Shown: one piece after another, positions 1-64,000 of the stretch
Layout: each line of letters begins with the position of its first letter
How positions within the stretch are numbered: position 1 is the stretch's first letter
Assembly (NCBI RefSeq): GCF_009769755.1
Contig: NZ_SDWJ01000001.1
Location: 744,001-808,000, forward strand
Length of the DNA stretch: 64,000 nt
Reading direction: 5' to 3'
DNA from: Sphingorhabdus profundilacus
GTDB taxonomy: Bacteria > Pseudomonadota > Alphaproteobacteria > Sphingomonadales > Sphingomonadaceae
Made by a program: the position numbers and the translations under genes
The notes under the pieces: generated by a model
Told to the model about the DNA's origin: nothing
Database searches by the model: none
The model's input: only the letters and a program-made list of their open reading frames with translations

Positions 1-547
1 TGAGATTTTTGATATCACCTGTGCGTTTTAGCACTGCATCGGTCTGCTCCTCATTCCACACATAAGGCAGTGCAACCCAGCCAGTCGCCCGGTTAACGAG
101 AATGCGCGTTTCGACGAGCCTTACCGAGGGCAATTCAAATCCAGCGTTGAGTAATTGGCTGGTGTTGTCTGCGTTTCGCAGCACAGAACCATCCTTTGCG
201 GATGACCCCACCGGAACTTGATAATAGAATGTTTTGGTTATTACGGTTCCCACCGGGAAATCGAAAGCATCGTTCGCATCATAATTGGCGGCTTTACCTT
301 CAGGCATCCAGATCGTGCGCAACTTGTGCGCGTAGTCGGAAAAAAGCGGCGTGTTGAGATCATACGGTGTGACCCTTTCGCCCAATTGAAGCGTTTTGTC
401 CTTAACGGACAACATATGCCATTCGCTGAGTAGCTCGGGATTAGTTTCGGAATGGAAGACAGGTGATTGGTCTGCGCTGCCACCACAGGACGCGAGCAAT
501 GCCGAAACGATGGCCAATCCAATCAGGTTCCTCAATTTCTGTATCAT
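1..547 (-). CDS. SO2930-type diheme c-type cytochrome family lipoprotein, N-terminal part (truncated by window edge)
   Basis: The reading frame is open from an ATG at 547 to the left window edge, giving the first 182 residues. The N-terminus is a lipoprotein signal with lipobox LLASC (Cys at about residue 21). The body has stretches typical of the SO2930/HNE_0200 family (TIGR03806): TPYDLNTPLFSDYAHKLR, then FPVGTVITKTF, then TGWVALPYVWNEEQTDA. In that family the CXXCH heme sites lie in the C-terminal half, outside this window, so heme binding is inferred. The start overlaps the stop of the beta-helix gene upstream by ATGA, so the two are translationally coupled. These two families are known as genomic partners, which supports both calls. 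Likely exported and membrane anchored; substrate unknown. Confidence 0.8.
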   Translation of the reverse strand, partial: MIQKLRNLIGLAIVSALLASCGGSADQSPVFHSETNPELLSEWHMLSVKDKTLQLGERVTPYDLNTPLFSDYAHKLRTIWMPEGKAANYDANDAFDFPVGTVITKTFYYQVPVGSSAKDGSVLRNADNTSQLLNAGFELPSVRLVETRILVNRATGWVALPYVWNEEQTDAVLKRTGDIKNL

Positions 548-1779
548 CGCGCGGCTGATTCAAGCTTTACTGGTGGCAGTTTTGGAAGGTCGCACTTGTG
601 CGGAGTAATATCGGTGCTGGGATTCTTATAGCCGCCTGGTCCGTCCGCATTGGCGATGCCGGACGCGCCATTATTGATACAAATACGCATCGCCATTGGC
701 AATTGTCCGTTTACGAGCAATGCCTTGTTAAAATAGCCATCCCATAAAATGTCCGGGAACCTGCCGTTGATACCAAAAAGAGAAACCTTTAGGGCCTTAA
801 GGTCCATACCGTCAGGCGATCCGCCGCCGCCGGAAAATTTATTGCCATAGATATAAATCGATTCAGGGTAGGGATCGTAATTAGGTGCCTTCTTGTCATT
901 GGAATAGTTGGTCGAAAACAAGCTAGATACGATAATATTTGCCGTGTTGTTTTCAACCACTTCATTTCCAAAAATCTCAACATGATCGTTCGAGTTTATT
1001 GAGATACCAGTGCCTGCCGGGATACTAGCAACGGGCGTGCCTTTATGGCCGAAATTCTCCGTGTTGTTCTTGATCACCTTGTTGTTGAAAACCCGGGTGT
1101 TCTTGCCTTCCTGCGGCAGGTTTGGCATGTTAAAAACCAATATGCCGCCGGTGTTGTTGGCAGCAAGATTCTCGTAGACATCGGCATCGATCGTGTTTTC
1201 GATTTCGATCCCTGCAACGTTGAATTCAGCGCGGTTGCGCCTGACGACCACATTCTTTGACTGGCCCACATAGATACCCGCGTCCGATGCACCTATTGCA
1301 ACATTGTCTTCCATCAAGACATTAGTCGTTTGAACTGGATAGATTCCATAGGCACCATTTCTAGTCGAATAGCCGCCGGTCCATTCAGTCCGGACGCTGC
1401 GGATGACAATGTTGTTGCCCTTGGTTATTTTCAGCGCATCGCCCTTAGTGTCTTCAATCGCAAGATTCTCAATTGTAAAATCGCTGGCCGTCACCAACAA
1501 CCCTTCGGCTCCTGCCACTTGGCCTTTGAAAGACAATATGGACTTATCCATGCCAGCGCCTCGGATTGTCACACCGTCTACTGAGAGACTTAGGCCGCGC
1601 GTGAATGAAAATTTGCCTTCGGGGATGAGGATTACGTCCCCAGGTTTTGCATCTAGCAATTTGGTTTGTAATTCGTCGGCGAACTTTGAATCGCCAGGAA
1701 CACTGCCACCTTCTGTTTCTGATGAACATCCCGACAACGCCAGCAGCACCGCAATGCAAACAATCAAACGTTTATTCAT
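544..1779 (-). CDS. Parallel beta-helix repeat lipoprotein (TIGR03805-like)
   Basis: Protein of 411 residues. I chose the ATG at 1779 over an upstream frame extension because it gives a lipoprotein signal (MNKRLIVCIAVLLALSGCSS, Cys at residue 18) and has GAGAGG about 9 nt upstream. After a Pel-type start (KLLDAKPGDVILIPEGKF) come repeated beta-helix rungs rich in N, V and I (for example NVLMEDNVAIGASDAGIYVG and NVVVRRNRAEFNVAGIEIEN), as in right-handed parallel beta-helix proteins of the NosD/pectate-lyase fold. It is followed with an ATGA overlap by the SO2930-like cytochrome gene. A shared exported function is likely, but the substrate is not apparent. Polysaccharide binding or lyase activity is possible; no catalytic residues could be assigned. 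Confidence 0.8.
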   Translation of the reverse strand: MNKRLIVCIAVLLALSGCSSETEGGSVPGDSKFADELQTKLLDAKPGDVILIPEGKFSFTRGLSLSVDGVTIRGAGMDKSILSFKGQVAGAEGLLVTASDFTIENLAIEDTKGDALKITKGNNIVIRSVRTEWTGGYSTRNGAYGIYPVQTTNVLMEDNVAIGASDAGIYVGQSKNVVVRRNRAEFNVAGIEIENTIDADVYENLAANNTGGILVFNMPNLPQEGKNTRVFNNKVIKNNTENFGHKGTPVASIPAGTGISINSNDHVEIFGNEVVENNTANIIVSSLFSTNYSNDKKAPNYDPYPESIYIYGNKFSGGGGSPDGMDLKALKVSLFGINGRFPDILWDGYFNKALLVNGQLPMAMRICINNGASGIANADGPGGYKNPSTDITPHKCDLPKLPPVKLESAAR

Positions 1780-1903
1780 CTTAAGCCCCTCTCTCAATCC
1801 AATCACATCACGAAGTCTCACCCAAATCAAAATATGAATGATTTTCACCTTCTAGGCAACCTCATAATTGTGTAGGCAGCGGGGCATGCACTTTTCGATA
1901 TAG

Positions 1904-2128
1904 GGATGCATCCTGCGCCACACCGGCGCGGTCTGGGCTGCCGAACTCGGGATCCCGATGAGCCTGCTTGCGCGGTACATGGGACACGACGACAGTCGCA
2001 CGACTGAGATACACTATTCGCGTTATTCGCACGGTTATATGCGGGGCGTCGCTGATGCTCTCGAAATCGATATTTTACCCGGCGAGGTTCACAATGAACC
2101 GGCAGCCCCTGTCTATAAGGAAGCATAA
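1904..2128 (+). pseudogene. C-terminal remnant of a tyrosine recombinase (phage/ICE-type integrase)
   Basis: The frame reads LRHTGAVWAAELGIPMS, then ARYMGHDDSRTTEIHYSRY, then ends at TAA 2126-2128. This is the end of a tyrosine integrase: the Arg of the HxLRHT box, the GH box and the nucleophile Tyr in HYSRY are present. A TAG at 1901-1903 closes the frame upstream and no catalytic N-terminal half is present, so this is a decayed fragment of about 74 codons. The position expected to hold the first box-II histidine reads Cys. It ends 24 bp from the 3' end of tRNA-Pro, the usual attachment-site arrangement, so it probably marks an old element insertion. Confidence 0.75.
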
Positions 2129-2152
2129 ATGTACAGAAAACCGCGAAATAAC

Positions 2153-2229
2153 TGGTCGGGAAAAGAGGATTCGAACCTCCGGCCCCTGCCTCCCGAAGGC
2201 AGTGCTCTACCAGGCTGAGCTATTTCCCG
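2153..2229 (-). tRNA. tRNA-Pro (anticodon CGG)
   Basis: Reads on the minus strand as a full cloverleaf of 77 nt with encoded CCA. The acceptor stem is CGGGAAA/TTTCCCG, the anticodon arm CTGCC-TTCGGGA-GGCAG with anticodon CGG, and the T-loop GGTTCGAATCC. It decodes CCG. The 3' end faces the integrase remnant. Confidence 0.95.
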
Positions 2230-2364
2230 ACCCGCAACCGAAACTGGCTGAAAACCGCCGGATGCAGGCGGCGGATATAATCCGGCGATTTTCGGGTTTC
2301 AAGACGTATATTGCGGTACCAGCGGCAGTTGCCAGAATCATCGGCACGTTCTAGCCTTTCCGCC

Positions 2365-3297
2365 ATGGAACCTGCACCGCATTATGAAGACCAATATCTC
2401 GCTCTCATGCGCCGGATATGGACAGAAGGAACGGTTCAGCGTGACCGGACCGGTGTTGGAACCCGCGCTGTTTTCGGCGCGATGATGCGGTTTTCATTGG
2501 CGGACGATGCCGTCCCCTTGCTAACGACGAAACGGGTATATTGGAAAACTGCGGCCCGTGAAATGCTTTGGTTTTTGACCGGAAACACCAACATCCGCCC
2601 GCTATTGCAGCAAAAGGTGCGGATATGGACCGACTGGCCGCTTGACCGCTATCGCCGCGAAACCGGAAGCGACATCACGCAGGATGATTTCGAGGCCCAA
2701 ATTGTGGGCAGCGCTGAATTTGCGGAAAAATGGGGCGATCTTGGCCCTGTTTATGGGGCGCAATGGGTGAATTGGCCCAATTATCAACCGGTGGGCGAGG
2801 GGCTATTCCAGAAAATGGAAAAAGGCATCGATCAGGTCAGCCTGCTGGTCGAAAGCCTGAAAAACAATCCGGGTTCAAGACGACATATCATCGAAGGGTG
2901 GAATGTAGCTGAACTGGACCGGATGGCATTGCCGCCTTGTCACAAAACCTATCAGTTTCATGTCGCCGATGGGGTATTAAGCTGCATATTATTTCAGCGA
3001 TCTTGCGATCTGGGTCTGGGCTTTGCCTTCAATGCCTTTTCAGCCGCGCTTTTGATCCGGATGCTCGCCAACGTTTGCGGATATCAGCCGGGCGAGTTGA
3101 TTTGGCAGGGCGGTGATGTACATCTCTATCTCAATCATAGTGATCTGGTGGAGGAGCAATTATCGCGCACGCCATCGGGTAACCCAAAGTTGAAATTACT
3201 TCGCACGCCGCAGAGTATATTCGACTTTGCAATTGAGGATTTTGAAGTCGTCGATTATACGCCACAATCCCATATTTCCGCGCCGGTCGCGGTATGA
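2365..3297 (+). CDS. thyA: Thymidylate synthase
   Basis: Converts dUMP and 5,10-methylene-THF to dTMP and dihydrofolate in the cytoplasm. The 310-residue product carries the ThyA landmarks: an N-terminal RDRTGVGT loop, KTAAREMLWFLTGNTNI, the catalytic Cys192 in ALPPCHKTYQFH, RSCDLGLGFAFN (dUMP binding) and HLYLNH. It is longer than the 264-residue E. coli enzyme because of an insertion after RIWTDWPLDRYR, as in the longer thyA class. I chose the ATG at 2365 because the 18 codons before it resemble no ThyA N-terminus. No dihydrofolate reductase gene follows in this window. It stands alone between tRNA-Pro and the bkd operon. Confidence 0.96.
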   Translation: MEPAPHYEDQYLALMRRIWTEGTVQRDRTGVGTRAVFGAMMRFSLADDAVPLLTTKRVYWKTAAREMLWFLTGNTNIRPLLQQKVRIWTDWPLDRYRRETGSDITQDDFEAQIVGSAEFAEKWGDLGPVYGAQWVNWPNYQPVGEGLFQKMEKGIDQVSLLVESLKNNPGSRRHIIEGWNVAELDRMALPPCHKTYQFHVADGVLSCILFQRSCDLGLGFAFNAFSAALLIRMLANVCGYQPGELIWQGGDVHLYLNHSDLVEEQLSRTPSGNPKLKLLRTPQSIFDFAIEDFEVVDYTPQSHISAPVAV

Positions 3298-3408
3298 ATG
3301 CAGGATAGGTCAGCACTATTGACCTAAAGCAATGCTTGAAATAATATAACAATCGCAGACAATAAATTACCTGAGTCGTTCAGGGAGTTCAGAGGCGGAG
3401 GAACAAGC

Positions 3409-4695
3409 ATGGGGCAGCATCAAAGGGAAAATCTTGCGCCGCTGCATCTGCATATTCCCGAACCCAAATTCCGGCCCGGAGACAAGGCGGATTTCAGCGA
3501 TATTATAGTCCCCGAAGTAGACGCAATCGCCCGCCCTGATGAACATGTGGCGCCGGCGGATATTCATGCACTGGCCTATGGCCTTGTCCGGGTCCTTGAT
3601 GATGAAAATGCCGCGACAGGTAGCTGGAACCCCGGGTTAAGCGCAGATACTTTGCGATTGATGCTGCGCAAGATGTTGACCTTGCGCGCCTTTGATGACC
3701 GGATGTTCCGCGCGCAGCGGCAGGGCAAAACAAGCTTTTACATGAAATCATTTGGTGAGGAAGCGACATCGGTCGCGACCACAATGGCTTTACACCGGGA
3801 TGACATGTGTTTTCCGAGCTATCGCCAGCAAGGCATTTTAATTACACGCGATTATCCACTGGTCGACATGATGAACCAGATATATTCCAACCGTGGTGAC
3901 CGGTTGAAAGGGCGGCAATTGCCGATCATGTATTCCGCCAAAGACTATGGCTTTTTCAGCATTTCGGGAAATTTAACGACGCAATATCCGCAAGCCGTAG
4001 GTTGGGCAATGGCGTCGGCGTCGCGGGCCGATACCCGTATTGCAGCTGTATGGTGCGGTGACGGCTCTACGGCCGAAGGTGATTTCCACAGCGCGCTAAC
4101 GTTCGCCGCCGTTTATAATGCGCCAGTTATTTTTCAGGTTGTGAACAACCAATGGGCTATTTCCTCTTTTTCAGGATTTGCCGGAAGTGAACGGACGACC
4201 TTCGCTGCGAAAGCCATCGGCTATGGCATTGCTGGACTACGGGTCGATGGAAACGATGTGCTGGCAGTTTATGCCGCGATGCAATGGGCGGCCAATCGGG
4301 CGCGGACCAACAATGGCCCGACCCTGATCGAATATTTCACCTATCGTGGGGAAGGGCATTCGACCTCCGACGATCCCAATGCCTATCGCGCCGCTGAAGA
4401 ATATGCCCTGTGGCCCTTGGGCGACCCTGTTGAACGGTTAAAAGCGCATCTGATTGCGACGGGGGAATGGACGCACGAGCAGCATGAGGCGCTGGTTGCG
4501 ACTTTGTCCGATGAGGTCAAAGCCAAGCAGAAAGAAGCCGAGCAAAATGGCATTTTGGGCCATGGTCTGCATCATCCATTTGAAACCATGTTTGAAGATG
4601 TCTTCGAAGAAATGCCGGCGCACTTGAAAGAACAATGCGCGCAAATGCTCGAAGAACAGCACGACAAATTCGGTCCGGAATGGGAGGCGCGCTGA
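3409..4695 (+). CDS. bkdA1: Branched-chain 2-oxoacid dehydrogenase E1 alpha subunit
   Basis: ThDP-dependent decarboxylase subunit of the complex that oxidises the 2-oxo acids of Val, Leu and Ile. It has 428 residues. The ThDP motif runs from GDGSTAEGDFHSA (about residue 217) to NNQWAIS, and the loop RGEGHSTSDDPNAYR is typical of BCKDH E1alpha rather than pyruvate dehydrogenase. The N-terminal extension PEPKFRPGDKADFS also fits the bacterial BCKDH type. GGAGG lies 9 nt before the ATG. The stop overlaps the E1beta start (TGATG). First gene of a three-gene operon. Confidence 0.93.
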   Translation: MGQHQRENLAPLHLHIPEPKFRPGDKADFSDIIVPEVDAIARPDEHVAPADIHALAYGLVRVLDDENAATGSWNPGLSADTLRLMLRKMLTLRAFDDRMFRAQRQGKTSFYMKSFGEEATSVATTMALHRDDMCFPSYRQQGILITRDYPLVDMMNQIYSNRGDRLKGRQLPIMYSAKDYGFFSISGNLTTQYPQAVGWAMASASRADTRIAAVWCGDGSTAEGDFHSALTFAAVYNAPVIFQVVNNQWAISSFSGFAGSERTTFAAKAIGYGIAGLRVDGNDVLAVYAAMQWAANRARTNNGPTLIEYFTYRGEGHSTSDDPNAYRAAEEYALWPLGDPVERLKAHLIATGEWTHEQHEALVATLSDEVKAKQKEAEQNGILGHGLHHPFETMFEDVFEEMPAHLKEQCAQMLEEQHDKFGPEWEAR

Positions 4696-5723
4696 TGTCT
4701 GACGCTGCGACCAAAACCATGAACATGATCGAAGCAATTAACAGCGCACTTGACGTCATGTTAGGCCAGGACCCGGATGTTGTGATCATGGGTGAAGATG
4801 TTGGCTATTTTGGCGGGGTGTTTCGCGCCACGGCAGGTTTGCAGAAAAAGCATGGCAAGACCCGGGTGTTTGACACACCGATCAGCGAATGCGGCATCAT
4901 CGGTGTTGGTGTGGGCATGGCAGCCTATGGCCTGCGTCCCGTGCCAGAAATCCAGTTTGCCGATTATATCTACCCCGGTCTTGATCAATTGGTCAGCGAA
5001 GCGGCACGTATGCGCTATCGGTCCGCAAATGACTTCATCTGTCCGATGACCGTGCGATCCCCCTTTGGTGGCGGCATTTTCGGGGGCCAAACCCATAGTC
5101 AAAGCCCGGAAAGCCTGTTCACCCATGTTTGCGGCATAAAAACGGTTATCCCTGCCACGCCCTATGACGCCAAGGGACTGCTGATCGCCGCCATCGAGGA
5201 TAATGATCCCGTCGTCTTTTTTGAACCCAAGCGTATCTATAATGGCCCGTTTACAGGCTATTACGACCGACCCGTCGAGCCTTGGTCAAAACATGAAGGC
5301 AGCGCAGTGCCGGAGGGGCATTACCGGATAGAATTAGGCAAAGCGGCGATCGTTCGCGAAGGCGGGGCCGTCACCGTTCTCACCTATGGCACCATGGTCC
5401 ATGTGGTCAAAGCCGTTGTCGCCGAACATGGAATCGATGCGGAAATCATAGATCTGCGTACTTTATTGCCACTCGATATTGAAACGATCGAAGCCTCGGT
5501 CAAAAAAACCGGGCGTTGCATGGTGGTGCATGAGGCGACACGGACGAGTGGTTTTGGCGCCGAATTATCAGCGCAGGTGCAGGAACGCTGCTTCTATTAT
5601 CTGGAAGCGCCTGTTGAACGTGTGACCGGTTTCGACACGCCCTATCCACACAGCCTTGAATGGGCTTACTTCCCGGGACCGGTGCGGCTTGCACGCGCAT
5701 TTGACAAGATCATGAAGGATTGA
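4695..5723 (+). CDS. bkdA2: Branched-chain 2-oxoacid dehydrogenase E1 beta subunit
   Basis: Pairs with E1alpha to form the E1 heterotetramer. The 342-residue transketolase-like beta chain has VVIMGEDVGYFGGVFRAT (catalytic Glu region), PEIQFADYIYPGLDQL, RSPFGGGIFGGQTHSQSPE and a C-terminal transketolase domain with VVHEATRTSGFGAEL. The ATG at 4695 overlaps the E1alpha stop, which favours it over an in-frame codon 60 nt upstream. It ends 4 nt before the E2 start. Assignment to branched-chain rather than pyruvate substrate is by family resemblance of the set. Confidence 0.93.
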   Translation: MSDAATKTMNMIEAINSALDVMLGQDPDVVIMGEDVGYFGGVFRATAGLQKKHGKTRVFDTPISECGIIGVGVGMAAYGLRPVPEIQFADYIYPGLDQLVSEAARMRYRSANDFICPMTVRSPFGGGIFGGQTHSQSPESLFTHVCGIKTVIPATPYDAKGLLIAAIEDNDPVVFFEPKRIYNGPFTGYYDRPVEPWSKHEGSAVPEGHYRIELGKAAIVREGGAVTVLTYGTMVHVVKAVVAEHGIDAEIIDLRTLLPLDIETIEASVKKTGRCMVVHEATRTSGFGAELSAQVQERCFYYLEAPVERVTGFDTPYPHSLEWAYFPGPVRLARAFDKIMKD

Positions 5724-5727
5724 GCTG

Positions 5728-6993
5728 ATGGCCAAATTCACATTCAACCTCCCCGATATTGGCGAAGGCATTGCCGAGGCAGAAATTGTGGCGTGGCATG
5801 TCAAAGTAGGCGACCATATTACAGAAGACCAGCCGCTTGCCGATATGATGACCGACAAGGCCACGGTTGAAATGGAAAGTCCGGTCGCCGGCGTGGTGAC
5901 TAGGGTCGCGGGCGATGAAGGCGATGTTATTGCCATCGGGTCCATGCTGGTTGAAATCGAAACGACGAGTGACGTCAGTGACGTCAGTCCGAAGATACTG
6001 GAAGCTGTGGCGGTACCTGCCGAAACAAAAGCGGATGAGGATGAAATACAGCAAGCGCCGGTGCTTGCCACCGTAGCTGTTGAGGCCCAAACGGAAAAGG
6101 CAACGGTACCGGAATCTGCCATTACGGCCCACCGCGTCGTTACCGCATCGCCCGCTGTGCGCGCTCGTGCGAAGGATCTGGGTGTGGATTTGAGTGACGT
6201 CAAGGCGGCAGGCGGGCATGTGCGCCATGCCGACCTTGATGCCTATTTGAACTATGGTTCAGGGCAGGGCTATCGCGCGCCGCAAAGTTCGGCCAAGCGC
6301 AATGATGAGAGTATCAAGGTGATTGGCATGCGTCGGCGTATTGCCGATAATATGGCGGCGTCCAAGCGCCATATTCCCCACTTTACCTATGTCGACGAAA
6401 TTGACGTGACAGCTATCGAAGCCATGCGTGCGGACCTGAATGCGAACCGGGGAAGCAAACCAAAGCTGACCCTTTTACCAATGTTGATCGTGGCAATTTG
6501 CAAAACGATCCCGCAATTCCCGATGCTGAATGCCCGTTTCGATGACGAAGCTGGCATCGTTACACGTCACGGATCGGTTCATCTGGGTATGGCCACGCAA
6601 ACCCCGGCCGGATTGATGGTTCCAGTCATACGCGACGCACAGGACCGGAATATCTGGCAATTGGCGTCAGAAATTAGCAGATTGGCTGACGCCGCACGCA
6701 ATGGCAGCGCGAAAAGCGAGGAATTGTCAGGATCTACGATGACGATAACGTCATTAGGGCCGCTGGGCGGAATCGCCACCACACCTGTCATCAATCGGCC
6801 TGAGGTTGCGATCATCGGTCCAAACAAGATCGTCGAACGTCCGATGTTTGTGGGTGATACGATCGAGGCGCGCAAGCTGATGAACCTGTCCATTAGCTGC
6901 GACCATCGCGTCGTCGACGGCTGGGATGCCGCAAGTTATGTGCAGGCGCTCAAAAAACTGGTCGAGACGCCCGTGCTGCTCTTCGCCGACTAG
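5728..6993 (+). CDS. bkdB: Branched-chain 2-oxoacid dehydrogenase E2 (dihydrolipoamide acyltransferase)
   Basis: Core acyltransferase of the complex, 421 residues. Domains: a single lipoyl domain (1-78) with lipoylated Lys44 in MMTDKATVEME; a linker with acidic and Ala/Val-rich stretches; a peripheral-subunit-binding domain (about 140-172, SPAVRARAKDLGVDL); and a catalytic CAT domain with SISCDHRVVDGWDAA (His393, Asp397). A dihydrolipoamide dehydrogenase (E3) gene does not follow, so E3 is presumably shared and encoded elsewhere. Its stop lies 10 bp from the stop of the convergent 1705-residue gene, with no evident terminator between them. Confidence 0.93.
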   Translation: MAKFTFNLPDIGEGIAEAEIVAWHVKVGDHITEDQPLADMMTDKATVEMESPVAGVVTRVAGDEGDVIAIGSMLVEIETTSDVSDVSPKILEAVAVPAETKADEDEIQQAPVLATVAVEAQTEKATVPESAITAHRVVTASPAVRARAKDLGVDLSDVKAAGGHVRHADLDAYLNYGSGQGYRAPQSSAKRNDESIKVIGMRRRIADNMAASKRHIPHFTYVDEIDVTAIEAMRADLNANRGSKPKLTLLPMLIVAICKTIPQFPMLNARFDDEAGIVTRHGSVHLGMATQTPAGLMVPVIRDAQDRNIWQLASEISRLADAARNGSAKSEELSGSTMTITSLGPLGGIATTPVINRPEVAIIGPNKIVERPMFVGDTIEARKLMNLSISCDHRVVDGWDAASYVQALKKLVETPVLLFAD

Positions 6994-7003
6994 GTGTAAG
7001 ACC

Positions 7004-10000
7004 TTAAAATTTGATGCCGGCAAGGCTATTCTGGTCGAACTTGAGCTTGAGCGTTATATACGGCCCGGATCGGGTGTAGCGGCTCTCTTCAAAGTCGCGA
7101 TCTTCAAAGCCCACAATATTATACCCAACCGATATATTGCTGTTGTCGATAGGGGCAACGGTCAGGACCGGGCCAACGGAATAAGCAATATTTTTGCCGC
7201 CGGTTCCGATACGAACGGTGCCTGCGGCACCGAAATCTGCATATTTGCTGAAGTCGAATTTCGCGTCGACACCGACCACATTGCTCCAGCCTTCGACATC
7301 ATCGGGGCCGAAGCGGTCTGTGGAGTAACGGGTTCCCCAAAAAAGGGCATATTCGCCGCGTTCGACAAAATTCCCGTCCAGATCGTCAATCGGGGTGTAG
7401 TTCACCGAAAGGCTGTTGATGACACGCCGTGATTTGGCATCGCCATCAATATTGAGCGGTGCGCCGCCAATTGGGCCTGCTTCGCCAGCAACAGCATCGC
7501 GCACCGCATCATAGCGGAATTCGGTTTTGTTCAGGATCGCCCACTGGCTATCGGCAGGGCGGTGGGCCCAGCTTATTTCGGCTTGCGCTGTGGTGGTAGA
7601 TGCTCCGCCAATTTCATTGGCGCGGAACCAGCTAAATGCTCCGCCCACGGCACGGCCTTCGCCAATCTGGCGCAGGATGGCGGTGGTCAGGCCATAACGG
7701 GTGGTGGTTTCACCGTCGCGATATTCAGCGCGGCCAGTCCAGCTCCACCGGTCACCGCGATAGGTTGCGCCGCCGGTTACCGCTGTGAAATCTTCGGTCA
7801 GGCTGCTGTCGCTTCCCAGAAATCCACCTGATGCGACAGGTTGCAAGGGATTGACGACATCTGCGCGGCTAAAACCGTTCAATGTCTTATTGCCGTCGAC
7901 CGTCATGTCGACAGACCATTTTTCGCTAATCCGGAAAGACTGGGCGAGGCCGTAAGCGGCAAAGGTACGGGGGCCAAATTCGGTAATCTGTTGCTGGTTG
8001 GCGCTGGCCAATATGCGGCCACCGGCCCAAGGCGCAACGTCGAAACCAAGGCGGGCCGTTCGCGCATTTATGTTTTCGCCCTTGGCAATTTCATAACCTG
8101 CGATCAACGCGACATCGGACCGAATGGCATAGCGCGCCGATACACTATGCCGCGCGGGGAAGTCGACGCTTTCATCCTGATCGTTTAAGGCAAATTCGGT
8201 CTGGCCCGACAATTCCAGTTTACCATCCAGTAGACGTTGTGAAGCGCCCAGTTTGACGAGGGACGACTGATTGTTCGTACCATCGGAAAGTTGGTCATCG
8301 GCATGTGTCAAACCTGCGCGTAATGTGGTGTTTCCGTCCCGATATTCCAGCTCGCCAATTGCAGCGCGGCGACGCGCATCGTTTCCGAAAAACTCTTCCT
8401 GATAAGCAATTAACGATGCCGACAGCTTTTCAGTCAGGCGCACACGGCCATCAACGCCAAATTTGCGCGTGCCGATTTCGGAGCGATTGATCTGGCCAAC
8501 CCCAAATCCGGCCTGCTGTTCACGTACATAAGCGACTATGTCGTAATTTTCATCATGATGTTCGGCCTCAATCATCCAGGCGATTGCACCACGTGCGGCT
8601 GGCGCGTTTGATTTTGACTGGGCTGATGACCCGGCAAATTCGGCGCGGATTTCGGTTCCAATGCCGGGACGATAAATGAGATCCGCACCGACCAGATCGG
8701 TTTTGGAAACATCATTTTCGTCGTGAATGCCCGTGGCGGCGATTTGCAGTTTTTCATCCGCGCTTTTCCAGCGGACGCGTCCGCCTGCGTTTGCCACACG
8801 CTTGCCGATACCGTCGACTTCATATTCAGCAATGATGAACTGCGGATCAAGTCCGCTACCACGCGATAAAATGGGTTGGCGGAAACGCAGAGTACCGGCC
8901 AGATAATCAATGTCATAGTCAATGTGACGGAACAGCGTCTTGCGTTCGACAATCCGGTCCGACCGCAATCGGTCGCGCGTTTCCAAAATGATAAGCTCGC
9001 TATTTGCAATGACATCGCGCGCCGAAAGGGCATAGGGGCCGGACAAGCCATTGCCCTGTATTTCCTCACGACGGAAGCGCGTGGGCGTATCCGATCCAAA
9101 TGCCGTCGCCTGTATGGCATCGTTGCGATATTCCGCCTTCACGCCATTGAAAGAACGCTGATAGCGGGCGAGTTCCGGTTCATCGATGCCGGTTTGATAA
9201 TCTCCAAACAGCGCATAAAATTGCGGACGCTCCAGCTTAAGATATAGTCGGCGAACTGATGCTGCGTCATAACGCTGGTCAGTGCGGTCGGCATAAATCG
9301 TGTAATAGCTGCGCGGGTCGATAACACCGGCAAAGCGGGTTTCGTCTTCTTTTTTGTCCGTGTCATACGCCATGGTCATCAGCCATTTGCCGCTAACACG
9401 ACCCTTGGCATAAAGCGCTATACGACCATCAATATTGAGCGAGTCTGTATCGCCGGCATGTTCTTCCAAGCCTTCTTCAAGCTTGTTAAATCCAATGGTT
9501 CCAGCAGCGAAACCGACGACGGTCCAGGGACGATTGCCCGGGTCCAGCCAAGTTTCCACCCGCTGTTCACGCCGAACTTCGCCATCGACAAAGTTGAAAC
9601 CGATGGCGAGTGAGCCCGATGCCGTCGTGGGTTCAAGTTCGATATAGGCGATGCCATCGTCGCCTTGCACCCGCCATACGGGCGCTGCACGTTCCAGACC
9701 CGACAATTGACGGGCTTGCTCGGCGTCGACCTCAATTGCCGGACGGTAGGGCGCTGTGACGCTGAAATCGCCGACCGAACCGTGTTGGATTGGCTTACCA
9801 CTGCGATCGGTTAACCGGACTGCAATGCGCGGCCGCGTCACGCCATCTGCTAGCAAGATGGACTTGTCTTTCAAAAATTGTGCCTTCATCGGGGCATGGG
9901 CGAAATATACATCCCGCTCGAGTGTTTCGACCACATTGCCGGACGCATCTTTGATATTTGCGATCAGCTTGTTCGGCCCATCTTCAATACCGACACCGCG

Positions 10001-12121
10001 CCACAAGGCGACATTGACTTGGCCATCGGCACTTTTTTTTGTGCCATCATAATTGAGAGGATCGACCTTTTTGCCATTGGCCAATAATTCAACGGTCTGA
10101 CCCGAACTGTGCTTAACCGCAATGCGGATCGACTTTACGCGGGGGTTGTGATCCATTGCTGGGTAAAGAAATTCTGTTCCAGCCGCTTGTCCGGCAATCC
10201 AGTCACGGTCAGCGCCCGCCGCTTCCGGATCGCTCATTACATCGGGAAAGGGGGTGGCTGCTATGCGATTTTCAGCGCGCGCCGCAGTTTCAATGGCCCG
10301 GAAATCTGCGCGTTTCAGGCTGCCGCCCCGTCCTTCGACAAAGCGGGAAATCGCGCTACCTGCGCTGCGCGTATTTTGCGCGCAATCCACAGGGGCCTGA
10401 TTAAGCGGAAAGCTACTAGGGTCGACCTGCACGACATGAATGCCGGGAATTAACCCTTCAAAATGATAGCGTCCATCTGAATCGGTGACGGTGTATGACC
10501 CGTCCTGCAACATCACGCGGACGCCGGCGATACCCTTGGCATCGCGCGGATCGATGGAACATCCCCCCTCGGTAACGCGACCAACCAGAGTAAATCTTTC
10601 GCTGATCCCGTCGCGCACAATTCGAACGGCGGCATCAACGCGATCACTGGTGGCGCCACGATTATCGTTCGCAAAGGCCAGGTTGACTGCGTTCCCCGGC
10701 CGCGCATCCTGACGTATTTCCGCAAGATAAGTCAGTAAGCCTGCGCCACCCGCCGCCAGCGGTGGCAATGAAACTGAAAAGCTATTGCCGTCATTCCCTA
10801 CCGTCGGGGTAATATTTACCCCCTGATATCTGACGCTATTTAGGCGTAAACGCATCGATTCAGGTAGTTGATCGGTGATTGTAATCGGTCCGGTATTGCG
10901 TGACCTGTTTGGATTACGCACTTCTATCCGGAATTGAACGATATCGCCCGGCGTTGCAGTGGCCGTGGAGGTTGTTTTGCTCAACGCCAGTTCTCCGCCC
11001 GGTTGATCGAGAGGGATATCGATGCGGACAGGCGCAGGATCCGACAGGGTAATGACCCCACCAAATGAACCCGCCACTATTTCAAATTGCCCGCCATCGG
11101 GCCGATTTAGCACGGCCAATTCTGACAGCGAGGCAACCGACGGGAAAGTAAAAGGGGTAGGAGGCGAAACAATAAGGCGATAGGTACCCTGTCGCAAAAA
11201 GGGGAACCGGTAAAACCCTGACGTGAATGCATAAATTCGACCGCTGCTGTCGGTCACCGTGCTGCCAGTGACAATGCTATTGGGGAAAGCGGACACCCCG
11301 TCATCGCCGAAAACTTCCGCTGGTGCACCAGTTGTGGCATCCACGATTGTCACTGTCGTTCCATTGACAGGAGCGCCATCGCCACTGTCAAATGACATTC
11401 CGAATGGATCGATCAGAATTTCAACATCCGCATCGCCGAGCCGGTTTCCGGTTGTCTTGTCATCAAATTCCACATTGATCTTATCGCCAGGGTTGACTGA
11501 AAGCACACAATCACCTTGCGCTGGAACCGGCGGGATCGCTCTGGTGTTAAGGAAGCCATAAAATCGCCCGCTATTCGGGTTAGATTCTGTAAGCGTGATA
11601 CGTTCCTGATCACCGGCTTGTGTAGAAATCACCACCTCGAATGTATCAATCGAAGTAGAATTTAGATTTTTGATGGCAGCATCCATCTGGATGACCAACG
11701 GTTCGCCCGCCCGGATCGCATTGGCCGGCAACAGGCGGGCCGGCGTGGTGCTCAATCCAGCGTAGACCCCTTCGAAACGGACAAAGGAAGGACCGCTATT
11801 CCCGACACAAACAGTTGACGGGAGGTTGGCGGTGGTTGCCCCTGTTGCGTTCGAAAACCGCAACAACGACAATGTCGCTTCGGGAACGGGGGGCGGTTCA
11901 ACAGCAAATTGTATTGTATTGGACGTTCGCGACAGTTTCTGTGCCCCGACGTCCCATTCTACGGTCGCGGTATTGGTTATAATTTGCGGGGTCGTTTGCG
12001 CGATCGCAGGTAAGCTGGCGACAGGAAACATGAGTCCTGTCGCCAGCACACCTGCGGCTTGTATAATAATTTTTGTAAAGGGTCCCATTTTTTGAAAAGG
12101 GCGACGCCGACATCGTCGCAC
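7004..12121 (-). CDS. Very large outer-membrane-like protein with DUF11 and SdrD/CNA-B-like domains
   Basis: Protein of 1705 residues with a signal peptide (cleavage near LPAIAQ, about residue 42). Visible parts: an N-terminal segment TNTATVEWDVGAQKL...SNTIQF shared with its operon neighbours (48-75); a DUF11-type domain at about 378-495 (PGDIVQFRIEVRNPN, TITDQLPESM); a CNA-B/SdrD-like domain at about 510-575 (GIAGVRVMLQDGSYTVTDSD, RYHFEGLIPG); the stretch RFVEGRGGSLKRADFRA (about 593-609); and from about 880 alternating amphipathic strands to a C-terminal Phe, as in outer-membrane beta-barrels. The barrel is inferred from pattern, not a recognised family. The start is a GTG with AAGGGGG just upstream; an ATG at 12088 is the alternative. 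Last gene of a four-gene operon. Role unknown; surface anchoring or export of the neighbours is possible. Confidence 0.75.
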   Translation of the reverse strand: MRRCRRRPFQKMGPFTKIIIQAAGVLATGLMFPVASLPAIAQTTPQIITNTATVEWDVGAQKLSRTSNTIQFAVEPPPVPEATLSLLRFSNATGATTANLPSTVCVGNSGPSFVRFEGVYAGLSTTPARLLPANAIRAGEPLVIQMDAAIKNLNSTSIDTFEVVISTQAGDQERITLTESNPNSGRFYGFLNTRAIPPVPAQGDCVLSVNPGDKINVEFDDKTTGNRLGDADVEILIDPFGMSFDSGDGAPVNGTTVTIVDATTGAPAEVFGDDGVSAFPNSIVTGSTVTDSSGRIYAFTSGFYRFPFLRQGTYRLIVSPPTPFTFPSVASLSELAVLNRPDGGQFEIVAGSFGGVITLSDPAPVRIDIPLDQPGGELALSKTTSTATATPGDIVQFRIEVRNPNRSRNTGPITITDQLPESMRLRLNSVRYQGVNITPTVGNDGNSFSVSLPPLAAGGAGLLTYLAEIRQDARPGNAVNLAFANDNRGATSDRVDAAVRIVRDGISERFTLVGRVTEGGCSIDPRDAKGIAGVRVMLQDGSYTVTDSDGRYHFEGLIPGIHVVQVDPSSFPLNQAPVDCAQNTRSAGSAISRFVEGRGGSLKRADFRAIETAARAENRIAATPFPDVMSDPEAAGADRDWIAGQAAGTEFLYPAMDHNPRVKSIRIAVKHSSGQTVELLANGKKVDPLNYDGTKKSADGQVNVALWRGVGIEDGPNKLIANIKDASGNVVETLERDVYFAHAPMKAQFLKDKSILLADGVTRPRIAVRLTDRSGKPIQHGSVGDFSVTAPYRPAIEVDAEQARQLSGLERAAPVWRVQGDDGIAYIELEPTTASGSLAIGFNFVDGEVRREQRVETWLDPGNRPWTVVGFAAGTIGFNKLEEGLEEHAGDTDSLNIDGRIALYAKGRVSGKWLMTMAYDTDKKEDETRFAGVIDPRSYYTIYADRTDQRYDAASVRRLYLKLERPQFYALFGDYQTGIDEPELARYQRSFNGVKAEYRNDAIQATAFGSDTPTRFRREEIQGNGLSGPYALSARDVIANSELIILETRDRLRSDRIVERKTLFRHIDYDIDYLAGTLRFRQPILSRGSGLDPQFIIAEYEVDGIGKRVANAGGRVRWKSADEKLQIAATGIHDENDVSKTDLVGADLIYRPGIGTEIRAEFAGSSAQSKSNAPAARGAIAWMIEAEHHDENYDIVAYVREQQAGFGVGQINRSEIGTRKFGVDGRVRLTEKLSASLIAYQEEFFGNDARRRAAIGELEYRDGNTTLRAGLTHADDQLSDGTNNQSSLVKLGASQRLLDGKLELSGQTEFALNDQDESVDFPARHSVSARYAIRSDVALIAGYEIAKGENINARTARLGFDVAPWAGGRILASANQQQITEFGPRTFAAYGLAQSFRISEKWSVDMTVDGNKTLNGFSRADVVNPLQPVASGGFLGSDSSLTEDFTAVTGGATYRGDRWSWTGRAEYRDGETTTRYGLTTAILRQIGEGRAVGGAFSWFRANEIGGASTTTAQAEISWAHRPADSQWAILNKTEFRYDAVRDAVAGEAGPIGGAPLNIDGDAKSRRVINSLSVNYTPIDDLDGNFVERGEYALFWGTRYSTDRFGPDDVEGWSNVVGVDAKFDFSKYADFGAAGTVRIGTGGKNIAYSVGPVLTVAPIDNSNISVGYNIVGFEDRDFEESRYTRSGPYITLKLKFDQNSLAGIKF

Positions 12122-12138
12122 GCCGCCCCCTTTGTCTC

Positions 12139-13236
12139 TTAGTTGATGGTGGCGCGGAAAATAAGCGCGCTGGAGCTACCTCCAGCGATGTTATTCAACG
12201 TGCCTGCCACTGTGTTGGCTGGAGTGCCGAAGCTGCCGGCATCTACGTCCGAAGCATCAGTTACGGCCGTACCTGCAGCACAGGTTTGTCCTGCACCAGG
12301 GCTTGTCACCGTCCCATTTACGCGGATCGTACCAGCCTGATACGTCGTATTGGTCGGCACAAGGTCAGAAATGGTGATGTTCGTTGCCGTCGCACCGCTA
12401 GCGGCGTTTGCCACCGAGATGCAATATTCAACCACAGCACCCGGCACAGACTTGAAGTTGCTGCTGCTTACGCCGTCGCTGATGATCCGGCTCGTCTTGA
12501 AGACGCTAAGGACTGCAGCAGAAACAGTGTAATCGTCGGTTGCGACATCGATACCGTCACGCGCAACCGAGGTGCCACCGTTACCGGATTTCGCGGTGTC
12601 GGCGAAGATGGTTTCCACCGTGCCAGCACCGTTGACGGTTGCGTCGGTTGCAGCGGTAATTGCCGTTCCATTGCTGTTGAGCGCGGCTGCGCTCAATGAA
12701 ATGCCTGCAACCTGACCATTTGTAGCCGACAACGGAATGTCACCAACCACCAAAATGGTCGTATTCGCATCAGCAACCAGATCATTGATCGTCAAAGTTG
12801 CCGTAGCTGCAGCATCGCAGGTATTATCCGCGTTCGCATCAAGGCAAACCAGCAGATTGGTGACGTTAAACGCATCCGTACCGCCATGCGCGGCCGTTCC
12901 GCCTACGAGTTGTGATGGCGTGATTGTGAAATCGAGCGTGTCGTTTGACGTGTTGGCCAATACAAAGGTCGTAATCTGACCGGTCTGGCCCGGACTCACA
13001 GATGTCGTGCCGATCGGCGCTTTTTCCGCGAGAGAAAAGATTACTTTACGGTCAACGACAAAAACGTCAGAGGCCGACGCTTGTGTTTGCGGAACGCCGC
13101 CCACTTGGAAATTGACGTTCACATTGTTTGTAATGCTAGTGCCCTGCGTTGTACCACCAGCAAATGCTGGCGCAGAGCACAGCATTGCCAGAGATACGCC
13201 TGATGATGTGACGAGCAGTTTTAGCTTACTGGTCAT
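12139..13236 (-). CDS. Secreted DUF11-like protein
   Basis: The 365-residue product has a clear signal peptide (cleavage after APAFA, about residue 26) and a good ribosome binding site (CAGGAGT 7 nt before ATG). It opens with TSITNNVNVNFQVGGV...QASASDVFVVDRKV, the same layout as its paralogue at 13773-14792. A beta-sandwich-like mid region (VSPGQTGQITTFVLANTSND) follows, then an EF-like stretch LDANADNTCDAA and a C-terminal DUF11-type domain (PGAVVEYCISVANAAS, ITISDLVPTNTTYQAGTIRV). Low in Lys and Arg, very rich in Thr, Ala and Val, as usual for surface proteins. No catalytic motif. Function unknown. Confidence 0.8.
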   Translation of the reverse strand: MTSKLKLLVTSSGVSLAMLCSAPAFAGGTTQGTSITNNVNVNFQVGGVPQTQASASDVFVVDRKVIFSLAEKAPIGTTSVSPGQTGQITTFVLANTSNDTLDFTITPSQLVGGTAAHGGTDAFNVTNLLVCLDANADNTCDAAATATLTINDLVADANTTILVVGDIPLSATNGQVAGISLSAAALNSNGTAITAATDATVNGAGTVETIFADTAKSGNGGTSVARDGIDVATDDYTVSAAVLSVFKTSRIISDGVSSSNFKSVPGAVVEYCISVANAASGATATNITISDLVPTNTTYQAGTIRVNGTVTSPGAGQTCAAGTAVTDASDVDAGSFGTPANTVAGTLNNIAGGSSSALIFRATIN

Positions 13237-13302
13237 AGCTTTTACTCCTGTTGCAAATTATGGATCGCGCCCACTCCGCCGCGATCGAAACGGTTTCGGG
13301 TG

Positions 13303-13776
13303 TCATTTTACGACTCCCCGAAATATCAATTTGCCTTCCGCCCCGGCGGTCAGCGGTTGATTCAGATTCCATTTTATATGTGTGACATCGCTACGTTGCG
13401 CCGCTCGGGTGGCGCCATCTTCTTTCGCAACGCGCAAATCGCCAAGGAATCCCCAGTTCTTTCCTCCGTCGATGGAAACGATTTCCTGTCCGTCCGATGT
13501 ACCGTTAAAGGCCACAGCGGGCGGCAAAGGATTGGTGACCACGAAATTGGTTGCCGTGGTTGCACTGACATTTTTATATTTGACGACAAAAACAAGACTG
13601 TCGCCCGGCGTCACCATTTTCGGTTTTTCGAGAACAACCGTTTTGGTTCCGTCGACACCTTCAATTGTGCGCTCGACAAAAACATCGCTGCTCAACTGCA
13701 ATGGCGTTGCCGCCACTGCTAAAGATGCGCCGGTTAAAGTGGCAAAAGCCATCATGATGCGAATGATCAATTTCAT
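13303..13776 (-). CDS. Small secreted DUF11-like protein
   Basis: Exported protein of 157 residues, signal peptide ending near LAVAATP (about residue 23). It is essentially one DUF11-like beta-sandwich: VTPGDSLVFVVKYKNVSATT, then NFVVTNPLPPAVAFNG, then the closing strand GKLIFRGVVK. It begins with an ATGA overlap with the upstream gene's stop (13773-13776), which ties it to the same transcript. No enzymatic motif. The protein is about the size of the C-terminal domain of its two neighbours, so it may be a stand-alone version of that unit. Confidence 0.8.
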   Translation of the reverse strand: MKLIIRIMMAFATLTGASLAVAATPLQLSSDVFVERTIEGVDGTKTVVLEKPKMVTPGDSLVFVVKYKNVSATTATNFVVTNPLPPAVAFNGTSDGQEIVSIDGGKNWGFLGDLRVAKEDGATRAAQRSDVTHIKWNLNQPLTAGAEGKLIFRGVVK

Positions 13777-14792
13777 GGGATAAGCACCTTGAAAGTCACG
13801 GTTCTTGTTTGACCGGCAGGTACATTGCCGGCGGCGACACTGATGCGTGTGCCATTGAAATTACCGGCATCGGCATCGGCGGCGTCGGTCAGGGCGGTCG
13901 CTTCCAATGTCAACGATGCGGGCTGATATTGCGATCCGACAGGAATAGGGTCTGTAATGACCAGATTGTTCAGCAGGCCAGTGCCCGCGACGGTTGCGAC
14001 TAGAGAATAGGTGACAATGGCACCTGGAACAGGACGATTGCCACCGAACGGATCCAGGATGGTCGCGGTTTTGTTTAAAGTTACGGATGTCGCCTGAACT
14101 GCAAGAAAGCCGCTGGCCGAACTTTGTGCACCGGTCGGACCCACCACCGCATTACCGCCACCCTGGCCTGCATTGGCAAAGCTGGTTCCGGGCGCGCCCG
14201 TACCGGTGACGGCTGCTGCTACTATGCTGACATTGGCCCGATTGGTGTCGACAACGCCCGCGGGGGTTGAGGTTATGACAAATACTGTGATATTCTGATC
14301 CGGCGCAATGACGGGTTCATTGACGCCTGCGGTATATACGACATCCACACCCGCATCGAAAACGCCATTACCATTGGCATCAATGACAATCTGTTGCAGG
14401 CTGGGGTCGAAATCGTCCCCGCCATTTGCAACCGTGGCGGTAAGCGCAAATGCTTCATCCCCGTTTCCGGTGTTGGAAACCCGGAAACGTTGAACATTCG
14501 ATGTTTGCCCGGGTGAGGTTATGACATCGCCCGGATCGGTTGATGACACCGTGACGTCAAGAAGTTCATCGACCTTGATCGTGACTGTGTTGGATTGGAT
14601 GGTTACCGGCCCGGCTGCCGTATCAAAAGTCGCCGACGCGACGTTTTGAATGTCAGTCCCAGCCAATGTACCCGCAGCATGGGCGGCATTGGGCAACGAA
14701 AATACCGCCACCGAAATCGACGCCAAAAGTGCGTAAATGCAACTTTGTGGACGTATGTTATGGCGCGGACGAATATGATATCTGGTCTTCAT
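13773..14792 (-). CDS. Secreted DUF11-like protein, first gene of operon
   Basis: The 339-residue protein has a long basic n-region (MKTRYHIRPRHNIRPQS) and a signal peptide cleaved near AAHAAG (about residue 40). The mature start TDIQNVASATFDTAAGP...SNTVTIKV matches the layout in the 12139-13236 product and in the 1705-residue protein. The middle has SPGQTSNVQRFRVSNTGNGD and a DANGNGVFDAGVD stretch of calcium-loop type. The C-terminus is a DUF11-like domain (PGAIVTYSLVATVAGTG, NLVITDPIPVGSQYQPASL). I chose the ATG at 14792 (AAGG 7 nt upstream) over the adjacent GTG. Function unknown. Confidence 0.8.
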   Translation of the reverse strand: MKTRYHIRPRHNIRPQSCIYALLASISVAVFSLPNAAHAAGTLAGTDIQNVASATFDTAAGPVTIQSNTVTIKVDELLDVTVSSTDPGDVITSPGQTSNVQRFRVSNTGNGDEAFALTATVANGGDDFDPSLQQIVIDANGNGVFDAGVDVVYTAGVNEPVIAPDQNITVFVITSTPAGVVDTNRANVSIVAAAVTGTGAPGTSFANAGQGGGNAVVGPTGAQSSASGFLAVQATSVTLNKTATILDPFGGNRPVPGAIVTYSLVATVAGTGLLNNLVITDPIPVGSQYQPASLTLEATALTDAADADAGNFNGTRISVAAGNVPAGQTRTVTFKVLIP

Positions 14793-14956
14793 CACGCACC
14801 TTATGTCGCAATAATGTCAAGAAACCGTTAATCTCAGACACAGCAGTTAACCACCTTAACTATATGAAAATAAGTAAAAAACATGTATTGCAAACGGTAA
14901 CAATTTGTAAAATCTTAAAAAATATAACTTTAGATATAGCATGGGACGTCGTGACG

Positions 14957-14984
14957 TCAAACAGCTAAAAAATCGGCTGTTTGA
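14957..14984. promoter_or_regulatory. Perfect 9-bp inverted repeat upstream of the DUF11 operon
   Basis: TCAAACAGC and GCTGTTTGA are separated by 10 nt (TAAAAAATCG). It lies about 165 bp upstream of the first DUF11 gene, in the 345-bp gap 14793-15140, which holds no gene. It could be an operator or a small hairpin. Immediately to its left sits a doubled GACGTC (14945-14958). The rest of the gap is AT-rich. Confidence 0.35.
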
Positions 14985-15094
14985 TGGGGAAATTCAGAGT
15001 CAAAAATTCAGCATATCGCTGTTGGTAGGACGACGGAATTTTGACGCGGTGACCGCGCCATTTGTTACAATTTTGCGAATAGCGACAAAGTGCG

Positions 15095-15123
15095 TTGACA
15101 GAATCTGTCCTCGCTTCTAGTGC
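15095..15123 (+). promoter_or_regulatory. Promoter of tRNA-Asp
   Basis: TTGACA at 15095-15100, a 17-nt spacer and TAGTGC at 15118-15123, ending 17 nt before the tRNA. Good -35 and spacing; the -10 is weak. Confidence 0.6.
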
Positions 15124-15140
15124 GCCTCCACCGCAAGTTA

Positions 15141-15211
<71 letters not shown>

Positions 15212-15217
<6 letters not shown>

Positions 15218-15247
15218 CCCCTTAAAAATTCAGGGTAATGGTGGCGC
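15212..15247. terminator. Hairpin after tRNA-Asp, possibly a terminator
   Basis: GCGCCACC and GGTGGCGC form an 8-bp perfect stem starting in the last bases of the tRNA. Inner CCCT/AGGG pairing extends it. The following T run is short (TTT). It overlaps the end of the convergent DUF2842 gene, so it may act on both transcripts. Confidence 0.4.
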
Positions 15248-15466
15248 TTTGAACGATCCGGTTTCAATCCAGATCAACAACGGCCGCAATGGCGCAATCC
15301 AGATTATTCCAGCGACCAGATAAATGACGGCCTGCGCCAATATATGCATCTGGCCGATATATTCCGACGCGCTTACAATCAGGATAGCCCAAAGCAGAAT
15401 GATCCCCAATATAGCCAGCATCCCGACAGGTTTGCGCCATGATGGCGGGGTAGGTGGTTTGGTCAT
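15230..15466 (-). CDS. DUF2842 family small membrane protein
   Basis: The 78-residue product has the DUF2842 pattern: a short soluble start with SWRKPVGM, one hydrophobic segment (LAILGIILLWAILIVSAS), a second (ILAQAVIYLVAGIIWIAP) and the ending LRPLLIWIETG. Two inner-membrane helices are expected. DUF2842 is found mainly in alphaproteobacteria and its function is unknown. The ATG at 15466 overlaps the stop of the cyclo-ligase gene (TAATG), favouring it over a longer frame. Convergent with tRNA-Asp. Confidence 0.85.
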   Translation of the reverse strand: MTKPPTPPSWRKPVGMLAILGIILLWAILIVSASEYIGQMHILAQAVIYLVAGIIWIAPLRPLLIWIETGSFKAPPLP

Positions 15467-16032
15467 AATGTTATCCAGGATTTTTCGGTCAGCATAGCGT
15501 CGAGCGGAATGTCCCAAGGGTCATTAGGCAAGACCGCAGCATGCTGTATGCACCAGCCAAGGCCGACGACAAAGCTGTTTTCTAATAGACTCAGTGCTCG
15601 GTCATAATGGCCCGCACCCTGTCCAAGGCGCATCAGGCGGTCGTCAAAAGCGACAAGCGGCACCAACAGGACATCGGGCCGCACAACTTCTGCGCTGGCA
15701 TCAGGTTGCATCAAGCCAAAGGCCCCTGCAATTAACGGTTCGCCCGGCGACCATCGCAAAAAACGCATCGGCGCGCTTTTCGAAGTAACATGGGGCAGGG
15801 CGATCTGGCACCCTTGTTCATGGGCCTGGGCCAACAACCGTGAAGGATCGGCCTCGGACCCTTTGGCAATATAGCCAGCCAGGACAGTTCCAGCCTGTAA
15901 ATGCATGTTCAAAAGACCGGGAATGTGGGAGAAACACAAGGCGCGATCATTGTCCCCCAGATTTCGAACAAAATCATCCCTGATCTGACGGTATCGGGCA
16001 CGTTGTGTGTTTTTATCCGCAACGCTGTCCAC
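15463..16032 (-). CDS. 5-formyltetrahydrofolate cyclo-ligase
   Basis: Converts 5-formyl-THF to 5,10-methenyl-THF with ATP (folate salvage). The 189-residue protein has KGSEADPSRLLAQA, the substrate region LIAGAFGLMQPD, the signature LVPLVAFDDRLMRLGQGAGHYDR, and a C-terminal LDAMLTEKSW close to the family's D-x-x-x-T-E end. It lies downstream of zapA and a 6S RNA on the same strand, the classic ssrS-ygfA arrangement of proteobacteria, and is coupled to DUF2842. Confidence 0.93.
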   Translation of the reverse strand: MDSVADKNTQRARYRQIRDDFVRNLGDNDRALCFSHIPGLLNMHLQAGTVLAGYIAKGSEADPSRLLAQAHEQGCQIALPHVTSKSAPMRFLRWSPGEPLIAGAFGLMQPDASAEVVRPDVLLVPLVAFDDRLMRLGQGAGHYDRALSLLENSFVVGLGWCIQHAAVLPNDPWDIPLDAMLTEKSWITL

Positions 16033-16062
16033 GATATCAATTTCCCTTCAAGGGGTTAGCGG

Positions 16063-16221
16063 AACCACAATGGGTCGTTTCCCGGAATATCCTCTGACGC
16101 CAAAACGTCAGGTGGGCGCCGTTTAGTCTGGACCACGGTCCAAACAGGGACAGCTCCCTTAGATAAATAATCGCCTCAGGGATGTTCTCATCAGTTCGTG
16201 CCGTGCAGTCCCGCCACGGTT
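16063..16221 (-). ncRNA. ssrS: 6S RNA (candidate)
   Basis: About 159 nt on the minus strand between zapA and the cyclo-ligase gene, where 6S RNA sits in proteobacteria. The ends close on each other: AACCGTGGCGGG at the 5' side pairs with CCCATTGTGGTT at the 3' side with one mismatch and several G-U pairs. A long interrupted hairpin with a central bulge follows, containing GATGAGAACATCCCTGAGG, TGGACCGTGGTCCA and TGACGTTTTGGCGTCA. A TATATA box lies just upstream of the 5' end. 6S RNA binds housekeeping RNA polymerase in stationary phase. Ends are approximate; the call rests on position and foldability. Confidence 0.7.
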
Positions 16222-16239
16222 TATATAGGGTGTCCCGGC

Positions 16240-16566
16240 TTATTCCTCAAGCCTGTCGGCAAGAGATTCAATTCGACCAGCCAGTTTTTCCAACGCGACT
16301 AAGGCTTGGGCGAGCGCCGGGTCGTCGTTGGCCTGCGCTGTTGTACCGCCATTTACTGAACCATTTTTGCTGTCGTGCAATTTATCTGCGAGCAACAGGG
16401 CCGAAAAAAGGAGCAACCGGCTTTCATTCAACCCGCCAGAAGAGCCACCCGCTTCACGCGCCATTTCGTCAACCATTGCGCCCAATGTATGAAGTCTGGA
16501 TTCTTCGCCATCTTTGCACGTGACGATATATTCGCGACCGGCGATCAAAAGCCTGACATCGGCCAT
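16240..16566 (-). CDS. zapA: Cell division protein ZapA
   Basis: FtsZ-associated protein that bundles FtsZ filaments at midcell. The 108-residue product has the ZapA N-terminal domain (DVRLLIAGREYIVTCKDGEE, then LHTLGAMVDEMAREAGG) and a C-terminal coiled coil (ALAQALVALEKLAGRIESLADRLEE). The start overlaps the stop of the small coiled-coil gene upstream (TGATG). The adjacency to 6S RNA and the 5-FCL gene supports the call. Confidence 0.92.
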   Translation of the reverse strand: MADVRLLIAGREYIVTCKDGEESRLHTLGAMVDEMAREAGGSSGGLNESRLLLFSALLLADKLHDSKNGSVNGGTTAQANDDPALAQALVALEKLAGRIESLADRLEE

Positions 16567-16757
16567 CAGCGCGCGCCTCCGGCCAGAATAATGTCTATTT
16601 CATTAAGTGCCAAACGTGCCTGCGCTTTCAATTGTTCGTGTTTTTCAAGCAATTTTGAATCCTGAACTCCGTTCGTTCGCGTGGTTGAGACTTGTTCCAA
16701 CCGGGAAAGAGCGCGCTCGATCCTGCCTATTGTAAGAATTAGTTGTTGCTGGGGCAT
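16566..16757 (-). CDS. Small coiled-coil protein upstream of zapA
   Basis: A 63-residue protein, mostly helical with heptad-like spacing (ILTIGRIERALSRLEQV, then LLEKHEQLKAQARLALNEID). No signal or membrane segment. It is translationally coupled to zapA and has an AGTAACTC context rather than a clear Shine-Dalgarno sequence at its ATG. Size and coiled coil recall ZapB-like accessory division proteins, but no sequence motif proves this. Role in FtsZ-ring assembly is inference from context. Confidence 0.65.
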   Translation of the reverse strand: MPQQQLILTIGRIERALSRLEQVSTTRTNGVQDSKLLEKHEQLKAQARLALNEIDIILAGGAR

Positions 16758-17014
16758 GAGTTACTCCCGTTATTTCGTGCAATTTAGCAAATTAAACCCA
16801 TTTGGCAAATGCGCTTCCAAATGACACAGAACCGCGCTTAAGGTGCAATTTGCGCGCCTTTGGCTTGACGCCTGCAACTTCGCTCCGCAAAGGGTGCGCT
16901 CCGGCGACTCGGAACTGCCCGGGCTCCGCCAATCAAAGCCGTTTTCTGTGGGCCTCCGGGCTGGAGATAAGCGAGGTCGAAATTGGGTCCGGCCGTAATA
17001 GGGGAATGAGATAG

Positions 17015-18982
17015 ATGACTGTCAACCAACGGCAGATGGCCAATGCGATCAGAGCACTGGCTATGGATGCGGTTCAAGCTGCCAATAGCGGGCATCCCGG
17101 AATGCCGATGGGCATGGCAGATGTTGCGACAGTTCTTTATTCCGACTTTCTGAAATTCGATCCCGCCGACCCGAAATGGCCTGACCGCGACCGTTTTGTG
17201 CTGTCGGCTGGACATGGCTCTATGCTCGCTTATGCCACGCTGCATCTGACAGGTTATGCGCGGCCGACCATGGATAATATCCGCAATTTCCGCCAGTTGC
17301 ACAGCCCTTGCGCTGGCCACCCTGAAAATTTCGAGCTGGAAGGTGTAGAAGCCACGACTGGGCCCTTGGGGCAAGGTCTGGCGATGGCAGTCGGTATGGC
17401 CATTGCCGAGCGGCACCTGAACGCGGTTTTCGGTGATCAGTTGGTGGACCATAGAACATGGGTCGTTGCTGGCGACGGCTGCCTGATGGAAGGCATCAAC
17501 CATGAGGCGATCGGCCTTGCCGGACATCTTGGCCTCGGTCGTTTGAATGTGTTGTGGGACGACAACCGGATCACCATCGACGGTGCGGTCGATCTGTCGT
17601 CGAGCGAAGATATCGCTGCGCGCTATGCCGCCACCGGATGGCATGTTGTCAAATGCGACGGGCATGATTTCGACGACATCAGGCGTGCGATGGCAGAGGC
17701 CGTCGCGGACCCGCGGCCGTCGTTGATCGCCTGCCACACGATCATCGGCTATGGCGCCCCCAACAAGCAGGGCAGTTCCAAGGTCCATGGATCTCCGCTG
17801 GGCGACGAAGAAATAGCCGCCACACGCCAGCAACTTGGCTGGGACAGCGCCCCGTTTGAAGTGCCCGACGACATTTTGTCGGCTTGGCGCGCATTGGGTG
17901 TCAAGGGCGTATCAGCTAAGAATGAATGGCAAGTACGGCTTTCAAATAGCTCCAATAAAACCGAATTCATGCGTCGCATGGCAGGCGATATCGACGCAAC
18001 GTCGGCGATGTCGGCCTATAAGGCGCAGCTAGCTGTGGACCAGCCCAAGGCCGCAACGCGCAAATCTTCCGAAATGGCTCTGGGTCCTTTGACCGAGGCA
18101 TTTCCGGAATTGTTGGGCGGTTCCGCCGATCTGACCGGTTCAAACAACACCAAAACATCTTTTACCAAGCCTCTGAATAAAGATGATTATTCGGGCCGAT
18201 ATATCTATTATGGTATCCGTGAATTCGGCATGGCGGCGGCGATGAACGGGATGGCTTTGCACGGCGGCGTCGTTCCTTTTGGCGGCACGTTCTTGATCTT
18301 CTCTGACTATGCCCGCCCCGCAATTCGCCTGTCGGCATTGCAAGGGTTGCGGGTTGTTTACGTGCTGACCCATGACAGCATCGGGCAGGGCGAAGACGGC
18401 CCTACGCACCAACCGATCGAACAATTGCAGAGCCTGCGAATGATCCCGAACCTCGAAGTTTTCCGCCCTTGCGATGCCATTGAAGTGGCAGAATGTTGGC
18501 AACTCGCGCTGGAACGCAATGATGGGCCGTCCGTATTGGCTCTTTCGCGTCAGGATTTGGCGATGGTGCGGACGTCGGTTGACAGCAATATGTCCGCCAA
18601 GGGTGCTTACCGCATCCAGTCCGCCGGGACCGCGCGTAAGGTCATCCTGATCGCCACCGGGTCGGAAGTGGCGCTGGCCGCCGAAGTCGCGGCGCAGTTG
18701 GAAGCCAAGGGTATCGGCGCGGATGTGGTATCCATGCCCAGCATGACCCGTTTTCTGGCGCAGGATGCAGCCTACCGGAACGACGTGCTGCCGGATGATG
18801 GCACGCTACGTGTGTCGATTGAAGCTGGCACCACCTTTGGCTGGAGCGATATTACCGGCTCAAACGGACTGAATATCGGTCTCGACCGCTTCGGAGCATC
18901 GGCGCCCGGCAAGGTTCTGATGGACCATTTTGGTTTCTCTGCCGACAAAATTACCCCTCAAATCATCGCCAAATTAGGCTGA
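17015..18982 (+). CDS. tkt: Transketolase
   Basis: ThDP enzyme of the pentose phosphate pathway, exchanging two-carbon units between sugar phosphates. The 655-residue length is typical. Visible: [29 protein letters not shown], the ThDP motif [16 protein letters not shown]...[24 protein letters not shown] and the C-terminal domain with [14 protein letters not shown] purine-rich leader (GGGGAATGAG) precedes the ATG. It heads the central-carbon run tkt-gap-pgk and is 11 nt from gap, so it is probably co-transcribed. Confidence 0.97.
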
Positions 18983-18993
18983 TAGGAGCATAT

Positions 18994-20001
18994 ATGACTG
19001 TCAAAGTAGCTATTAACGGATTTGGCCGCATTGGTCGTTTGGTTGCCCGCGCGATACTTGAGCGCGATGACCATGACCTGGAACTCGTTGCGATCAACGA
19101 TCTGGCCCCGGCAAAGGCGAATGCATTGCTGTTCAAGCGCGATAGCGTGCATGGTCCATTCCCAGGCACGGTCGAAGCAGATGGCAACGACATCATCGTC
19201 AATGGCAAGCGCATCCATGTGACTGCCGAGCGTGACCCTGCAAACCTGCCGCACGCCGCAAACGGTGTCGATATTGCGCTGGAATGCACCGGCTTCTTCA
19301 CGGATCGTGCCAGTGCCGAAAAACATCTGGCCGCTGGCGCCAAGCGCGTGCTGATTTCGGCGCCAGGCAAAAATGTAGATAAAACAGTGGTTTTCGGGGT
19401 CAACCATGAAGTATTGACTGCCGCCGACGTGATTGTTTCCAACGCAAGCTGCACCACCAACTGCCTGGCGCCGCTCGCGAAGGTCCTGAACGACGCCATC
19501 GGTATCGAGCGCGGCCTGATGACCACCATCCACAGCTACACCAATGACCAGAAAATTCTGGACCAGATCCACGACGATATGCGCCGTGCACGCGCCGCTG
19601 CGATGTCGATGATCCCCACCACCACCGGCGCTGCCCGTGCGGTGGGTGAGGTTATGCCCGAACTGAAGGGCAAGCTGGACGGTTCGGCAATTCGTGTGCC
19701 GACGCCCAATGTCAGCATCGTCGATCTGACCTTCACGCCAAAGCGTGACACCACCAAGGAAGAGGTAAACGCGCTGCTCAAGGCGGCTTCGGAAGGCGCG
19801 CTGAAGGGCGTTTTGGCCTATTCGGACGAGCCGCTGGTTTCGATCGATTATAACCATTGCCCGGCCAGCTCGACCATCGATAGCCTGGAAACAGCGGTTA
19901 TCGACGGTAAACTGGTTCGCGTTCTGAGCTGGTATGACAATGAATGGGGCTTCTCCAACCGTATGGTGGATACAGCCGGCGTCATTGGCAAGCTGCTGTA
20001 A
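18994..20001 (+). CDS. gap: Glyceraldehyde-3-phosphate dehydrogenase (type I)
   Basis: Glycolytic and gluconeogenic NAD-dependent enzyme, 335 residues. Rossmann start [17 protein letters not shown], catalytic Cys153 in [29 protein letters not shown], substrate motif [12 protein letters not shown] and the C-terminal [21 protein letters not shown]-like TAGGAG lies 8 nt before the ATG. It lies between tkt and pgk in one operon. The Asp-rich turn after the Rossmann fold (AINDLAP) fits NAD rather than NADP preference. Confidence 0.97.
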
Positions 20002-20012
20002 GGGCTGAAACC

Positions 20013-21209
20013 ATGGCATTTCGCACTTTGGACGATCTTGGGGACATCAAGGGCAAGCGCGCGCTGGTGCGTGTTGACCTGAACGTCCCCATGGCCGACG
20101 GCCGTGTCACCGATGACATGCGCCTGCGCGCCTTGTTGCCGACCGTATTGGAGCTGAGCAACAAGGGCGCCAAGGTGCTGCTGCTGGCGCATTTTGGTCG
20201 TCCAAAGGGTGCAAAGCATAGTGAAATGTCGGTTTCCATGGTGCTGGACGCGCTGCAGGAAGTTGTCGGGCGAGAAATCATGTTTGTGCCCGAAATTGCG
20301 GGTGATGTAGTGCGGCAATCGGTTGGTATCCTTGCCGATGGTGATATCGCGCTACTCGAGAACACACGCTTCTGGCCGGGCGAGGAAAAGAACGATCCGG
20401 AACTGGCGAAGGCTGTTGCGGAAAATGGCGATTTCTACGTGAATGACGCATTCTCCGCCGCACACCGGGCACATATGTCGACCGAAGGGCTGGCCCATGT
20501 ATTGCCTGCTTATGCCGGTCGCTCGATGGAGGCCGAACTCAAGGCGCTGGAAGCGGCCTTGGGTAATCCTGAACATCCCGTAGCGGCTGTCGTCGGCGGA
20601 GCGAAGGTTTCTACCAAGCTCGACGTGCTCAACAATCTGGTGAAGCAAGTCGATCACCTGATCATCGGTGGCGGCATGGCCAACACCTTTTTGGCGGCGC
20701 GCGGCATCGATGTGGGCAAGTCGCTGTGCGAACATGACCTCGCTGACACCGCGAACGCCATTTTGGAAACCGCGGATGCATCGGGATGCACTGTCCATCT
20801 CCCTTATGACGTCGTGACGTCAGTCGAATTCCGCAGCAATCCGCCGATCCGGACCGTCAATGTACACGAAGTCGCTAAGGATGAAATGATCTTGGACGTC
20901 GGCCCTGCCGCTGTTGAAGCACTCGCCGATGTGTTGAAAACGTGCAAAACCTTGGTTTGGAACGGCCCTTTGGGTGCGTTCGAGATGGAGCCTTTCGATA
21001 AGGCAACCGTAGCTTTGGCAAAGACCGCCGCCGCGTTGACCAAAGAAGGTTCGCTTATCTCGGTTGCCGGTGGCGGCGATACTGTCGCTGCTTTGGCCCA
21101 TGCCGGTGTCTCGAACGATTTCACCTTCGTTTCCACCGCCGGCGGTGCGTTTCTCGAATGGATGGAAGGCAAGCCCTTACCGGGAGTAGATGCGCTTCAA
21201 ACGGATTAA
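20013..21209 (+). CDS. pgk: Phosphoglycerate kinase
   Basis: Transfers phosphate from 1,3-bisphosphoglycerate to ADP. It has 398 residues. Landmarks are [61 protein letters not shown], the hinge [28 protein letters not shown] and the C-terminal [12 protein letters not shown]. The ATG at 20013 lies 11 nt after the gap stop with GGGCTGAAA upstream. It ends the tkt-gap-pgk transcript at a strong terminator. Confidence 0.97.
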
Positions 21210-21213
21210 CCCC

Positions 21214-21239
21214 ACGGGGCGCATTGCCCCGTTTTTTTT
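21214..21239 (+). terminator. Rho-independent terminator after pgk
   Basis: ACGGGGC-GCATT-GCCCCGT stem-loop followed directly by a run of eight T. Textbook form, placed 5 nt after the pgk stop. Confidence 0.9.
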
Positions 21240-21248
21240 ATTGTGCTC

Positions 21249-21264
21249 TTGCATACGTATGCAA
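21249..21264. promoter_or_regulatory. Perfect 16-bp palindrome upstream of the aldolase gene
   Basis: TTGCATACGTATGCAA is its own reverse complement. It sits between the pgk terminator and the aldolase ATG at 21288, close enough to overlap a promoter or leader. The central CG and twofold symmetry are what a LacI- or GntR-type repressor dimer would bind. No regulator gene is adjacent, so this is inference. Confidence 0.5.
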
Positions 21265-21287
21265 ACAGGAAAGATTAGGAATTGAGA

Positions 21288-22175
21288 ATGCACGATCCGA
21301 AAATGTTCGACAAGATCGCCAGCGGCGCAGGCTTTATCGCCGCGCTCGACCAGAGCGGTGGTTCGACCCCCAAGGCGTTGCGTGGCTATGGCGTTGAAGA
21401 GGACGCCTATAGCAATGATGAGGAAATGTTTTGCCTGATCCACGACATGCGGACCCGCATCATCACATCGCCCAGCTTTTCCAACGGCAAGGTGATTGGG
21501 GCGATCCTGTTCGAACGCACCATGGACGGTACAGCAGACGGCAAGCCCGTACCAACGGCACTGTGGGAACGCGGCGTCGTTCCTTTTCTGAAAGTCGACA
21601 AGGGACTGGAAGACGAAGCCGACGGGGTTCAGATGATGAAACCGATGCCGGAACTCGACAGTTTGCTGGCCCGCGCGCGGGAAAAGGGCGTGTTCGGCAC
21701 CAAGAAGCGCTCGGTCATCAACAGCGCGTCGCCCACGGGAATCGCGGCAATTGTGAAGCAGCAGTTTGAAGTTGCCGAACAGATTTTGGGCCAAGGCCTG
21801 ATGCCGATTATCGAACCTGAAGTGAACATCAAGAGTGCGGATCGGGCACAAAGCGACGTGATCCTGCGCGACGAAATCCTGAAGGCTCTCGACAATGTGT
21901 CGGGTGACCACAAGGTCATGCTGAAGCTTTCAATCCCGGCCGAAGCCGGACTGTTCGATCCGCTGGTCCAGCATCCGCGCGTACTGCGTGTGGTGGCGCT
22001 GTCCGGCGGATTTGCCCGCCCCGAAGCATGCGTGGAATTGGCAAAGAACCAGGGTATCATAGCCAGCTTCTCGCGCGCGTTGCTGGAGGACCTGCGTCAC
22101 CAGATGACCGACGCCGAATTCGACGCCTCGCTTGGCGGTGCGATTGACGAGATTGCCTCCGCTTCGGCGACCTGA
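21288..22175 (+). CDS. Fructose-bisphosphate aldolase, class I
   Basis: Cleaves fructose-1,6-bisphosphate to DHAP and glyceraldehyde-3-phosphate by a Schiff-base mechanism. The 295-residue protein has the class I start AALDQSGGSTPKALRGYG, FSNGKVIGAILFERTMDG, KVDKGLEDEADGVQMMKP, PIIEPEVNI and VMLKLSIPAEAGLF (candidate Schiff-base Lys). No metal-binding class II motifs. AGGA lies upstream of the ATG at 21288; a TTG two codons earlier is possible. Separated from pgk by a terminator, so independently transcribed, perhaps under the palindrome at 21249-21264. Confidence 0.92.
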   Translation: MHDPKMFDKIASGAGFIAALDQSGGSTPKALRGYGVEEDAYSNDEEMFCLIHDMRTRIITSPSFSNGKVIGAILFERTMDGTADGKPVPTALWERGVVPFLKVDKGLEDEADGVQMMKPMPELDSLLARAREKGVFGTKKRSVINSASPTGIAAIVKQQFEVAEQILGQGLMPIIEPEVNIKSADRAQSDVILRDEILKALDNVSGDHKVMLKLSIPAEAGLFDPLVQHPRVLRVVALSGGFARPEACVELAKNQGIIASFSRALLEDLRHQMTDAEFDASLGGAIDEIASASAT

Positions 22176-22186
22176 GGTTGGAGAGG

Positions 22187-22222
22187 GGCTGGCGGCTATG
22201 CGTAAGACATTTGCCGCCAGCC
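22187..22222. terminator. Hairpin after the aldolase gene
   Basis: GGCTGGCGGC and GCCGCCAGCC form a perfect 10-bp stem with a 16-nt loop, 12 nt after the aldolase stop. No T run follows (TAAACCCCC), so termination efficiency is uncertain. Confidence 0.45.
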
Positions 22223-22245
22223 TAAACCCCCGCTAAAGGCGCGGC

Positions 22246-22869
22246 ATGACCGACATTGGATGCCAGCTATATCTCATTTCCCCGCTCGACGTTGGCGGGG
22301 CATTTCCTGAAAAACTAGAACAGGCCTTGGCCGTTGGACCCGTTGCGGCGTTCCAGTTTCGGGTCAAGGGCATTGACCAGCATGAAGCAACTGCCTTGGC
22401 GGCACCGTTGCAGGAAATCTGTGCACGGCATGACGTCGCTTTTATCGTCAATGATAGCATTTCGCTTGCCAAACGCCTGAAGGCCGACGGCGTTCATCTG
22501 GGGCAGGGTGACGGCGATGCGCGGGATGCCCGTGAACAACTGGGCCGCGATGCCCAGATCGGGGTGACATGCCACAACAGCCGCCATCTGGCGATGGAAG
22601 CGGCCGAGGCCGGGGCGGATTATGTCGCCTTTGGCGCATTTTTCCCGACGAACACCAAAGAGGTCAAGCATATCGCCGAACTCGATACCGTGCAGAAATG
22701 GACGCTGGTGACGGAAATCCCATGTGTCGCCATTGGTGGAATCACGCCGGACAATGCAAAGCCGCTTGTCGAGGCTGGTGCCGATTTTCTGGCGGTGTCC
22801 GGTGCGGTGTGGAATCATCCCCAAGGTCCCGCCGAAGCGGTAAAAGCGTTTAACGCCCTGCTTGCCTAA
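22246..22869 (+). CDS. thiE: Thiamine phosphate synthase
   Basis: Joins HMP-PP and thiazole phosphate to make thiamine monophosphate. The 207-residue TIM barrel has FQFRVKG (the usual QLR-K position), FIVNDSISLAKRLKADGVHL, a GQGD motif, VTCHNSRHLAMEAAEAGADY, FGAFFPTNTK and AIGGITPDNAKPLVEAGADF. The typical QLR-K motif reads QFRVK here. No other thi genes or THI-box leader were seen nearby. It lies downstream of the aldolase gene on the same strand. Confidence 0.9.
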   Translation: MTDIGCQLYLISPLDVGGAFPEKLEQALAVGPVAAFQFRVKGIDQHEATALAAPLQEICARHDVAFIVNDSISLAKRLKADGVHLGQGDGDARDAREQLGRDAQIGVTCHNSRHLAMEAAEAGADYVAFGAFFPTNTKEVKHIAELDTVQKWTLVTEIPCVAIGGITPDNAKPLVEAGADFLAVSGAVWNHPQGPAEAVKAFNALLA

Positions 22870-22949
22870 TTCGGTCGCGCCCGTTAAAGGCCGCGACCAA
22901 CGGCACGCAGCGCGTGTCTGCTCTTTCCATTTGTTAGCGAGTTCGTTCC

Positions 22950-23513
22950 ATGAAAATCAACGCGGTTGAAATCAAGCCGGGTAACATCCTTGAATATGAA
23001 AACGGTCTGTGGCGTGTGGTAAAAACCGCGCATACCCAGCCGGGCAAGGGCGGGGCCTATATGCAGGTCGAACTCAAAAACCTGCGTGATGGCCGCAAGA
23101 ACAACATCCGTTTCCGTTCGGCTGAAAGTGTCGAAAAGGTTCGTCTCGACCAGAAAGATTTCCAGTTCCTCTATGCCGAAGGCGAGAATCTCGTTTTCAT
23201 GGACAAGGAAACCTATGATCAGGTGACCCTACCAAGCGACCTTTTGGGCGATGCCGCTGCATTCCTGCAGGATGGGATGGATGTCGTTATGGAAATGTAT
23301 GAGGAAGAGGCGCTTTCCGTGGCCTTGCCGGACCAGATCGAAGCAACCGTTGTTGAAGCCGACGCGGTCGTTAAAGGGCAGACAGCTTCGTCCAGTTACA
23401 AGCCAGCCATCCTTGATAACGGCGTGCGCGTCATGGTGCCGCCGTTCATCAGCGCAGGCACGCGGATTGTCGTAGATGTTTACGAACGGGAATATGTCCG
23501 GAAGGCTGACTGA
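22950..23513 (+). CDS. efp: Elongation factor P
   Basis: Ribosome-binding factor that relieves stalling at polyproline. It has 187 residues in three OB/KOW-like domains: [20 protein letters not shown], a loop TQPGKGGAY and C-terminal [20 protein letters not shown]. The tip residue is Lys33, the residue lysylated by EpmA in enterobacteria; whether it is modified here is unknown. ATG overlap links its stop to the next gene (TGATG, 23511-23515). Confidence 0.96.
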
Positions 23514-24331
23514 TGCCTGCACTGACCGGTCTTTTGACCATCATGGAAAAAGCAGCCCGCAAAGCGGGTGGCAAATTGCGTCGCGATTTCGGTGAGATCG
23601 AGCATCTGCAGGTTTCGCAAAAGGGGCCGGCTGACTTTGTATCCAAGGCCGATGAACGCGCCGAAGACACTATTTTCCGCGAACTGGAAATTGCCCGGCC
23701 TGACTGGGGCTTTCTTTTGGAAGAAGGCGGCGAAATTGCGGGGGCCGATGGCAAGCCGCGCTTCATTGTCGATCCGCTCGACGGGACAAGCAACTTTCTA
23801 CACGGTATTCCGCATTTCGCGATTTCGATTGCTGTGCAAGACCCAAAACCCGACGGTTCGGGATGGGGCGATATCTTCGCCGGGTTGGTATACAACCCGA
23901 TTACCGATGAAAGCTTTTGGGCGGAGCGTGGCAAGGGCGCCTGGCTCGGGCACCGCCGCATGCGGGTGTCGGCGCGTCGTCAATTGAACGAAGCGCTGGT
24001 CGCCACTGGAACCCCATATAAGGGGCATGGCGACTTTGAAGAATGGGGTAAGATATTTGCCGCCATAGGTCCGCAAGTCGCCGGCATCCGTCGTTTTGGT
24101 GCCGCCAGCCTAGACCTCGCCTGGCTTGCAGCCGGACGTTACGACGGCTTTTGGGAAAGTGGGCTTTCGGCATGGGATACAGCGGCGGGATGCCTGCTGG
24201 TGCGTGAAGCCGGTGGCTTTGTAACCGACTATCGGGGGCGCAGTCCGCACATCGCTGACACGCAGGTTCTGGCCGCAAATGACATTTTGCACAGCAAGCT
24301 GCACAAGTTGTTGGCAGGTGCTTTGAAATAA
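23513..24331 (+). CDS. suhB: Inositol-1-monophosphatase family protein (SuhB-like)
   Basis: Mg-dependent phosphatase family (inositol monophosphatase, also SuhB and CysQ-like). The 272-residue protein has the metal motifs EEGGE (residues about 70-74), DPLDGTSNF (87-95) and WDTAAGCLLVREAGG, with KGPADFVSKADERAE at the N-terminus. Start overlaps the efp stop, so the two are co-transcribed. Exact substrate cannot be told by eye; SuhB-type inositol monophosphatase is most likely from the GTSNF spacing and the efp-suhB neighbourhood. Confidence 0.9.
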   Translation: MPALTGLLTIMEKAARKAGGKLRRDFGEIEHLQVSQKGPADFVSKADERAEDTIFRELEIARPDWGFLLEEGGEIAGADGKPRFIVDPLDGTSNFLHGIPHFAISIAVQDPKPDGSGWGDIFAGLVYNPITDESFWAERGKGAWLGHRRMRVSARRQLNEALVATGTPYKGHGDFEEWGKIFAAIGPQVAGIRRFGAASLDLAWLAAGRYDGFWESGLSAWDTAAGCLLVREAGGFVTDYRGRSPHIADTQVLAANDILHSKLHKLLAGALK

Positions 24332-24429
24332 ACCGCTAAAATGGCTTGAAAAGCGGAGTGCAGGCCTTGCAGGCTGGGATTCTTCTGCCTAAAAGCGCGG
24401 CACGTTTACGGGGCCAAAGCGAGTCTGTT

Positions 24430-24804
24430 ATGACTGATTTATCGCAATATCTGCCGATCTTATTATTTCTGTTTGTGGCGCTTGCCCTGTCGTCGGCGTT
24501 TGTGTTTTTACCTATGGGCGTGTCGCGGTTAACGGGATCGCACCAGCCGACCGAGGCAAAGCTTGCGGAATATGAGTGCGGGTTTCCTGCGTTTGAAGAT
24601 TCGCGCAGCCAGTTTGATGTCCGTTTTTACCTTGTCGCCATCCTGTTCATCATCTTCGATCTCGAAGCTGCGTTCCTGTTTCCTTGGGCCGTCAGCTTGG
24701 GTGAAACGGGCTGGGTGGGCTGGGGCACCATGATGCTGTTCCTGTTCGAACTGGTCATAGGCTTTATTTATGCGTGGAAAGTGGGAGCCCTCGAATGGGA
24801 GTAA
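24430..24804 (+). CDS. nuoA: NADH-quinone oxidoreductase subunit A
   Basis: Inner-membrane subunit of complex I near the quinone site. The 124-residue product has three TM helices: [40 protein letters not shown] and the final segment ending [13 protein letters not shown]. The loop [16 protein letters not shown] contains the Cys of the conserved YECG motif. ATG 24430 starts the hydrophobic N-terminus directly and is preferred over a longer frame. First gene of nuoA-N; no clear promoter was recognised in the 98 bp before it. Confidence 0.95.
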
Positions 24805-25331
24805 TCGCGCAGACACCGGCGGACGCATCCGTTCCTGATTCCGGTTTCTTCAACGATATTGAAAGCGAAGTAAGCGACAAAGGCTTTGTCGTTTCGTCGA
24901 CGGAAGATCTGTTTAACTGGGCACGGACCGGTTCGTTGTGGCCAATGACTTTTGGTCTGGCCTGCTGTGCGGTCGAGATGATCCACGGTTATATGCCGCG
25001 TTATGACTTTGAACGTTTCGGTATCGCACCGCGCGCATCCCCGCGTCAGTCCGACGTCATGATTGTTGCCGGCACGCTGTGCAACAAAATGGCGCCGGCG
25101 TTACGCAAGGTCTACGACCAGATGTCGGAACCCAAATATGTCATTTCCATGGGCAGCTGTGCCAATGGCGGCGGCTATTATCATTATAGCTATAGTGTCG
25201 TGCGCGGTTGCGACCGGATTGTTCCGGTAGACATCTACGTACCCGGATGCCCTCCGACAGCGGAAGCGCTGCTTTATGGTATCATGCAGCTGCAGCGGAA
25301 GATCCGCCGGGTAGGGACACTCGAACGGTGA
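24795..25331 (+). CDS. nuoB: NADH-quinone oxidoreductase subunit B
   Basis: Peripheral subunit that carries the N2 4Fe-4S cluster next to quinone. It has 178 residues. Cys ligands are seen in [17 protein letters not shown] and [11 protein letters not shown]. The ATG at 24795 overlaps the nuoA end by 10 nt. It is followed by nuoC through a GTGA overlap. Confidence 0.96.
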
Positions 25332-26083
25332 CCCATTCTGCTCCGCATATGGAAAAGCCGAAAGGCACCGTTGCCGCGATCAAGAAGCTGCTGGGCAAAG
25401 ACCTCGTCAGCGTGGATGAGGCCAATGGCGAACTCGCGCTGCATGTGAAGCGGGATGCTCTGGTGGGCGTCCTCACCCAACTGCGCGATGAATGCGGATA
25501 TCAACAACTCATGGAAATTGCGGGGGTCGATTGGCCCGACCGCGATCCGCGTTTTGAGATCGTCTATTTCCTGCTGAGCCTCACCAAAAACCACCGCATC
25601 CGCGTCCATGTGACGACCAGCGAAGATGTCGCTGTTCCATCGGTGACCGGCATCTGGCCTGTCGCTGGCTGGTTGGAACGTGAAGTGTTCGATATGTATG
25701 GCGTGCTGTTCTCTGGCAATGAGGATCTCCGCCGTATCCTGACCGACTATGGCTTCACCGGCCATCCGCAGCGCAAGGATTTCCCGCTGACCGGCTATGT
25801 AGAGTTGCGTTATTCCGAAGAAGAAAAGCGCGTAAAATATGAGCCGGTGCAGCTGGCACAGGATTTCCGCAGCTTCGACTTCCTCTCGCCATGGGAAGGT
25901 GCGGACTATGTGCTGCCCGGTGATGAGAAGGTGATCAAATCAAACGAACCGCCGCGTGGCACGCCGCCGCAGGTGAATGATCCCAAAACGACGGATAAGC
26001 CATCGCAGACCGGCGCCGGAGCGGCGGCCAATGTGGAAGCTAAAAAGCGCACGGTGCGGAAACCGAAGGCGGTGAAAGAATGA
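25328..26083 (+). CDS. nuoC: NADH-quinone oxidoreductase subunit C
   Basis: Connecting-arm subunit (30-kDa type). The family core is [19 protein letters not shown], then [21 protein letters not shown], then [23 protein letters not shown] start at 25328 overlaps the nuoB stop (GTGA); an ATG seven codons on is an alternative. The 251-residue product carries a C-terminal tail of about 45 residues (from about residue 206) rich in Pro, Lys, Ala and Thr (ending [13 protein letters not shown]) that is longer than the E. coli-type domain and looks disordered. Confidence 0.95.
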
Positions 26084-27291
26084 ACCTTCAACAGGATCTG
26101 GCCCCCACCACCGGTGATGAGGTCATCGAAAACTACACGATTAACTTCGGTCCGCAGCATCCAGCAGCGCACGGCGTGTTGCGTCTGGTCATGGAGTTGG
26201 ATGGTGAAATTGTCGAGCGGCTCGACCCCCATATCGGCCTGCTGCATCGCGGCACCGAAAAGCTGATCGAATATAAGACCTATTTGCAGGCGCTACCCTA
26301 TTTCGACCGGCTCGATTATGCGTCGCCCTTGGCGATGGAACATAGCTATGTACTGGCGATCGAGAAGCTGCTGAACCTCGAAGTGCCGTTGCGCGCGCAA
26401 TATTTGCGTGTGTTCTTTGCGGAAATGACCCGCATTTCGAACCATCTGCTCAACATCGCGCACCATGCGCTCGACGTGGGCGCGATGACGCCGGGTCTGT
26501 GGCTTTACGAAGCGCGCGAAGATTGCATGGGCTTTTTTGAACGCGCCAGCGGTGCGCGGATGCACACCGCATGGTTCCGTCCCGGCGGCGTGCATCAGGA
26601 TGTGCCGCTGAAGCTGTTGACCGATATTGGCGAATGGCTCGACGACCGTCTGCCGCGCCTGTTTGAAGACGCGATGAAGCTTGTTGTCGACAACCGCATT
26701 TTCAAACAGCGCAACGTCGATATTGCTATCGTCAGTCGTGAAGACTCGATCAAATGGGGCTTTTCCGGCCCGATGATCCGCGCGGCGGGCATCCCCTGGG
26801 ATATCCGCAAAAGTCAGCCTTATGACGTTTATGCCAAGATGGATTTCGACATTCCCGTCGGCACGCGAGGCGATTGCTACGACCGCTTCATGGTCCGCGT
26901 CGAGGAAGTGCGCCAGTCGATCCGCATCATGAAACAATGCCTTAGCCAAATGCCCGAAGGCCCTGTGTGCAGCGACGACCGCAAGATCGTCCCGCCCAAG
27001 CGCGCCGAAATGAAGCAGAGCATGGAAGCGTTGATCCACCATTTCAAACTGTACACCGAAGGCTTCAAGGTTCCGGCAGGCAGCGTCTATGTCGCTACCG
27101 AAAGCCCAAAGGGCGAGTTTGGCGTCTATCTGGTGTCGGATGGCACCAACAAACCCTATCGCTGCAAAATCCGCCCGACAGCCTTCTCGCATTTGCAGGC
27201 CATGGACTTCATGTCGCGCGGCCACATGCTGGCGGACACGACCGCTATTTTAGGCGCGCTCGACATTGTGTTCGGGGAGTGTGACCGGTGA
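26080..27291 (+). CDS. nuoD: NADH-quinone oxidoreductase subunit D
   Basis: The 49-kDa subunit that lines the quinone cavity and is related to NiFe hydrogenase large subunits. The 403-residue product has [50 protein letters not shown] and a C-terminal [20 protein letters not shown] and [13 protein letters not shown] overlap with nuoC and with the next small gene through GTGA. Confidence 0.96.
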
Positions 27292-27470
27292 TTTTGAGAG
27301 AAGTCCTGTTCATGGCGGCTGCCCTATTGGGGTCGTTTGCACTGGTGGCGACCTATCTCTGGCTGTTTCATAGCCACGTAAATGTGAAAGAACTCGGTTC
27401 GACCGGGGCGGCCATGGCCTTTGGCGCTTACGCCGGACGAATTTGGGGACGTAAGGAACGACATGGCTGA
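27288..27470 (+). CDS. Small membrane protein encoded between nuoD and nuoE
   Basis: The 60-residue product starts at a GTG overlapping the nuoD stop (GTGA) and runs 8 nt into nuoE. It has one or two hydrophobic helices ([22 protein letters not shown]) and a glycine-rich tail ([19 protein letters not shown]). Not a recognised complex I subunit. Tight coupling on both sides suggests it is translated. Possibly an accessory or assembly factor; this is inference. Confidence 0.7.
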
Positions 27471-28134
27471 CGCAGCACATATCCCTGACGAAGCAGAAAC
27501 CCGCGCAAAGTGGGGCAATTTTGCTTTCTCGCCCGAATATAAGAAGAAAGCCGACATCTATATCGGCCGCTACCCCGCTGGTCGTCAGCAATCAGCGGTG
27601 ATGGCGCTGCTCGACCTTGCCCAGCGGCAGGTTGGAGAAGAGACGAAGACGCAGGGCTGGCTGCCGGTTCCGGTCATCGAATATGTCGCCCAATATCTCG
27701 GCATGCCCTATATGCGCGCCTATGAGGTTGCGACCTTCTACACCATGTACAACCTTGCGCCCGTTGGCCGTTATCATGTGCAGGTGTGCGGAACGACCCC
27801 GTGCATGCTGCGTGGATCGGACGATATCATGGCGGCGTGCAAAAACCGCGGTCTTGTCAAAGGTGCGACCACGCCGGACGGTTTGTTCACGCTGACCGAA
27901 GTCGAGTGCATGGGCAACTGTTCCTCCGCACCGATGGTCCAGATCAACGATGATAATTTCGAAGATCTCGATTATGACAGCATGACCGCGATCCTTGGGG
28001 ATCTGGCCGATGGTAAGCAGCCCAAGATTGGCACGCAATTGCCCGGACGGCATACGGTGGAACCCTATGGCGGGCCGACGACATTGAAGGCGATGGTCGA
28101 CAAGAATCATGATTATCGGGGGGAGTGGAAGTGA
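27463..28134 (+). CDS. nuoE: NADH-quinone oxidoreductase subunit E
   Basis: The 24-kDa flavoprotein partner carrying the N1a 2Fe-2S cluster. The 223-residue protein has YPAGRQQSAVMALLDLAQRQ, YVAQYLGMPYMRAYEVATFY, and the four Cys ligands in VQVCGTTPCMLRG and EVECMGNCSSAP. ATG 27463 is preferred over a longer frame. It is followed by a palindromic repeat (28158-28233) rather than directly by nuoF. Confidence 0.96.
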   Translation: MADAAHIPDEAETRAKWGNFAFSPEYKKKADIYIGRYPAGRQQSAVMALLDLAQRQVGEETKTQGWLPVPVIEYVAQYLGMPYMRAYEVATFYTMYNLAPVGRYHVQVCGTTPCMLRGSDDIMAACKNRGLVKGATTPDGLFTLTEVECMGNCSSAPMVQINDDNFEDLDYDSMTAILGDLADGKQPKIGTQLPGRHTVEPYGGPTTLKAMVDKNHDYRGEWK

Positions 28135-28157
28135 ATCAACTTTTACACTCTACCCAC

Positions 28158-28233
28158 CGTCACCCTGAACTTGGTTCAGGGTCCTACTTCAGGACGTTGA
28201 AAACTAAGATGCTGAAACAAGTTCAGCATGACG
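28158..28233. repeat. Palindromic repeat copy 1 (REP-like), nuoE/nuoF gap
   Basis: Two hairpins back to back: CCCTGAACTTGGTTCAGGG and ATGCTGAAACAAGTTCAGCAT, bordered by CGTCA and TGACG so the whole unit is an inverted repeat. Same family as the copies at 29705, 31842, 34125, 56804, 57217 and 59811. Confidence 0.9.
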
Positions 28234-28258
28234 GGTTTTTGAAGTGGGAGCTAAACTA

Positions 28259-28396
28259 ATGGAATGGCTTCCCCTCATCGGCGTTCTGGTCGCCGCATTC
28301 GTCGCTTGGAAATTGCTGACCGGCATCATTAAGCTCGCGGTAATCGGTCTGATCATCGCAGGCGGTGCCTGGTTCATGCTGGGAGGATTGGGTTGA
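28259..28396 (+). CDS. Tiny membrane protein encoded just before nuoF
   Basis: A 45-residue ORF, ATG 28259 to TGA 28394-28396, with the stop overlapping the nuoF ATG (TGATG). It is almost all hydrophobic: [20 protein letters not shown] and then [19 protein letters not shown]. Purine-rich GTGGGAG lies 8-14 nt upstream of the ATG. Two short helices are possible. No family recognised. The codon-level overlap with nuoF argues that it is real. Confidence 0.6.
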
Positions 28397-29685
28397 TGCT
28401 CCAGGATAAAGACCGTATTTTCACCAACCTCTATGGCTATCAGGATTTCGGCCTGAAAGCTGCGCAAAAGCGTGGAGATTGGGACAAGACTGCCGCTTTG
28501 ATGAAAGTCGGGCAGGATGCGATTATCGAGGAAGTGAAAGCTTCCGGTTTGCGCGGACGCGGCGGGGCAGGGTTCCCGACGGGGATGAAGTGGAGCTTCA
28601 TGCCCAAGGCTCCGACACCCGAACGTCCCAACTTTCTCGTCATCAACGCCGATGAATCTGAGCCCGGTTCGTGCAAGGACCGCGAAATCATCCGTCATGA
28701 TCCGCACAAGCTGATCGAAGGTGCGCTGATTGCTGGTTTCGCCATGCGCGCCCGGGCCGCCTATATCTACATTCGCGGCGAATATATTTTCGAAGCCAAG
28801 GTCCTCGAAAAGGCTGTGGCCGAGGCGTATGCCGCTGGCCTGCTCGGCAAGAATGCTGCCAAATCGGGCTATGATTTCGACGTCTTCGTCCATCGCGGCG
28901 CAGGCGCATATATTTGCGGTGAAGAAACCGCGATGATCGAAAGTCTGGAAGGCAAAAAAGGCCAACCGCGCCTGAAACCGCCTTTCCCGGCAGGCGCCGG
29001 CCTTTATGGCTGCCCGACGACTGTGAACAATGTGGAGAGCATCGCGGTGGTTCCGACCATCCTGCGGCGCGGCGCTGCGTGGTTCAAAAGCTTTGGCCGT
29101 GAAAACAACCATGGCACGAAGCTGTTCCAGATCTCGGGCCATGTCGAAAAGCCCTGCGTCGTCGAAGAGTCGATGAGCATTCCGTTCCGCGAGTTGATTG
29201 AAAAGCATTGCGGCGGTGTGCGCGGCGGGTGGGACAATCTGCTCGCAGTGATCCCCGGCGGATCGTCGGTTCCTTTGGTTCCCGCCGCCATGATGATGGA
29301 CGTGCCGATGGATTTCGACGGCTGCAAGGAAGTCGGCTCCGGTCTTGGCACTGCCGCGGTCATCGTAATGGACAAGTCCACCGACATCGTCCGCGCCATT
29401 TCGCGGTTATCGTATTTCTACAAGCATGAAAGCTGCGGCCAATGCACGCCGTGCCGTGAAGGAACAGGCTGGATGTGGCGTGTGATGGAACGCATGCGTA
29501 CCGGCGATGCCGCGGCATCCGAGATCGACATGCTGTATGAAGTCACCAAACAGGTCGAAGGCCACACCATCTGCGCGCTTGGCGATGCAGCGGCGTGGCC
29601 GATTCAGGGCCTCATCAAGCATTTCCGCCCCGAGATGGAGCGACGGATTGCGGAACGCGGCGCGATGTTGGAGGCGGCGGAGTGA
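28396..29685 (+). CDS. nuoF: NADH-quinone oxidoreductase subunit F
   Basis: The 51-kDa subunit that binds NADH and FMN and carries cluster N3. The 429-residue product has [13 protein letters not shown] (FMN), [29 protein letters not shown] (NADH) and [15 protein letters not shown] (4Fe-4S). ATG at 28396 is chosen; a TTG directly upstream would add one residue. Followed by repeat copy 2. Confidence 0.96.
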
Positions 29686-29704
29686 CGCATAACTCAGCCA
29701 CCAC

Positions 29705-29793
29705 CGTCACCCTGAACTTGTTTCAGGGTCTATTTAGCCTTTCTAGCTCCGGACGTGCTTCACGATGGATGCTGAAACAAGTTCAGCATGACG
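29705..29793. repeat. Palindromic repeat copy 2, nuoF/nuoG gap
   Basis: CCCTGAACTTGTTTCAGGG at the left and ATGCTGAAACAAGTTCAGCAT at the right, bordered by CGTCA and TGACG, with a 40-nt middle unlike that of the other copies. Confidence 0.9.
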
Positions 29794-29814
29794 GTAAAGT
29801 AAAAGGTTCGGTCC

Positions 29815-31815
29815 ATGCCTAAAGTCACTGTAGACGGCCTCGAAATCGAAGTCCCCGCTGGAGCCACCGTGCTGCAAGCATGTGAGCTTGCGGGCAAGGA
29901 AATTCCGCGTTTCTGCTATCATGAGCGGCTGTCCATTGCGGGCAATTGCCGTATGTGTCTGGTGGAGGTTGCTCCCGGTCCACCCAAGCCGCAGGCAAGT
30001 TGCGCACTGCCTGCGACCGAAGGGCAAATCATCAAGACCGACAGCCCGATGGTGAAGAAGGCGCGGGAAGGGGTGATGGAGTTCCTCCTGATCAACCACC
30101 CGCTCGATTGCCCGATTTGCGATCAGGGCGGGGAATGCGATTTGCAGGACCAGTCCGTGGCCTATGGCCGGGGCGCCTCGCGCTATGATGAGAATAAGCG
30201 TGCGGTGACCGAGAAATATATGGGCCCTATCGTCAAGACGGTGATGACCCGCTGCATCCAGTGCACCCGCTGCGTCCGTTTTGCGGAAGAAGTTGCAGGA
30301 ATTGAAGAAATCGGTGCAATCGGTCGCGGCGAGAATATGCAGATCACCAGCTATCTGGAACGTGCGGTGACCAGCGAATTGTCCGGCAATGTGGTTGACC
30401 TGTGCCCCGTGGGCGCGCTGACGTCGAAACCTTATGCGTTTGAGGCCCGTCCGTGGGAACTCAAAAAGACGCCGAGCATCGACGTTATGGATGCCGTTGG
30501 CACCAATATCCGTCTCGACAGCCGGGGTCGTGCCGTGCTGCGCGCTTTGCCGCGGATCAACGATGATGTGAATGAAGAATGGGCGTCGGATAAAACCCGT
30601 CACGCCGTCGACGGTTTGACCCATCGTCGCCTCGACAAGCCTTATGTCCGCAAGGACGGCAAGCTGGTCGCCGTAAGCTGGGCCGAGGCATTTGACGCTG
30701 TGAAGGCACATTGGTCGGGCGAAGCCGCGGTGCTTGCAGGTGACCAGGTCGATTGCGAAACCATGTTCGCCGCGCGCGAGCTTGCCGGTTCGGCGATGCT
30801 CGAAGGCCGCCAGACCGGTCTTGCCTATGACACCTCGTCGTTGAGCGCGGTTAATTTCAATACCACCATCGCTGGCATCGAAAATGCCGATGTCATTTTG
30901 CTCGTGGGCAGCGACCTGCGTCGCGAAGCCGCGTTGGTAAACACCCGTGTGCAGAAGGCTGTCCGCAAAAAGGGTGCGAAGGTTTTCGCGATCGGTCCGG
31001 TGACCGACCTGACTTATAAGGTCGAGTGGCTGGGCGACGATCTTTCGGCCTTGACCAAAGCGTCCAAGGCGTTGGCGGATGCATTGAAGGCGGCTGAGCG
31101 TCCCGCGATCATCGTCGGCGGCGGCGCTCTCCGCTACGAAGGCGTCCACGGCGCGGCATTGGCCTTTGCCAAAAAGTATAAATTGGTGCGTGATGGCTGG
31201 AACGGTTTCAACGTCCTGCATTTCGCGGCGGCCCGCATGGGTGGCCTGATGCTGGGTTATGCCTATGACGGCGGAATCAAGGCATTGGCGAAGAAAAAGC
31301 CGAAGCTGGCGTTTTTCCTTGGTGCGGATGAGGTGGATTACAGCCTCTTTGCCAAGACGTTCAAAGTCTATGTCGGCCATCACGGCGATCAGGGCGCACA
31401 TCATGCCGATGTGATCCTGCCGGGTGCAGCTTACAGCGAAAAATCCGGTACCTATGTAAACCTCGAAGGTCGCGTCCAGCGCGGTGAACGTGCGATATTC
31501 CCGCCCGGAGATGCCCGTGAAGATTGGGCGATTTTCCGTGCGCTGTCCGATGTGCTCGGCAAGCGTCTGCCATTCGATAGTCTTGATGCGCTGCATGCAG
31601 AAATGGCGAAGGCCGTTCCTGCTCTCGGCGTAGAAGGTCTGGCCAATTATGGCTGGAGCGAACCCAAACTGCCTGCGATGGTCAGCGGCAAGATCGCCGA
31701 CTATCCGATCAAGGATTTTTACCTCACCAACGCCATTTGCCGCGCGTCGGAGACGATGCAACGCTGCTCGGCCGAACTGGTGCATGGTGAAGAGTTTCTG
31801 GAGGCAGCGGAATGA
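29815..31815 (+). CDS. nuoG: NADH-quinone oxidoreductase subunit G
   Basis: The 75-kDa subunit with an N-terminal ferredoxin part and a molybdopterin-oxidoreductase-like C-terminal part. The 666-residue product has the N1b 2Fe-2S ligands in CYHERLSIAGNCRMCLVE, His/Cys ligands of N5 in HPLDCPICDQGGECDLQDQ, and N4 Cys in CIQCTRCVRFAEEV. The extra N7 cluster motif of some NuoG proteins was not seen. Length is that of alphaproteobacterial and mitochondrial-type subunits (about 690). Confidence 0.95.
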   Translation: MPKVTVDGLEIEVPAGATVLQACELAGKEIPRFCYHERLSIAGNCRMCLVEVAPGPPKPQASCALPATEGQIIKTDSPMVKKAREGVMEFLLINHPLDCPICDQGGECDLQDQSVAYGRGASRYDENKRAVTEKYMGPIVKTVMTRCIQCTRCVRFAEEVAGIEEIGAIGRGENMQITSYLERAVTSELSGNVVDLCPVGALTSKPYAFEARPWELKKTPSIDVMDAVGTNIRLDSRGRAVLRALPRINDDVNEEWASDKTRHAVDGLTHRRLDKPYVRKDGKLVAVSWAEAFDAVKAHWSGEAAVLAGDQVDCETMFAARELAGSAMLEGRQTGLAYDTSSLSAVNFNTTIAGIENADVILLVGSDLRREAALVNTRVQKAVRKKGAKVFAIGPVTDLTYKVEWLGDDLSALTKASKALADALKAAERPAIIVGGGALRYEGVHGAALAFAKKYKLVRDGWNGFNVLHFAAARMGGLMLGYAYDGGIKALAKKKPKLAFFLGADEVDYSLFAKTFKVYVGHHGDQGAHHADVILPGAAYSEKSGTYVNLEGRVQRGERAIFPPGDAREDWAIFRALSDVLGKRLPFDSLDALHAEMAKAVPALGVEGLANYGWSEPKLPAMVSGKIADYPIKDFYLTNAICRASETMQRCSAELVHGEEFLEAAE

Positions 31816-31841
31816 GAGCACAGCGCGCCACGACGCACACT

Positions 31842-31917
31842 GTCACCCTGAACTTGTTTCAGGGTCTTACTGCTGCGACATCAATAACTAAGATGCTGAA
31901 ACAAGTTCAGCATGACG
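31842..31917. repeat. Palindromic repeat copy 3, nuoG/nuoH gap
   Basis: GTCACCCTGAACTTGTTTCA at the left and the ATGCTGAAACAAGTTCAGCAT arm at the right, the same two-hairpin unit. It fills most of the 118-bp gap before the nuoH GTG. Confidence 0.9.
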
Positions 31918-31933
31918 CATTGGGGGAAGTGAA

Positions 31934-32980
31934 GTGACCTCATTCTTCCAATCCCTCGGCATGTCCTATGAAGGTGCGTGGTTTACCGCCACCATTGCCG
32001 GAATTTTGCTAATCGCGTTACCGCTCATGCTGGCGGTTGCGATGATCATTTATGCGGAACGGAAATTATGGGCGGCTTTTGCGCTGCGCCGTGGTCCGAA
32101 CGTTGTGGGTCCTTTCGGCGTTTTGCAATCTTTTGCCGACGGCTTGAAGGTGTTCCTTCAGGAAACAATCATCCCAAGCGCGTCGAACCGTGGCCTGTTC
32201 CTGATCGCGCCGATCATTACCTTTACCGTGGCGTTGATGGCGTGGGCGGTCATACCCTTTGCCGATGGCGTCGTGCTTGCCGATATCAATGTCGGCCTGC
32301 TCTACATCCTCGCGATCAGCAGTCTCGGCGTCTACGGCGTCGTGATTTCGGGTTGGGCATCCAACTCCAAATATCCTTTCTATTCCGCGATGCGCGCAGC
32401 GGCACAGATGATTTCCTATGAAGTGTCCATCGGTTTCATCCTGATCTGCGTCGTCCTGTGGGCTGGCACGTTCAACATGGGCGGCATTATTGAGGCGCAA
32501 AAGGGCCATGTGCTGGGCTTTATCAACGCTTTTGCGCTTAACCCGCTGCTGTTCCCGATATCTGTGATGTTCCTGATCAGCGCTATGGCCGAAACAGCAC
32601 GTGCGCCATTCGATTTGACTGAAGCGGAAAGCGAACTGGTTGCCGGGTACCAGACCGAATATTCGTCGATGGCCTTCGCACTCTTCTGGCTTGGTGAATA
32701 TGCCAATGTGCTACTGATGTGCGCGCTGAACGCGATCCTTTTCTGGGGCGGATGGCTGCCACCGGTCGATTGGGCACCGCTCTATATGGTGCCGGGCATC
32801 ATATGGTTCTTTACCAAAATCCTCGTGATGTTCTTCATCTTCGCCTGGGTAAAATCCACCGTGCCGCGTTACCGCTATGACCAGTTGATGCGTCTGGGCT
32901 GGAAGATATTCCTGCCGATATCGCTCTTCTGGGTATTTCTGGTGAGCGGATACCTCATGTACACGGGACATTTTGCATGA
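31934..32980 (+). CDS. nuoH: NADH-quinone oxidoreductase subunit H
   Basis: Membrane subunit (ND1-type) forming part of the quinone tunnel. The 348-residue product has about eight TM helices and the conserved loops [41 protein letters not shown] and [21 protein letters not shown]. Start is GTG at 31934 with GGGGGAAG upstream. ATGA overlap with nuoI. Confidence 0.96.
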
Positions 32981-33465
32981 CCACCATTGCCCATCTCATA
33001 AAGTCCTTCACCCTGTGGGAATTCGTCAAGGCGCATTGGCTGACCTTGCAATATTTCTTCAAGCCCAAGGCGACGGTGAACTATCCGTTTGAAAAGAACC
33101 CGCTGTCGCCGCGTTTCCGGGGCGAACATGCGCTGCGGCGTTATCCCAATGGCGAAGAACGCTGCATCGCATGCAAGCTGTGCGAGGCGGTGTGTCCGGC
33201 GCAAGCAATCACCATCGAGGCCGAACCTCGCGAAGACGGCAGCCGCCGGACTACGCGCTACGACATTGATATGACGAAGTGCATCTATTGCGGTTTCTGT
33301 CAGGAAGCCTGCCCTGTCGATGCCATCGTTGAAGGGCCGAATTTTGAATATGCCACCGAAACGCGTGAGGAGCTTCTCTATGACAAGAACAAGCTGCTCG
33401 CCAACGGCGACAAATGGGAACGCGCGATTGCTGCGAACCTTGCCGCCGATGCGGCCTATCGATAA
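32977..33465 (+). CDS. nuoI: NADH-quinone oxidoreductase subunit I
   Basis: The 23-kDa subunit carrying clusters N6a and N6b. The 162-residue product has two ferredoxin motifs: [14 protein letters not shown] and [14 protein letters not shown]. The N-terminal [17 protein letters not shown] is typical. It starts in the end of nuoH and ends 12 nt before the nuoJ GTG. Confidence 0.96.
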
Positions 33466-33477
33466 GGGGCGCGGATT

Positions 33478-34098
33478 GTGATTCAGGTCATCTCATTTTA
33501 CCTCTTCGCCAGTATCCTCATCGCGTCCGCCGCGATGGTGATATTTGCGCGCAATCCGGTGCACAGCGTGCTGTGGCTGATCGTTGCCTTTTTTAACGCG
33601 GCGGGCCTGATGGTCCTGATCGGTGCGGAATTTATCGCGATGCTGCTCGTCATTGTCTATGTTGGCGCGGTGGCGGTGCTGTTCCTCTTTGTCGTGATGA
33701 TGCTCGACATAGATTTTACCGAATTGCGGGCCGGTTTCGTCAAAAATGTACCGCTCGGGCTCTTGCTGGCGGTGATATTGGTAGCCGAGCTCATTCTTGG
33801 CATCGGTGCCTATCGCGCAGGCGCGGTCAAGCTTGGCATTCCAGAGGCTGGACCGGCAACGGTGTCCAACAGCGTGCCGAATATCGAGGCGATAGGGAAC
33901 CTGCTCTACAGCAAATATATCTTCCTGTTCGAAAGCGCCGGTTTGATCCTGCTCGTTGCCATGGTGGGCGCGATTGTTCTGACCCACCGCCGTAGTCACG
34001 GCACAAAGGGCCAGAATATCAACAGCCAGAATATGCGCCGTCCACAGGATGCGACGCGCAATGTGAATCAGCCGGTCGGGCAGGGGGTCGAACTGTGA
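33478..34098 (+). CDS. nuoJ: NADH-quinone oxidoreductase subunit J
   Basis: Membrane subunit (ND6-type), 206 residues with five TM helices. Conserved segment FIAMLLVIVYVGAVAVLFLF (third helix with the pi-bulge region). Polar C-terminal tail after residue about 175 (NINSQNMRRPQDATRNVNQP). Start is GTG at 33478. A repeat copy follows before nuoK. Confidence 0.95.
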   Translation: MIQVISFYLFASILIASAAMVIFARNPVHSVLWLIVAFFNAAGLMVLIGAEFIAMLLVIVYVGAVAVLFLFVVMMLDIDFTELRAGFVKNVPLGLLLAVILVAELILGIGAYRAGAVKLGIPEAGPATVSNSVPNIEAIGNLLYSKYIFLFESAGLILLVAMVGAIVLTHRRSHGTKGQNINSQNMRRPQDATRNVNQPVGQGVEL

Positions 34099-34124
34099 TA
34101 CGTCATGCTTACAACGCCAAAACT

Positions 34125-34203
34125 GTCACCCTGAACTTGGTTCAGGGTCTTACTATCGCTGTGCCGTCGAAAATTAAGATGCTGAAACAAGTTCAGCATG
34201 ACG
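34125..34203. repeat. Palindromic repeat copy 4, nuoJ/nuoK gap
   Basis: CCCTGAACTTGGTTCAGGG arm and ATGCTGAAACAAGTTCAGCAT arm, ending TGACG at 34203, 25 nt before the nuoK GTG. The left arm carries the same GGTT variant as copy 1. Confidence 0.9.
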
Positions 34204-34228
34204 GTTTTGGGAAATTGGGGCTGGGCCA

Positions 34229-34534
34229 GTGATTGGGATCGAACATTATCTCGTGGTCAGCTCCATCCTGTTCGTGATGGGCGTGCTGGGCATTTTCCTG
34301 AACCGCAAAAATGTCATCATCATTTTGATGGCGATCGAGCTGATCCTGCTCGCCGTGAACATCAACCTTGTGGCCTTCAGCGCTTTCTTAGGCGATTTGA
34401 CCGGTCAGATTTTTGCGATGTTCGTGCTGACTGTTGCCGCCAGTGAGGCGGCAATCGGGCTTGCCATTTTGGTTATCTATTTCCGTGGTCGCGGCACGAT
34501 TGCCGTCGACGATGTCAATCGGATGAAGGGGTGA
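34229..34534 (+). CDS. nuoK: NADH-quinone oxidoreductase subunit K
   Basis: ND4L-type membrane subunit of 101 residues with three TM helices. It has [20 protein letters not shown] (conserved membrane Glu) and [20 protein letters not shown] (second conserved Glu). GTG start at 34229. It ends 7 nt before nuoL. Confidence 0.95.
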
Positions 34535-34541
34535 ACATCCA

Positions 34542-36545
34542 GTGACTTCGATACATATCATCGTTTTCCTGCCGCTGCTGGCAGCGCTGATCGCCGGCCT
34601 TGGCCAGCGTTTCATCGGTACGGTTGCGGCCAAGACGATCACGACCGCTGGTCTGTTTACCGCCTGTCTTCTCAGTTGGCCAATTTTCATCGGCTTCCTG
34701 ACAGGCACTGAAAAGGCTTATGTCGAGCCCGTAATGACCTGGGTCCAGTCGGGCGCGCTTGCTTTTGACTGGGAATTGCGCGTCGACGCGCTGACGGCGG
34801 TCATGCTGGTGGTCATCACCACCGTATCTGCGCTCGTCCATCTATATAGCTGGGGCTATATGGAGGAAGATCCCGATCAGCCACGCTTCTTCGCCTATCT
34901 GTCGCTGTTTACCTTCGCCATGTTGATGCTGGTGACAGCGAACAATCTCGTGCAGATGTTCTTTGGTTGGGAAGGCGTGGGGCTTGCGTCCTATCTGCTG
35001 ATCGGTTTCTGGTACAAAAAGCCCAGCGCCAATGCGGCCGCGATCAAGGCATTTGTCGTCAACCGCGTCGGTGATTTGGGCTTCATGCTAGGCATTTTTG
35101 GTGTTTTCTGGCTGTTCGGTACGGTTTCGATCCCTGATATCCTTGCCGCTGCGCCGGACAAAGTAGGATCGAGCATCGGTTTCCTCGGCTACCGCGTGGA
35201 TACGATGAGCTTGCTCTGCGTCTTGCTGTTCATCGGCGCGATGGGTAAATCGGCACAGTTGGGGCTGCACACATGGCTTCCCGACGCGATGGAGGGCCCG
35301 ACACCAGTGTCGGCGCTGATCCACGCGGCAACGATGGTGACCGCTGGTGTGTTCATGGTCTGCCGTTTGTCGCCGCTGTTTGAAACAAGCCAGTTTGCGT
35401 TGAATGTCGTCACAATTATTGGTGCAACGACCGCGATCTTTGCCGCCACCGTCGGTCTGGTCCAGACCGATATCAAGCGCGTCATCGCCTATTCGACCTG
35501 CTCACAGCTCGGCTATATGTTCTTCGCCGCTGGAACCGGTGCCTATGGTGCCGCAATGTTCCATCTGTTTACCCACGCTTTCTTCAAGGCGTTGTTGTTC
35601 CTTGGCGCAGGATCGGTGATCCATGCGATGCACCATGAACAGGATATGCGCTATTATGGCGGTTTGCGGAAACATATCCCGCTGACTTTCTGGGCGATGA
35701 TGGCAGGAACGCTCGCCATTACCGGTGTGGGCATTGTCGGCGTGGGCGGATTTGCAGGTTTCTATTCGAAGGATGCCATTATCGAAGCTGCCTTTGCAAG
35801 CGGATCGACCTATCACATGTATGGCTTTGCTATCGGGGTCATCGCGGCATTGCTGACCAGCTTCTATAGCTGGCGGCTGATGTTCCTGACCTTCTTCGGA
35901 AAGCCGCGCTGGATACAGAGCGAGCACATCCAGCACAGCGTCCACAAGACGCCAGAGACCGCCTCAGATTCTACAGGCGGCTACCATCCGCATGAAAGTC
36001 CGTTGTCGATGCTGATCCCGCTTGGAGTGTTGACCCTCGGCGCGGTAATTGCAGGCTTCCTGTTCCATGGCGGCTTCATCGAGGCGGAGACAGGCAAGGG
36101 ATTCTGGGCCAATAGCACGCTCTATTTCAACGAGCATTTGATGCACGCGATGCATGAGGTGCCGTTGTGGGTGAAACTGTCGTCAACTGTGGCGATGCTG
36201 ACCGGTCTTGCCGTTGCGTATCTGATGTACCAGCGCTCTGACGATGCACCGCAGAAGGTCGCAACCATGTTCGCTCCGCTCTACCGTTTCTTCCTCAATA
36301 AATGGTATTTTGACGAGCTTTATAACCTGATCTTCGTCCGTCCGGCCTTCTGGCTTGGCCGCCTTTTCTGGCAGCAGGGGGACATTGGCATCATTGATAG
36401 ATATGGTCCCAACGGTTCAGCCGCGTTGGTGAACTTCAGCAGTCGGATGGCTGTGCGGATGCAGTCGGGATATCTTTACACCTATGCACTGGTCATGCTT
36501 CTGGGACTTGTCGCGGCGGTAAGCTGGATGATGGTGAAAGCATAA
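34542..36545 (+). CDS. nuoL: NADH-quinone oxidoreductase subunit L
   Basis: Distal antiporter-like proton-pumping subunit (ND5-type), 667 residues with about 16 TM helices. It has [17 protein letters not shown] (conserved Glu), [45 protein letters not shown] and a long C-terminal arm after residue about 480. GTG start at 34542. TAATG overlap with nuoM. Confidence 0.96.
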
Positions 36546-38110
36546 TGAACGCCGCAGCACTCCCAATTCTTTCGATCATGCTGGCCATCCCGATGGTGGC
36601 CGCAATCGCCTGTTTGTTCGCGCGCGCCGAAACCGCCCGCCTGCTGGCCCTTTTCGCGACATTGCTTAATCTTGTTTTGGGTGTGTGGTTGTGGGTCAGC
36701 TATGATCCGGCGGGCGCGCAGTGGCAGTTTGTCGAAAACGAGCAATTATTTGGCCCCATAGGTTGGAAGCTCGGTATTGATGGTATTTCGTTGATGCTCA
36801 TCATGCTTTCGGTGTTTCTGATGCCGATTTGTATAGGGGCTAGCTGGCGCGCTATTCAGAGCCGTGTTGGCGAGTATATGGCCGCGTTCCTCCTTATGGA
36901 AACTTTGATGATCGGCGTGTTTGCCGCCCAGGATCTGCTGCTTTTCTACATCTTCTTCGAAGCCGGTCTGATCCCGATGTATCTGATTATCGGCATCTGG
37001 GGCGGGGCAGAGCGTATTTATGCTTCATATAAATTCTTCCTATATACGCTTCTCGGGTCGGTCGTGATGTTGATCGCAATGTTGTGGATGATCCAGACTG
37101 CTGGAACAGCAGACATCCCGACGCTGCTGAATACCGACTTCCCGGTCGAGGCACAGAAATGGCTGTGGCTGGCGTTCTTTGCGAGCTTTGCTGTCAAGAT
37201 GCCGATGTGGCCTGTCCATACATGGTTGCCGGATGCCCACGTTCAGGCACCGACCGCCGGTTCGGTCATTCTGGCGGGCGTTTTGCTGAAAATGGGCGGC
37301 TATGGCTTCCTGCGTTTCTCGCTGCCGATGTTTCCAGAAGCCAGTGCCGACTTCATTCCGCTGGTTTTCGGCCTTTCGATGATCGCCGTTGTATACACCT
37401 CTTTGGTTGCACTGGTGCAGAATGATATGAAGAAGCTGATCGCCTATTCGTCGGTTGCCCATATGGCGATTGTGACCGTCGGTCTCTTCACCTTTAACCA
37501 GCAAGGTATTGAAGGCGCGATTATCGTTATGTTGAGCCATGGTCTGGTCTCGGGCGCGCTGTTCCTGTGTGTCGGCGTGATTTACGACCGGCTGCATACA
37601 CGCGAAATCAATCGTTATGGTGGGTTGAGCATCAATATGCCCAAATATGCGCTGCTCTTCATGTTCTTTACGATGGCCAGCGTCGGGCTTCCCGGAACCA
37701 GCGGTTTTGTGGGCGAATTCCTGTCGCTGGCGGGTGCCTATAAGGTGTCGACCTGGGCTACTTTGATCGCAACCACCGGCATCATTTTGGGCGCGGGCTA
37801 TATGCTCTACCTCTATCGTCGTATTGCCTTTGGCGAGCAGAAAAATGCTGATGCGGCGGCAATGCCCGACATTGACGGCCGTGAAATCTGGCTGCTCGCG
37901 CCAATAGCGGCGGCGGTGTTGTGGATGGGGGTCTATCCCGAAAGCTTCCTCGGCCCCATACGCCGCGATGTGGCGACCATCGTAGAGCGGATTGAACGGG
38001 CTGCACCCGCAGGGGACAGCAAATTAAAGGCCAATGATCCCACGACCGCGAAATATCGGGTCAGGGGCCATGGCGAAGAAAAGAACAAGGCTGAGGGGAG
38101 CCAGCACTAA
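36545..38110 (+). CDS. nuoM: NADH-quinone oxidoreductase subunit M
   Basis: Antiporter-like pump subunit (ND4-type), 521 residues. It has [20 protein letters not shown] (conserved Glu), [20 protein letters not shown] and [11 protein letters not shown] polar C-terminal extension (about the last 35 residues, ending [13 protein letters not shown]) lies beyond the last helix. It overlaps nuoN by TAATG. Confidence 0.96.
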
Positions 38111-39552
38111 TGGACCTTAATGCTTCACTTTTCCTCGTTCGTCCCGAGGTTATTCTCAGCTTTTCTGCGCTGGTTTTGCTGCTTCTTTCTGCCTGGCGGA
38201 GTGAAGCAGGTAGGTTGGCAAGCATCTTGGCGGTTGCCGCATTGGTCGGCTCCGGTGCTTATGTAGTGCACTCCCTATGCACGCAAACCGATGCCACAGC
38301 ATTTGATGGCTTGATCGGGAATGACGCATTCGGAAATTATGCGAAGATTTTGATCTACTTTGCCGCCGCCATTTCATTGATGATCGCACCGCGATTTCTG
38401 GAAAAGATGGGGGCTATGCGGGCGGAATATCCCGTGCTGATCCTGCTTGCTGCCATTGGCATGAGTATCATGGTTTCAGCGACGGATCTGGTGACGCTTT
38501 ATATCGGGCTCGAACTTAACAGTTTGGCGGCTTATGTCTTGGCGAGTTTTGCGCGTTATGACGGGCGTTCTGCCGAAGCCGGTTTGAAGTATTTCGTACT
38601 GGGCGCGTTGGCGAGCGGCATTCTGCTGTTCGGCATGTCATTGCTGTACGGCTTTACCGGCTCAACCAGTTTTAGCGCCATTGGTGTTGCTTTGAATGGT
38701 GACGTCGGTCTTGGAATGATCTTCGGCGTCGTGTTCGTTCTTTCGGGCCTTGCCTTCAAGATCAGCGCTGCGCCATTCCATATGTGGACGCCGGACGTTT
38801 ACGAAGGTGCGCCGACACCGGTAACCGCTTTTTTTGCGAGCGCCCCGAAGGTTGCAGCGACGGCGTTGTTGATCCGTGTGGTAATTGAGGCATTCGGAAA
38901 CGAAGTGATTGTATGGCAGCAAATTGTCATCGTCGTGGCTCTGATGTCGATCATCATCGGTGCCGTAGGCGCGATTGGACAGCAGAATTTGAAACGTCTG
39001 CTGGCCTATAGCTCTATCAACAATATCGGCTTCATCCTCATCGGCCTCGCCGCCGGGACGGAGCAAGGTGTTGCTGCCATGCTTGTCTACCTTGCGATTT
39101 ATGTCGCCATGACGCTGGGTAGCTTTATCGCGCTAATGCAGTTGAAGGCGCATGACGGGTCGTATCGGGAAACATTTGGCGATATCGCCGGCCTCTCGAA
39201 AACCCGCCCCGCTTTGGCTGCCGTCTTCGCTATCTTCATGTTCAGTCTGGCGGGTATACCTCCGCTGTTCGGGTTCTGGGGCAAGCTGGTAGTGTTTCAG
39301 GCCGCTGTGGCTGCAAACCTACTTCCGCTCGCCGTCATCGGGATTTCCGCTTCGGTAATCGGAGCGTTCTACTATCTGAAGGTTGTCAAGGTCATGTATT
39401 TTGACGAACCGGTAGATGTGATTGCGCCGTCCGACGACCTGGTCTTGAGCTGGACCGGCGGAATTATGGCCGCGGCTGTCTCGCCACTTGGCTATCTCGC
39501 TATTCCGGTTCTGGCAGCTCTGTCGGCCCAAGCCGCAAGGGCGCTCTTCTGA
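38110..39552 (+). CDS. nuoN: NADH-quinone oxidoreductase subunit N
   Basis: Antiporter-like pump subunit (ND2-type), 480 residues. It has LYIGLELNSLAAYVLASFAR, SAEAGLKYFVLGALASGILL, APFHMWTPDVYEGAPTPVTA and KRLLAYSSINNIGFILIG. Last nuo gene; its stop overlaps the likely CTG start of birA. Confidence 0.96.
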   Translation: MDLNASLFLVRPEVILSFSALVLLLLSAWRSEAGRLASILAVAALVGSGAYVVHSLCTQTDATAFDGLIGNDAFGNYAKILIYFAAAISLMIAPRFLEKMGAMRAEYPVLILLAAIGMSIMVSATDLVTLYIGLELNSLAAYVLASFARYDGRSAEAGLKYFVLGALASGILLFGMSLLYGFTGSTSFSAIGVALNGDVGLGMIFGVVFVLSGLAFKISAAPFHMWTPDVYEGAPTPVTAFFASAPKVAATALLIRVVIEAFGNEVIVWQQIVIVVALMSIIIGAVGAIGQQNLKRLLAYSSINNIGFILIGLAAGTEQGVAAMLVYLAIYVAMTLGSFIALMQLKAHDGSYRETFGDIAGLSKTRPALAAVFAIFMFSLAGIPPLFGFWGKLVVFQAAVAANLLPLAVIGISASVIGAFYYLKVVKVMYFDEPVDVIAPSDDLVLSWTGGIMAAAVSPLGYLAIPVLAALSAQAARALF

Positions 39553-40265
39553 ACCCCATTTTCGAAGAAGTTACATTAACCGGGTCGACCAACGCCGACC
39601 TGCTGCAGCGTGCGACTATTGGCGCGCCCGAAGGTCTTTGGCTTCGCGCCGATGCTCAAGACGGCGGCCGCGGGCGTATGGGGCGCAGTTGGGAAAGCTC
39701 GGATGGTAATCTGTTCGCCAGCACCATCGTCCGCCTGCAGCCTAGCGATCCGCAGGCACCGTCGCTGGCATTTGTTGCTGCGTTGGCGGTACGTGACACG
39801 CTGCACCAAATTGCACCGGAATGCGCCGTGCAGATCAAATGGCCTAATGACGTTCTGTCGGCAGAAGGTGCTAAATTATGCGGTATCTTGCTCGAACGGA
39901 CAGGTCACGCGGTTGTTGTCGGTATCGGGATCAATCTAGCTTCGTCACCTGATATTCCGGGGCGTGCAACTACCAACCTGCAGTCACTCGGCGCCCTGCC
40001 GCCGCATCCGCAAGCCGTCGTCGAGATTTTGGCGTCTAACATGGCAATCTGGTTGGCGCGCTGGCGTCAATATGGCCTGCAGGCATTGACCGCCGAATGG
40101 CAAAAGGCGGCCCATCCCGTCGGGACGGCGTTATCGGTGCAGTTACCCGATGGGGCGCGTGAAGATGGACTTTACGCCGGGCTGACCGCAGAAGGTGCGC
40201 TTCAGCTTCGCTTGGCGGATGGGACGATCCATGCCATTCATGCCGCCGATGTTTTTCTTGTTTAA
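39549..40265 (+). CDS. birA: Biotin--[acetyl-CoA-carboxylase] ligase (class I, no HTH domain)
   Basis: Activates biotin as biotinyl-AMP and attaches it to the carboxyl carrier protein. Family motifs: [14 protein letters not shown] (N-terminal ligase core), [20 protein letters not shown] (biotinyl-AMP loop), [15 protein letters not shown] and VVVGIGINL. The needed N-terminal 40 residues lie upstream of the first ATG (39678), but no ATG, GTG or TTG is in frame there. I therefore place the start at CTG 39549, overlapping the nuoN stop (CTGA); ATT at 39558 is another option. There is no DNA-binding domain, so it is an enzyme only. Confidence 0.85.
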
Positions 40266-40279
40266 TCAGAGGACCGACT

Positions 40280-41062
40280 ATGCTGCTCGCCATTGATACC
40301 GGCAACACCAACGTCAAATTCGCACTGGTCGACGACAGTGGAGAAATTGTGAAGCGTTGGCGCATCGCTACAGATGCGCGGCGCACTGCGGATGAATATG
40401 CGGTGTGGCTGGATCAATTGATCCAGATGGCCGGTTTCCGTAGAAGCGATATCAAGGCCGTGATTATTGCAACGGTTGTGCCCCGCGCGCTTCACAATTT
40501 ACAACTGCTCGCCTCCCATTATTTTGATTGCGAGGCTTTAATAGCGGGGCGAGGGGCTGTGGGCTGGGGCATCCAGTTGAAGGTTGATGAACCACAATCG
40601 GTTGGTGCTGATCGCGCCGTCAATGCCATTGCTGCACAGTCTTTGGCGGAAGGTGACAAGCTGGTGATCAGTTTCGGTACGGCGACCACGTTCGACTATA
40701 TCGGTCCCGACGGTTCCTATCGGGGGGGGAGCATTGCCCCGGGCGTTAATCTCAGCCTTGATGCACTTTACGCTGCCGCCGCCATGTTACCGCGTATTGC
40801 AATCGAGCCGCCGCCAAATGAAAGCGTTATTGGTACGACAACAGTTGGACAAATGCAGATTGGTATCTATTGGGGCTATGTGGCGATGATCGAAGGGATG
40901 GTCGCACGGATGAAGGCTGAAATTGGCAAGCCGGTTACGGTCATCGCGACCGGTGGTCTTGCCATCCTTTTTCAGCAGCATGGCCATTTATTTGACCGGG
41001 TAGAACCGGATTTGACGCTGCGGGGGCTGGCGTATTTATACAGGAATCGAGACAGGCAATAA
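40280..41062 (+). CDS. coaX: Pantothenate kinase, type III
   Basis: First step of CoA biosynthesis, ATP-dependent phosphorylation of pantothenate. The 260-residue ASKHA-fold protein has the phosphate motif [29 protein letters not shown] (pantothenate pocket), [19 protein letters not shown] and [26 protein letters not shown] lies upstream of the ATG. It overlaps rnj by TAATG and is part of birA-coaX-rnj. Confidence 0.95.
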
Positions 41063-42705
41063 TGACTACCCCGAAAAATGAACTTCTTTTCCTCGCGCTG
41101 GGCGGGTCGAACGAGATTGGCATGAACGTCAATCTCTATGGCTGCCAGGGCAAATGGGTCATGGTCGACCTTGGCCTTACATTCGCAAATGCGGAATATC
41201 CCGGTATTGATTTGATATTGCCTGATCTGGAATTTATCGAACAGCGCAAAGACGACCTGTTGGGGATCGTGCTGACCCACGGCCATGAAGACCATATTGG
41301 CGCAGTCGCCTATTTTGCCGCGGATTTAGGTGTGCCGCTCTATGCCACACCCTTTACCGCGACGCTCATACGCGGGAAGTTGGAAGAAGAGGGCATATTG
41401 GACAGTGTCGAGCTGAACATCATTCCGATGGAGGGCAGCTTTGCACTTGGCCCGTTCGGATTTCAGCTTGTAACATTGGCGCACTCAATATTGGAAATGA
41501 GCGCCTGCGTCATTTCGACGCCCTATGGCAAGATATTCCACAGTGGGGATTGGAAACTGGATGAACAGCCAGTCATTGGCAAACCGTCCACCGCCGAACA
41601 GCTGAGCGCAATTGGCGATGAAGGAATTTTGGCTCTTATATGCGATTCAACCAACGCCTTTAACGCAGGAGACAGCGGCAGTGAAGGTAGCGTGAAAGCG
41701 GACCTTTTGAAATCAGTAAAGGCGGCAAAGGGGCGCGTGCTTTTGACGACATTCGCTTCGAACGCAGCGCGTTTGCAAACCATGGGTGAAGTCGCGCGGG
41801 AAACGGGCCGAACCCTGTGTTTTGCAGGCCGGTCGTTGCACCGCATTATCGAAGCTGCACAAGCCAATGGTTATCTTAAAGACCTGCCCAAGACGGTTGA
41901 TATGGAATCTGTCGACGGACTGGCACGCAAAGAGGTCATGGTCGTTGCAACAGGTGGGCAAGGTGAAGCACGTGCCGCTCTGGCGCGAATTGCGGAAGGC
42001 AACCATCCGGTTAAACTGGAAGAGGGCGATACGGTTATCTTTTCTTCGAAACAGATCCCCGGAAATGAAATCGCCATTGGCGTTATCATGAACAAGCTTG
42101 CCGAGCGTAATATTCTGACCGTGACCGAAAAGCAGGCGCATGTGCATGTATCCGGCCATCCCGGGCAGCCTGAATTGGCCAAGCTTTACGATTGGATCAA
42201 GCCGGAGCTATTGGTGCCTGTCCATGGTGAGCGTCGGCACATGGCTGAACAAGCCCGGTTTGCAATGGCGCATGGTGTAAAAAATGCGTTGGTTCAATCC
42301 AATGGCGATGTTGTCCGTCTTGCGCCGGGCAAGCCGGAAATCATCGGCAAGGAACGAACCGGTAGATTGATCCTGGATGGCGACACCATCATTTCAGCAG
42401 ATGGCTCGACAATAAATGAACGTCGTAAACTGTCATGGTATGGATTGATTTCCGTCGCATTTGCTTTGGATAGTCGCGATAAAATATCGGGTAGCCCTCA
42501 AATCCGCTTGCATGGGATACCAATAGAGGAAGATCTGGAAGATTTTCTGGATGATGTCACCGCTGCAGTGAACAAGACCGTTCGGGAAAATAAAGGCGAC
42601 TTTGAGAAACTTCGTGAATCAACAAGGTTGGCAGTTCGTCGTGTCGCCACCAGTTGGACCGGCAAAAAACCGATCGTAGATGTCATGATATTGGAGACCG
42701 CATGA
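41062..42705 (+). CDS. rnj: Ribonuclease J
   Basis: Metallo-beta-lactamase/beta-CASP nuclease with 5'-exonuclease and endonuclease activity on mRNA and rRNA. The 547-residue product has the Zn motif LTHGHEDHIGAV (His73, His75, Asp77, His78), FHSGDWKLDEQPV, ALICDSTNAF, the beta-CASP stretch LLTTFASNAARLQTMGEVA, and HVSGHPGQPELAKLYDWIKP and PVHGERRHM. Size is typical of the RNase J family. Coupled with coaX and, through an ATGA overlap, with DUF1467. Confidence 0.95.
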   Translation: MTTPKNELLFLALGGSNEIGMNVNLYGCQGKWVMVDLGLTFANAEYPGIDLILPDLEFIEQRKDDLLGIVLTHGHEDHIGAVAYFAADLGVPLYATPFTATLIRGKLEEEGILDSVELNIIPMEGSFALGPFGFQLVTLAHSILEMSACVISTPYGKIFHSGDWKLDEQPVIGKPSTAEQLSAIGDEGILALICDSTNAFNAGDSGSEGSVKADLLKSVKAAKGRVLLTTFASNAARLQTMGEVARETGRTLCFAGRSLHRIIEAAQANGYLKDLPKTVDMESVDGLARKEVMVVATGGQGEARAALARIAEGNHPVKLEEGDTVIFSSKQIPGNEIAIGVIMNKLAERNILTVTEKQAHVHVSGHPGQPELAKLYDWIKPELLVPVHGERRHMAEQARFAMAHGVKNALVQSNGDVVRLAPGKPEIIGKERTGRLILDGDTIISADGSTINERRKLSWYGLISVAFALDSRDKISGSPQIRLHGIPIEEDLEDFLDDVTAAVNKTVRENKGDFEKLRESTRLAVRRVATSWTGKKPIVDVMILETA

Positions 42706-42977
42706 ACTGGATATCAATCGTCGCAATTTACGCTCTTTTCTGGGTGATGAGCGCATTTGTGATATTGCCAATTGGCGTAAAAACCCATGAAGAAATGGGA
42801 CTGGAGAAGATTCCCGGGCAAGCCGACAGTGCCCCCGGAAATTTTCGGCCCGGCGTAATCATCTTACGAACAACGGTGCTTTCGGCGCTGCTCTTCGGCC
42901 TTTATTACGCCAACTATATCTATGGCTGGGTCACGCGCCACAGCTTCGATTTTCTCATTTCACCGCCCAATAGTTAA
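42702..42977 (+). CDS. DUF1467 family small membrane protein
   Basis: The 91-residue product has the DUF1467 signature: an N-terminal helix ending FVILPIGVKTHEEMG, then a polar stretch and a second helix (TVLSALLFGLYYANYIYGW). ATG 42702 overlaps the rnj stop (ATGA) and gives the expected short N-terminus. Function unknown; conserved near birA-coaX-rnj in alphaproteobacteria. Ends 4 bp from the convergent coiled-coil gene. Confidence 0.88.
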   Translation: MNWISIVAIYALFWVMSAFVILPIGVKTHEEMGLEKIPGQADSAPGNFRPGVIILRTTVLSALLFGLYYANYIYGWVTRHSFDFLISPPNS

Positions 42978-42981
42978 GGGC

Positions 42982-45282
42982 TTAGCTTCGAAGCCGCTCA
43001 ATCGCTTGCGCCAAAGCCACATAAAGCTTGCCCACATCCGATGATAGCATTGTGACACATATTGCATTTCCATCACGGGTGCTGAGCAACACGCGCATCA
43101 TGGCCTCGAAGTCATGGATATACCGGTTTACATGTTCCCGAAACTCGGCGTCCTGGCCATAATGCGTTGCGATTGTTCGCGACTCTCCTGCGTCTAAAAG
43201 CCTGACTGCACGCCGGGTAAAGACGCCGCGGTCTCCTTTCAAATAGGCAGCCCAAGCGGTGTCTGTGACTTCATTTGAAAGAATTTTGGCAACATCGATC
43301 GAAGTAGAATTCAACGATTCAGTCAGCAGCACCATTCGGCGGGCAAAACTGTCATCATCGATACCTTCAAAGCCGCTCCGGCTTTCTGCAATGCGCTTTT
43401 CAAGATTGGTGGCCAGTTCTTCAAGTTGACTGATTTGCGATGTTAGCTTGACCGTCGACGTTTCAGATAATGTCAGATTCCGCTCAATCGCTGCGTGGAT
43501 AAGATCATTCATGGAATTGACCTGATTATTGATTGCGGTGGCAAGCGATGCCTGATTTTGTTCTGTCAAACGATCGGCGACATGCGCCAGCTCTTCATCG
43601 ATTATCCGACGACTATCTTCAGCCGCCTGTTTTGTACTCGCACGCAGCCCCTCGAGCGAAATGTTCAATTTGGATTTAGCTTCATTCGTAATCGTATCCA
43701 GCAGGGCGCGGGTTTCTGCCAACGCCAAAGTGAGTGTTTCCACCTGTTCATGACGCGCCACAAAATAGGCGTCGCTTTCGGTCATTATCTTTTCAACGTC
43801 GCCCCTCTGACTGTTGATTAAGGTGCCAAGATTGTTCGTTCTGTCCAAAAGAGACTCACTCAGCTCATTGAGTTGCTGAGCACTTCCCGACGCCGCATGA
43901 ATTTGTTCTGCTGCGACGGAAAAGTTCGTATCAATCAATTCTATCGACCCGGGAATTGTGCTCGATATTTCATGGTTGACCGTTTTCAATGCCAGCAGAA
44001 GTCGATCGGACAATTCCATCAAAGACCGGGTAATTTGCTGATTATTGTTCAGATCGGTTCCGACTGCGCGTGTACTTTCGCTCAAAGCAGAAACTGCGAA
44101 TGCAAGTTTTGCCGTCTGGTCAGTTGCGGCTTGATCGATTTCAGTAATTCTGGCCGAGCTCAATCCTATATGTTTTTCAACCTCGCCGATAATCGCAAAA
44201 ATGCGGGAGCGTTCTTCTTCTGATTGCTCCGATAGGTCTATGAGGCTGTTCTTGACCTGCGAGACATTTTCTCCAATTTTTTCAGAACTTTCTTGAATAA
44301 GGCTTTCCAAATCGCTGGATATGGTTGCTATTTTCTGCACCATATTTTCAGCAGCGCTGTTTAACAAAGCTGCGGACAATGCCGCGCGTTTCTCACTTTC
44401 GACGCCCGCATGGTCTAATGCAGCGGCGCCTTCACGTGAAATTTTATCGAGTTTTTCAAAAACAGTTTCTGCACGAGATCCGACTTGGTCGATATAATCA
44501 CGGGTTGAAATACCAGCCTCTCCGATACGTTCCAGGCCGGAAATTAGAAGTTTTATCTGAAGCTGTGCATTGTTTCCGGCACTTCCGATTTGATTGGTGA
44601 CATCCTTGGCCGCGCTGGTAACGACAGGCAAATGTTTCCGCAATTGCTCCAGGTTGCTCGTGGCTGCGTTGCTGACGGCCTCTAAAGTCTTTGCCTTTTC
44701 ATCGCTATCGGCAAGCGATGCGGTCAATATTTCGGCCGCTTCCAACATATGTTGTGATGAGCGTTTACCGACCGATTCCAGCTCCAGCGCATTTTGCGAG
44801 AGAAATTGCCGTGCCATGGAAATTTCTTCGTTGACCGTTCGCATACGTGCCTCAAGCGATTCACTTTCTTGCCGTAACAATCGGGCGACATCGCCAAAAC
44901 GGGTCGACTCTGCGCGACTGTGACGCATTGCCAGCAGCCATGTGACCGCCAATAGCACAAGGGGCAATGCCCACATATTTGTTAACGTAATTGCACGTTC
45001 CGCGGAAATTCCCTGCATGACTTCAGGATAATTTGTGACGCCGAAAAATACTGACCACATTAAAGCGGACAGGATAGCAAATGCAGGAAATAGATATTCT
45101 TTCCAACTGCTTGTCCGGATTTCCGGATATTCCCAATCCGATTGATAGCCACTGCTTTCAAGGTCCGCATCAGTGATGAATGGGGACTCATCAGCCGCGC
45201 TTTCCGGTACAGGCACATGTGTTGCCAGCTCGGGGCTTTCTATATGCCTTGTAAGGCCTATAATTTTTGATCGTGAAGTCAT
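42982..45282 (-). CDS. Two-TM coiled-coil protein (TipN-like architecture)
   Basis: Protein of 766 residues: acidic N-terminal 60 residues, two membrane helices (about 66-86, LFPAFAILSALMWSVFFGV, and about 103-122, MWALPLVLLAVTWLLAM), then about 500 residues of nearly unbroken heptad-rich coiled coil (Ser/Ala/Glu/Leu), and a distinct C-terminal unit from about 650 with AYLKGDRGVFTRRAVRLLD, IHDFEAMMRVLL and SSDVGKLYVALAQAIERLR. The layout (N-terminal TM pair plus long cytoplasmic coiled coil) is that of the polarity factor TipN of Caulobacter; homology is not proven. Divergent from the HPt-like gene (71 bp gap). Confidence 0.75.
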   Translation of the reverse strand: MTSRSKIIGLTRHIESPELATHVPVPESAADESPFITDADLESSGYQSDWEYPEIRTSSWKEYLFPAFAILSALMWSVFFGVTNYPEVMQGISAERAITLTNMWALPLVLLAVTWLLAMRHSRAESTRFGDVARLLRQESESLEARMRTVNEEISMARQFLSQNALELESVGKRSSQHMLEAAEILTASLADSDEKAKTLEAVSNAATSNLEQLRKHLPVVTSAAKDVTNQIGSAGNNAQLQIKLLISGLERIGEAGISTRDYIDQVGSRAETVFEKLDKISREGAAALDHAGVESEKRAALSAALLNSAAENMVQKIATISSDLESLIQESSEKIGENVSQVKNSLIDLSEQSEEERSRIFAIIGEVEKHIGLSSARITEIDQAATDQTAKLAFAVSALSESTRAVGTDLNNNQQITRSLMELSDRLLLALKTVNHEISSTIPGSIELIDTNFSVAAEQIHAASGSAQQLNELSESLLDRTNNLGTLINSQRGDVEKIMTESDAYFVARHEQVETLTLALAETRALLDTITNEAKSKLNISLEGLRASTKQAAEDSRRIIDEELAHVADRLTEQNQASLATAINNQVNSMNDLIHAAIERNLTLSETSTVKLTSQISQLEELATNLEKRIAESRSGFEGIDDDSFARRMVLLTESLNSTSIDVAKILSNEVTDTAWAAYLKGDRGVFTRRAVRLLDAGESRTIATHYGQDAEFREHVNRYIHDFEAMMRVLLSTRDGNAICVTMLSSDVGKLYVALAQAIERLRS

Positions 45283-45352
45283 AACAACCTGTTTACCATA
45301 TTTTATCCACAGGGAAACGCAAAGTTAACCCTATGTTCGTTATAAGTTTTGA

Positions 45353-45667
45353 ATGTCTATGGATTATGGCTCGTTTGACACAGCTTTAAAGGCTGCCGCT
45401 GGCGAAGACAGCGCGCTAATAGCTGAACTGCGCGCTACTTTTGTCGAAAGTGCCAAGAGGCAATTAAGCCTTCTAACTCGGTCACGATGTGATGCGAACT
45501 GGCAATATACAAGCTGGAGACTTAAGGGTCTTGCAGCTAGTTTCGGGGCCATGAAATTGATGCTTTTGGCGGACGAAGCTGTGGAAGGTGCTCCCGGAGA
45601 TCCGGTTGTCTTACGCAAAATCGGGAGAGCTATCCAAGAAATCGAGACGTACGAATTTACCGCGTGA
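45353..45667 (+). CDS. HPt-like protein lacking the phospho-accepting histidine
   Basis: The 104-residue product is an all-helical protein matching the HPt pattern: ELRATFVESAKRQLSLL, then the active-site helix region YTSWRLKGLAASFGAMKLML, then ADEAVEGAPGDPVV. In HPt proteins the helix reads H-x-L-K-G-x-x-x-x-x-G; here Trp55 occupies the His position (SW-RLKG). It therefore cannot take a phosphoryl group there, unless another residue is used. ATG at 45353, with a second ATG two codons on. Divergent from the TipN-like gene. Role presumably binding, perhaps of a kinase or receiver domain. Confidence 0.75.
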   Translation: MSMDYGSFDTALKAAAGEDSALIAELRATFVESAKRQLSLLTRSRCDANWQYTSWRLKGLAASFGAMKLMLLADEAVEGAPGDPVVLRKIGRAIQEIETYEFTA

Positions 45668-45850
45668 TGAAGTTAGGTCAGATGTGGAAGATCGGACGAA
45701 CCCACCCCGTTTCCGCTTCAGATGAGAGGATACGGAGCCTTGGCCGATATGCATAGGCCTAGTTGGAGAGGCACCGCAATGGTGACCCATCGATAAATTG
45801 GTTAAACGCAAAAAATTGGGTGGCAATAGTTGATCACAGCCCATATCGGC

Positions 45851-47083
45851 ATGAATATGTCGATTTCTGCTCACTCGATGAATGTCGCTGCACTTCTATC
45901 AACGGCAAATGCGTCCGATGGAGTAAACGTCCGGAACGGCGCTGAAAGTCATAAGCCGGTGGTGGGGCACACTATTTTGGAGTTGCAGATAAGAGCGCTC
46001 CATAAGGCGGGCTGTACCTTTTTTATCATTGAGGTGGATCAGGTTTCCGGCGCGCTGCTGGAATTGGTTGATGGCTTTCGAAGAGAGGGAGTGTCAATCG
46101 AGTTTGCGCGTTCTATCAAAGATTTACAGACACTTGTCGAACCTGAAATGCGACTCTATCTTCTTGCAGAAGATCACTTTTTGTCGGAAAAATTCGTCAT
46201 CGAGTTGACGACAAGTGACGGCGCATTCATTGCAACTTTCGACAGTAGGGAAGAGAATGCCGGTTTTGAGAGAATTGATCTCAACACACGTTGGTCGGGT
46301 TTTGCATCGATCGAAGCCAAGCGCATTTTTTCGATGAGCGACCTTCCGGACGACTGGAGTATTATTTCTTCGTTGCTCCGCCATGCTATTCAAGAAAAAG
46401 TCCCGTTTTTGCCATTGCAACAGATAGTTGTTCAGAAAATGGATATCGTACACGTTTCCAATTCGGTCATTGCCGATGCGCTCAATATACAAATATTGCG
46501 GAACAGGGCCGATTCTATCCTTGGATGGACCGAGCGGCTTATCTACGCCCCTATCGCAAGGTGGCTTGCGCCCCATATCTGGAAAAGTGATGGATATCGC
46601 GTTGGCTCAAAATTTTCAGGAATTTCTTTTGCTATCATCTGTTTCACAATGGCGATGCTGGATTGGCAAGATCTGGCGCTATGGACTGCGCTGTTGGCGG
46701 TTTTCTGCAACCATTTGAATGTTATCGCGATGGGAGAAGATCGTAACCGTAATGCGCCGTCGGCGCTTGTTGTCTTCTTCTGGCTCTTCCTATGTGCGGC
46801 AGGATTGGCGATGGCATATTCCGCAAGCGATTATGGATCCGATCCGGTTTTGTTTATGGCCATTTCTATCGGGCTTGCCCTATTGGCGCGAAAACTGGAA
46901 TTGCCGGCATGGACGAAATCTGTGACACATTCGCCAAGCCTGTTTGTTTTTGGTTTGATTGTAGCTCAAACTCTATCGGCCTTTTCAATTGGTCTTCGGG
47001 TTTTAGCGATTTCGCAACTTTTACTTCTCATTGCCGGGCGGTATATATTTGAGAGCAAAGTGGTAAAGTTGAATCAGGCTTAA
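45851..47083 (+). CDS. Membrane protein with degenerate nucleotidyltransferase-like N-terminal domain
   Basis: About 410 residues. The N-terminal 200 residues resemble a sugar-nucleotide-type nucleotidyltransferase fold (KPVVGHTILELQIRALHKAG, FFIIEVDQ, LYLLAEDHFLS), but the Gly-rich GxGTR loop and a metal-binding DxD were not found. From about residue 250 come about six TM helices (SGISFAIICFTMAMLDWQDL, ALWTALLAVF, LVVFFWLFLCAAGLAMAY and others). CDP-alcohol phosphotransferase motifs are absent. Start uncertain: ATG 45851 or 45857, or TTG 45830. Function unknown; lies in the signalling-like cluster. Confidence 0.65.
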   Translation: MNMSISAHSMNVAALLSTANASDGVNVRNGAESHKPVVGHTILELQIRALHKAGCTFFIIEVDQVSGALLELVDGFRREGVSIEFARSIKDLQTLVEPEMRLYLLAEDHFLSEKFVIELTTSDGAFIATFDSREENAGFERIDLNTRWSGFASIEAKRIFSMSDLPDDWSIISSLLRHAIQEKVPFLPLQQIVVQKMDIVHVSNSVIADALNIQILRNRADSILGWTERLIYAPIARWLAPHIWKSDGYRVGSKFSGISFAIICFTMAMLDWQDLALWTALLAVFCNHLNVIAMGEDRNRNAPSALVVFFWLFLCAAGLAMAYSASDYGSDPVLFMAISIGLALLARKLELPAWTKSVTHSPSLFVFGLIVAQTLSAFSIGLRVLAISQLLLLIAGRYIFESKVVKLNQA

Positions 47084-47100
47084 AGCGACGTTAACCTTTA

Positions 47101-48099
47101 TTGGTTACGATTCACGATCTAATTAGCTTGGAAATTCCGTTGGATCACGGTTTTGGCGAAAAATTTGAGTTATTGAAAGTGGCAGCTACACATGCGCGCG
47201 ACATTCATGCATTGTGTTCGGATGTCGCAGGGATTATCTTTCCGAAGGCGATAAATCCGCTGAGCGATGAAACGATCAATCAGGTTTCAACCAGAATCAT
47301 AACGCTGGTGTCTGATCTGGAAAAGATATTCAATATCAGCTCAGATACGCCACGTCCCGTAACTTGGGAGATATTGGCGTCCTCTGGATTTTTGCGCGAA
47401 CCGGATCTGATCGACTTCATATTGGCAAGGGTCGCCGAAGAGCGCCTGAATTCCTTTATCAAAAATAAAGTGACCAGCCTGCCGGTGCTGCTTCTTGACC
47501 ATTCGGATGGTGCGATTGCCGAGGCTGCACAAACATTGTTGGCGGCCGAAAGCCTTCAGCGGCTTGGTTCCGGCCATAGCTATCTCGCGCTCCCACCGGA
47601 ATTGCTGCACAAGTTATGTTGGCGGATAGTCGCCGCAATAGAAGTCATAGAAGGTGACAGGCGACCTGACATCATTGCTTCAGCGAAATTCCTCCTATCG
47701 CAATATTCGGAGGCTGATCGCGCTCAGGATGCTGCGAAGAAAATTGTGCATCTCACCAATGGAGTAGATAACAGTGATTTCTATTTTCCGGAGGTTTCCG
47801 GATTGCACTTATACACTGCCGCACTTTCCGCGCGTTTGGAACTCGATTTCGACCATGTTTTGCGACTGCTTAACTCGCACTCAACAACCCCTCACGCCAT
47901 CCTCTTATCTGCCTGCAATTTTCCAATACAGCATGCAGTTCAAAACATTGTTCTGTTTAGCGGCGATCTAATATCTTCCCATGATGCAGGACTCTTTGAA
48001 GTCGGATATTCGTCGATTTCGTTTGAAGCTGCATCGGAAGAAATTGGTTTCTGGGCGTCAGAACGGTCGCAGTTTCTTTTAGCTGGAATATCGGGGTGA
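47101..48099 (+). CDS. DUF2336 domain protein
   Basis: The 332-residue, soluble, helix-rich protein has the DUF2336 character: repeated helical units with LDHSDGAIAEAAQTLLAAES, LPPELLHKLCWRIVAAIEVI and LARVAEERLNSFIKNK. DUF2336 is a family of unknown function found in alphaproteobacteria, often beside two-component genes. The frame opens with a TTG at 47101, 17 bp after the previous stop; no ribosome binding site is evident and the real start may lie inside. Its stop overlaps the histidine kinase GTG (GTGA), so the two are coupled. Confidence 0.75.
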   Translation: MVTIHDLISLEIPLDHGFGEKFELLKVAATHARDIHALCSDVAGIIFPKAINPLSDETINQVSTRIITLVSDLEKIFNISSDTPRPVTWEILASSGFLREPDLIDFILARVAEERLNSFIKNKVTSLPVLLLDHSDGAIAEAAQTLLAAESLQRLGSGHSYLALPPELLHKLCWRIVAAIEVIEGDRRPDIIASAKFLLSQYSEADRAQDAAKKIVHLTNGVDNSDFYFPEVSGLHLYTAALSARLELDFDHVLRLLNSHSTTPHAILLSACNFPIQHAVQNIVLFSGDLISSHDAGLFEVGYSSISFEAASEEIGFWASERSQFLLAGISG

Positions 48100-49439
48100 A
48101 CGTTCCGCATCTATCCAGGCCAGTCTTTGCCGAAGTTGACAGTAAAGGGAAGCTGCTTTGGGCTGATGAAGCGCTTTCGCTTCTAAACCAGCGGGCGGGT
48201 GGAATCGAAGGAGGGGCACTAGCAGTCCCTGCGATTGCGAAATTGGTCCGGCTATCACTTAACTTACAGATGAAGCTCTCCCGTGCCGTTAAGGTCGCCG
48301 ACTATGAAGAGAAACTGGAGTTGTGGATTGAAGTTTATCCATCACCGCAAGTCGCTAAAGTCGCCATTGTCAGCTGGAGAACATTGGCAGATCAAAAGCA
48401 TGGAGGCCATAAATCATCCCGTCCGTTCGAATCTATAAACAATAACCTAATTTTTGACACCCAGTTGCGATTGTTAAGTGCAAAAGGCGATGTCTCACAC
48501 GGTTTGGCGACGACGGACTTTGGTAAAGATGGCTGCGCCATTCTCGCTTCCATTATGGAAAACGGGGATTCTTTGAATGTTGTATTAAATGCTTTATCTT
48601 TGGGTAGTTCAATAGAGAATGCACAAATAAGGCGACAAATTGATGGGCGGTTGTTTGATGTTTGGGGCGAGCAACTTGTTGATGAACAACAGCGTGCCGT
48701 TGGATTTCGGCTGAGTTTTGTCTCGCATGGTGAGGAGACACTTGCTATTGCCGCACTGGCCCCTGTGGGCGGGGCGCTTTTTGGCAAGAATCTTGCGCCA
48801 GTGCTTCGCCAGCCCCTGGGCAGAATAATTGCGAATGCGGAAACTATTGGCGGGGAATTGCAGGGGCCCATCCGCGAAAATTATGCCTTATATGCGCGGG
48901 ACATTGCCAATGCCGCGCGACACCTGTCGGCTTTGGTTGACGACCTTGGCGACCTGGAGGCGGTTGAACGGCCTGATTTTCGCACAGCCCGTGACGAGAT
49001 TGAACTGGGTGATGTGGCACGCCGGGTAGCGGGTTTACTCGCGCTCAAGGCTGCGGATCATCGTATCGTGATCCATACCCCGACCGACGCGTCCAAGGTT
49101 ACCGCAATTGCCGAGTTTCGAAGAACGCTGCAAATTCTTTTGAATCTGGTCAACAATGCAATCCGATATTCGCCGGATGGCACGGTGATATCTATCGAAA
49201 CAGAAACGGCAGATCGCTTCGCCGTGGTTACGGTAAGTGATCAGGGAAGGGGTATCTCAATCGAAGACCGAGACAAGATCTTTGAAAAATTTGAACGTCT
49301 CGGTCGCTCCGGCGATGGGGGAAGCGGTCTGGGCTTGTATATCTCCCGACGACTGGCCCGCGCCATGGGCGGTGAATTGTCGGTCACCAATTCAGACGAC
49401 GGAGGCGCGAAATTCGTCCTCCGTCTGCCGAATTCCTAA
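48096..49439 (+). CDS. Sensor histidine kinase-like protein lacking the phospho-accepting His
   Basis: The 447-residue protein has no TM segment. N-terminal PAS-like region (VDSKGKLLWADEALSLL), dimerisation helices at about 225-285 and a complete HATPase domain: N box LVNNAIRYSPDG, G1 VSDQGRGIS, F box EKFERLG and G2 GGSGLGLYISRRLARAMGG. At the H box the motif aligned to SHELRTPL reads APVLRQPL, so Pro235 replaces the His. Autophosphorylation at that site is not possible, much as Caulobacter DivL has a Tyr there. GTG start overlaps the DUF2336 stop. No response regulator is adjacent. Confidence 0.8.
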   Translation: MNVPHLSRPVFAEVDSKGKLLWADEALSLLNQRAGGIEGGALAVPAIAKLVRLSLNLQMKLSRAVKVADYEEKLELWIEVYPSPQVAKVAIVSWRTLADQKHGGHKSSRPFESINNNLIFDTQLRLLSAKGDVSHGLATTDFGKDGCAILASIMENGDSLNVVLNALSLGSSIENAQIRRQIDGRLFDVWGEQLVDEQQRAVGFRLSFVSHGEETLAIAALAPVGGALFGKNLAPVLRQPLGRIIANAETIGGELQGPIRENYALYARDIANAARHLSALVDDLGDLEAVERPDFRTARDEIELGDVARRVAGLLALKAADHRIVIHTPTDASKVTAIAEFRRTLQILLNLVNNAIRYSPDGTVISIETETADRFAVVTVSDQGRGISIEDRDKIFEKFERLGRSGDGGSGLGLYISRRLARAMGGELSVTNSDDGGAKFVLRLPNS

Positions 49440-49445
49440 AAATAT

Positions 49446-50732
49446 TTACCGCGCGTCAAACGAGGTATAAGGCCGCGCCTGCGGTCCGGTATAAAGCTGG
49501 CGGGGGCGGCCGATTTTCTGGCCCGGGTCAGAGATCATCTCATTCCACTGTGCTACCCAACCTACTGTACGTGAAAGCGCAAATAGCACGGTAAACATTT
49601 CCGTCGGGAAACCGATGGCAGACAAAATGATGCCTGAATAAAAATCGACGTTCGGAAACAGCTTTTTCTCGATGAAATAAGGATCGTTGAGGGCCATTTC
49701 TTCAAGCTGAAGCGCAACATCGAAAATCGGGTCGCTGACTTTGAGTTCGGTCAAAACTTCACGCACCGTTTTTTGCATGACCGTGGCCCGCGGATCGTAG
49801 TTTTTATACACACGATGGCCAAAGCCCATCAACCGGAAGGGATCATTCTTGTCCTTCGCGCGCTCGATATAGTGCGGGATTTTATCCGGCGTCCCAATTT
49901 CCCGCAGCATATTGAGCGCGGCCTCATTCGCACCGCCATGTGCCGGGCCCCAAAGACATGCAATACCTGCCGCGATGCAGGCAAACGGGTTGGCACCCGA
50001 CGACCCGGCGAGGCGCACGGTAGACGTAGATGCATTTTGTTCATGGTCAGCATGGAGAATGAAAATACGATCCATTGCCCGTTCAATGACCGGATTAACA
50101 AAATAAGGTTCAGCTGGAACGCCGAAAGTCATGCGAAGGAAGTTGCCAGTATAGGACAAGCTGTTGTCGGGATAAAGGAACGGCTGACCCATTGAATATT
50201 TATACGCCATTGCGGCAATGGTCGGCATTTTGGCAATCAACCGGTGACTTGAAATCATACGGTGGGTTGGGTCGCTTATGTCGGTAGAGTCATGGTAAAA
50301 TGCCGATAAAGCCCCAACCACGCCGCACATGATCGCCATTGGATGGGCGTCGCGACGAAAACCACGATAGAAGGTCGCCAACTGTTCGTGCAGCATTGTA
50401 TGGCGAGAGATTGTCTGGCTGAAATCACCAAGCTGCGCTTTGCTTGGCAGCTCCCCGTTTAGCAAGAGGTAGGAGACCTCCATAAAGCTAGACTTTTCAG
50501 AGAGTTCTTCAATCGAATAGCCCCGGTGCAGCAAAATGCCTTCATCACCATCAATGAATGTAATCGCCGATTCACAACTTGCCGTAGAGGTGAAGCCCGG
50601 ATCGAACGTAAAATGGTCTGAAGCACTATATAATTTTCGAATATCAAGGACATCCGGCCCTTCGCTGCCTTTCATGACAGGTAGCGCGTAGCTGTTATCA
50701 CCAATTGTCAGCGTTGCATTATTATCAGCCAT
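49446..50732 (-). CDS. gltA: Citrate synthase
   Basis: Condenses oxaloacetate and acetyl-CoA at the entry of the TCA cycle. The 428-residue product is a type II (hexameric, NADH-sensitive family) enzyme: [51 protein letters not shown] and the catalytic loops [14 protein letters not shown] and [18 protein letters not shown] 50732 has GGAG 7 nt upstream; ATG 50735 is directly before it. Convergent with the kinase-like gene (6 bp gap). Upstream 260 bp to comEC contains the promoter but no certain gene. Confidence 0.96.
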
Positions 50733-50997
50733 CATCAAACTCCATTACTTCCGTCCCGATGTTTCGGGCGCCCCTGTTTCAAGCCCTGATTAAAGGCCAT
50801 GTTCCATGTTCGACAAAAGGCGTCAGAAACGCCAGATGTGATTGCTTTAGGCCCCTCAACTGCCGCTATTTCTTGGGGAGAAATTGGCATTATTGTTTTG
50901 TCGGCCATGGTGCGAAAATACACGGTCGTCAAGGCAAAGCATTTAGTTTTGATATTGTTATATTTGTCATCTGTGACATAGATGCTACGTTTCTGAC

Positions 50998-53160
50998 ATG
51001 ATTGGGTTTTTTCGTCATTACTTGAATAAACAGCTCCCGAATCCCGTCTATCCAATCCATCTTGCAGATATCATGGCAAAGGTCGAAGGCTGGCTGGAAC
51101 TGGAACGCCATCAATTGCCGCTTTGGTTGCCAGTCACCATCGGAACGGGAATTGGGCTTTGGCAATTTGCGGGCACTGAACGGCTCATACCCTATGTCCT
51201 GATATTCCTGTCCCTTTCTGTCGCGGGAGCATCTCTTGGTCTTGATCGTCGGTTGGGCCGCACGCTTTTCATTGCAGGTATCGCCTTCAGCGTAGGTTTC
51301 GGTGCGATCGCGTTGAAATCTGAGCGCGTGGCCGCGCCGGTTTTGGGCAAAATCTGGGTTGGTCCGCTTTATGGGCGCATTGCAAAGGTGGAGATTTTGG
51401 GTGCACGCGATGTCGTTCGCCTTGAGCTTGATACCAAGGGACAGCAACAACTTCCACCGAAAATCAGGGTCAATTTGAAACCCGCACAATATGAGAACCG
51501 GAAATTCAGGGTTGGAAGCATCGTTTTTCTGCGTGCGCGCTTGATGCCGCCCGCCGGGCCTTCGCTTCCGGGCGGTTATGATTTTGCGCGACGTGCATGG
51601 TTTTCTCAGATCGGCGCAACCGGCAGCGCTATTGGCCCGGTCACTATTTTCAAACAATCGGGAAACGCCATATTCCTTGACGATATTCGCACTGCATTGA
51701 CCGGGCATATCATTGGTGAAATGCCGCAGGGCACTGGCGAAATCGGCGCTGCCTTGATTACCGGAGATCAAGGGAATATCGACCCTTCTGATGCACAAGC
51801 CATGCGCGACAGTGGAATGGCGCATCTGCTTTCGATCAGCGGATTGCATGTCACCGCCATAATAGGCTTTCTTTTCTTTCTGTGTAGCCGGGTCCTGTCG
51901 ATCTTTCCGGCAATAGCGCTCAGATTTACGGTTCCATTATTGTCGGCCTGCTTTGCCGCTATGGGGGCCGTGGCATATACAATGCTTGCCGGTGCCGAGG
52001 TTCCCACGGTCAGGTCCTGTATCGCGGCCTTGCTGGTCTTGCTGGCAATGGCACTTGGCCGCGATGCTTTGACATTACGTCTTGTCGCATTCGGCGCCTG
52101 TGTCATCTTGTTATTCTGGCCGGAATCCATGGCAGGGCCAAGTTTCCAGCTAAGTTTTGCAGCAGTCGCGACCATCCTGTTTTTGCACGAGACCCGGTGG
52201 ATGAAGCAATGGGCCGCTCCAAGGGAAGAATCGATCCTGTTTCGGGCAGGCCGGGGCCTGGTGGCATTGATCCTGACCGGGATTGCCATTGAGCTGATAT
52301 TAGCCCCGATAGCGCTGTTCCATTTCCATCGTACCGGCATGTACAGCGCGCTTGCCAATGTGATCGCCATTCCCTTGACCACTTTCATCATCATGCCGGC
52401 GCAAGCCTTGGCTTTAATGACGGATATCGCAGGATTGGGATCACCATTTTGGTGGGTGGCCGGGCAGGGGGTTGCTGCCATTCTTGTCATCGCCCGATAT
52501 GTCAGCACCTTGCCGGGAGCCGTCACGATGTTACCCGCCATGCCCTTTTGGGCATATTTGGCGATTGTCTGGGGCGCCCTGATTGCCGGTTTAATCAAAA
52601 GCCGGGTTCGATATCTTGGGATATTGCCAATATTAGCGGGATTTATCGCAATGGTGAATGCGCCCCGGCCCGACATAGTGGTGACAGGTGACGGACAGCA
52701 TCTGGCGCTTGCCGAACCCAATGGAGAGGTAACCTTGCTGCGGTCCCGGGCCGGGGAATTTGCGCGGGATATGCTGTTGGAGAAGGTGGGCACATTGGCC
52801 GAGCCTGTCGCTATTGAACAATGGCGCGGCGCGCAATGCTCGGTCGACATCTGTATCATATCGATTCTCCGGGACAAACGGCGCTGGCTAATTCTTGCCA
52901 CCCGAACGCCTTACCCGATACCGGCCATGGAAATGGCGGCGGCGTGTAAACGGGTTGATATTGTCATTAGTGACCGGTGGCTGCCATCTTCATGTCGGCC
53001 CAAATGGATCAAAGCCGACCGGAAAATGTTGGAACAAACCGGCGGACTGGCCTTCTTTCTATCCCAGCAAAGGCTTATCACCGTTAATGACAGCAACGCC
53101 CATTATCCGTGGGTCAAGGCCGCCCGCGCCGCCAGGACGCAGGCAGATCTTCCTCAATGA
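50998..53160 (+). CDS. comEC: ComEC/Rec2-type DNA uptake channel protein
   Basis: Membrane channel that brings single-stranded DNA into the cytoplasm in natural competence. The 720-residue protein has an N-terminal soluble OB-like domain (about 90-250, [18 protein letters not shown]), the Competence domain with many TM helices ([41 protein letters not shown]) and a C-terminal metallo-beta-lactamase-like domain ([20 protein letters not shown]), which here is short and lacks an HxHxDH motif. ATG 50998. Stop overlaps the convergent lexA by 7 nt. Confidence 0.9.
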
Positions 53161-53840
53161 TAGCGCCGCAATAGCCCTGCAAGCTTGCCCTGCACCTCAA
53201 CTTCGTGTGCGTCGAAATATTGCGGCTCATACGCCTGATTGGCCGGATCAAGCCTGATCCGCTGGCCATCACGGCGCAGATATTTTAGCGTTGCCTCTTC
53301 ACCACGGACCAAAGCGACCACGATTTCGCCGTCACGCGCGGTGTTTGCTTTTTTGATCAGGGCATAGTCACCATCCAAAATGCCCGCCTCGACCATAGAG
53401 TCGCCGGAAACTTCAAGCGCATAATGTTCCCCGCTGCCCAGCAAGGCCATCGGCACCGAAAGCGAGCTTTGCCCCTCCAACGCCTCAATCGGAACACCGG
53501 CAGCGATCTTGCCATGCAAGGGGATTTCAAGAACGTCATTGGCGGCCACTGGCAAATTAACCTGCGCCTTGTTCGAAGCAATTGCGGGTGTCAATTTGGT
53601 GACCGTCGCAGAACGGCTGCTGCCGCCTTCGGGCATTTTCATCACTTCAAGTGCACGGGCACGATTGGCCAGCCGCCGGATAAAGCCCCGTTCTTCGAGC
53701 GCGCCGATCAAGCGGTGCACACCAGACTTGCTCTTTAAATCCAAAGCTTCCTTCATCTCCTCAAAAGAAGGAGAAATGCCGCTGCCTTCGAGGCGCTCAT
53801 GTATAAAAAGAAGCAATTCATGTTGTTTCGCGGTGAGCAT
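53154..53840 (-). CDS. lexA: SOS repressor LexA
   Basis: Represses SOS genes until RecA-stimulated self-cleavage. The 228-residue product has an N-terminal winged helix ([20 protein letters not shown], recognition helix), a linker of about 30 residues, and the peptidase domain with cleavage site Ala114-Gly115 ([11 protein letters not shown]), catalytic Ser148 ([14 protein letters not shown]) and Lys186 ([10 protein letters not shown]). Length fits alphaproteobacterial LexA (about 230). Its promoter carries tandem GTTC operators, so it is autoregulated. Convergent overlap with comEC. Confidence 0.96.
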
Positions 53841-53860
53841 TATCTTGTTCCCGTTTCATT

Positions 53861-53886
53861 GAACATGGCAGGAACGATTAGAGAAC
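53861..53886 (-). promoter_or_regulatory. LexA operator, three GTTC half-sites in tandem
   Basis: On the minus strand GTTCTCTAATCGTTC (53886-53872) fits the alphaproteobacterial SOS box GTTC-N7-GTTC. GTTCCTGCCATGTTC (53875-53861) fits it too and shares the middle GTTC. Lies 21-46 nt upstream of the lexA ATG. Confidence 0.85.
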
Positions 53887-53903
53887 AGAATGGATCAAGT
53901 CAA
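53875..53903 (-). promoter_or_regulatory. lexA promoter
   Basis: TTGACT (53903-53898), 17-nt spacer, TAATCG (53880-53875). The -10 lies inside the first SOS box, so LexA binding would block RNA polymerase. Confidence 0.6.
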
Positions 53904-53932
53904 GAACAATAAATTCTGCACATTTCCGGCAA

Positions 53933-55114
53933 TCAATCCAGCAAATGATAGTATTTTGTTAATTCGGCTGAAGCTTCGTCACCGGTTTTTTGGGGGTTGA
54001 TGAGCAGGGCATTGGCTTGGGAAAGCGGGGTTATCAGGCCGCTGTCTCTGCCATAAATATCTGTTAAATAACTATTAGTTATCTTGGCGCGGAAATATTC
54101 CGTGCGCGCGCCGGGCGGTGGCAGGTCGCATGTATCACGCAGGGTAAAAACTTCTGGAAAAGGCGCTTTGCACCCCGCCAGATGCCGCACCAAAGGCAGC
54201 AGGAACAAAAACGCGGTGACAAAGGCCGAAGAAGGGTTCCCGGGCAAACCCAGCACAATCGAAGCGCCGATCCGCCCCGCCATCAACGGTTTGCCCGGTC
54301 GCATGGCGACCTTCCAGAAATCAATCGTGGCGCCTATATTCTGCAAGGCGGGCAAAACCAGATCATGATCACCCACCGACGCGCCGCCGCTGGTCACGAT
54401 AATGTCGGAACCGCTGCAGGAACGCAGCATCGCCTCGACATCATCTAGCCTGTCGGCGACGATGCCCCTGTCATCAATGTCACAGGGCAGGGACGCCAGC
54501 ATCGCCGTCAGCATGACGCTGTTGGACGAGGGGATATGGACATCATCGCAGGCGACGCCTGCCGGGCGCAATTCATCGCCGGTGGCGATGATCGAGATTT
54601 TGGGACGTCCGCCGACATTCAGCGCGCCATATCCTGCCATCACCGCCGCCGCGATGCCGCCTGCGTTCAACTTTTCACCCATTGCCAAAAGCGCATCGCC
54701 CTTTGAAAAGTCGCTGCCCTTTCGCCTGATATGCGCGCCGGTTTCGGGTGGCCCTTCACCCGTCAACGCCATAATAGCGCCGTCACGCGAAGCTTCTTCC
54801 TGTATTAAAATACTGTCGGCGCCCATTGGCAGATGCGCGCCGGTAAATATCCGCACGGCTTCACCCGGGCCCATGTCACCCGAAAAAGGCCGCCCGGCCG
54901 CACTTTCGCCTATGACGCGCCATGGGCCGGGCAGGTCGGCAAAACGAATGGCATAGCCATCCATCGCCGATAAATCCGCCGCTGGCTGGGTCCGTTGCGC
55001 GATGACCGGTTCGGCAAGATAATGGCCGGCACAGGCCGCAACGGGCCTGCTGACTGGGGCGAGTGGATCGGCCAATGCCACTAAACGGGCCTGCGCCTCC
55101 TCGACCTTTAGCAT
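53933..55114 (-). CDS. moeA: Molybdopterin molybdenumtransferase
   Basis: Inserts molybdate into adenylylated molybdopterin to make Mo-cofactor. The 393-residue product has [55 protein letters not shown], the MPT-binding [17 protein letters not shown], and [26 protein letters not shown] in the C-terminal domain. ATG 55114 has GGAG 8 nt upstream and overlaps the moaC stop by 7 nt; a longer start at 55129 is possible. Lies directly after moaC. Confidence 0.94.
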
Positions 55115-55584
55115 TCGCCTCGACTCCATTCGCCGGATTTTCCGCCCGACTTGGACAGAAGCTGGACCCCTGAAATGGTCATGCCCTTGTCGATCGCCTT
55201 GGCCATGTCATAAATGGTCAGCAGGGCAACCGAAACGGCGGTCATCGCCTCCATTTCCACGCCGGTTTGCCCGGTCAGCCGGACCAGAGCGGTGACACGA
55301 ATGCCGCTTTCTTCAAACGCGAAATCGACCGCCACTTTCGATAGCATCAATGGATGGCACAAGGGAATGAGTTCGGCCGTTTTCTTCGCCGCCATGATGC
55401 CGGCGATGCGCGCGGTGGCCAGAACATCCCCTTTTTTGGCGGTGCCTTCGCGGATTGCGACCAGTGCGTCGCGTGACATTGCAATGCGACCTTCGGCAAC
55501 GGCCTGACGCGCGGTGTCCGCCTTTGCCGACACATCGACCATATGTGCAGCGCCTGTGGCATCCAGATGGGTAAGTTTTGTCAT
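55108..55584 (-). CDS. moaC: Cyclic pyranopterin monophosphate synthase accessory protein MoaC
   Basis: Converts 3',8-cyclo-GTP to cyclic pyranopterin monophosphate in Mo-cofactor biosynthesis. The 158-residue product has [37 protein letters not shown] (conserved CHPL motif), [20 protein letters not shown] and the ending [14 protein letters not shown]. Upstream of moeA in the same transcript; moaA was not seen in this window. Confidence 0.95.
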
Positions 55585-55768
55585 AACGGCTTATTGCATC
55601 GGGCGCGGCATGAAGTCGAGGGGGCTATTCCGCCAATTGCGGGGCGGGATGTCATCTGTGCCGTTCTTTGCCGTTACGGCACGGCGGACCACAAAACCGC
55701 CATTTGACAGCGGTGGTTTGCTGTGGCTAACCGGCAGTTAAACACGCAATTAAGAGAGGATTCGACCT

Positions 55769-56740
55769 ATGGCTCTTCCGGCAATTTTTGACAAACTCCG
55801 TCTGCCGATTATCGGTTCACCGTTGTTCATCGTTTCGGGTCCCGAATTGGTGATCGCGCAATGCAAGGCAGGGGTTGTCGGATCATTTCCGGCGCTCAAC
55901 GCCCGTCCGGCCAGCCAGCTTGACGAATGGCTGCACCAGATTACCGAGGAGTTGGCCGCGCATAACCGCGACAATCCCGACCGTCCAGCCGCGCCTTATG
56001 CCGTCAACCAGATCGTACATAAATCGAACAATCGCCTGCAGGAAGATATCGCGACCTGCGCTAAATGGCAGGTGCCGGTGACGATTACGTCCTTGGGCGC
56101 TCAGGAAGAATTGAATAAGGCGGTCCATAGCTGGGGCGGGATCGTGTTGCACGACGTTATCAATGACCGTTTCGCGCACAAGGCGATTGAAAAAGGCGCA
56201 GATGGCCTGATTCCGGTGGCGGCAGGTGCCGGGGGACATGCCGGTGTAACCTCACCTTTCGCGTTGATGCGTGAAATCCGCGAATGGTTTGATGGGCCGG
56301 TGGCTTTGTCGGGGTCGATCGCTCATGGCGCATCCGTTTTGGCGGCGCAGGCCATGGGCGCAGACCTCGCCTATATCGGCAGCGCGTTCATTGCGACCAA
56401 GGAAGCCAATGCGGTCGAAGGCTATAAGGACAATATCGTCGAGGCAAAGGCCGCCGACATTGTCTATTCCGACCTGTTCACCGGGGTCAGCGGCAACTAT
56501 CTGCGCCAGTCAATCGAACGCGCCGGAATGGACCCCAACAACCTGCCCAAGGGCGATATTTCGACCATGAACTTCGGCTCCGGCGGCAATAGCGAGGCCA
56601 AGGCGTGGAAGGATATATGGGGTTCCGGCCAAGGAATAGGCGCGGTCAAGGCGGTCAAGACGGTGGCCGAATTTGTCGACCAACTGGAAAGCGAATATCG
56701 CGCGGCGAAGGCCAATCTGGACAAGGTGTATCGCGGGTAG
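55769..56740 (+). CDS. Nitronate monooxygenase family (2-nitropropane dioxygenase-like)
   Basis: FMN-dependent TIM-barrel oxidase of the NMO family, which detoxifies propionate-3-nitronate or related nitronates. The 323-residue protein has PIIGSPLFIVSGPELVIAQC, LGAQEELNKAVHSWGGIVLH, GAGGHAGVTSPFALMREIRE, VALSGSIAHGASVLAAQAMG and LAYIGSAFIATKEA. GAGAGGA lies before the ATG. Some NMO-family proteins have other substrates, so the exact reaction is uncertain. No operon partner; a repeat-rich gap follows. Confidence 0.88.
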   Translation: MALPAIFDKLRLPIIGSPLFIVSGPELVIAQCKAGVVGSFPALNARPASQLDEWLHQITEELAAHNRDNPDRPAAPYAVNQIVHKSNNRLQEDIATCAKWQVPVTITSLGAQEELNKAVHSWGGIVLHDVINDRFAHKAIEKGADGLIPVAAGAGGHAGVTSPFALMREIREWFDGPVALSGSIAHGASVLAAQAMGADLAYIGSAFIATKEANAVEGYKDNIVEAKAADIVYSDLFTGVSGNYLRQSIERAGMDPNNLPKGDISTMNFGSGGNSEAKAWKDIWGSGQGIGAVKAVKTVAEFVDQLESEYRAAKANLDKVYRG

Positions 56741-56803
56741 GGTTTTGCGTTGAGAGCATTGCCTGTTTGAATATTTCTCAAGATCACCCTGAATTACCTT
56801 AAA

Positions 56804-56966
56804 CGTCACCCTGAACTTGTTTCACCTGCGGTGACTGCGTTCCAGGGTCCATCGTGCAGCGGCTCCGGCGGGATGTTTGGATAGCAACCGTGCGTAACGG
56901 CGTGGCTTGTCACAACAGGGCAGGGACAGGCTTACAAATGGACCCTGAAACGAGTTCAGGGTGACG
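56804..56966. repeat. Palindromic repeat copy 5, long form
   Basis: Left arm CCTGAACTTGTTT is followed by an extra CACCTGCGGTGACTGCGTTC before CAGGGTC; the right arm is GACCCTGAAACGAGTTCAGG. Borders CGTCA and TGACG are kept. Larger middle than copies 1-4. Confidence 0.8.
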
Positions 56967-57014
56967 GTTTTTTGGGAACGGTGACGTGTTGAGTTAGCAT
57001 TCACTGAAGAAAAT

Positions 57015-57140
57015 TTTCACGCAAAGGCGCAAAGATTTTCAAGAGGGCGGACGCCCCTTAATGTGTCACACAAGCATAGGCGCCATTGACTTTGATATGC
57101 ATGGCCGCCCTCTTAAAAATCTTCGCGCCTTTGCGTGAAA
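57015..57140. repeat. 36-bp near-perfect inverted repeat
   Basis: Arms 57015-57050 and 57105-57140 match as inverted copies with two mismatches (core GCAAAGGCGC and GCGCCTTTGC), with 54 bp between. Looks like a small non-autonomous mobile or RNA-hairpin element, distinct from the CGTCACCCTGAA family. Confidence 0.75.
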
Positions 57141-57216
57141 TATGCAGCATATCTGCGAACTCTACAGGGCATTTCGACAACATCCTCCGCTACGCCGCCA
57201 CCCCAACAATCCCAAC

Positions 57217-57313
57217 CGTCACCCTGAACTTGTTTCAGGGTCTTAGTGCTTGGACGTTGAAAACTAAGACCCTGGAACGCAGTCACCGCAGGTGAAACAA
57301 GTTCAGGGTGACG
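57217..57313. repeat. Palindromic repeat copy 6, long form
   Basis: Left arm is the common CCCTGAACTTGTTTCAGGG. The right arm carries GAACGCAGTCACCGCAGGTG, the exact reverse complement of the extra stretch in copy 5. Confidence 0.8.
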
Positions 57314-57533
57314 GAGTTTTTTTAGAAGGGTGACGGATTTTTTTTGGGTAACGGTAACCGCGAGTTCGTTTAGGTGTTCCGGTTATTGCGCCTACGCCGA
57401 ATGCCAAATTCAAAAATAAATTTCATCCCCTGAAACCAAATGGCCGGTTCCATCGAACAGGGTGATAACCTGACCGTAATATGGCCACCCCTTCATCGTC
57501 GCGGTCAGGTACCCTTTTAATGGAGAGTGCCGC

Positions 57534-58010
57534 GTGAAGAAATTTTTACTTCTTGTCCTTGCCACCGGTATCGCAGCGCCTTTGGTGTTGACTGATGCAG
57601 CGGTTGCAGGGCCCGTTTATGTTGCCTCGCAAAATGAAGGCGTCGCGGTCAGTGGTTTTGATGTCGTCAGCTATTTTCGGGGCGATGGCGCGCCGGTGAT
57701 GGGCAGCGCGGCGTTTACGGTGCGACATGACGGTGCCGACTATCATTTCGCCAGCGCCGAAAACGCCGCAGCTTTCAAAGCCGATCCGACAGCCTTTGCC
57801 CCGCAATATGGTGGGCATTGTTCATGGGCGATGGCGCGCGGATATCTCGCGCCGGGGGACCCAACGCAATATCGCGTGGTCGATGGTAAGCTATATCTGA
57901 ACTTCGATGCCGAGGTTCGGGCGACGTGGCTCAAAGATATTGCGGGCTATATCAAGCAGGGCGATGTGAACTGGCCGACCTTCCCCGACGACGCCAAGTT
58001 CGGGGGCTAG
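57534..58010 (+). CDS. YHS-domain exported protein
   Basis: The 158-residue protein has a signal peptide (cleavage near AAVAGP, about residue 25) and a YHS domain: VAVSGFDVVSYFRGDGAPVM, ADYHFASAENAAAFKADPTA, FAPQYGGHCSWAMARGYL and a C-terminal LYLNFDAEVRATWLKDIAGY. YHS domains are small metal- or heme-associated folds; the substrate is unknown. GTG start with TGGAGAG about 8 nt upstream. Convergent with the YceI-family gene. Confidence 0.85.
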   Translation: MKKFLLLVLATGIAAPLVLTDAAVAGPVYVASQNEGVAVSGFDVVSYFRGDGAPVMGSAAFTVRHDGADYHFASAENAAAFKADPTAFAPQYGGHCSWAMARGYLAPGDPTQYRVVDGKLYLNFDAEVRATWLKDIAGYIKQGDVNWPTFPDDAKFGG

Positions 58011-58026
58011 TTTGTAGGCGGTGTGA

Positions 58027-58050
58027 GGGCAATCGGTCATGCGACTGCCC
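58027..58050. terminator. Candidate bidirectional terminator hairpin
   Basis: GGGCAATCG and CGACTGCCC pair with one mismatch around a 6-nt loop, between the convergent YHS and YceI genes. No clear T run, so function is uncertain. Confidence 0.4.
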
Positions 58051-58063
58051 CCATTACCCAAAG

Positions 58064-58693
58064 TTATGACGCTTTTTCGAACGCGACCGAAATATCGAGC
58101 ACCACGTCGTCGGAAATAACCGGAATGCCATAAGACACGCCAAATTCGCTCCGCTTGATCGTGGTTGTCGCATGGAAGCCGATAGTGGCTTTCTTGTTAA
58201 ACGGATTGTTCCCCGCGCCTGAAAATTTCGCGTCCAGAACGACCGGTTTTGTTACGCCGTTCAGCGTCAGATCGCCGGTGATCTTTGCCGTCATGCCGCT
58301 GGCTTCGACTTTGGTCGACACAAATTTAGCATCGGCCGGGGCGGCACCGAAAAAGTCGGCTTTCCCGCCATTCTTACCGGGTGAGAGCATATGGCCGGTC
58401 AAACCGGCATTGGCTGTCGTCAATTTGCCGACGGGAATAGTGATGTCGACCTTGGCGGCGTTCGGCTTCGCTGGATCGATATTCAACGTACCTGTCGCGT
58501 CGCCAAAAATGCCGAAATAATCGTTGAAGCCGAAATGGCTTACGCGCCATCCGATCAATGTGTGGCTGGGGTCGGTTTTATAGGTACCGGCGGCGACCCG
58601 GCTAATGTCGGCAACGCCGGGCAATTGCGGCGCGCTTTGCGCCATCAATGGCAATGCGGCCAAAAGGGGCAAAGCAAGAAGAAATTTACGCAT
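58064..58693 (-). CDS. YceI-family periplasmic protein
   Basis: Lipocalin-like beta-barrel family that binds isoprenoid lipids in the periplasm. The 209-residue product has a signal peptide (ending SAPQ, about residue 20), then AAGTYKTDPSHTLIGWRVSH, FGFNDYFGIFGDATGTLNID, HMLSPGKNGGKADFFGA and KFSGAGNNPFNKKATIGFHA. Sphingomonad YceI proteins are often near cytochrome b561; none was seen here. Confidence 0.9.
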   Translation of the reverse strand: MRKFLLALPLLAALPLMAQSAPQLPGVADISRVAAGTYKTDPSHTLIGWRVSHFGFNDYFGIFGDATGTLNIDPAKPNAAKVDITIPVGKLTTANAGLTGHMLSPGKNGGKADFFGAAPADAKFVSTKVEASGMTAKITGDLTLNGVTKPVVLDAKFSGAGNNPFNKKATIGFHATTTIKRSEFGVSYGIPVISDDVVLDISVAFEKAS

Positions 58694-58704
58694 GGGGGAT
58701 GCTC

Positions 58705-58744
58705 CAAAAATAAAAGGGGAGGCACCATGTTGATGCCTCCCCTT
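58705..58744 (-). terminator. Rho-independent terminator of the ilv operon
   Basis: On the minus strand AAGGGGAGGCA-TCAACATGG-TGCCTCCCCTT is a perfect 11-bp stem followed by TTATTTTT. It lies 23 nt after the ilvC stop. Confidence 0.85.
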
Positions 58745-58767
58745 AAATAGTCAAGCTTTGATAGCGC

Positions 58768-59859
<1,092 letters not shown>

Positions 59860-60375
59860 TTAGCTCGCTTCGCTGCCCCGCATCAGGCCAACGATTCCGG
59901 TGCGGCCAACCTCGACAAGGCCGACTTCGCGCATCAATGTGACGAAGGTGTCGATCTTGTCTGGGCCACCTGTAATTTCAAAAATAAAGCTGCTGACCGT
60001 CGCATCGATGACGCGGGCGCGGTAAATGTCGGCCAGCCGCATAGCCTCGACCCGCTGGTCACCCGACCCCTGAACCTTGACCAGCGCCAGTTCGCGTTCG
60101 ACATGGGGGCCGGCCTCAGTCAGGTCGGTTACCTTGTGCACCGGCACCAGCCGTTCGCATTGCGCGATGATCTGGTCGATGACGGGCGGCGGACCTTTGG
60201 TGACGATGGTGATGCGGCTTGTCGTATGGTCTTCGCTGATGTCGGCCACGGTCAGGCTGTCGATATTATATCCGCGCGATGTAAACATGCCCGCGATCCG
60301 GGCCAAGGTTCCGGCTTCGTTATCGACGGTCAGCGTCAGGACGTGCCGCTCGGCGAGTTCTTCCTTGATATGCAT
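59860..60375 (-). CDS. ilvH: Acetolactate synthase small (regulatory) subunit
   Basis: Gives valine feedback control to acetolactate synthase. The 171-residue product has two ACT-type regions: HVLTLTVDNEAGTLARIAGM and RGYNIDSLTVADISEDHTTS in the first, and ELALVKVQGSGDQRVEAMRL and DATVSSFIFEITGGPDKIDT in the second. The stop of ilvB overlaps its ATG. Confidence 0.95.
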   Translation of the reverse strand: MHIKEELAERHVLTLTVDNEAGTLARIAGMFTSRGYNIDSLTVADISEDHTTSRITIVTKGPPPVIDQIIAQCERLVPVHKVTDLTEAGPHVERELALVKVQGSGDQRVEAMRLADIYRARVIDATVSSFIFEITGGPDKIDTFVTLMREVGLVEVGRTGIVGLMRGSEAS

Positions 60376-62144
60376 CAGACCAGCGCCTTTGCTTCGTCAT
60401 CCATCGTACCGGAAACTTCGTCCGAATTCAGGATCATTTCCGTGTGCGCCGCGCCAGATGGGATCATCGGGAAGCAATTCGCCTTTTTCGACACGCGGCA
60501 ATCGAACATCACAGGGCCATCATAGGCAAGCATTTCGGCGATGGCGGCGTCCAGTTCCTCCGGCTTTTCGCAACGTATGCCCTTCCAGCCATAGGCTTCG
60601 GCAAGCGCGACAAAGTCGGGCAGGCTGTCCGAATAACTTTCGGAATAGCGGCTTTCATAGGTCAGTTCCTGCCATTGGCGAACCATGCCCATCCATTCAT
60701 TGTTGAGGATGAAGACCTTGACCGGCAGGCGATATTGGGTGGCGGTGCCCATTTCCTGAATGTTCATCTGGATCGATGCTTCACCGGCAATATCGATGAC
60801 CAGCGCATCAGGATGGCCCATCTGCGCGCCAATGGCGGCGGGCAGGCCATAGCCCATCGTGCCAAGGCCGCCGCTTGTCAGCCATTTATTGGGCGCATCA
60901 AAATGGAAATGCTGCGCGGCCCACATCTGGTGCTGGCCAACCTCGGTCGTGATGATCGGGGCCTTGTCCTTCGTTGCGGCAAACAGCCGTTCGATGGCAA
61001 ATTGCGGCATGATTTCGTCGGTGCTGGCGGGGTAGTTCAGGCATTCAACCGCCCGCCAGCCTTTGATGCGTGCCCACCATTCGGTCAGCGGCTGCGGCTT
61101 GTACTTGCGCCCTTTCCACACATCGATCATTTGCCGGATCGCGGTGCCGACATCGGCGATAATCGGCAAATCGACACGGATTGTCTTGTTGATCGAGCTG
61201 CGGTCAATATCGATGTGGATTTTGTAACTGTCCGGTGAAAAGGCGTCCAGACGGCCTGTGACCCGATCATCAAAGCGCGCACCGAGGCAGAACATGACAT
61301 CGCACTGGTTCATCGCCATATTGGCTTCATAAGTACCGTGCATCCCCAGCATCCCCAGCCATGCGTCGCCAGAGGCAGGATAGGCGCCCAGACCCATCAG
61401 TGTCGAGGTAACGGGCGCACCGCACAATTCGGCCAGTTCGCGTAAAGCGGCGCTGGCATGTGGGCCGGAATTGATAATGCCGCCGCCGGTGTAGAAAATC
61501 GGGGCCTTGGCATTGGCGAGCAGATCCACAGCCTTGTTGATCGCGACATAGTCCGCTTCACCTGCTGCATGGAAACGATTGGGAACATTGCTTTTGATGT
61601 CCGTCCGCGCGGTGGCGACCTGCACATTTTTGGGAATGTCGATGACCACCGGACCGGGACGGCCCTTGGTCGCAATCATGAACGCCTCCCGCACTGTGGC
61701 GGCAAGGTCGGCGGGGTCTTTCACCAGATAATTATGTTTTGAACAATGGCGGGTGATGCCGACCGTATCTGCTTCCTGAAAGGCATCGGTGCCGATCAGG
61801 GTGGTGGCAACCTGACCGGTAAGGACGATCATCGGTATCGAATCCAGAAAAGCATCGGCGATACCCGTTACTGCATTGGTTGCGCCGGGGCCGGACGTCA
61901 CCAAAACAACGCCGGGTTTGCCGGTGGAACGCGCATAACCCTCCGCCGCGTGGGCGGCGCCCGCTTCGTGCCGGACCAGTACATGCTTGATCTTTTTCTG
62001 TTGGAACAAGGCGTCGTAAATCGGCAAAACCGCCCCGCCTGGATATCCGAATACGGTATCCACCCCCTGTTCAACGAGGCAGTCGATCAATATTTCCGCA
62101 CCGGATTTTTCGGGCACTTTGTTGTCCTGTTCGATAATGTTCAC
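60375..62144 (-). CDS. ilvB: Acetolactate synthase large (catalytic) subunit
   Basis: ThDP/FAD enzyme making acetolactate and acetohydroxybutyrate. The 589-residue product has VFGYPGGAVLPIYDAL, RHEAGAAHAAEGYARSTGKP (catalytic Glu), GPGATNAVTGIADAFLDSIP, and the ThDP motif IDIAGEASIQMNIQEMGTAT with ILNNEWMGMVRQW. Glu replaces the usual Asp in the GDG position (IAGEAS), so the motif reads GEAS; metal binding there deserves a look. First gene of the ilv operon. Confidence 0.95.
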   Translation of the reverse strand: MNIIEQDNKVPEKSGAEILIDCLVEQGVDTVFGYPGGAVLPIYDALFQQKKIKHVLVRHEAGAAHAAEGYARSTGKPGVVLVTSGPGATNAVTGIADAFLDSIPMIVLTGQVATTLIGTDAFQEADTVGITRHCSKHNYLVKDPADLAATVREAFMIATKGRPGPVVIDIPKNVQVATARTDIKSNVPNRFHAAGEADYVAINKAVDLLANAKAPIFYTGGGIINSGPHASAALRELAELCGAPVTSTLMGLGAYPASGDAWLGMLGMHGTYEANMAMNQCDVMFCLGARFDDRVTGRLDAFSPDSYKIHIDIDRSSINKTIRVDLPIIADVGTAIRQMIDVWKGRKYKPQPLTEWWARIKGWRAVECLNYPASTDEIMPQFAIERLFAATKDKAPIITTEVGQHQMWAAQHFHFDAPNKWLTSGGLGTMGYGLPAAIGAQMGHPDALVIDIAGEASIQMNIQEMGTATQYRLPVKVFILNNEWMGMVRQWQELTYESRYSESYSDSLPDFVALAEAYGWKGIRCEKPEELDAAIAEMLAYDGPVMFDCRVSKKANCFPMIPSGAAHTEMILNSDEVSGTMDDEAKALV

Positions 62145-62204
62145 ATCACGGCTTGGCCTATATTTTCGCCATGCTGCGCTGCAATAGATTTAGCAAGAGG
62201 GGTG

Positions 62205-62233
62205 CCACTAGTTATTAGAATATATTGTGTCAA
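62205..62233 (-). promoter_or_regulatory. ilv operon promoter
   Basis: On the minus strand TTGACA (62233-62228), a 17-nt spacer, then TAGTGG (62210-62205). It lies 61 nt upstream of the ilvB ATG, just past the miaA stop. The same TTGACA-N17-TAGTG layout occurs at tRNA-Asp. No attenuator hairpin or leader peptide was recognised. Confidence 0.5.
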
Positions 62234-62239
62234 CCATTA

Positions 62240-63172
62240 TTATTGTAATAATATTTCAATTTCATCGCTATATTTGCCACTTAAAATATCATTCCGCCTT
62301 GCCCATGCCGCTGGTGACTGGTTTCTGAACCAGGTATATTGCCGTTTGGCATATTGCCGTGTCGCTATTTTGCCCAGCGCCACGGCGTCATCCTGCGACA
62401 ATTGGCCAGACAGAAAGTCGGATATCTCACGAACGCCGATGGCGCGCATCACCGGGGCATCGCCGGGAATCCGCCGCGCCAGCAATGCCGAAACTTCTGC
62501 CACCGCACCTGCATCCATCATCGCGTCAAAGCGCCGATCGCACCGCTGATACAGCCAGTCACGCGGCGGCAGTAATATCAGGGGGCGCAATTCCACGGCA
62601 TCACTTATGCCCCCCACTTTGTCCCGCCGCCAGTCGGCAATGCTGCGCCCCGTTGCCCTAAAAACCTCCAGCGCGCGGGCGATCCGGCTGCTGTCGGATG
62701 GTGCCAGCATCGCGGCCATTTGAGGGTCCAGGGACCGCAATTCGGCAAAAGCGGCGGCCACATCTAGGCTGCGGATTTCTGCGCGCAACATAGGGTCGAT
62801 ATCCGGAATTGGCGCGATACCATCCAGCAAGGTTCGCACGTAAAGCCCGGTGCCCCCGACCAGCACCGGCAAAGCGCCCGATTGATGGGCGCGGGTGATT
62901 TCCGTTTTTGCATCAGCCGCCCATTGCGCCGCAGAGCAGGTTTTGGTCCCATCCAGATAGCCAAATAGACGATGCGGCGCGCTCGTGAGTTCGTGGGGTG
63001 AAGGTTGCGCGCTCAATATCGGTAAATCGGAATATACTTGCGCGCTGTCGGCGTTGATAATCACAATATTACGCTTTTTTGCCAGATGCAGCGCGAGTGC
63101 GGTCTTGCCGCTGGCGGTTGGACCCGCAATAAGCGCCAACTTCGGCTTAGTTTCAGGATTCGATATGCCCAT
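62240..63172 (-). CDS. miaA: tRNA dimethylallyltransferase
   Basis: Adds the isopentenyl group to A37 of tRNAs reading UNN codons. The 310-residue product has the P-loop LALIAGPTASGKTALALHLA, NADSAQVYSDLPILSAQPSP, FGYLDGTKTCSAAQWAADA, VGGTGLYVRTLLDGIAPIPD and near the end TRQYAKRQYTWFRNQ. ATG 63172 gives the normal N-terminus; a longer frame exists but its extra residues look unlike MiaA. Its first 8 bases overlap the divergent serB start. Confidence 0.94.
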   Translation of the reverse strand: MGISNPETKPKLALIAGPTASGKTALALHLAKKRNIVIINADSAQVYSDLPILSAQPSPHELTSAPHRLFGYLDGTKTCSAAQWAADAKTEITRAHQSGALPVLVGGTGLYVRTLLDGIAPIPDIDPMLRAEIRSLDVAAAFAELRSLDPQMAAMLAPSDSSRIARALEVFRATGRSIADWRRDKVGGISDAVELRPLILLPPRDWLYQRCDRRFDAMMDAGAVAEVSALLARRIPGDAPVMRAIGVREISDFLSGQLSQDDAVALGKIATRQYAKRQYTWFRNQSPAAWARRNDILSGKYSDEIEILLQ

Positions 63173-64000
63173 CGCCACGTTAATAGCAGCAGATTTGACC
63201 GAAAGCGGAGTAATTTCCGAAGCCTGTGACCGTCTGGCGCAGGCAGGCTGCATCCCGGCGGAGATCGAATGGATCGACACCGGCAAAGCCCTGGACATCG
63301 GCTTTACCGGAGACATAGCGTCCGCACGACGGGCGCTGTCCCCGCTTGAGGCGGATTTTGACATCATCTGCCAATCCGGCCTCCATCGCCGCAAGATGTT
63401 GCTGGTGTCCGATATGGATAGCACGATGATCACCGTCGAATGTATCGACGAACTGGCCGACTATGCCGGGATAAAGGTCGAAATTGCCGCGATCACCGAG
63501 CGCGCGATGGCAGGCGAGCTGGATTTTGCCGAGGCATTGACGGCGCGGGTCGCCTTGTTGGCGGGGCTAGATGAAAAAATCATTGCCCGATGCCTTGAAG
63601 AACGTGTGCGTCCAATGCCGGGGGCCGGGACTTTGGTAAAGACAATGGCCAATTGGGGCGCGCATCGGGTGCTGGTGTCGGGCGGATTTACGCGCTTTGC
63701 CGATGAGGTCGCGCACAATCTGGGTTTTGCCGAGGTTCACGCCAATATATTGGAAATTGTTGATGGCAATCTGACCGGTGCCTTGATCGGGTCGATTGTC
63801 GACGCGGCAACCAAGCGCGCGGTTCTGGAGGCTGCGGCGGCCAGACAGGGCATTTTGATGGAGGGGGCATTGGCGGTTGGCGATGGTGCAAACGACCTGC
63901 CCATGATCGCCGCTGCGGTTACAGGCGGGGGGATCGGTGCCGGTTTTCGCCCACGACCGGTTTTGGCGACGGCTTCCAATTTTGGGATCCGGCACAATGA
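63165..64000 (+). CDS. serB: Phosphoserine phosphatase (truncated at window edge)
   Basis: Last step of serine synthesis. 278 residues are visible; the end is cut by the window. An N-terminal ACT-like region (1-80) is followed by the HAD domain: motif I VSDMDSTMITVECIDELADY (nucleophile Asp in DMDST), motif II VLVSGGFTRFADEVA, and motif III/IV VGDGANDLPMIAAA. The length of SerB is usually about 290-300, so only a few residues are missing. AGGA lies 7 nt upstream of the ATG. Divergent from miaA with overlapping 5' ends. Confidence 0.94.
   Translation, partial: MPIATLIAADLTESGVISEACDRLAQAGCIPAEIEWIDTGKALDIGFTGDIASARRALSPLEADFDIICQSGLHRRKMLLVSDMDSTMITVECIDELADYAGIKVEIAAITERAMAGELDFAEALTARVALLAGLDEKIIARCLEERVRPMPGAGTLVKTMANWGAHRVLVSGGFTRFADEVAHNLGFAEVHANILEIVDGNLTGALIGSIVDAATKRAVLEAAAARQGILMEGALAVGDGANDLPMIAAAVTGGGIGAGFRPRPVLATASNFGIRHN

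Follow-up and report, generated by a model that had tools for sequence, protein, structure and literature searches.

Our sequence analysis suggests that five neighbouring genes in the window, the 64,000-nucleotide stretch of Sphingorhabdus profundilacus DNA studied here, encode a former phosphorelay at a polar RgsE/GPR-type scaffold that would no longer transfer phosphate and would act as a polar module through ATP- or ligand-gated binding, a reading to which we give about an even chance. The genes encode a scaffold protein (TIP), an HPt-like protein (HPT), a relative of inositol-lipid enzymes (NT), a diverged DUF2336 protein (D2336) and a pseudo histidine kinase (PK). That the parts of a phosphorelay survive here without phosphotransfer was the original prediction, and the idea fits the sequences, because both phospho-histidines are missing nearly family-wide and the outgroup versions carry them.

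Results

Layout of the locus

Five open reading frames in a row had been proposed, and all five were found in their expected places (Table 1). PK starts with GTG and overlaps the stop codon of D2336 by 4 bases; alignment of orthologues indicates that NT probably starts with the ATG at 45878 and not with the TTG at 45830. Promoter-like sites in the region occurred at the shuffled expectation (5 found vs. 5.5 expected), and a terminator scan also came out close to it (8 vs. 5.7).

Table 1. Features of the five-gene locus, in window coordinates
Feature	Position	Strand	Description
TIP	42982..45282	-	766 aa; RgsE/GPR-type scaffold (by sequence); two TM near N-terminus, long middle region, conserved C-terminal domain
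TIP C-terminal domain, residues 640-766	42982..43365	-	present class-wide
Two predicted TM segments of TIP	44929..45093	-	hydropathy, residues 64-82 and 100-118
TIP-HPT divergent intergenic stretch	45283..45352	.	70 bases
HPT	45353..45667	+	104 aa; HPt-fold; phospho-His replaced, no His in protein
HPT Trp55 codon	45515-45517	+	phospho-His place
NT	45830..47083	+	417 aa; IPCT-DIPPS-like, degenerate; four TM segments predicted by hydropathy
D2336	47101..48099	+	332 aa; diverged DUF2336 protein; all-alpha predicted fold
PK	48096..49439	+	447 aa; pseudo histidine kinase
PK Pro235 codon	48798..48800	+	phospho-His position

The scaffold protein

Hydropathy predicts the two-TM layout that had been claimed for TIP, and its proposed kinship with polar scaffolds holds by sequence: the last 112 residues of TIP match a 2089-aa protein of S. 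meliloti at 38% identity (E = 1e-18). The matched Sinorhizobium protein has the length of RgsE; its annotation reads "kinesin". TIP would be better described as RgsE/GPR-like than as "TipN-like", any likeness to TipN presumably being one of layout. The C-terminal domain of TIP shows 73% mean column identity over 29 family rows, and its profile matches 91 of 241 genomes of the class and all 28 genomes of the order that were picked by handle. For the apolipoprotein-like helical repeats (PF01442) looked for as a trait of RgsE/GPR scaffolds, TIP gives a match (E = 3.4e-4) that stays at 20.8 bits, far under the cut-off of 90. One scan of genome contigs, for which a relative from the class served as query, yielded two MAGs.

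An HPt-like protein and a kinase without their phospho-histidines

The relationship of HPT to HPt proteins is borne out by sequence and by a predicted HPt four-helix fold. Its AF2 model has a pLDDT of 91, and the ten best Foldseek matches of the model are HPt proteins (probability 0.82–1.00, no E-value below 0.09); the Pfam Hpt model matches 22 of 38 orthologues (E up to 0.1), the window protein among them at 0.073, and a sequence search against PDB gave no match. As predicted, the phospho-histidine is missing: the window HPT has no histidine in the aligned domain or in any of its 104 residues. The histidine of the HxxKG motif is found in 0 of 64 family members (G053 apart; one of the 64, from G083, ends before this column, and the second loci L149 and L150 of G062 and G172 were used for HPT only), whereas it is present in G053 and in 12 of 12 proteins outside the family. 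Because of this tally, we regard HPT as HPt-like but not as a phosphotransfer protein.

PK was likewise correctly called a kinase relative lacking its phospho-histidine. It comprises a HisKA-like dimer helix without histidine (HisKA model, 22.3 bits; cut-off, 26.9), followed by an intact HATPase domain, and its N-terminal half is probably a degenerate PAS domain. The H-box SHELRTP reads APVLRQP in the window PK, and Pro235 therefore stands at the phospho-histidine place. The histidine is present in 2 of 103 family members, once the unrelated kinase of G105 (L201) is set aside, vs. 11 of 11 DUF2336-paired kinases outside the family; the latter count leaves out two kinases that adjoin TIP in L192 and L193, which carry the histidine as well and are not DUF2336-paired. 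The two family exceptions are G053 (SHELRTPL) and G195, in which the histidine has an odd context (LDHALRSP). Elsewhere the column holds P, R, G, D, S, Q, E, N, K, T, A or V; among 104 aligned proteins, L201 included, 90 carry V or A at the next position, which is acidic in normal kinases, and 62 carry Q at H+4. Each of nine residues of the HATPase N, G1, F and G2 motifs, by comparison, is kept in 101–103 of the 103 family members.

In a kinase tree, PK groups with the DUF2336-linked kinases in a single clade (support 1.0), to which none of 10 other kinases from the window's genome belongs; monophyly of the family PKs alone has a support of only 0.395. DivL has a tyrosine at the phospho-histidine place. 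We rejected the identification of PK with DivL, since SYEFRTP occurs in another kinase of this genome (L271) and PK falls with the DUF2336-linked kinases.

A degenerate inositol-lipid enzyme relative and a DUF2336 protein

Judged by its sequence, NT joins two degenerate enzymes, a nucleotidyltransferase and a CDP-alcohol phosphotransferase, in one chain and is a relative of IPCT-DIPPS (PDB 4mnd; E = 3.5e-6); the window NT alone gave no phmmer match in PDB. The absence of a visible catalytic motif, noted at the outset, extends far beyond the window: a regular expression for the CDP-alcohol phosphotransferase motif D-x2-DG-x2-AR fails in the window NT and in 106 of 107 NT proteins, the one match being G155, which keeps DGVDGKLAR. 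The NT gene of G155 precedes a myo-inositol-1-phosphate synthase gene. In the class sample, besides which four family genomes were tested, NT had only weak matches outside the family, to ordinary CDP-alcohol transferases and nucleotidyltransferases.

The assignment of D2336 to DUF2336 stands for the family, patchily, and not for the window protein alone, which gives no Pfam match. Among 10 family orthologues scanned with PF10098, 4 pass the cut-off, 1 matches weakly and 5 do not match; in a mixed alignment the domain is found in 19 of 36 members (best 1.7e-71), and 8 of the top-scoring rows belong to G053 or to genomes outside the family. With the window D2336 as the sole query, relatives turned up in only 10 of 196 genomes; the wider counts come from a profile built in rounds (10, then 40, then 63 loci). 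Sequence and fold searches of D2336 against PDB returned nothing usable, the window protein has no match among NCBIfam models at E up to 1, and a literature search by the word DUF2336 found no paper.

Ancestral state

In genomes outside the family, the parts occur as two pairs that lie apart and keep their catalytic residues, a scaffold gene beside an HPt with its histidine and a DUF2336 gene beside a kinase with its histidine, the latter pair mostly behind flgK-flgL-like genes. We examined 35 scaffold loci outside the family (20 from the class, 15 from the order); an HPt was found in 12, and none was detectable in the stretch fetched for the other 23. G053, the first-branching family genome, keeps the separate pairs. 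Among the remaining members examined that have the genes, both phospho-histidines are gone, save for the oddly placed histidine in the PK of G195, and in most of them the two pairs and NT share a locus; others have lost genes. An RNase J tree places G053 first (support 0.992 for the family and 1.0 for the rest); the branch order after it is weak (0.829 for G105/G121/G155, 0.211 for the remaining 84). At the level of sequence, HPT can be shown to come from a histidine-bearing HPt lying divergently beside scaffold genes, S. meliloti included, and PK from an ordinary PAS-HisKA kinase whose gene adjoins one for DUF2336. Both histidine losses fall on one branch, and coincidence is therefore possible.

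Conservation and separability in the family

Our counts cover 112 of the 113 family genomes of the sample; G141, which has a PK match, was left out. The genes had been expected to stay together, and all five do so in 58 of the 112 family stretches. TIP and NT occur together in 92, and D2336, where detected, always accompanies PK (87 of 87); it went undetected in 25 stretches. Sphingomonas parapaucimobilis has the same gene order, flanked by RNase J/DUF1467 and citrate synthase/ComEC, and by eye its locus has no histidine in HxxKG or the H-box. The gene order and the missing residues recur across the family, and the pattern of the locus is therefore not due to chance. The parts are nonetheless separable, because NT/D2336/PK lie in a stretch without TIP in 15 of 112 cases and HPT is undetectable in 34 of the 96 stretches with TIP. 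Six genomes have TIP and NT without PK (G131, G181, G193, G135, G173 and G155); TIP is kept, and HPT, D2336 and PK are missing, in the clade G105/G121/G155 and in G133.

Dependence on the flagellum in the family was considered and rejected: of 30 genomes searched, 8 have no flgK match and still keep PK (G071, G152, G180, G077, G116, G191, G165 and G153), which shows that the locus can do without a flagellum there.

Discussion

It could be argued that the module is decaying and that its genes are remnants soon to disappear. Genomes of the window's own genus speak for this: in G083 the PK frame is interrupted by a stop, HPT is truncated and D2336 is undetectable, while D2336 and PK are both gone from G131 and G181. 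The five genes are, however, under purifying selection: median dN/dS is 0.15 for PK, 0.14 for D2336, 0.17 for HPT, 0.17 for TIP and 0.19 for NT (0.065 for gltA), and the values for each of the five genes range over 0.03–0.39 (14 close pairs computed of 17 picked), with dS above 1 in many pairs and frames taken from stop to stop. This range, together with the nearly invariant ATP motifs, makes general decay very improbable, dN/dS speaking against it except around G083. Only slightly less improbable is a relay that still passes phosphate through other residues of HPT or PK, or a PK that phosphorylates in trans or acts as a phosphatase. Another histidine, 10 residues downstream (SFHA), is present in 39 of 64 family HPTs; the ATP-site motifs of PK are kept; and H276 of its second dimer helix never varies across the mixed alignment, which contains normal kinases too. 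The window HPT, however, has glycine at the SFHA place and no histidine with which to substitute, and the phospho-histidine column of PK is variable; its altered H+1 and H+4 neighbours also speak against such activity.

More weight, though still short of likely, falls to the view that the genes are neighbours by descent only, with TIP/HPT, NT and D2336/PK as three modules of separate function that happen to share the interval from RNase J to citrate synthase. Both strands are used, the housekeeping genes on either side keep their places as well, and the modules disappear independently of one another (6 genomes keep TIP and NT without PK, 15 stretches hold NT and PK without TIP, and HPT escapes detection in 34 of the 96 stretches with TIP). 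Yet pairs that lie apart in relatives were merged in the very lineage that lost both phospho-histidines, which is hard to explain by drift.

In a phosphorelay turned into a binding module, TIP would hold the complex at the growing or new pole, with HPT as a docking adaptor on it. The N-terminal half of PK may read the signal, upon which PK, binding ATP, would switch conformation together with D2336; NT would be a membrane pseudoenzyme that may recognise a head group linked to CDP or inositol and place the complex in the membrane. Output would occur by binding, as in DivL, and not by phosphate transfer. Single pseudokinases and pseudo-HPt proteins are already known. A broader proposal, which we hold more tentatively, is that a whole phosphorelay branch at a polar growth scaffold became phosphotransfer-free near the root of this large family, its three pseudoenzymes (pseudo-HPt, pseudo-kinase and pseudo-inositolphosphotransferase) and their DUF2336 partner having been recruited to the scaffold gene and signalling to the pole by ATP- or lipid-gated binding. 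The locus offers a natural experiment on phosphate-free phosphorelay parts, in which relatives of a kinase, an HPt and a lipid enzyme all lack catalytic residues and living outgroups keep the catalytic versions. Our comparisons also extend RgsE/GPR-type scaffolds to the window's group, tie an HPt gene to an rgsE-length gene in Sinorhizobium, and place DUF2336 next to a kinase and flagellar hook-type genes.

Among known systems, the closest parallels to TIP are the RgsE/GPR proteins. RgsE is a polar protein of 2,089 aa with two TM helices, and the sections of the paper cited here name homologues in Rhizobiales, Emcibacterales and Rhodospirillales and not in the window's group (PMC7327166). TIP shares the two N-terminal TM helices and the homologous last 112 residues, and an HPt gene divergently adjoins the 2089-aa gene in S. 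meliloti as HPT does TIP; however, TIP has 766 aa compared to 2089–2115, the window HPt lacks its histidine, and NT, D2336 and PK lie alongside. TipN of Caulobacter crescentus is described as a new-pole marker of 882 aa (PMC13170164, PMC10127582). NT resembles IPCT-DIPPS in also fusing a nucleotidyltransferase to a membrane CDP-alcohol phosphotransferase, and differs in the catalytic motif missing by regular expression from all but one of its 107 members. SpbR is linked to cell-pole development in Caulobacter by the title of a paper listed among the references of PMC12700997; the G053 DUF2336 protein matches the NCBIfam SpbR model (NF052659) at 158 bits, below the equivalog cut-off of 400, whereas the window D2336 matches no NCBIfam model. 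Finally, DivL, called a pseudokinase as PK is here, controls CckA by interaction at a cell pole (PMC7200025); PK may work in a comparable way, but it belongs with the DUF2336-linked kinases and is not a DivL orthologue.

Gene organization and conservation

Five adjacent genes of the window encode an RgsE/GPR-type scaffold (TIP), an HPt-like protein (HPT), a degenerate IPCT-DIPPS relative (NT), a diverged DUF2336 protein (D2336) and a pseudo histidine kinase (PK). One flank holds genes for pantothenate kinase, RNase J and DUF1467, the other those for citrate synthase and ComEC (DUF1467 assigned by Pfam; the others named from sequence and matched by gene order in an annotated Sphingomonas parapaucimobilis record); the window covers 64 kb of a 2.9-Mb genome. 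TIP is divergent from the other four genes, 70 bases away. As NT and D2336 are 17 bases apart and D2336 overlaps PK by 4 bases, HPT-NT-D2336-PK could, judging from spacing, be a single operon.

Features of the five-gene locus and of related loci
Feature	Position	Strand	Remark
TIP	42982-45282	-	ORF
HPT	45353-45667	+	ORF
NT	45830-47083	+	ORF
D2336	47101-48099	+	ORF
PK	48096-49439	+	ORF
Citrate synthase	49446-50738		convergent to PK
Hpt gene with His, Sinorhizobium meliloti CP090106 (L323)	2087-2455		divergent from next
2089-aa rgsE-length gene, CP090106 (L323)	3073-9342		divergent from previous
DUF2336-kinase pair outside the family or in G053	L138-L148, L127		loci

The original prediction treated the five genes as one system, and they do stay together: among stretches from 112 of 113 family genomes, taken within a 196-genome sample of the order and searched with window-gene profiles, 58 contain the complete set. 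Genus, family and order follow kinship labels, and the family is taken to be Sphingomonadaceae from the named Sphingomonas record and the original prediction. TIP and NT are both present in 92 of the 112, and NT without TIP in 15; both D2336 and PK are found in 87, another 16 have PK but no detected D2336, D2336 never occurs without PK, and nine stretches have neither. Five of the 16 D2336-less stretches (decaying G083 not counted) have a 500-950-base gap upstream of PK that may hold a D2336 too diverged for detection. HPT is present in 62 of 96 stretches with TIP. S. parapaucimobilis NZ_CP155749 has the same gene order, plus two extra genes before TIP, under the annotations “hypothetical”, “Hpt domain-containing”, two “hypothetical” and “HAMP domain-containing sensor histidine kinase”. 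In G083, a close relative from the window's genus, the module is in decay (L071: in-frame TGA in PK, truncated HPT, undetectable D2336); G131 and G181 have lost both D2336 and PK.

Of the 103 family stretches that contain PK, 90 also include citrate synthase. A study that used a tipN mutant identified this enzyme as regulating the cell cycle of Caulobacter (PMC7083601); the adjacency may be coincidence.

Three enzyme relatives that lost catalytic residues

PK and HPT had been described as kinase-like and HPt-like proteins lacking their phospho-His, and NT as a nucleotidyltransferase-like membrane protein without a visible catalytic motif; our analyses bear out all three descriptions. PK has a HATPase domain (E 8.5e-27) and a HisKA match of 22.3 bits, under the model cut-off, with Pro235 at the phospho-His position. 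His occupies this column in two of 103 family members, G053 (normal SHELRTPL) and G195 (LDHALRSP), and nine ATP-site residues are each kept in 101-103 of the 103. We infer a PAS domain in the window PK because Pfam PAS families match other aligned members (up to 13 of 37), not the window protein itself.

The HPT family is Hpt-like, with Hpt matches in 22 of 38 members (E up to 0.1). For the predicted structure (pLDDT 91), the ten best Foldseek matches are all HPt proteins, including E. coli ArcB HPt and P. aeruginosa HptB; Caulobacter ShpA ranks 13th, and all E-values are 0.09 or higher. G053 apart, His is absent from the phospho-His column in all 64 family HPTs (M, L, W, Q, E, A and others instead), and it is present in G053 and in 12 of 12 proteins outside the family. 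An alternative His ten residues downstream occurs in 39 of the 64; the window HPT has Gly there and contains no His at all.

In the PDB, the NT profile matches IPCT-DIPPS 4mnd over the membrane half (E 3.5e-6) and, in its N-terminal part, nucleotidyltransferases (best E 1.7e-4); MobA-like matches occur in 11 of 34 members (E up to 0.1). Given this IPCT-DIPPS-type homology and a CDP-alcohol transferase motif missing in 106 of 107 NT proteins, NT is a third enzyme relative that has lost its catalytic motif. The sole exception, in G155 (L220:4741-7653), has DGVDGKLAR, scores above the Pfam CDP-OH_P_transf cut-off and directly precedes a myo-inositol-1-phosphate synthase gene; lying next to the scaffold gene, it may encode an active inositol-phosphate head-group enzyme.

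Two probable ancestral gene pairs

In an RNase J tree of 99 sequences (88 from the family), G053 branches first (support for the family 0.992, for the rest 1.0); support falls to 0.829 for the clade G105/G121/G155 and to 0.211 for the other 84. In G053 the scaffold/HPT and DUF2336/kinase pairs are apart and both His are kept; the rest of the family has a merged or partly broken locus without His, or has lost HPT, D2336 and PK. Both His losses map to one branch, so that a connection between them is suggested rather than statistically established.

The kinase tree places 18 PKs of the family and 12 kinases linked to DUF2336 in one clade (support 1.0); ten window-genome kinases and two encoded next to TIP at other loci fall outside it. 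A grouping of the family PKs by themselves is supported at 0.395. Away from the PK locus, the window genome encodes a DivL-like kinase with Tyr (SYEFRTP). Of ten family D2336 orthologues scanned, four exceed the DUF2336 cut-off (the best at 3.2e-16), one matches weakly and five lack a match; the window D2336 is linked to the matching ones by profile, and its all-alpha model (pLDDT 85.5) has no usable PDB match. At the loci of the DUF2336-kinase pair outside the family and in G053, a FlgK-family gene is nearby in 9 of 12 and a FlgL/flagellin-family gene in 10 of 12 (names taken from G053 proteins), and these neighbours suggest a flagellar or pole role of the ancestral kinase. The NCBIfam SpbR model matches the G053 DUF2336 protein, under cut-off, and our literature search found no paper containing the word DUF2336.

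G053 has a second DUF2336 gene apart from the kinase pair (C16:80125-80946, L290). Among flagellated genomes of the family, those with the PK locus have FlgK frames of about 430-510 aa; the frames are 469 and 555 aa in PK-less G135 and G173, and 650-724 aa in G053, G105, G121 and G155. A change of the flagellar system may have accompanied relocation of the DUF2336-kinase pair.

The most conserved region of TIP is its last ~120 residues (mean identity 73%, 29 rows). A profile of this C-terminus matches 28 of 28 genomes hand-chosen in the order and 91 of 241 in the class; the matching open frames are roughly 500-2750 aa long. The profile also matches a 2089-aa “kinesin” of S. meliloti CP090106 (38% identity to the window TIP over 112 aa, BLASTP E 1e-18). 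We take this protein for RgsE, since the published description of RgsE gives a length of 2,089 aa, apolipoprotein domains, a pair of TM helices and polar localization (PMC7327166). The neighbouring Hpt gene carries AHRLKG; “hpt” does not occur in the main text of that paper. The CP090106 record is labelled pSymB, yet is 3.7 Mb with cytochrome bc1 genes.

Selection and proposed function

Across up to 14 close pairs (D2336 11, HPT 6, TIP 12, citrate synthase 11), the median dN/dS is 0.15 for PK, 0.14 for D2336, 0.17 for HPT and TIP, 0.19 for NT and 0.065 for citrate synthase; the five locus genes are kept for some function. We propose a polar assembly in which one-time relay parts would work through binding.

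A search under TipN with Sphingomonas or Sphingomonadales, with subscription journals mostly outside it, returned no paper on the five-gene locus, and among the papers listed those on pseudo-HPt proteins concerned plants. Published precedents for the function proposed here are DivL, a pseudokinase controlling CckA at the cell pole (PMC7200025), and a hybrid kinase of Caulobacter that lacks its conserved His (PMC11481889).
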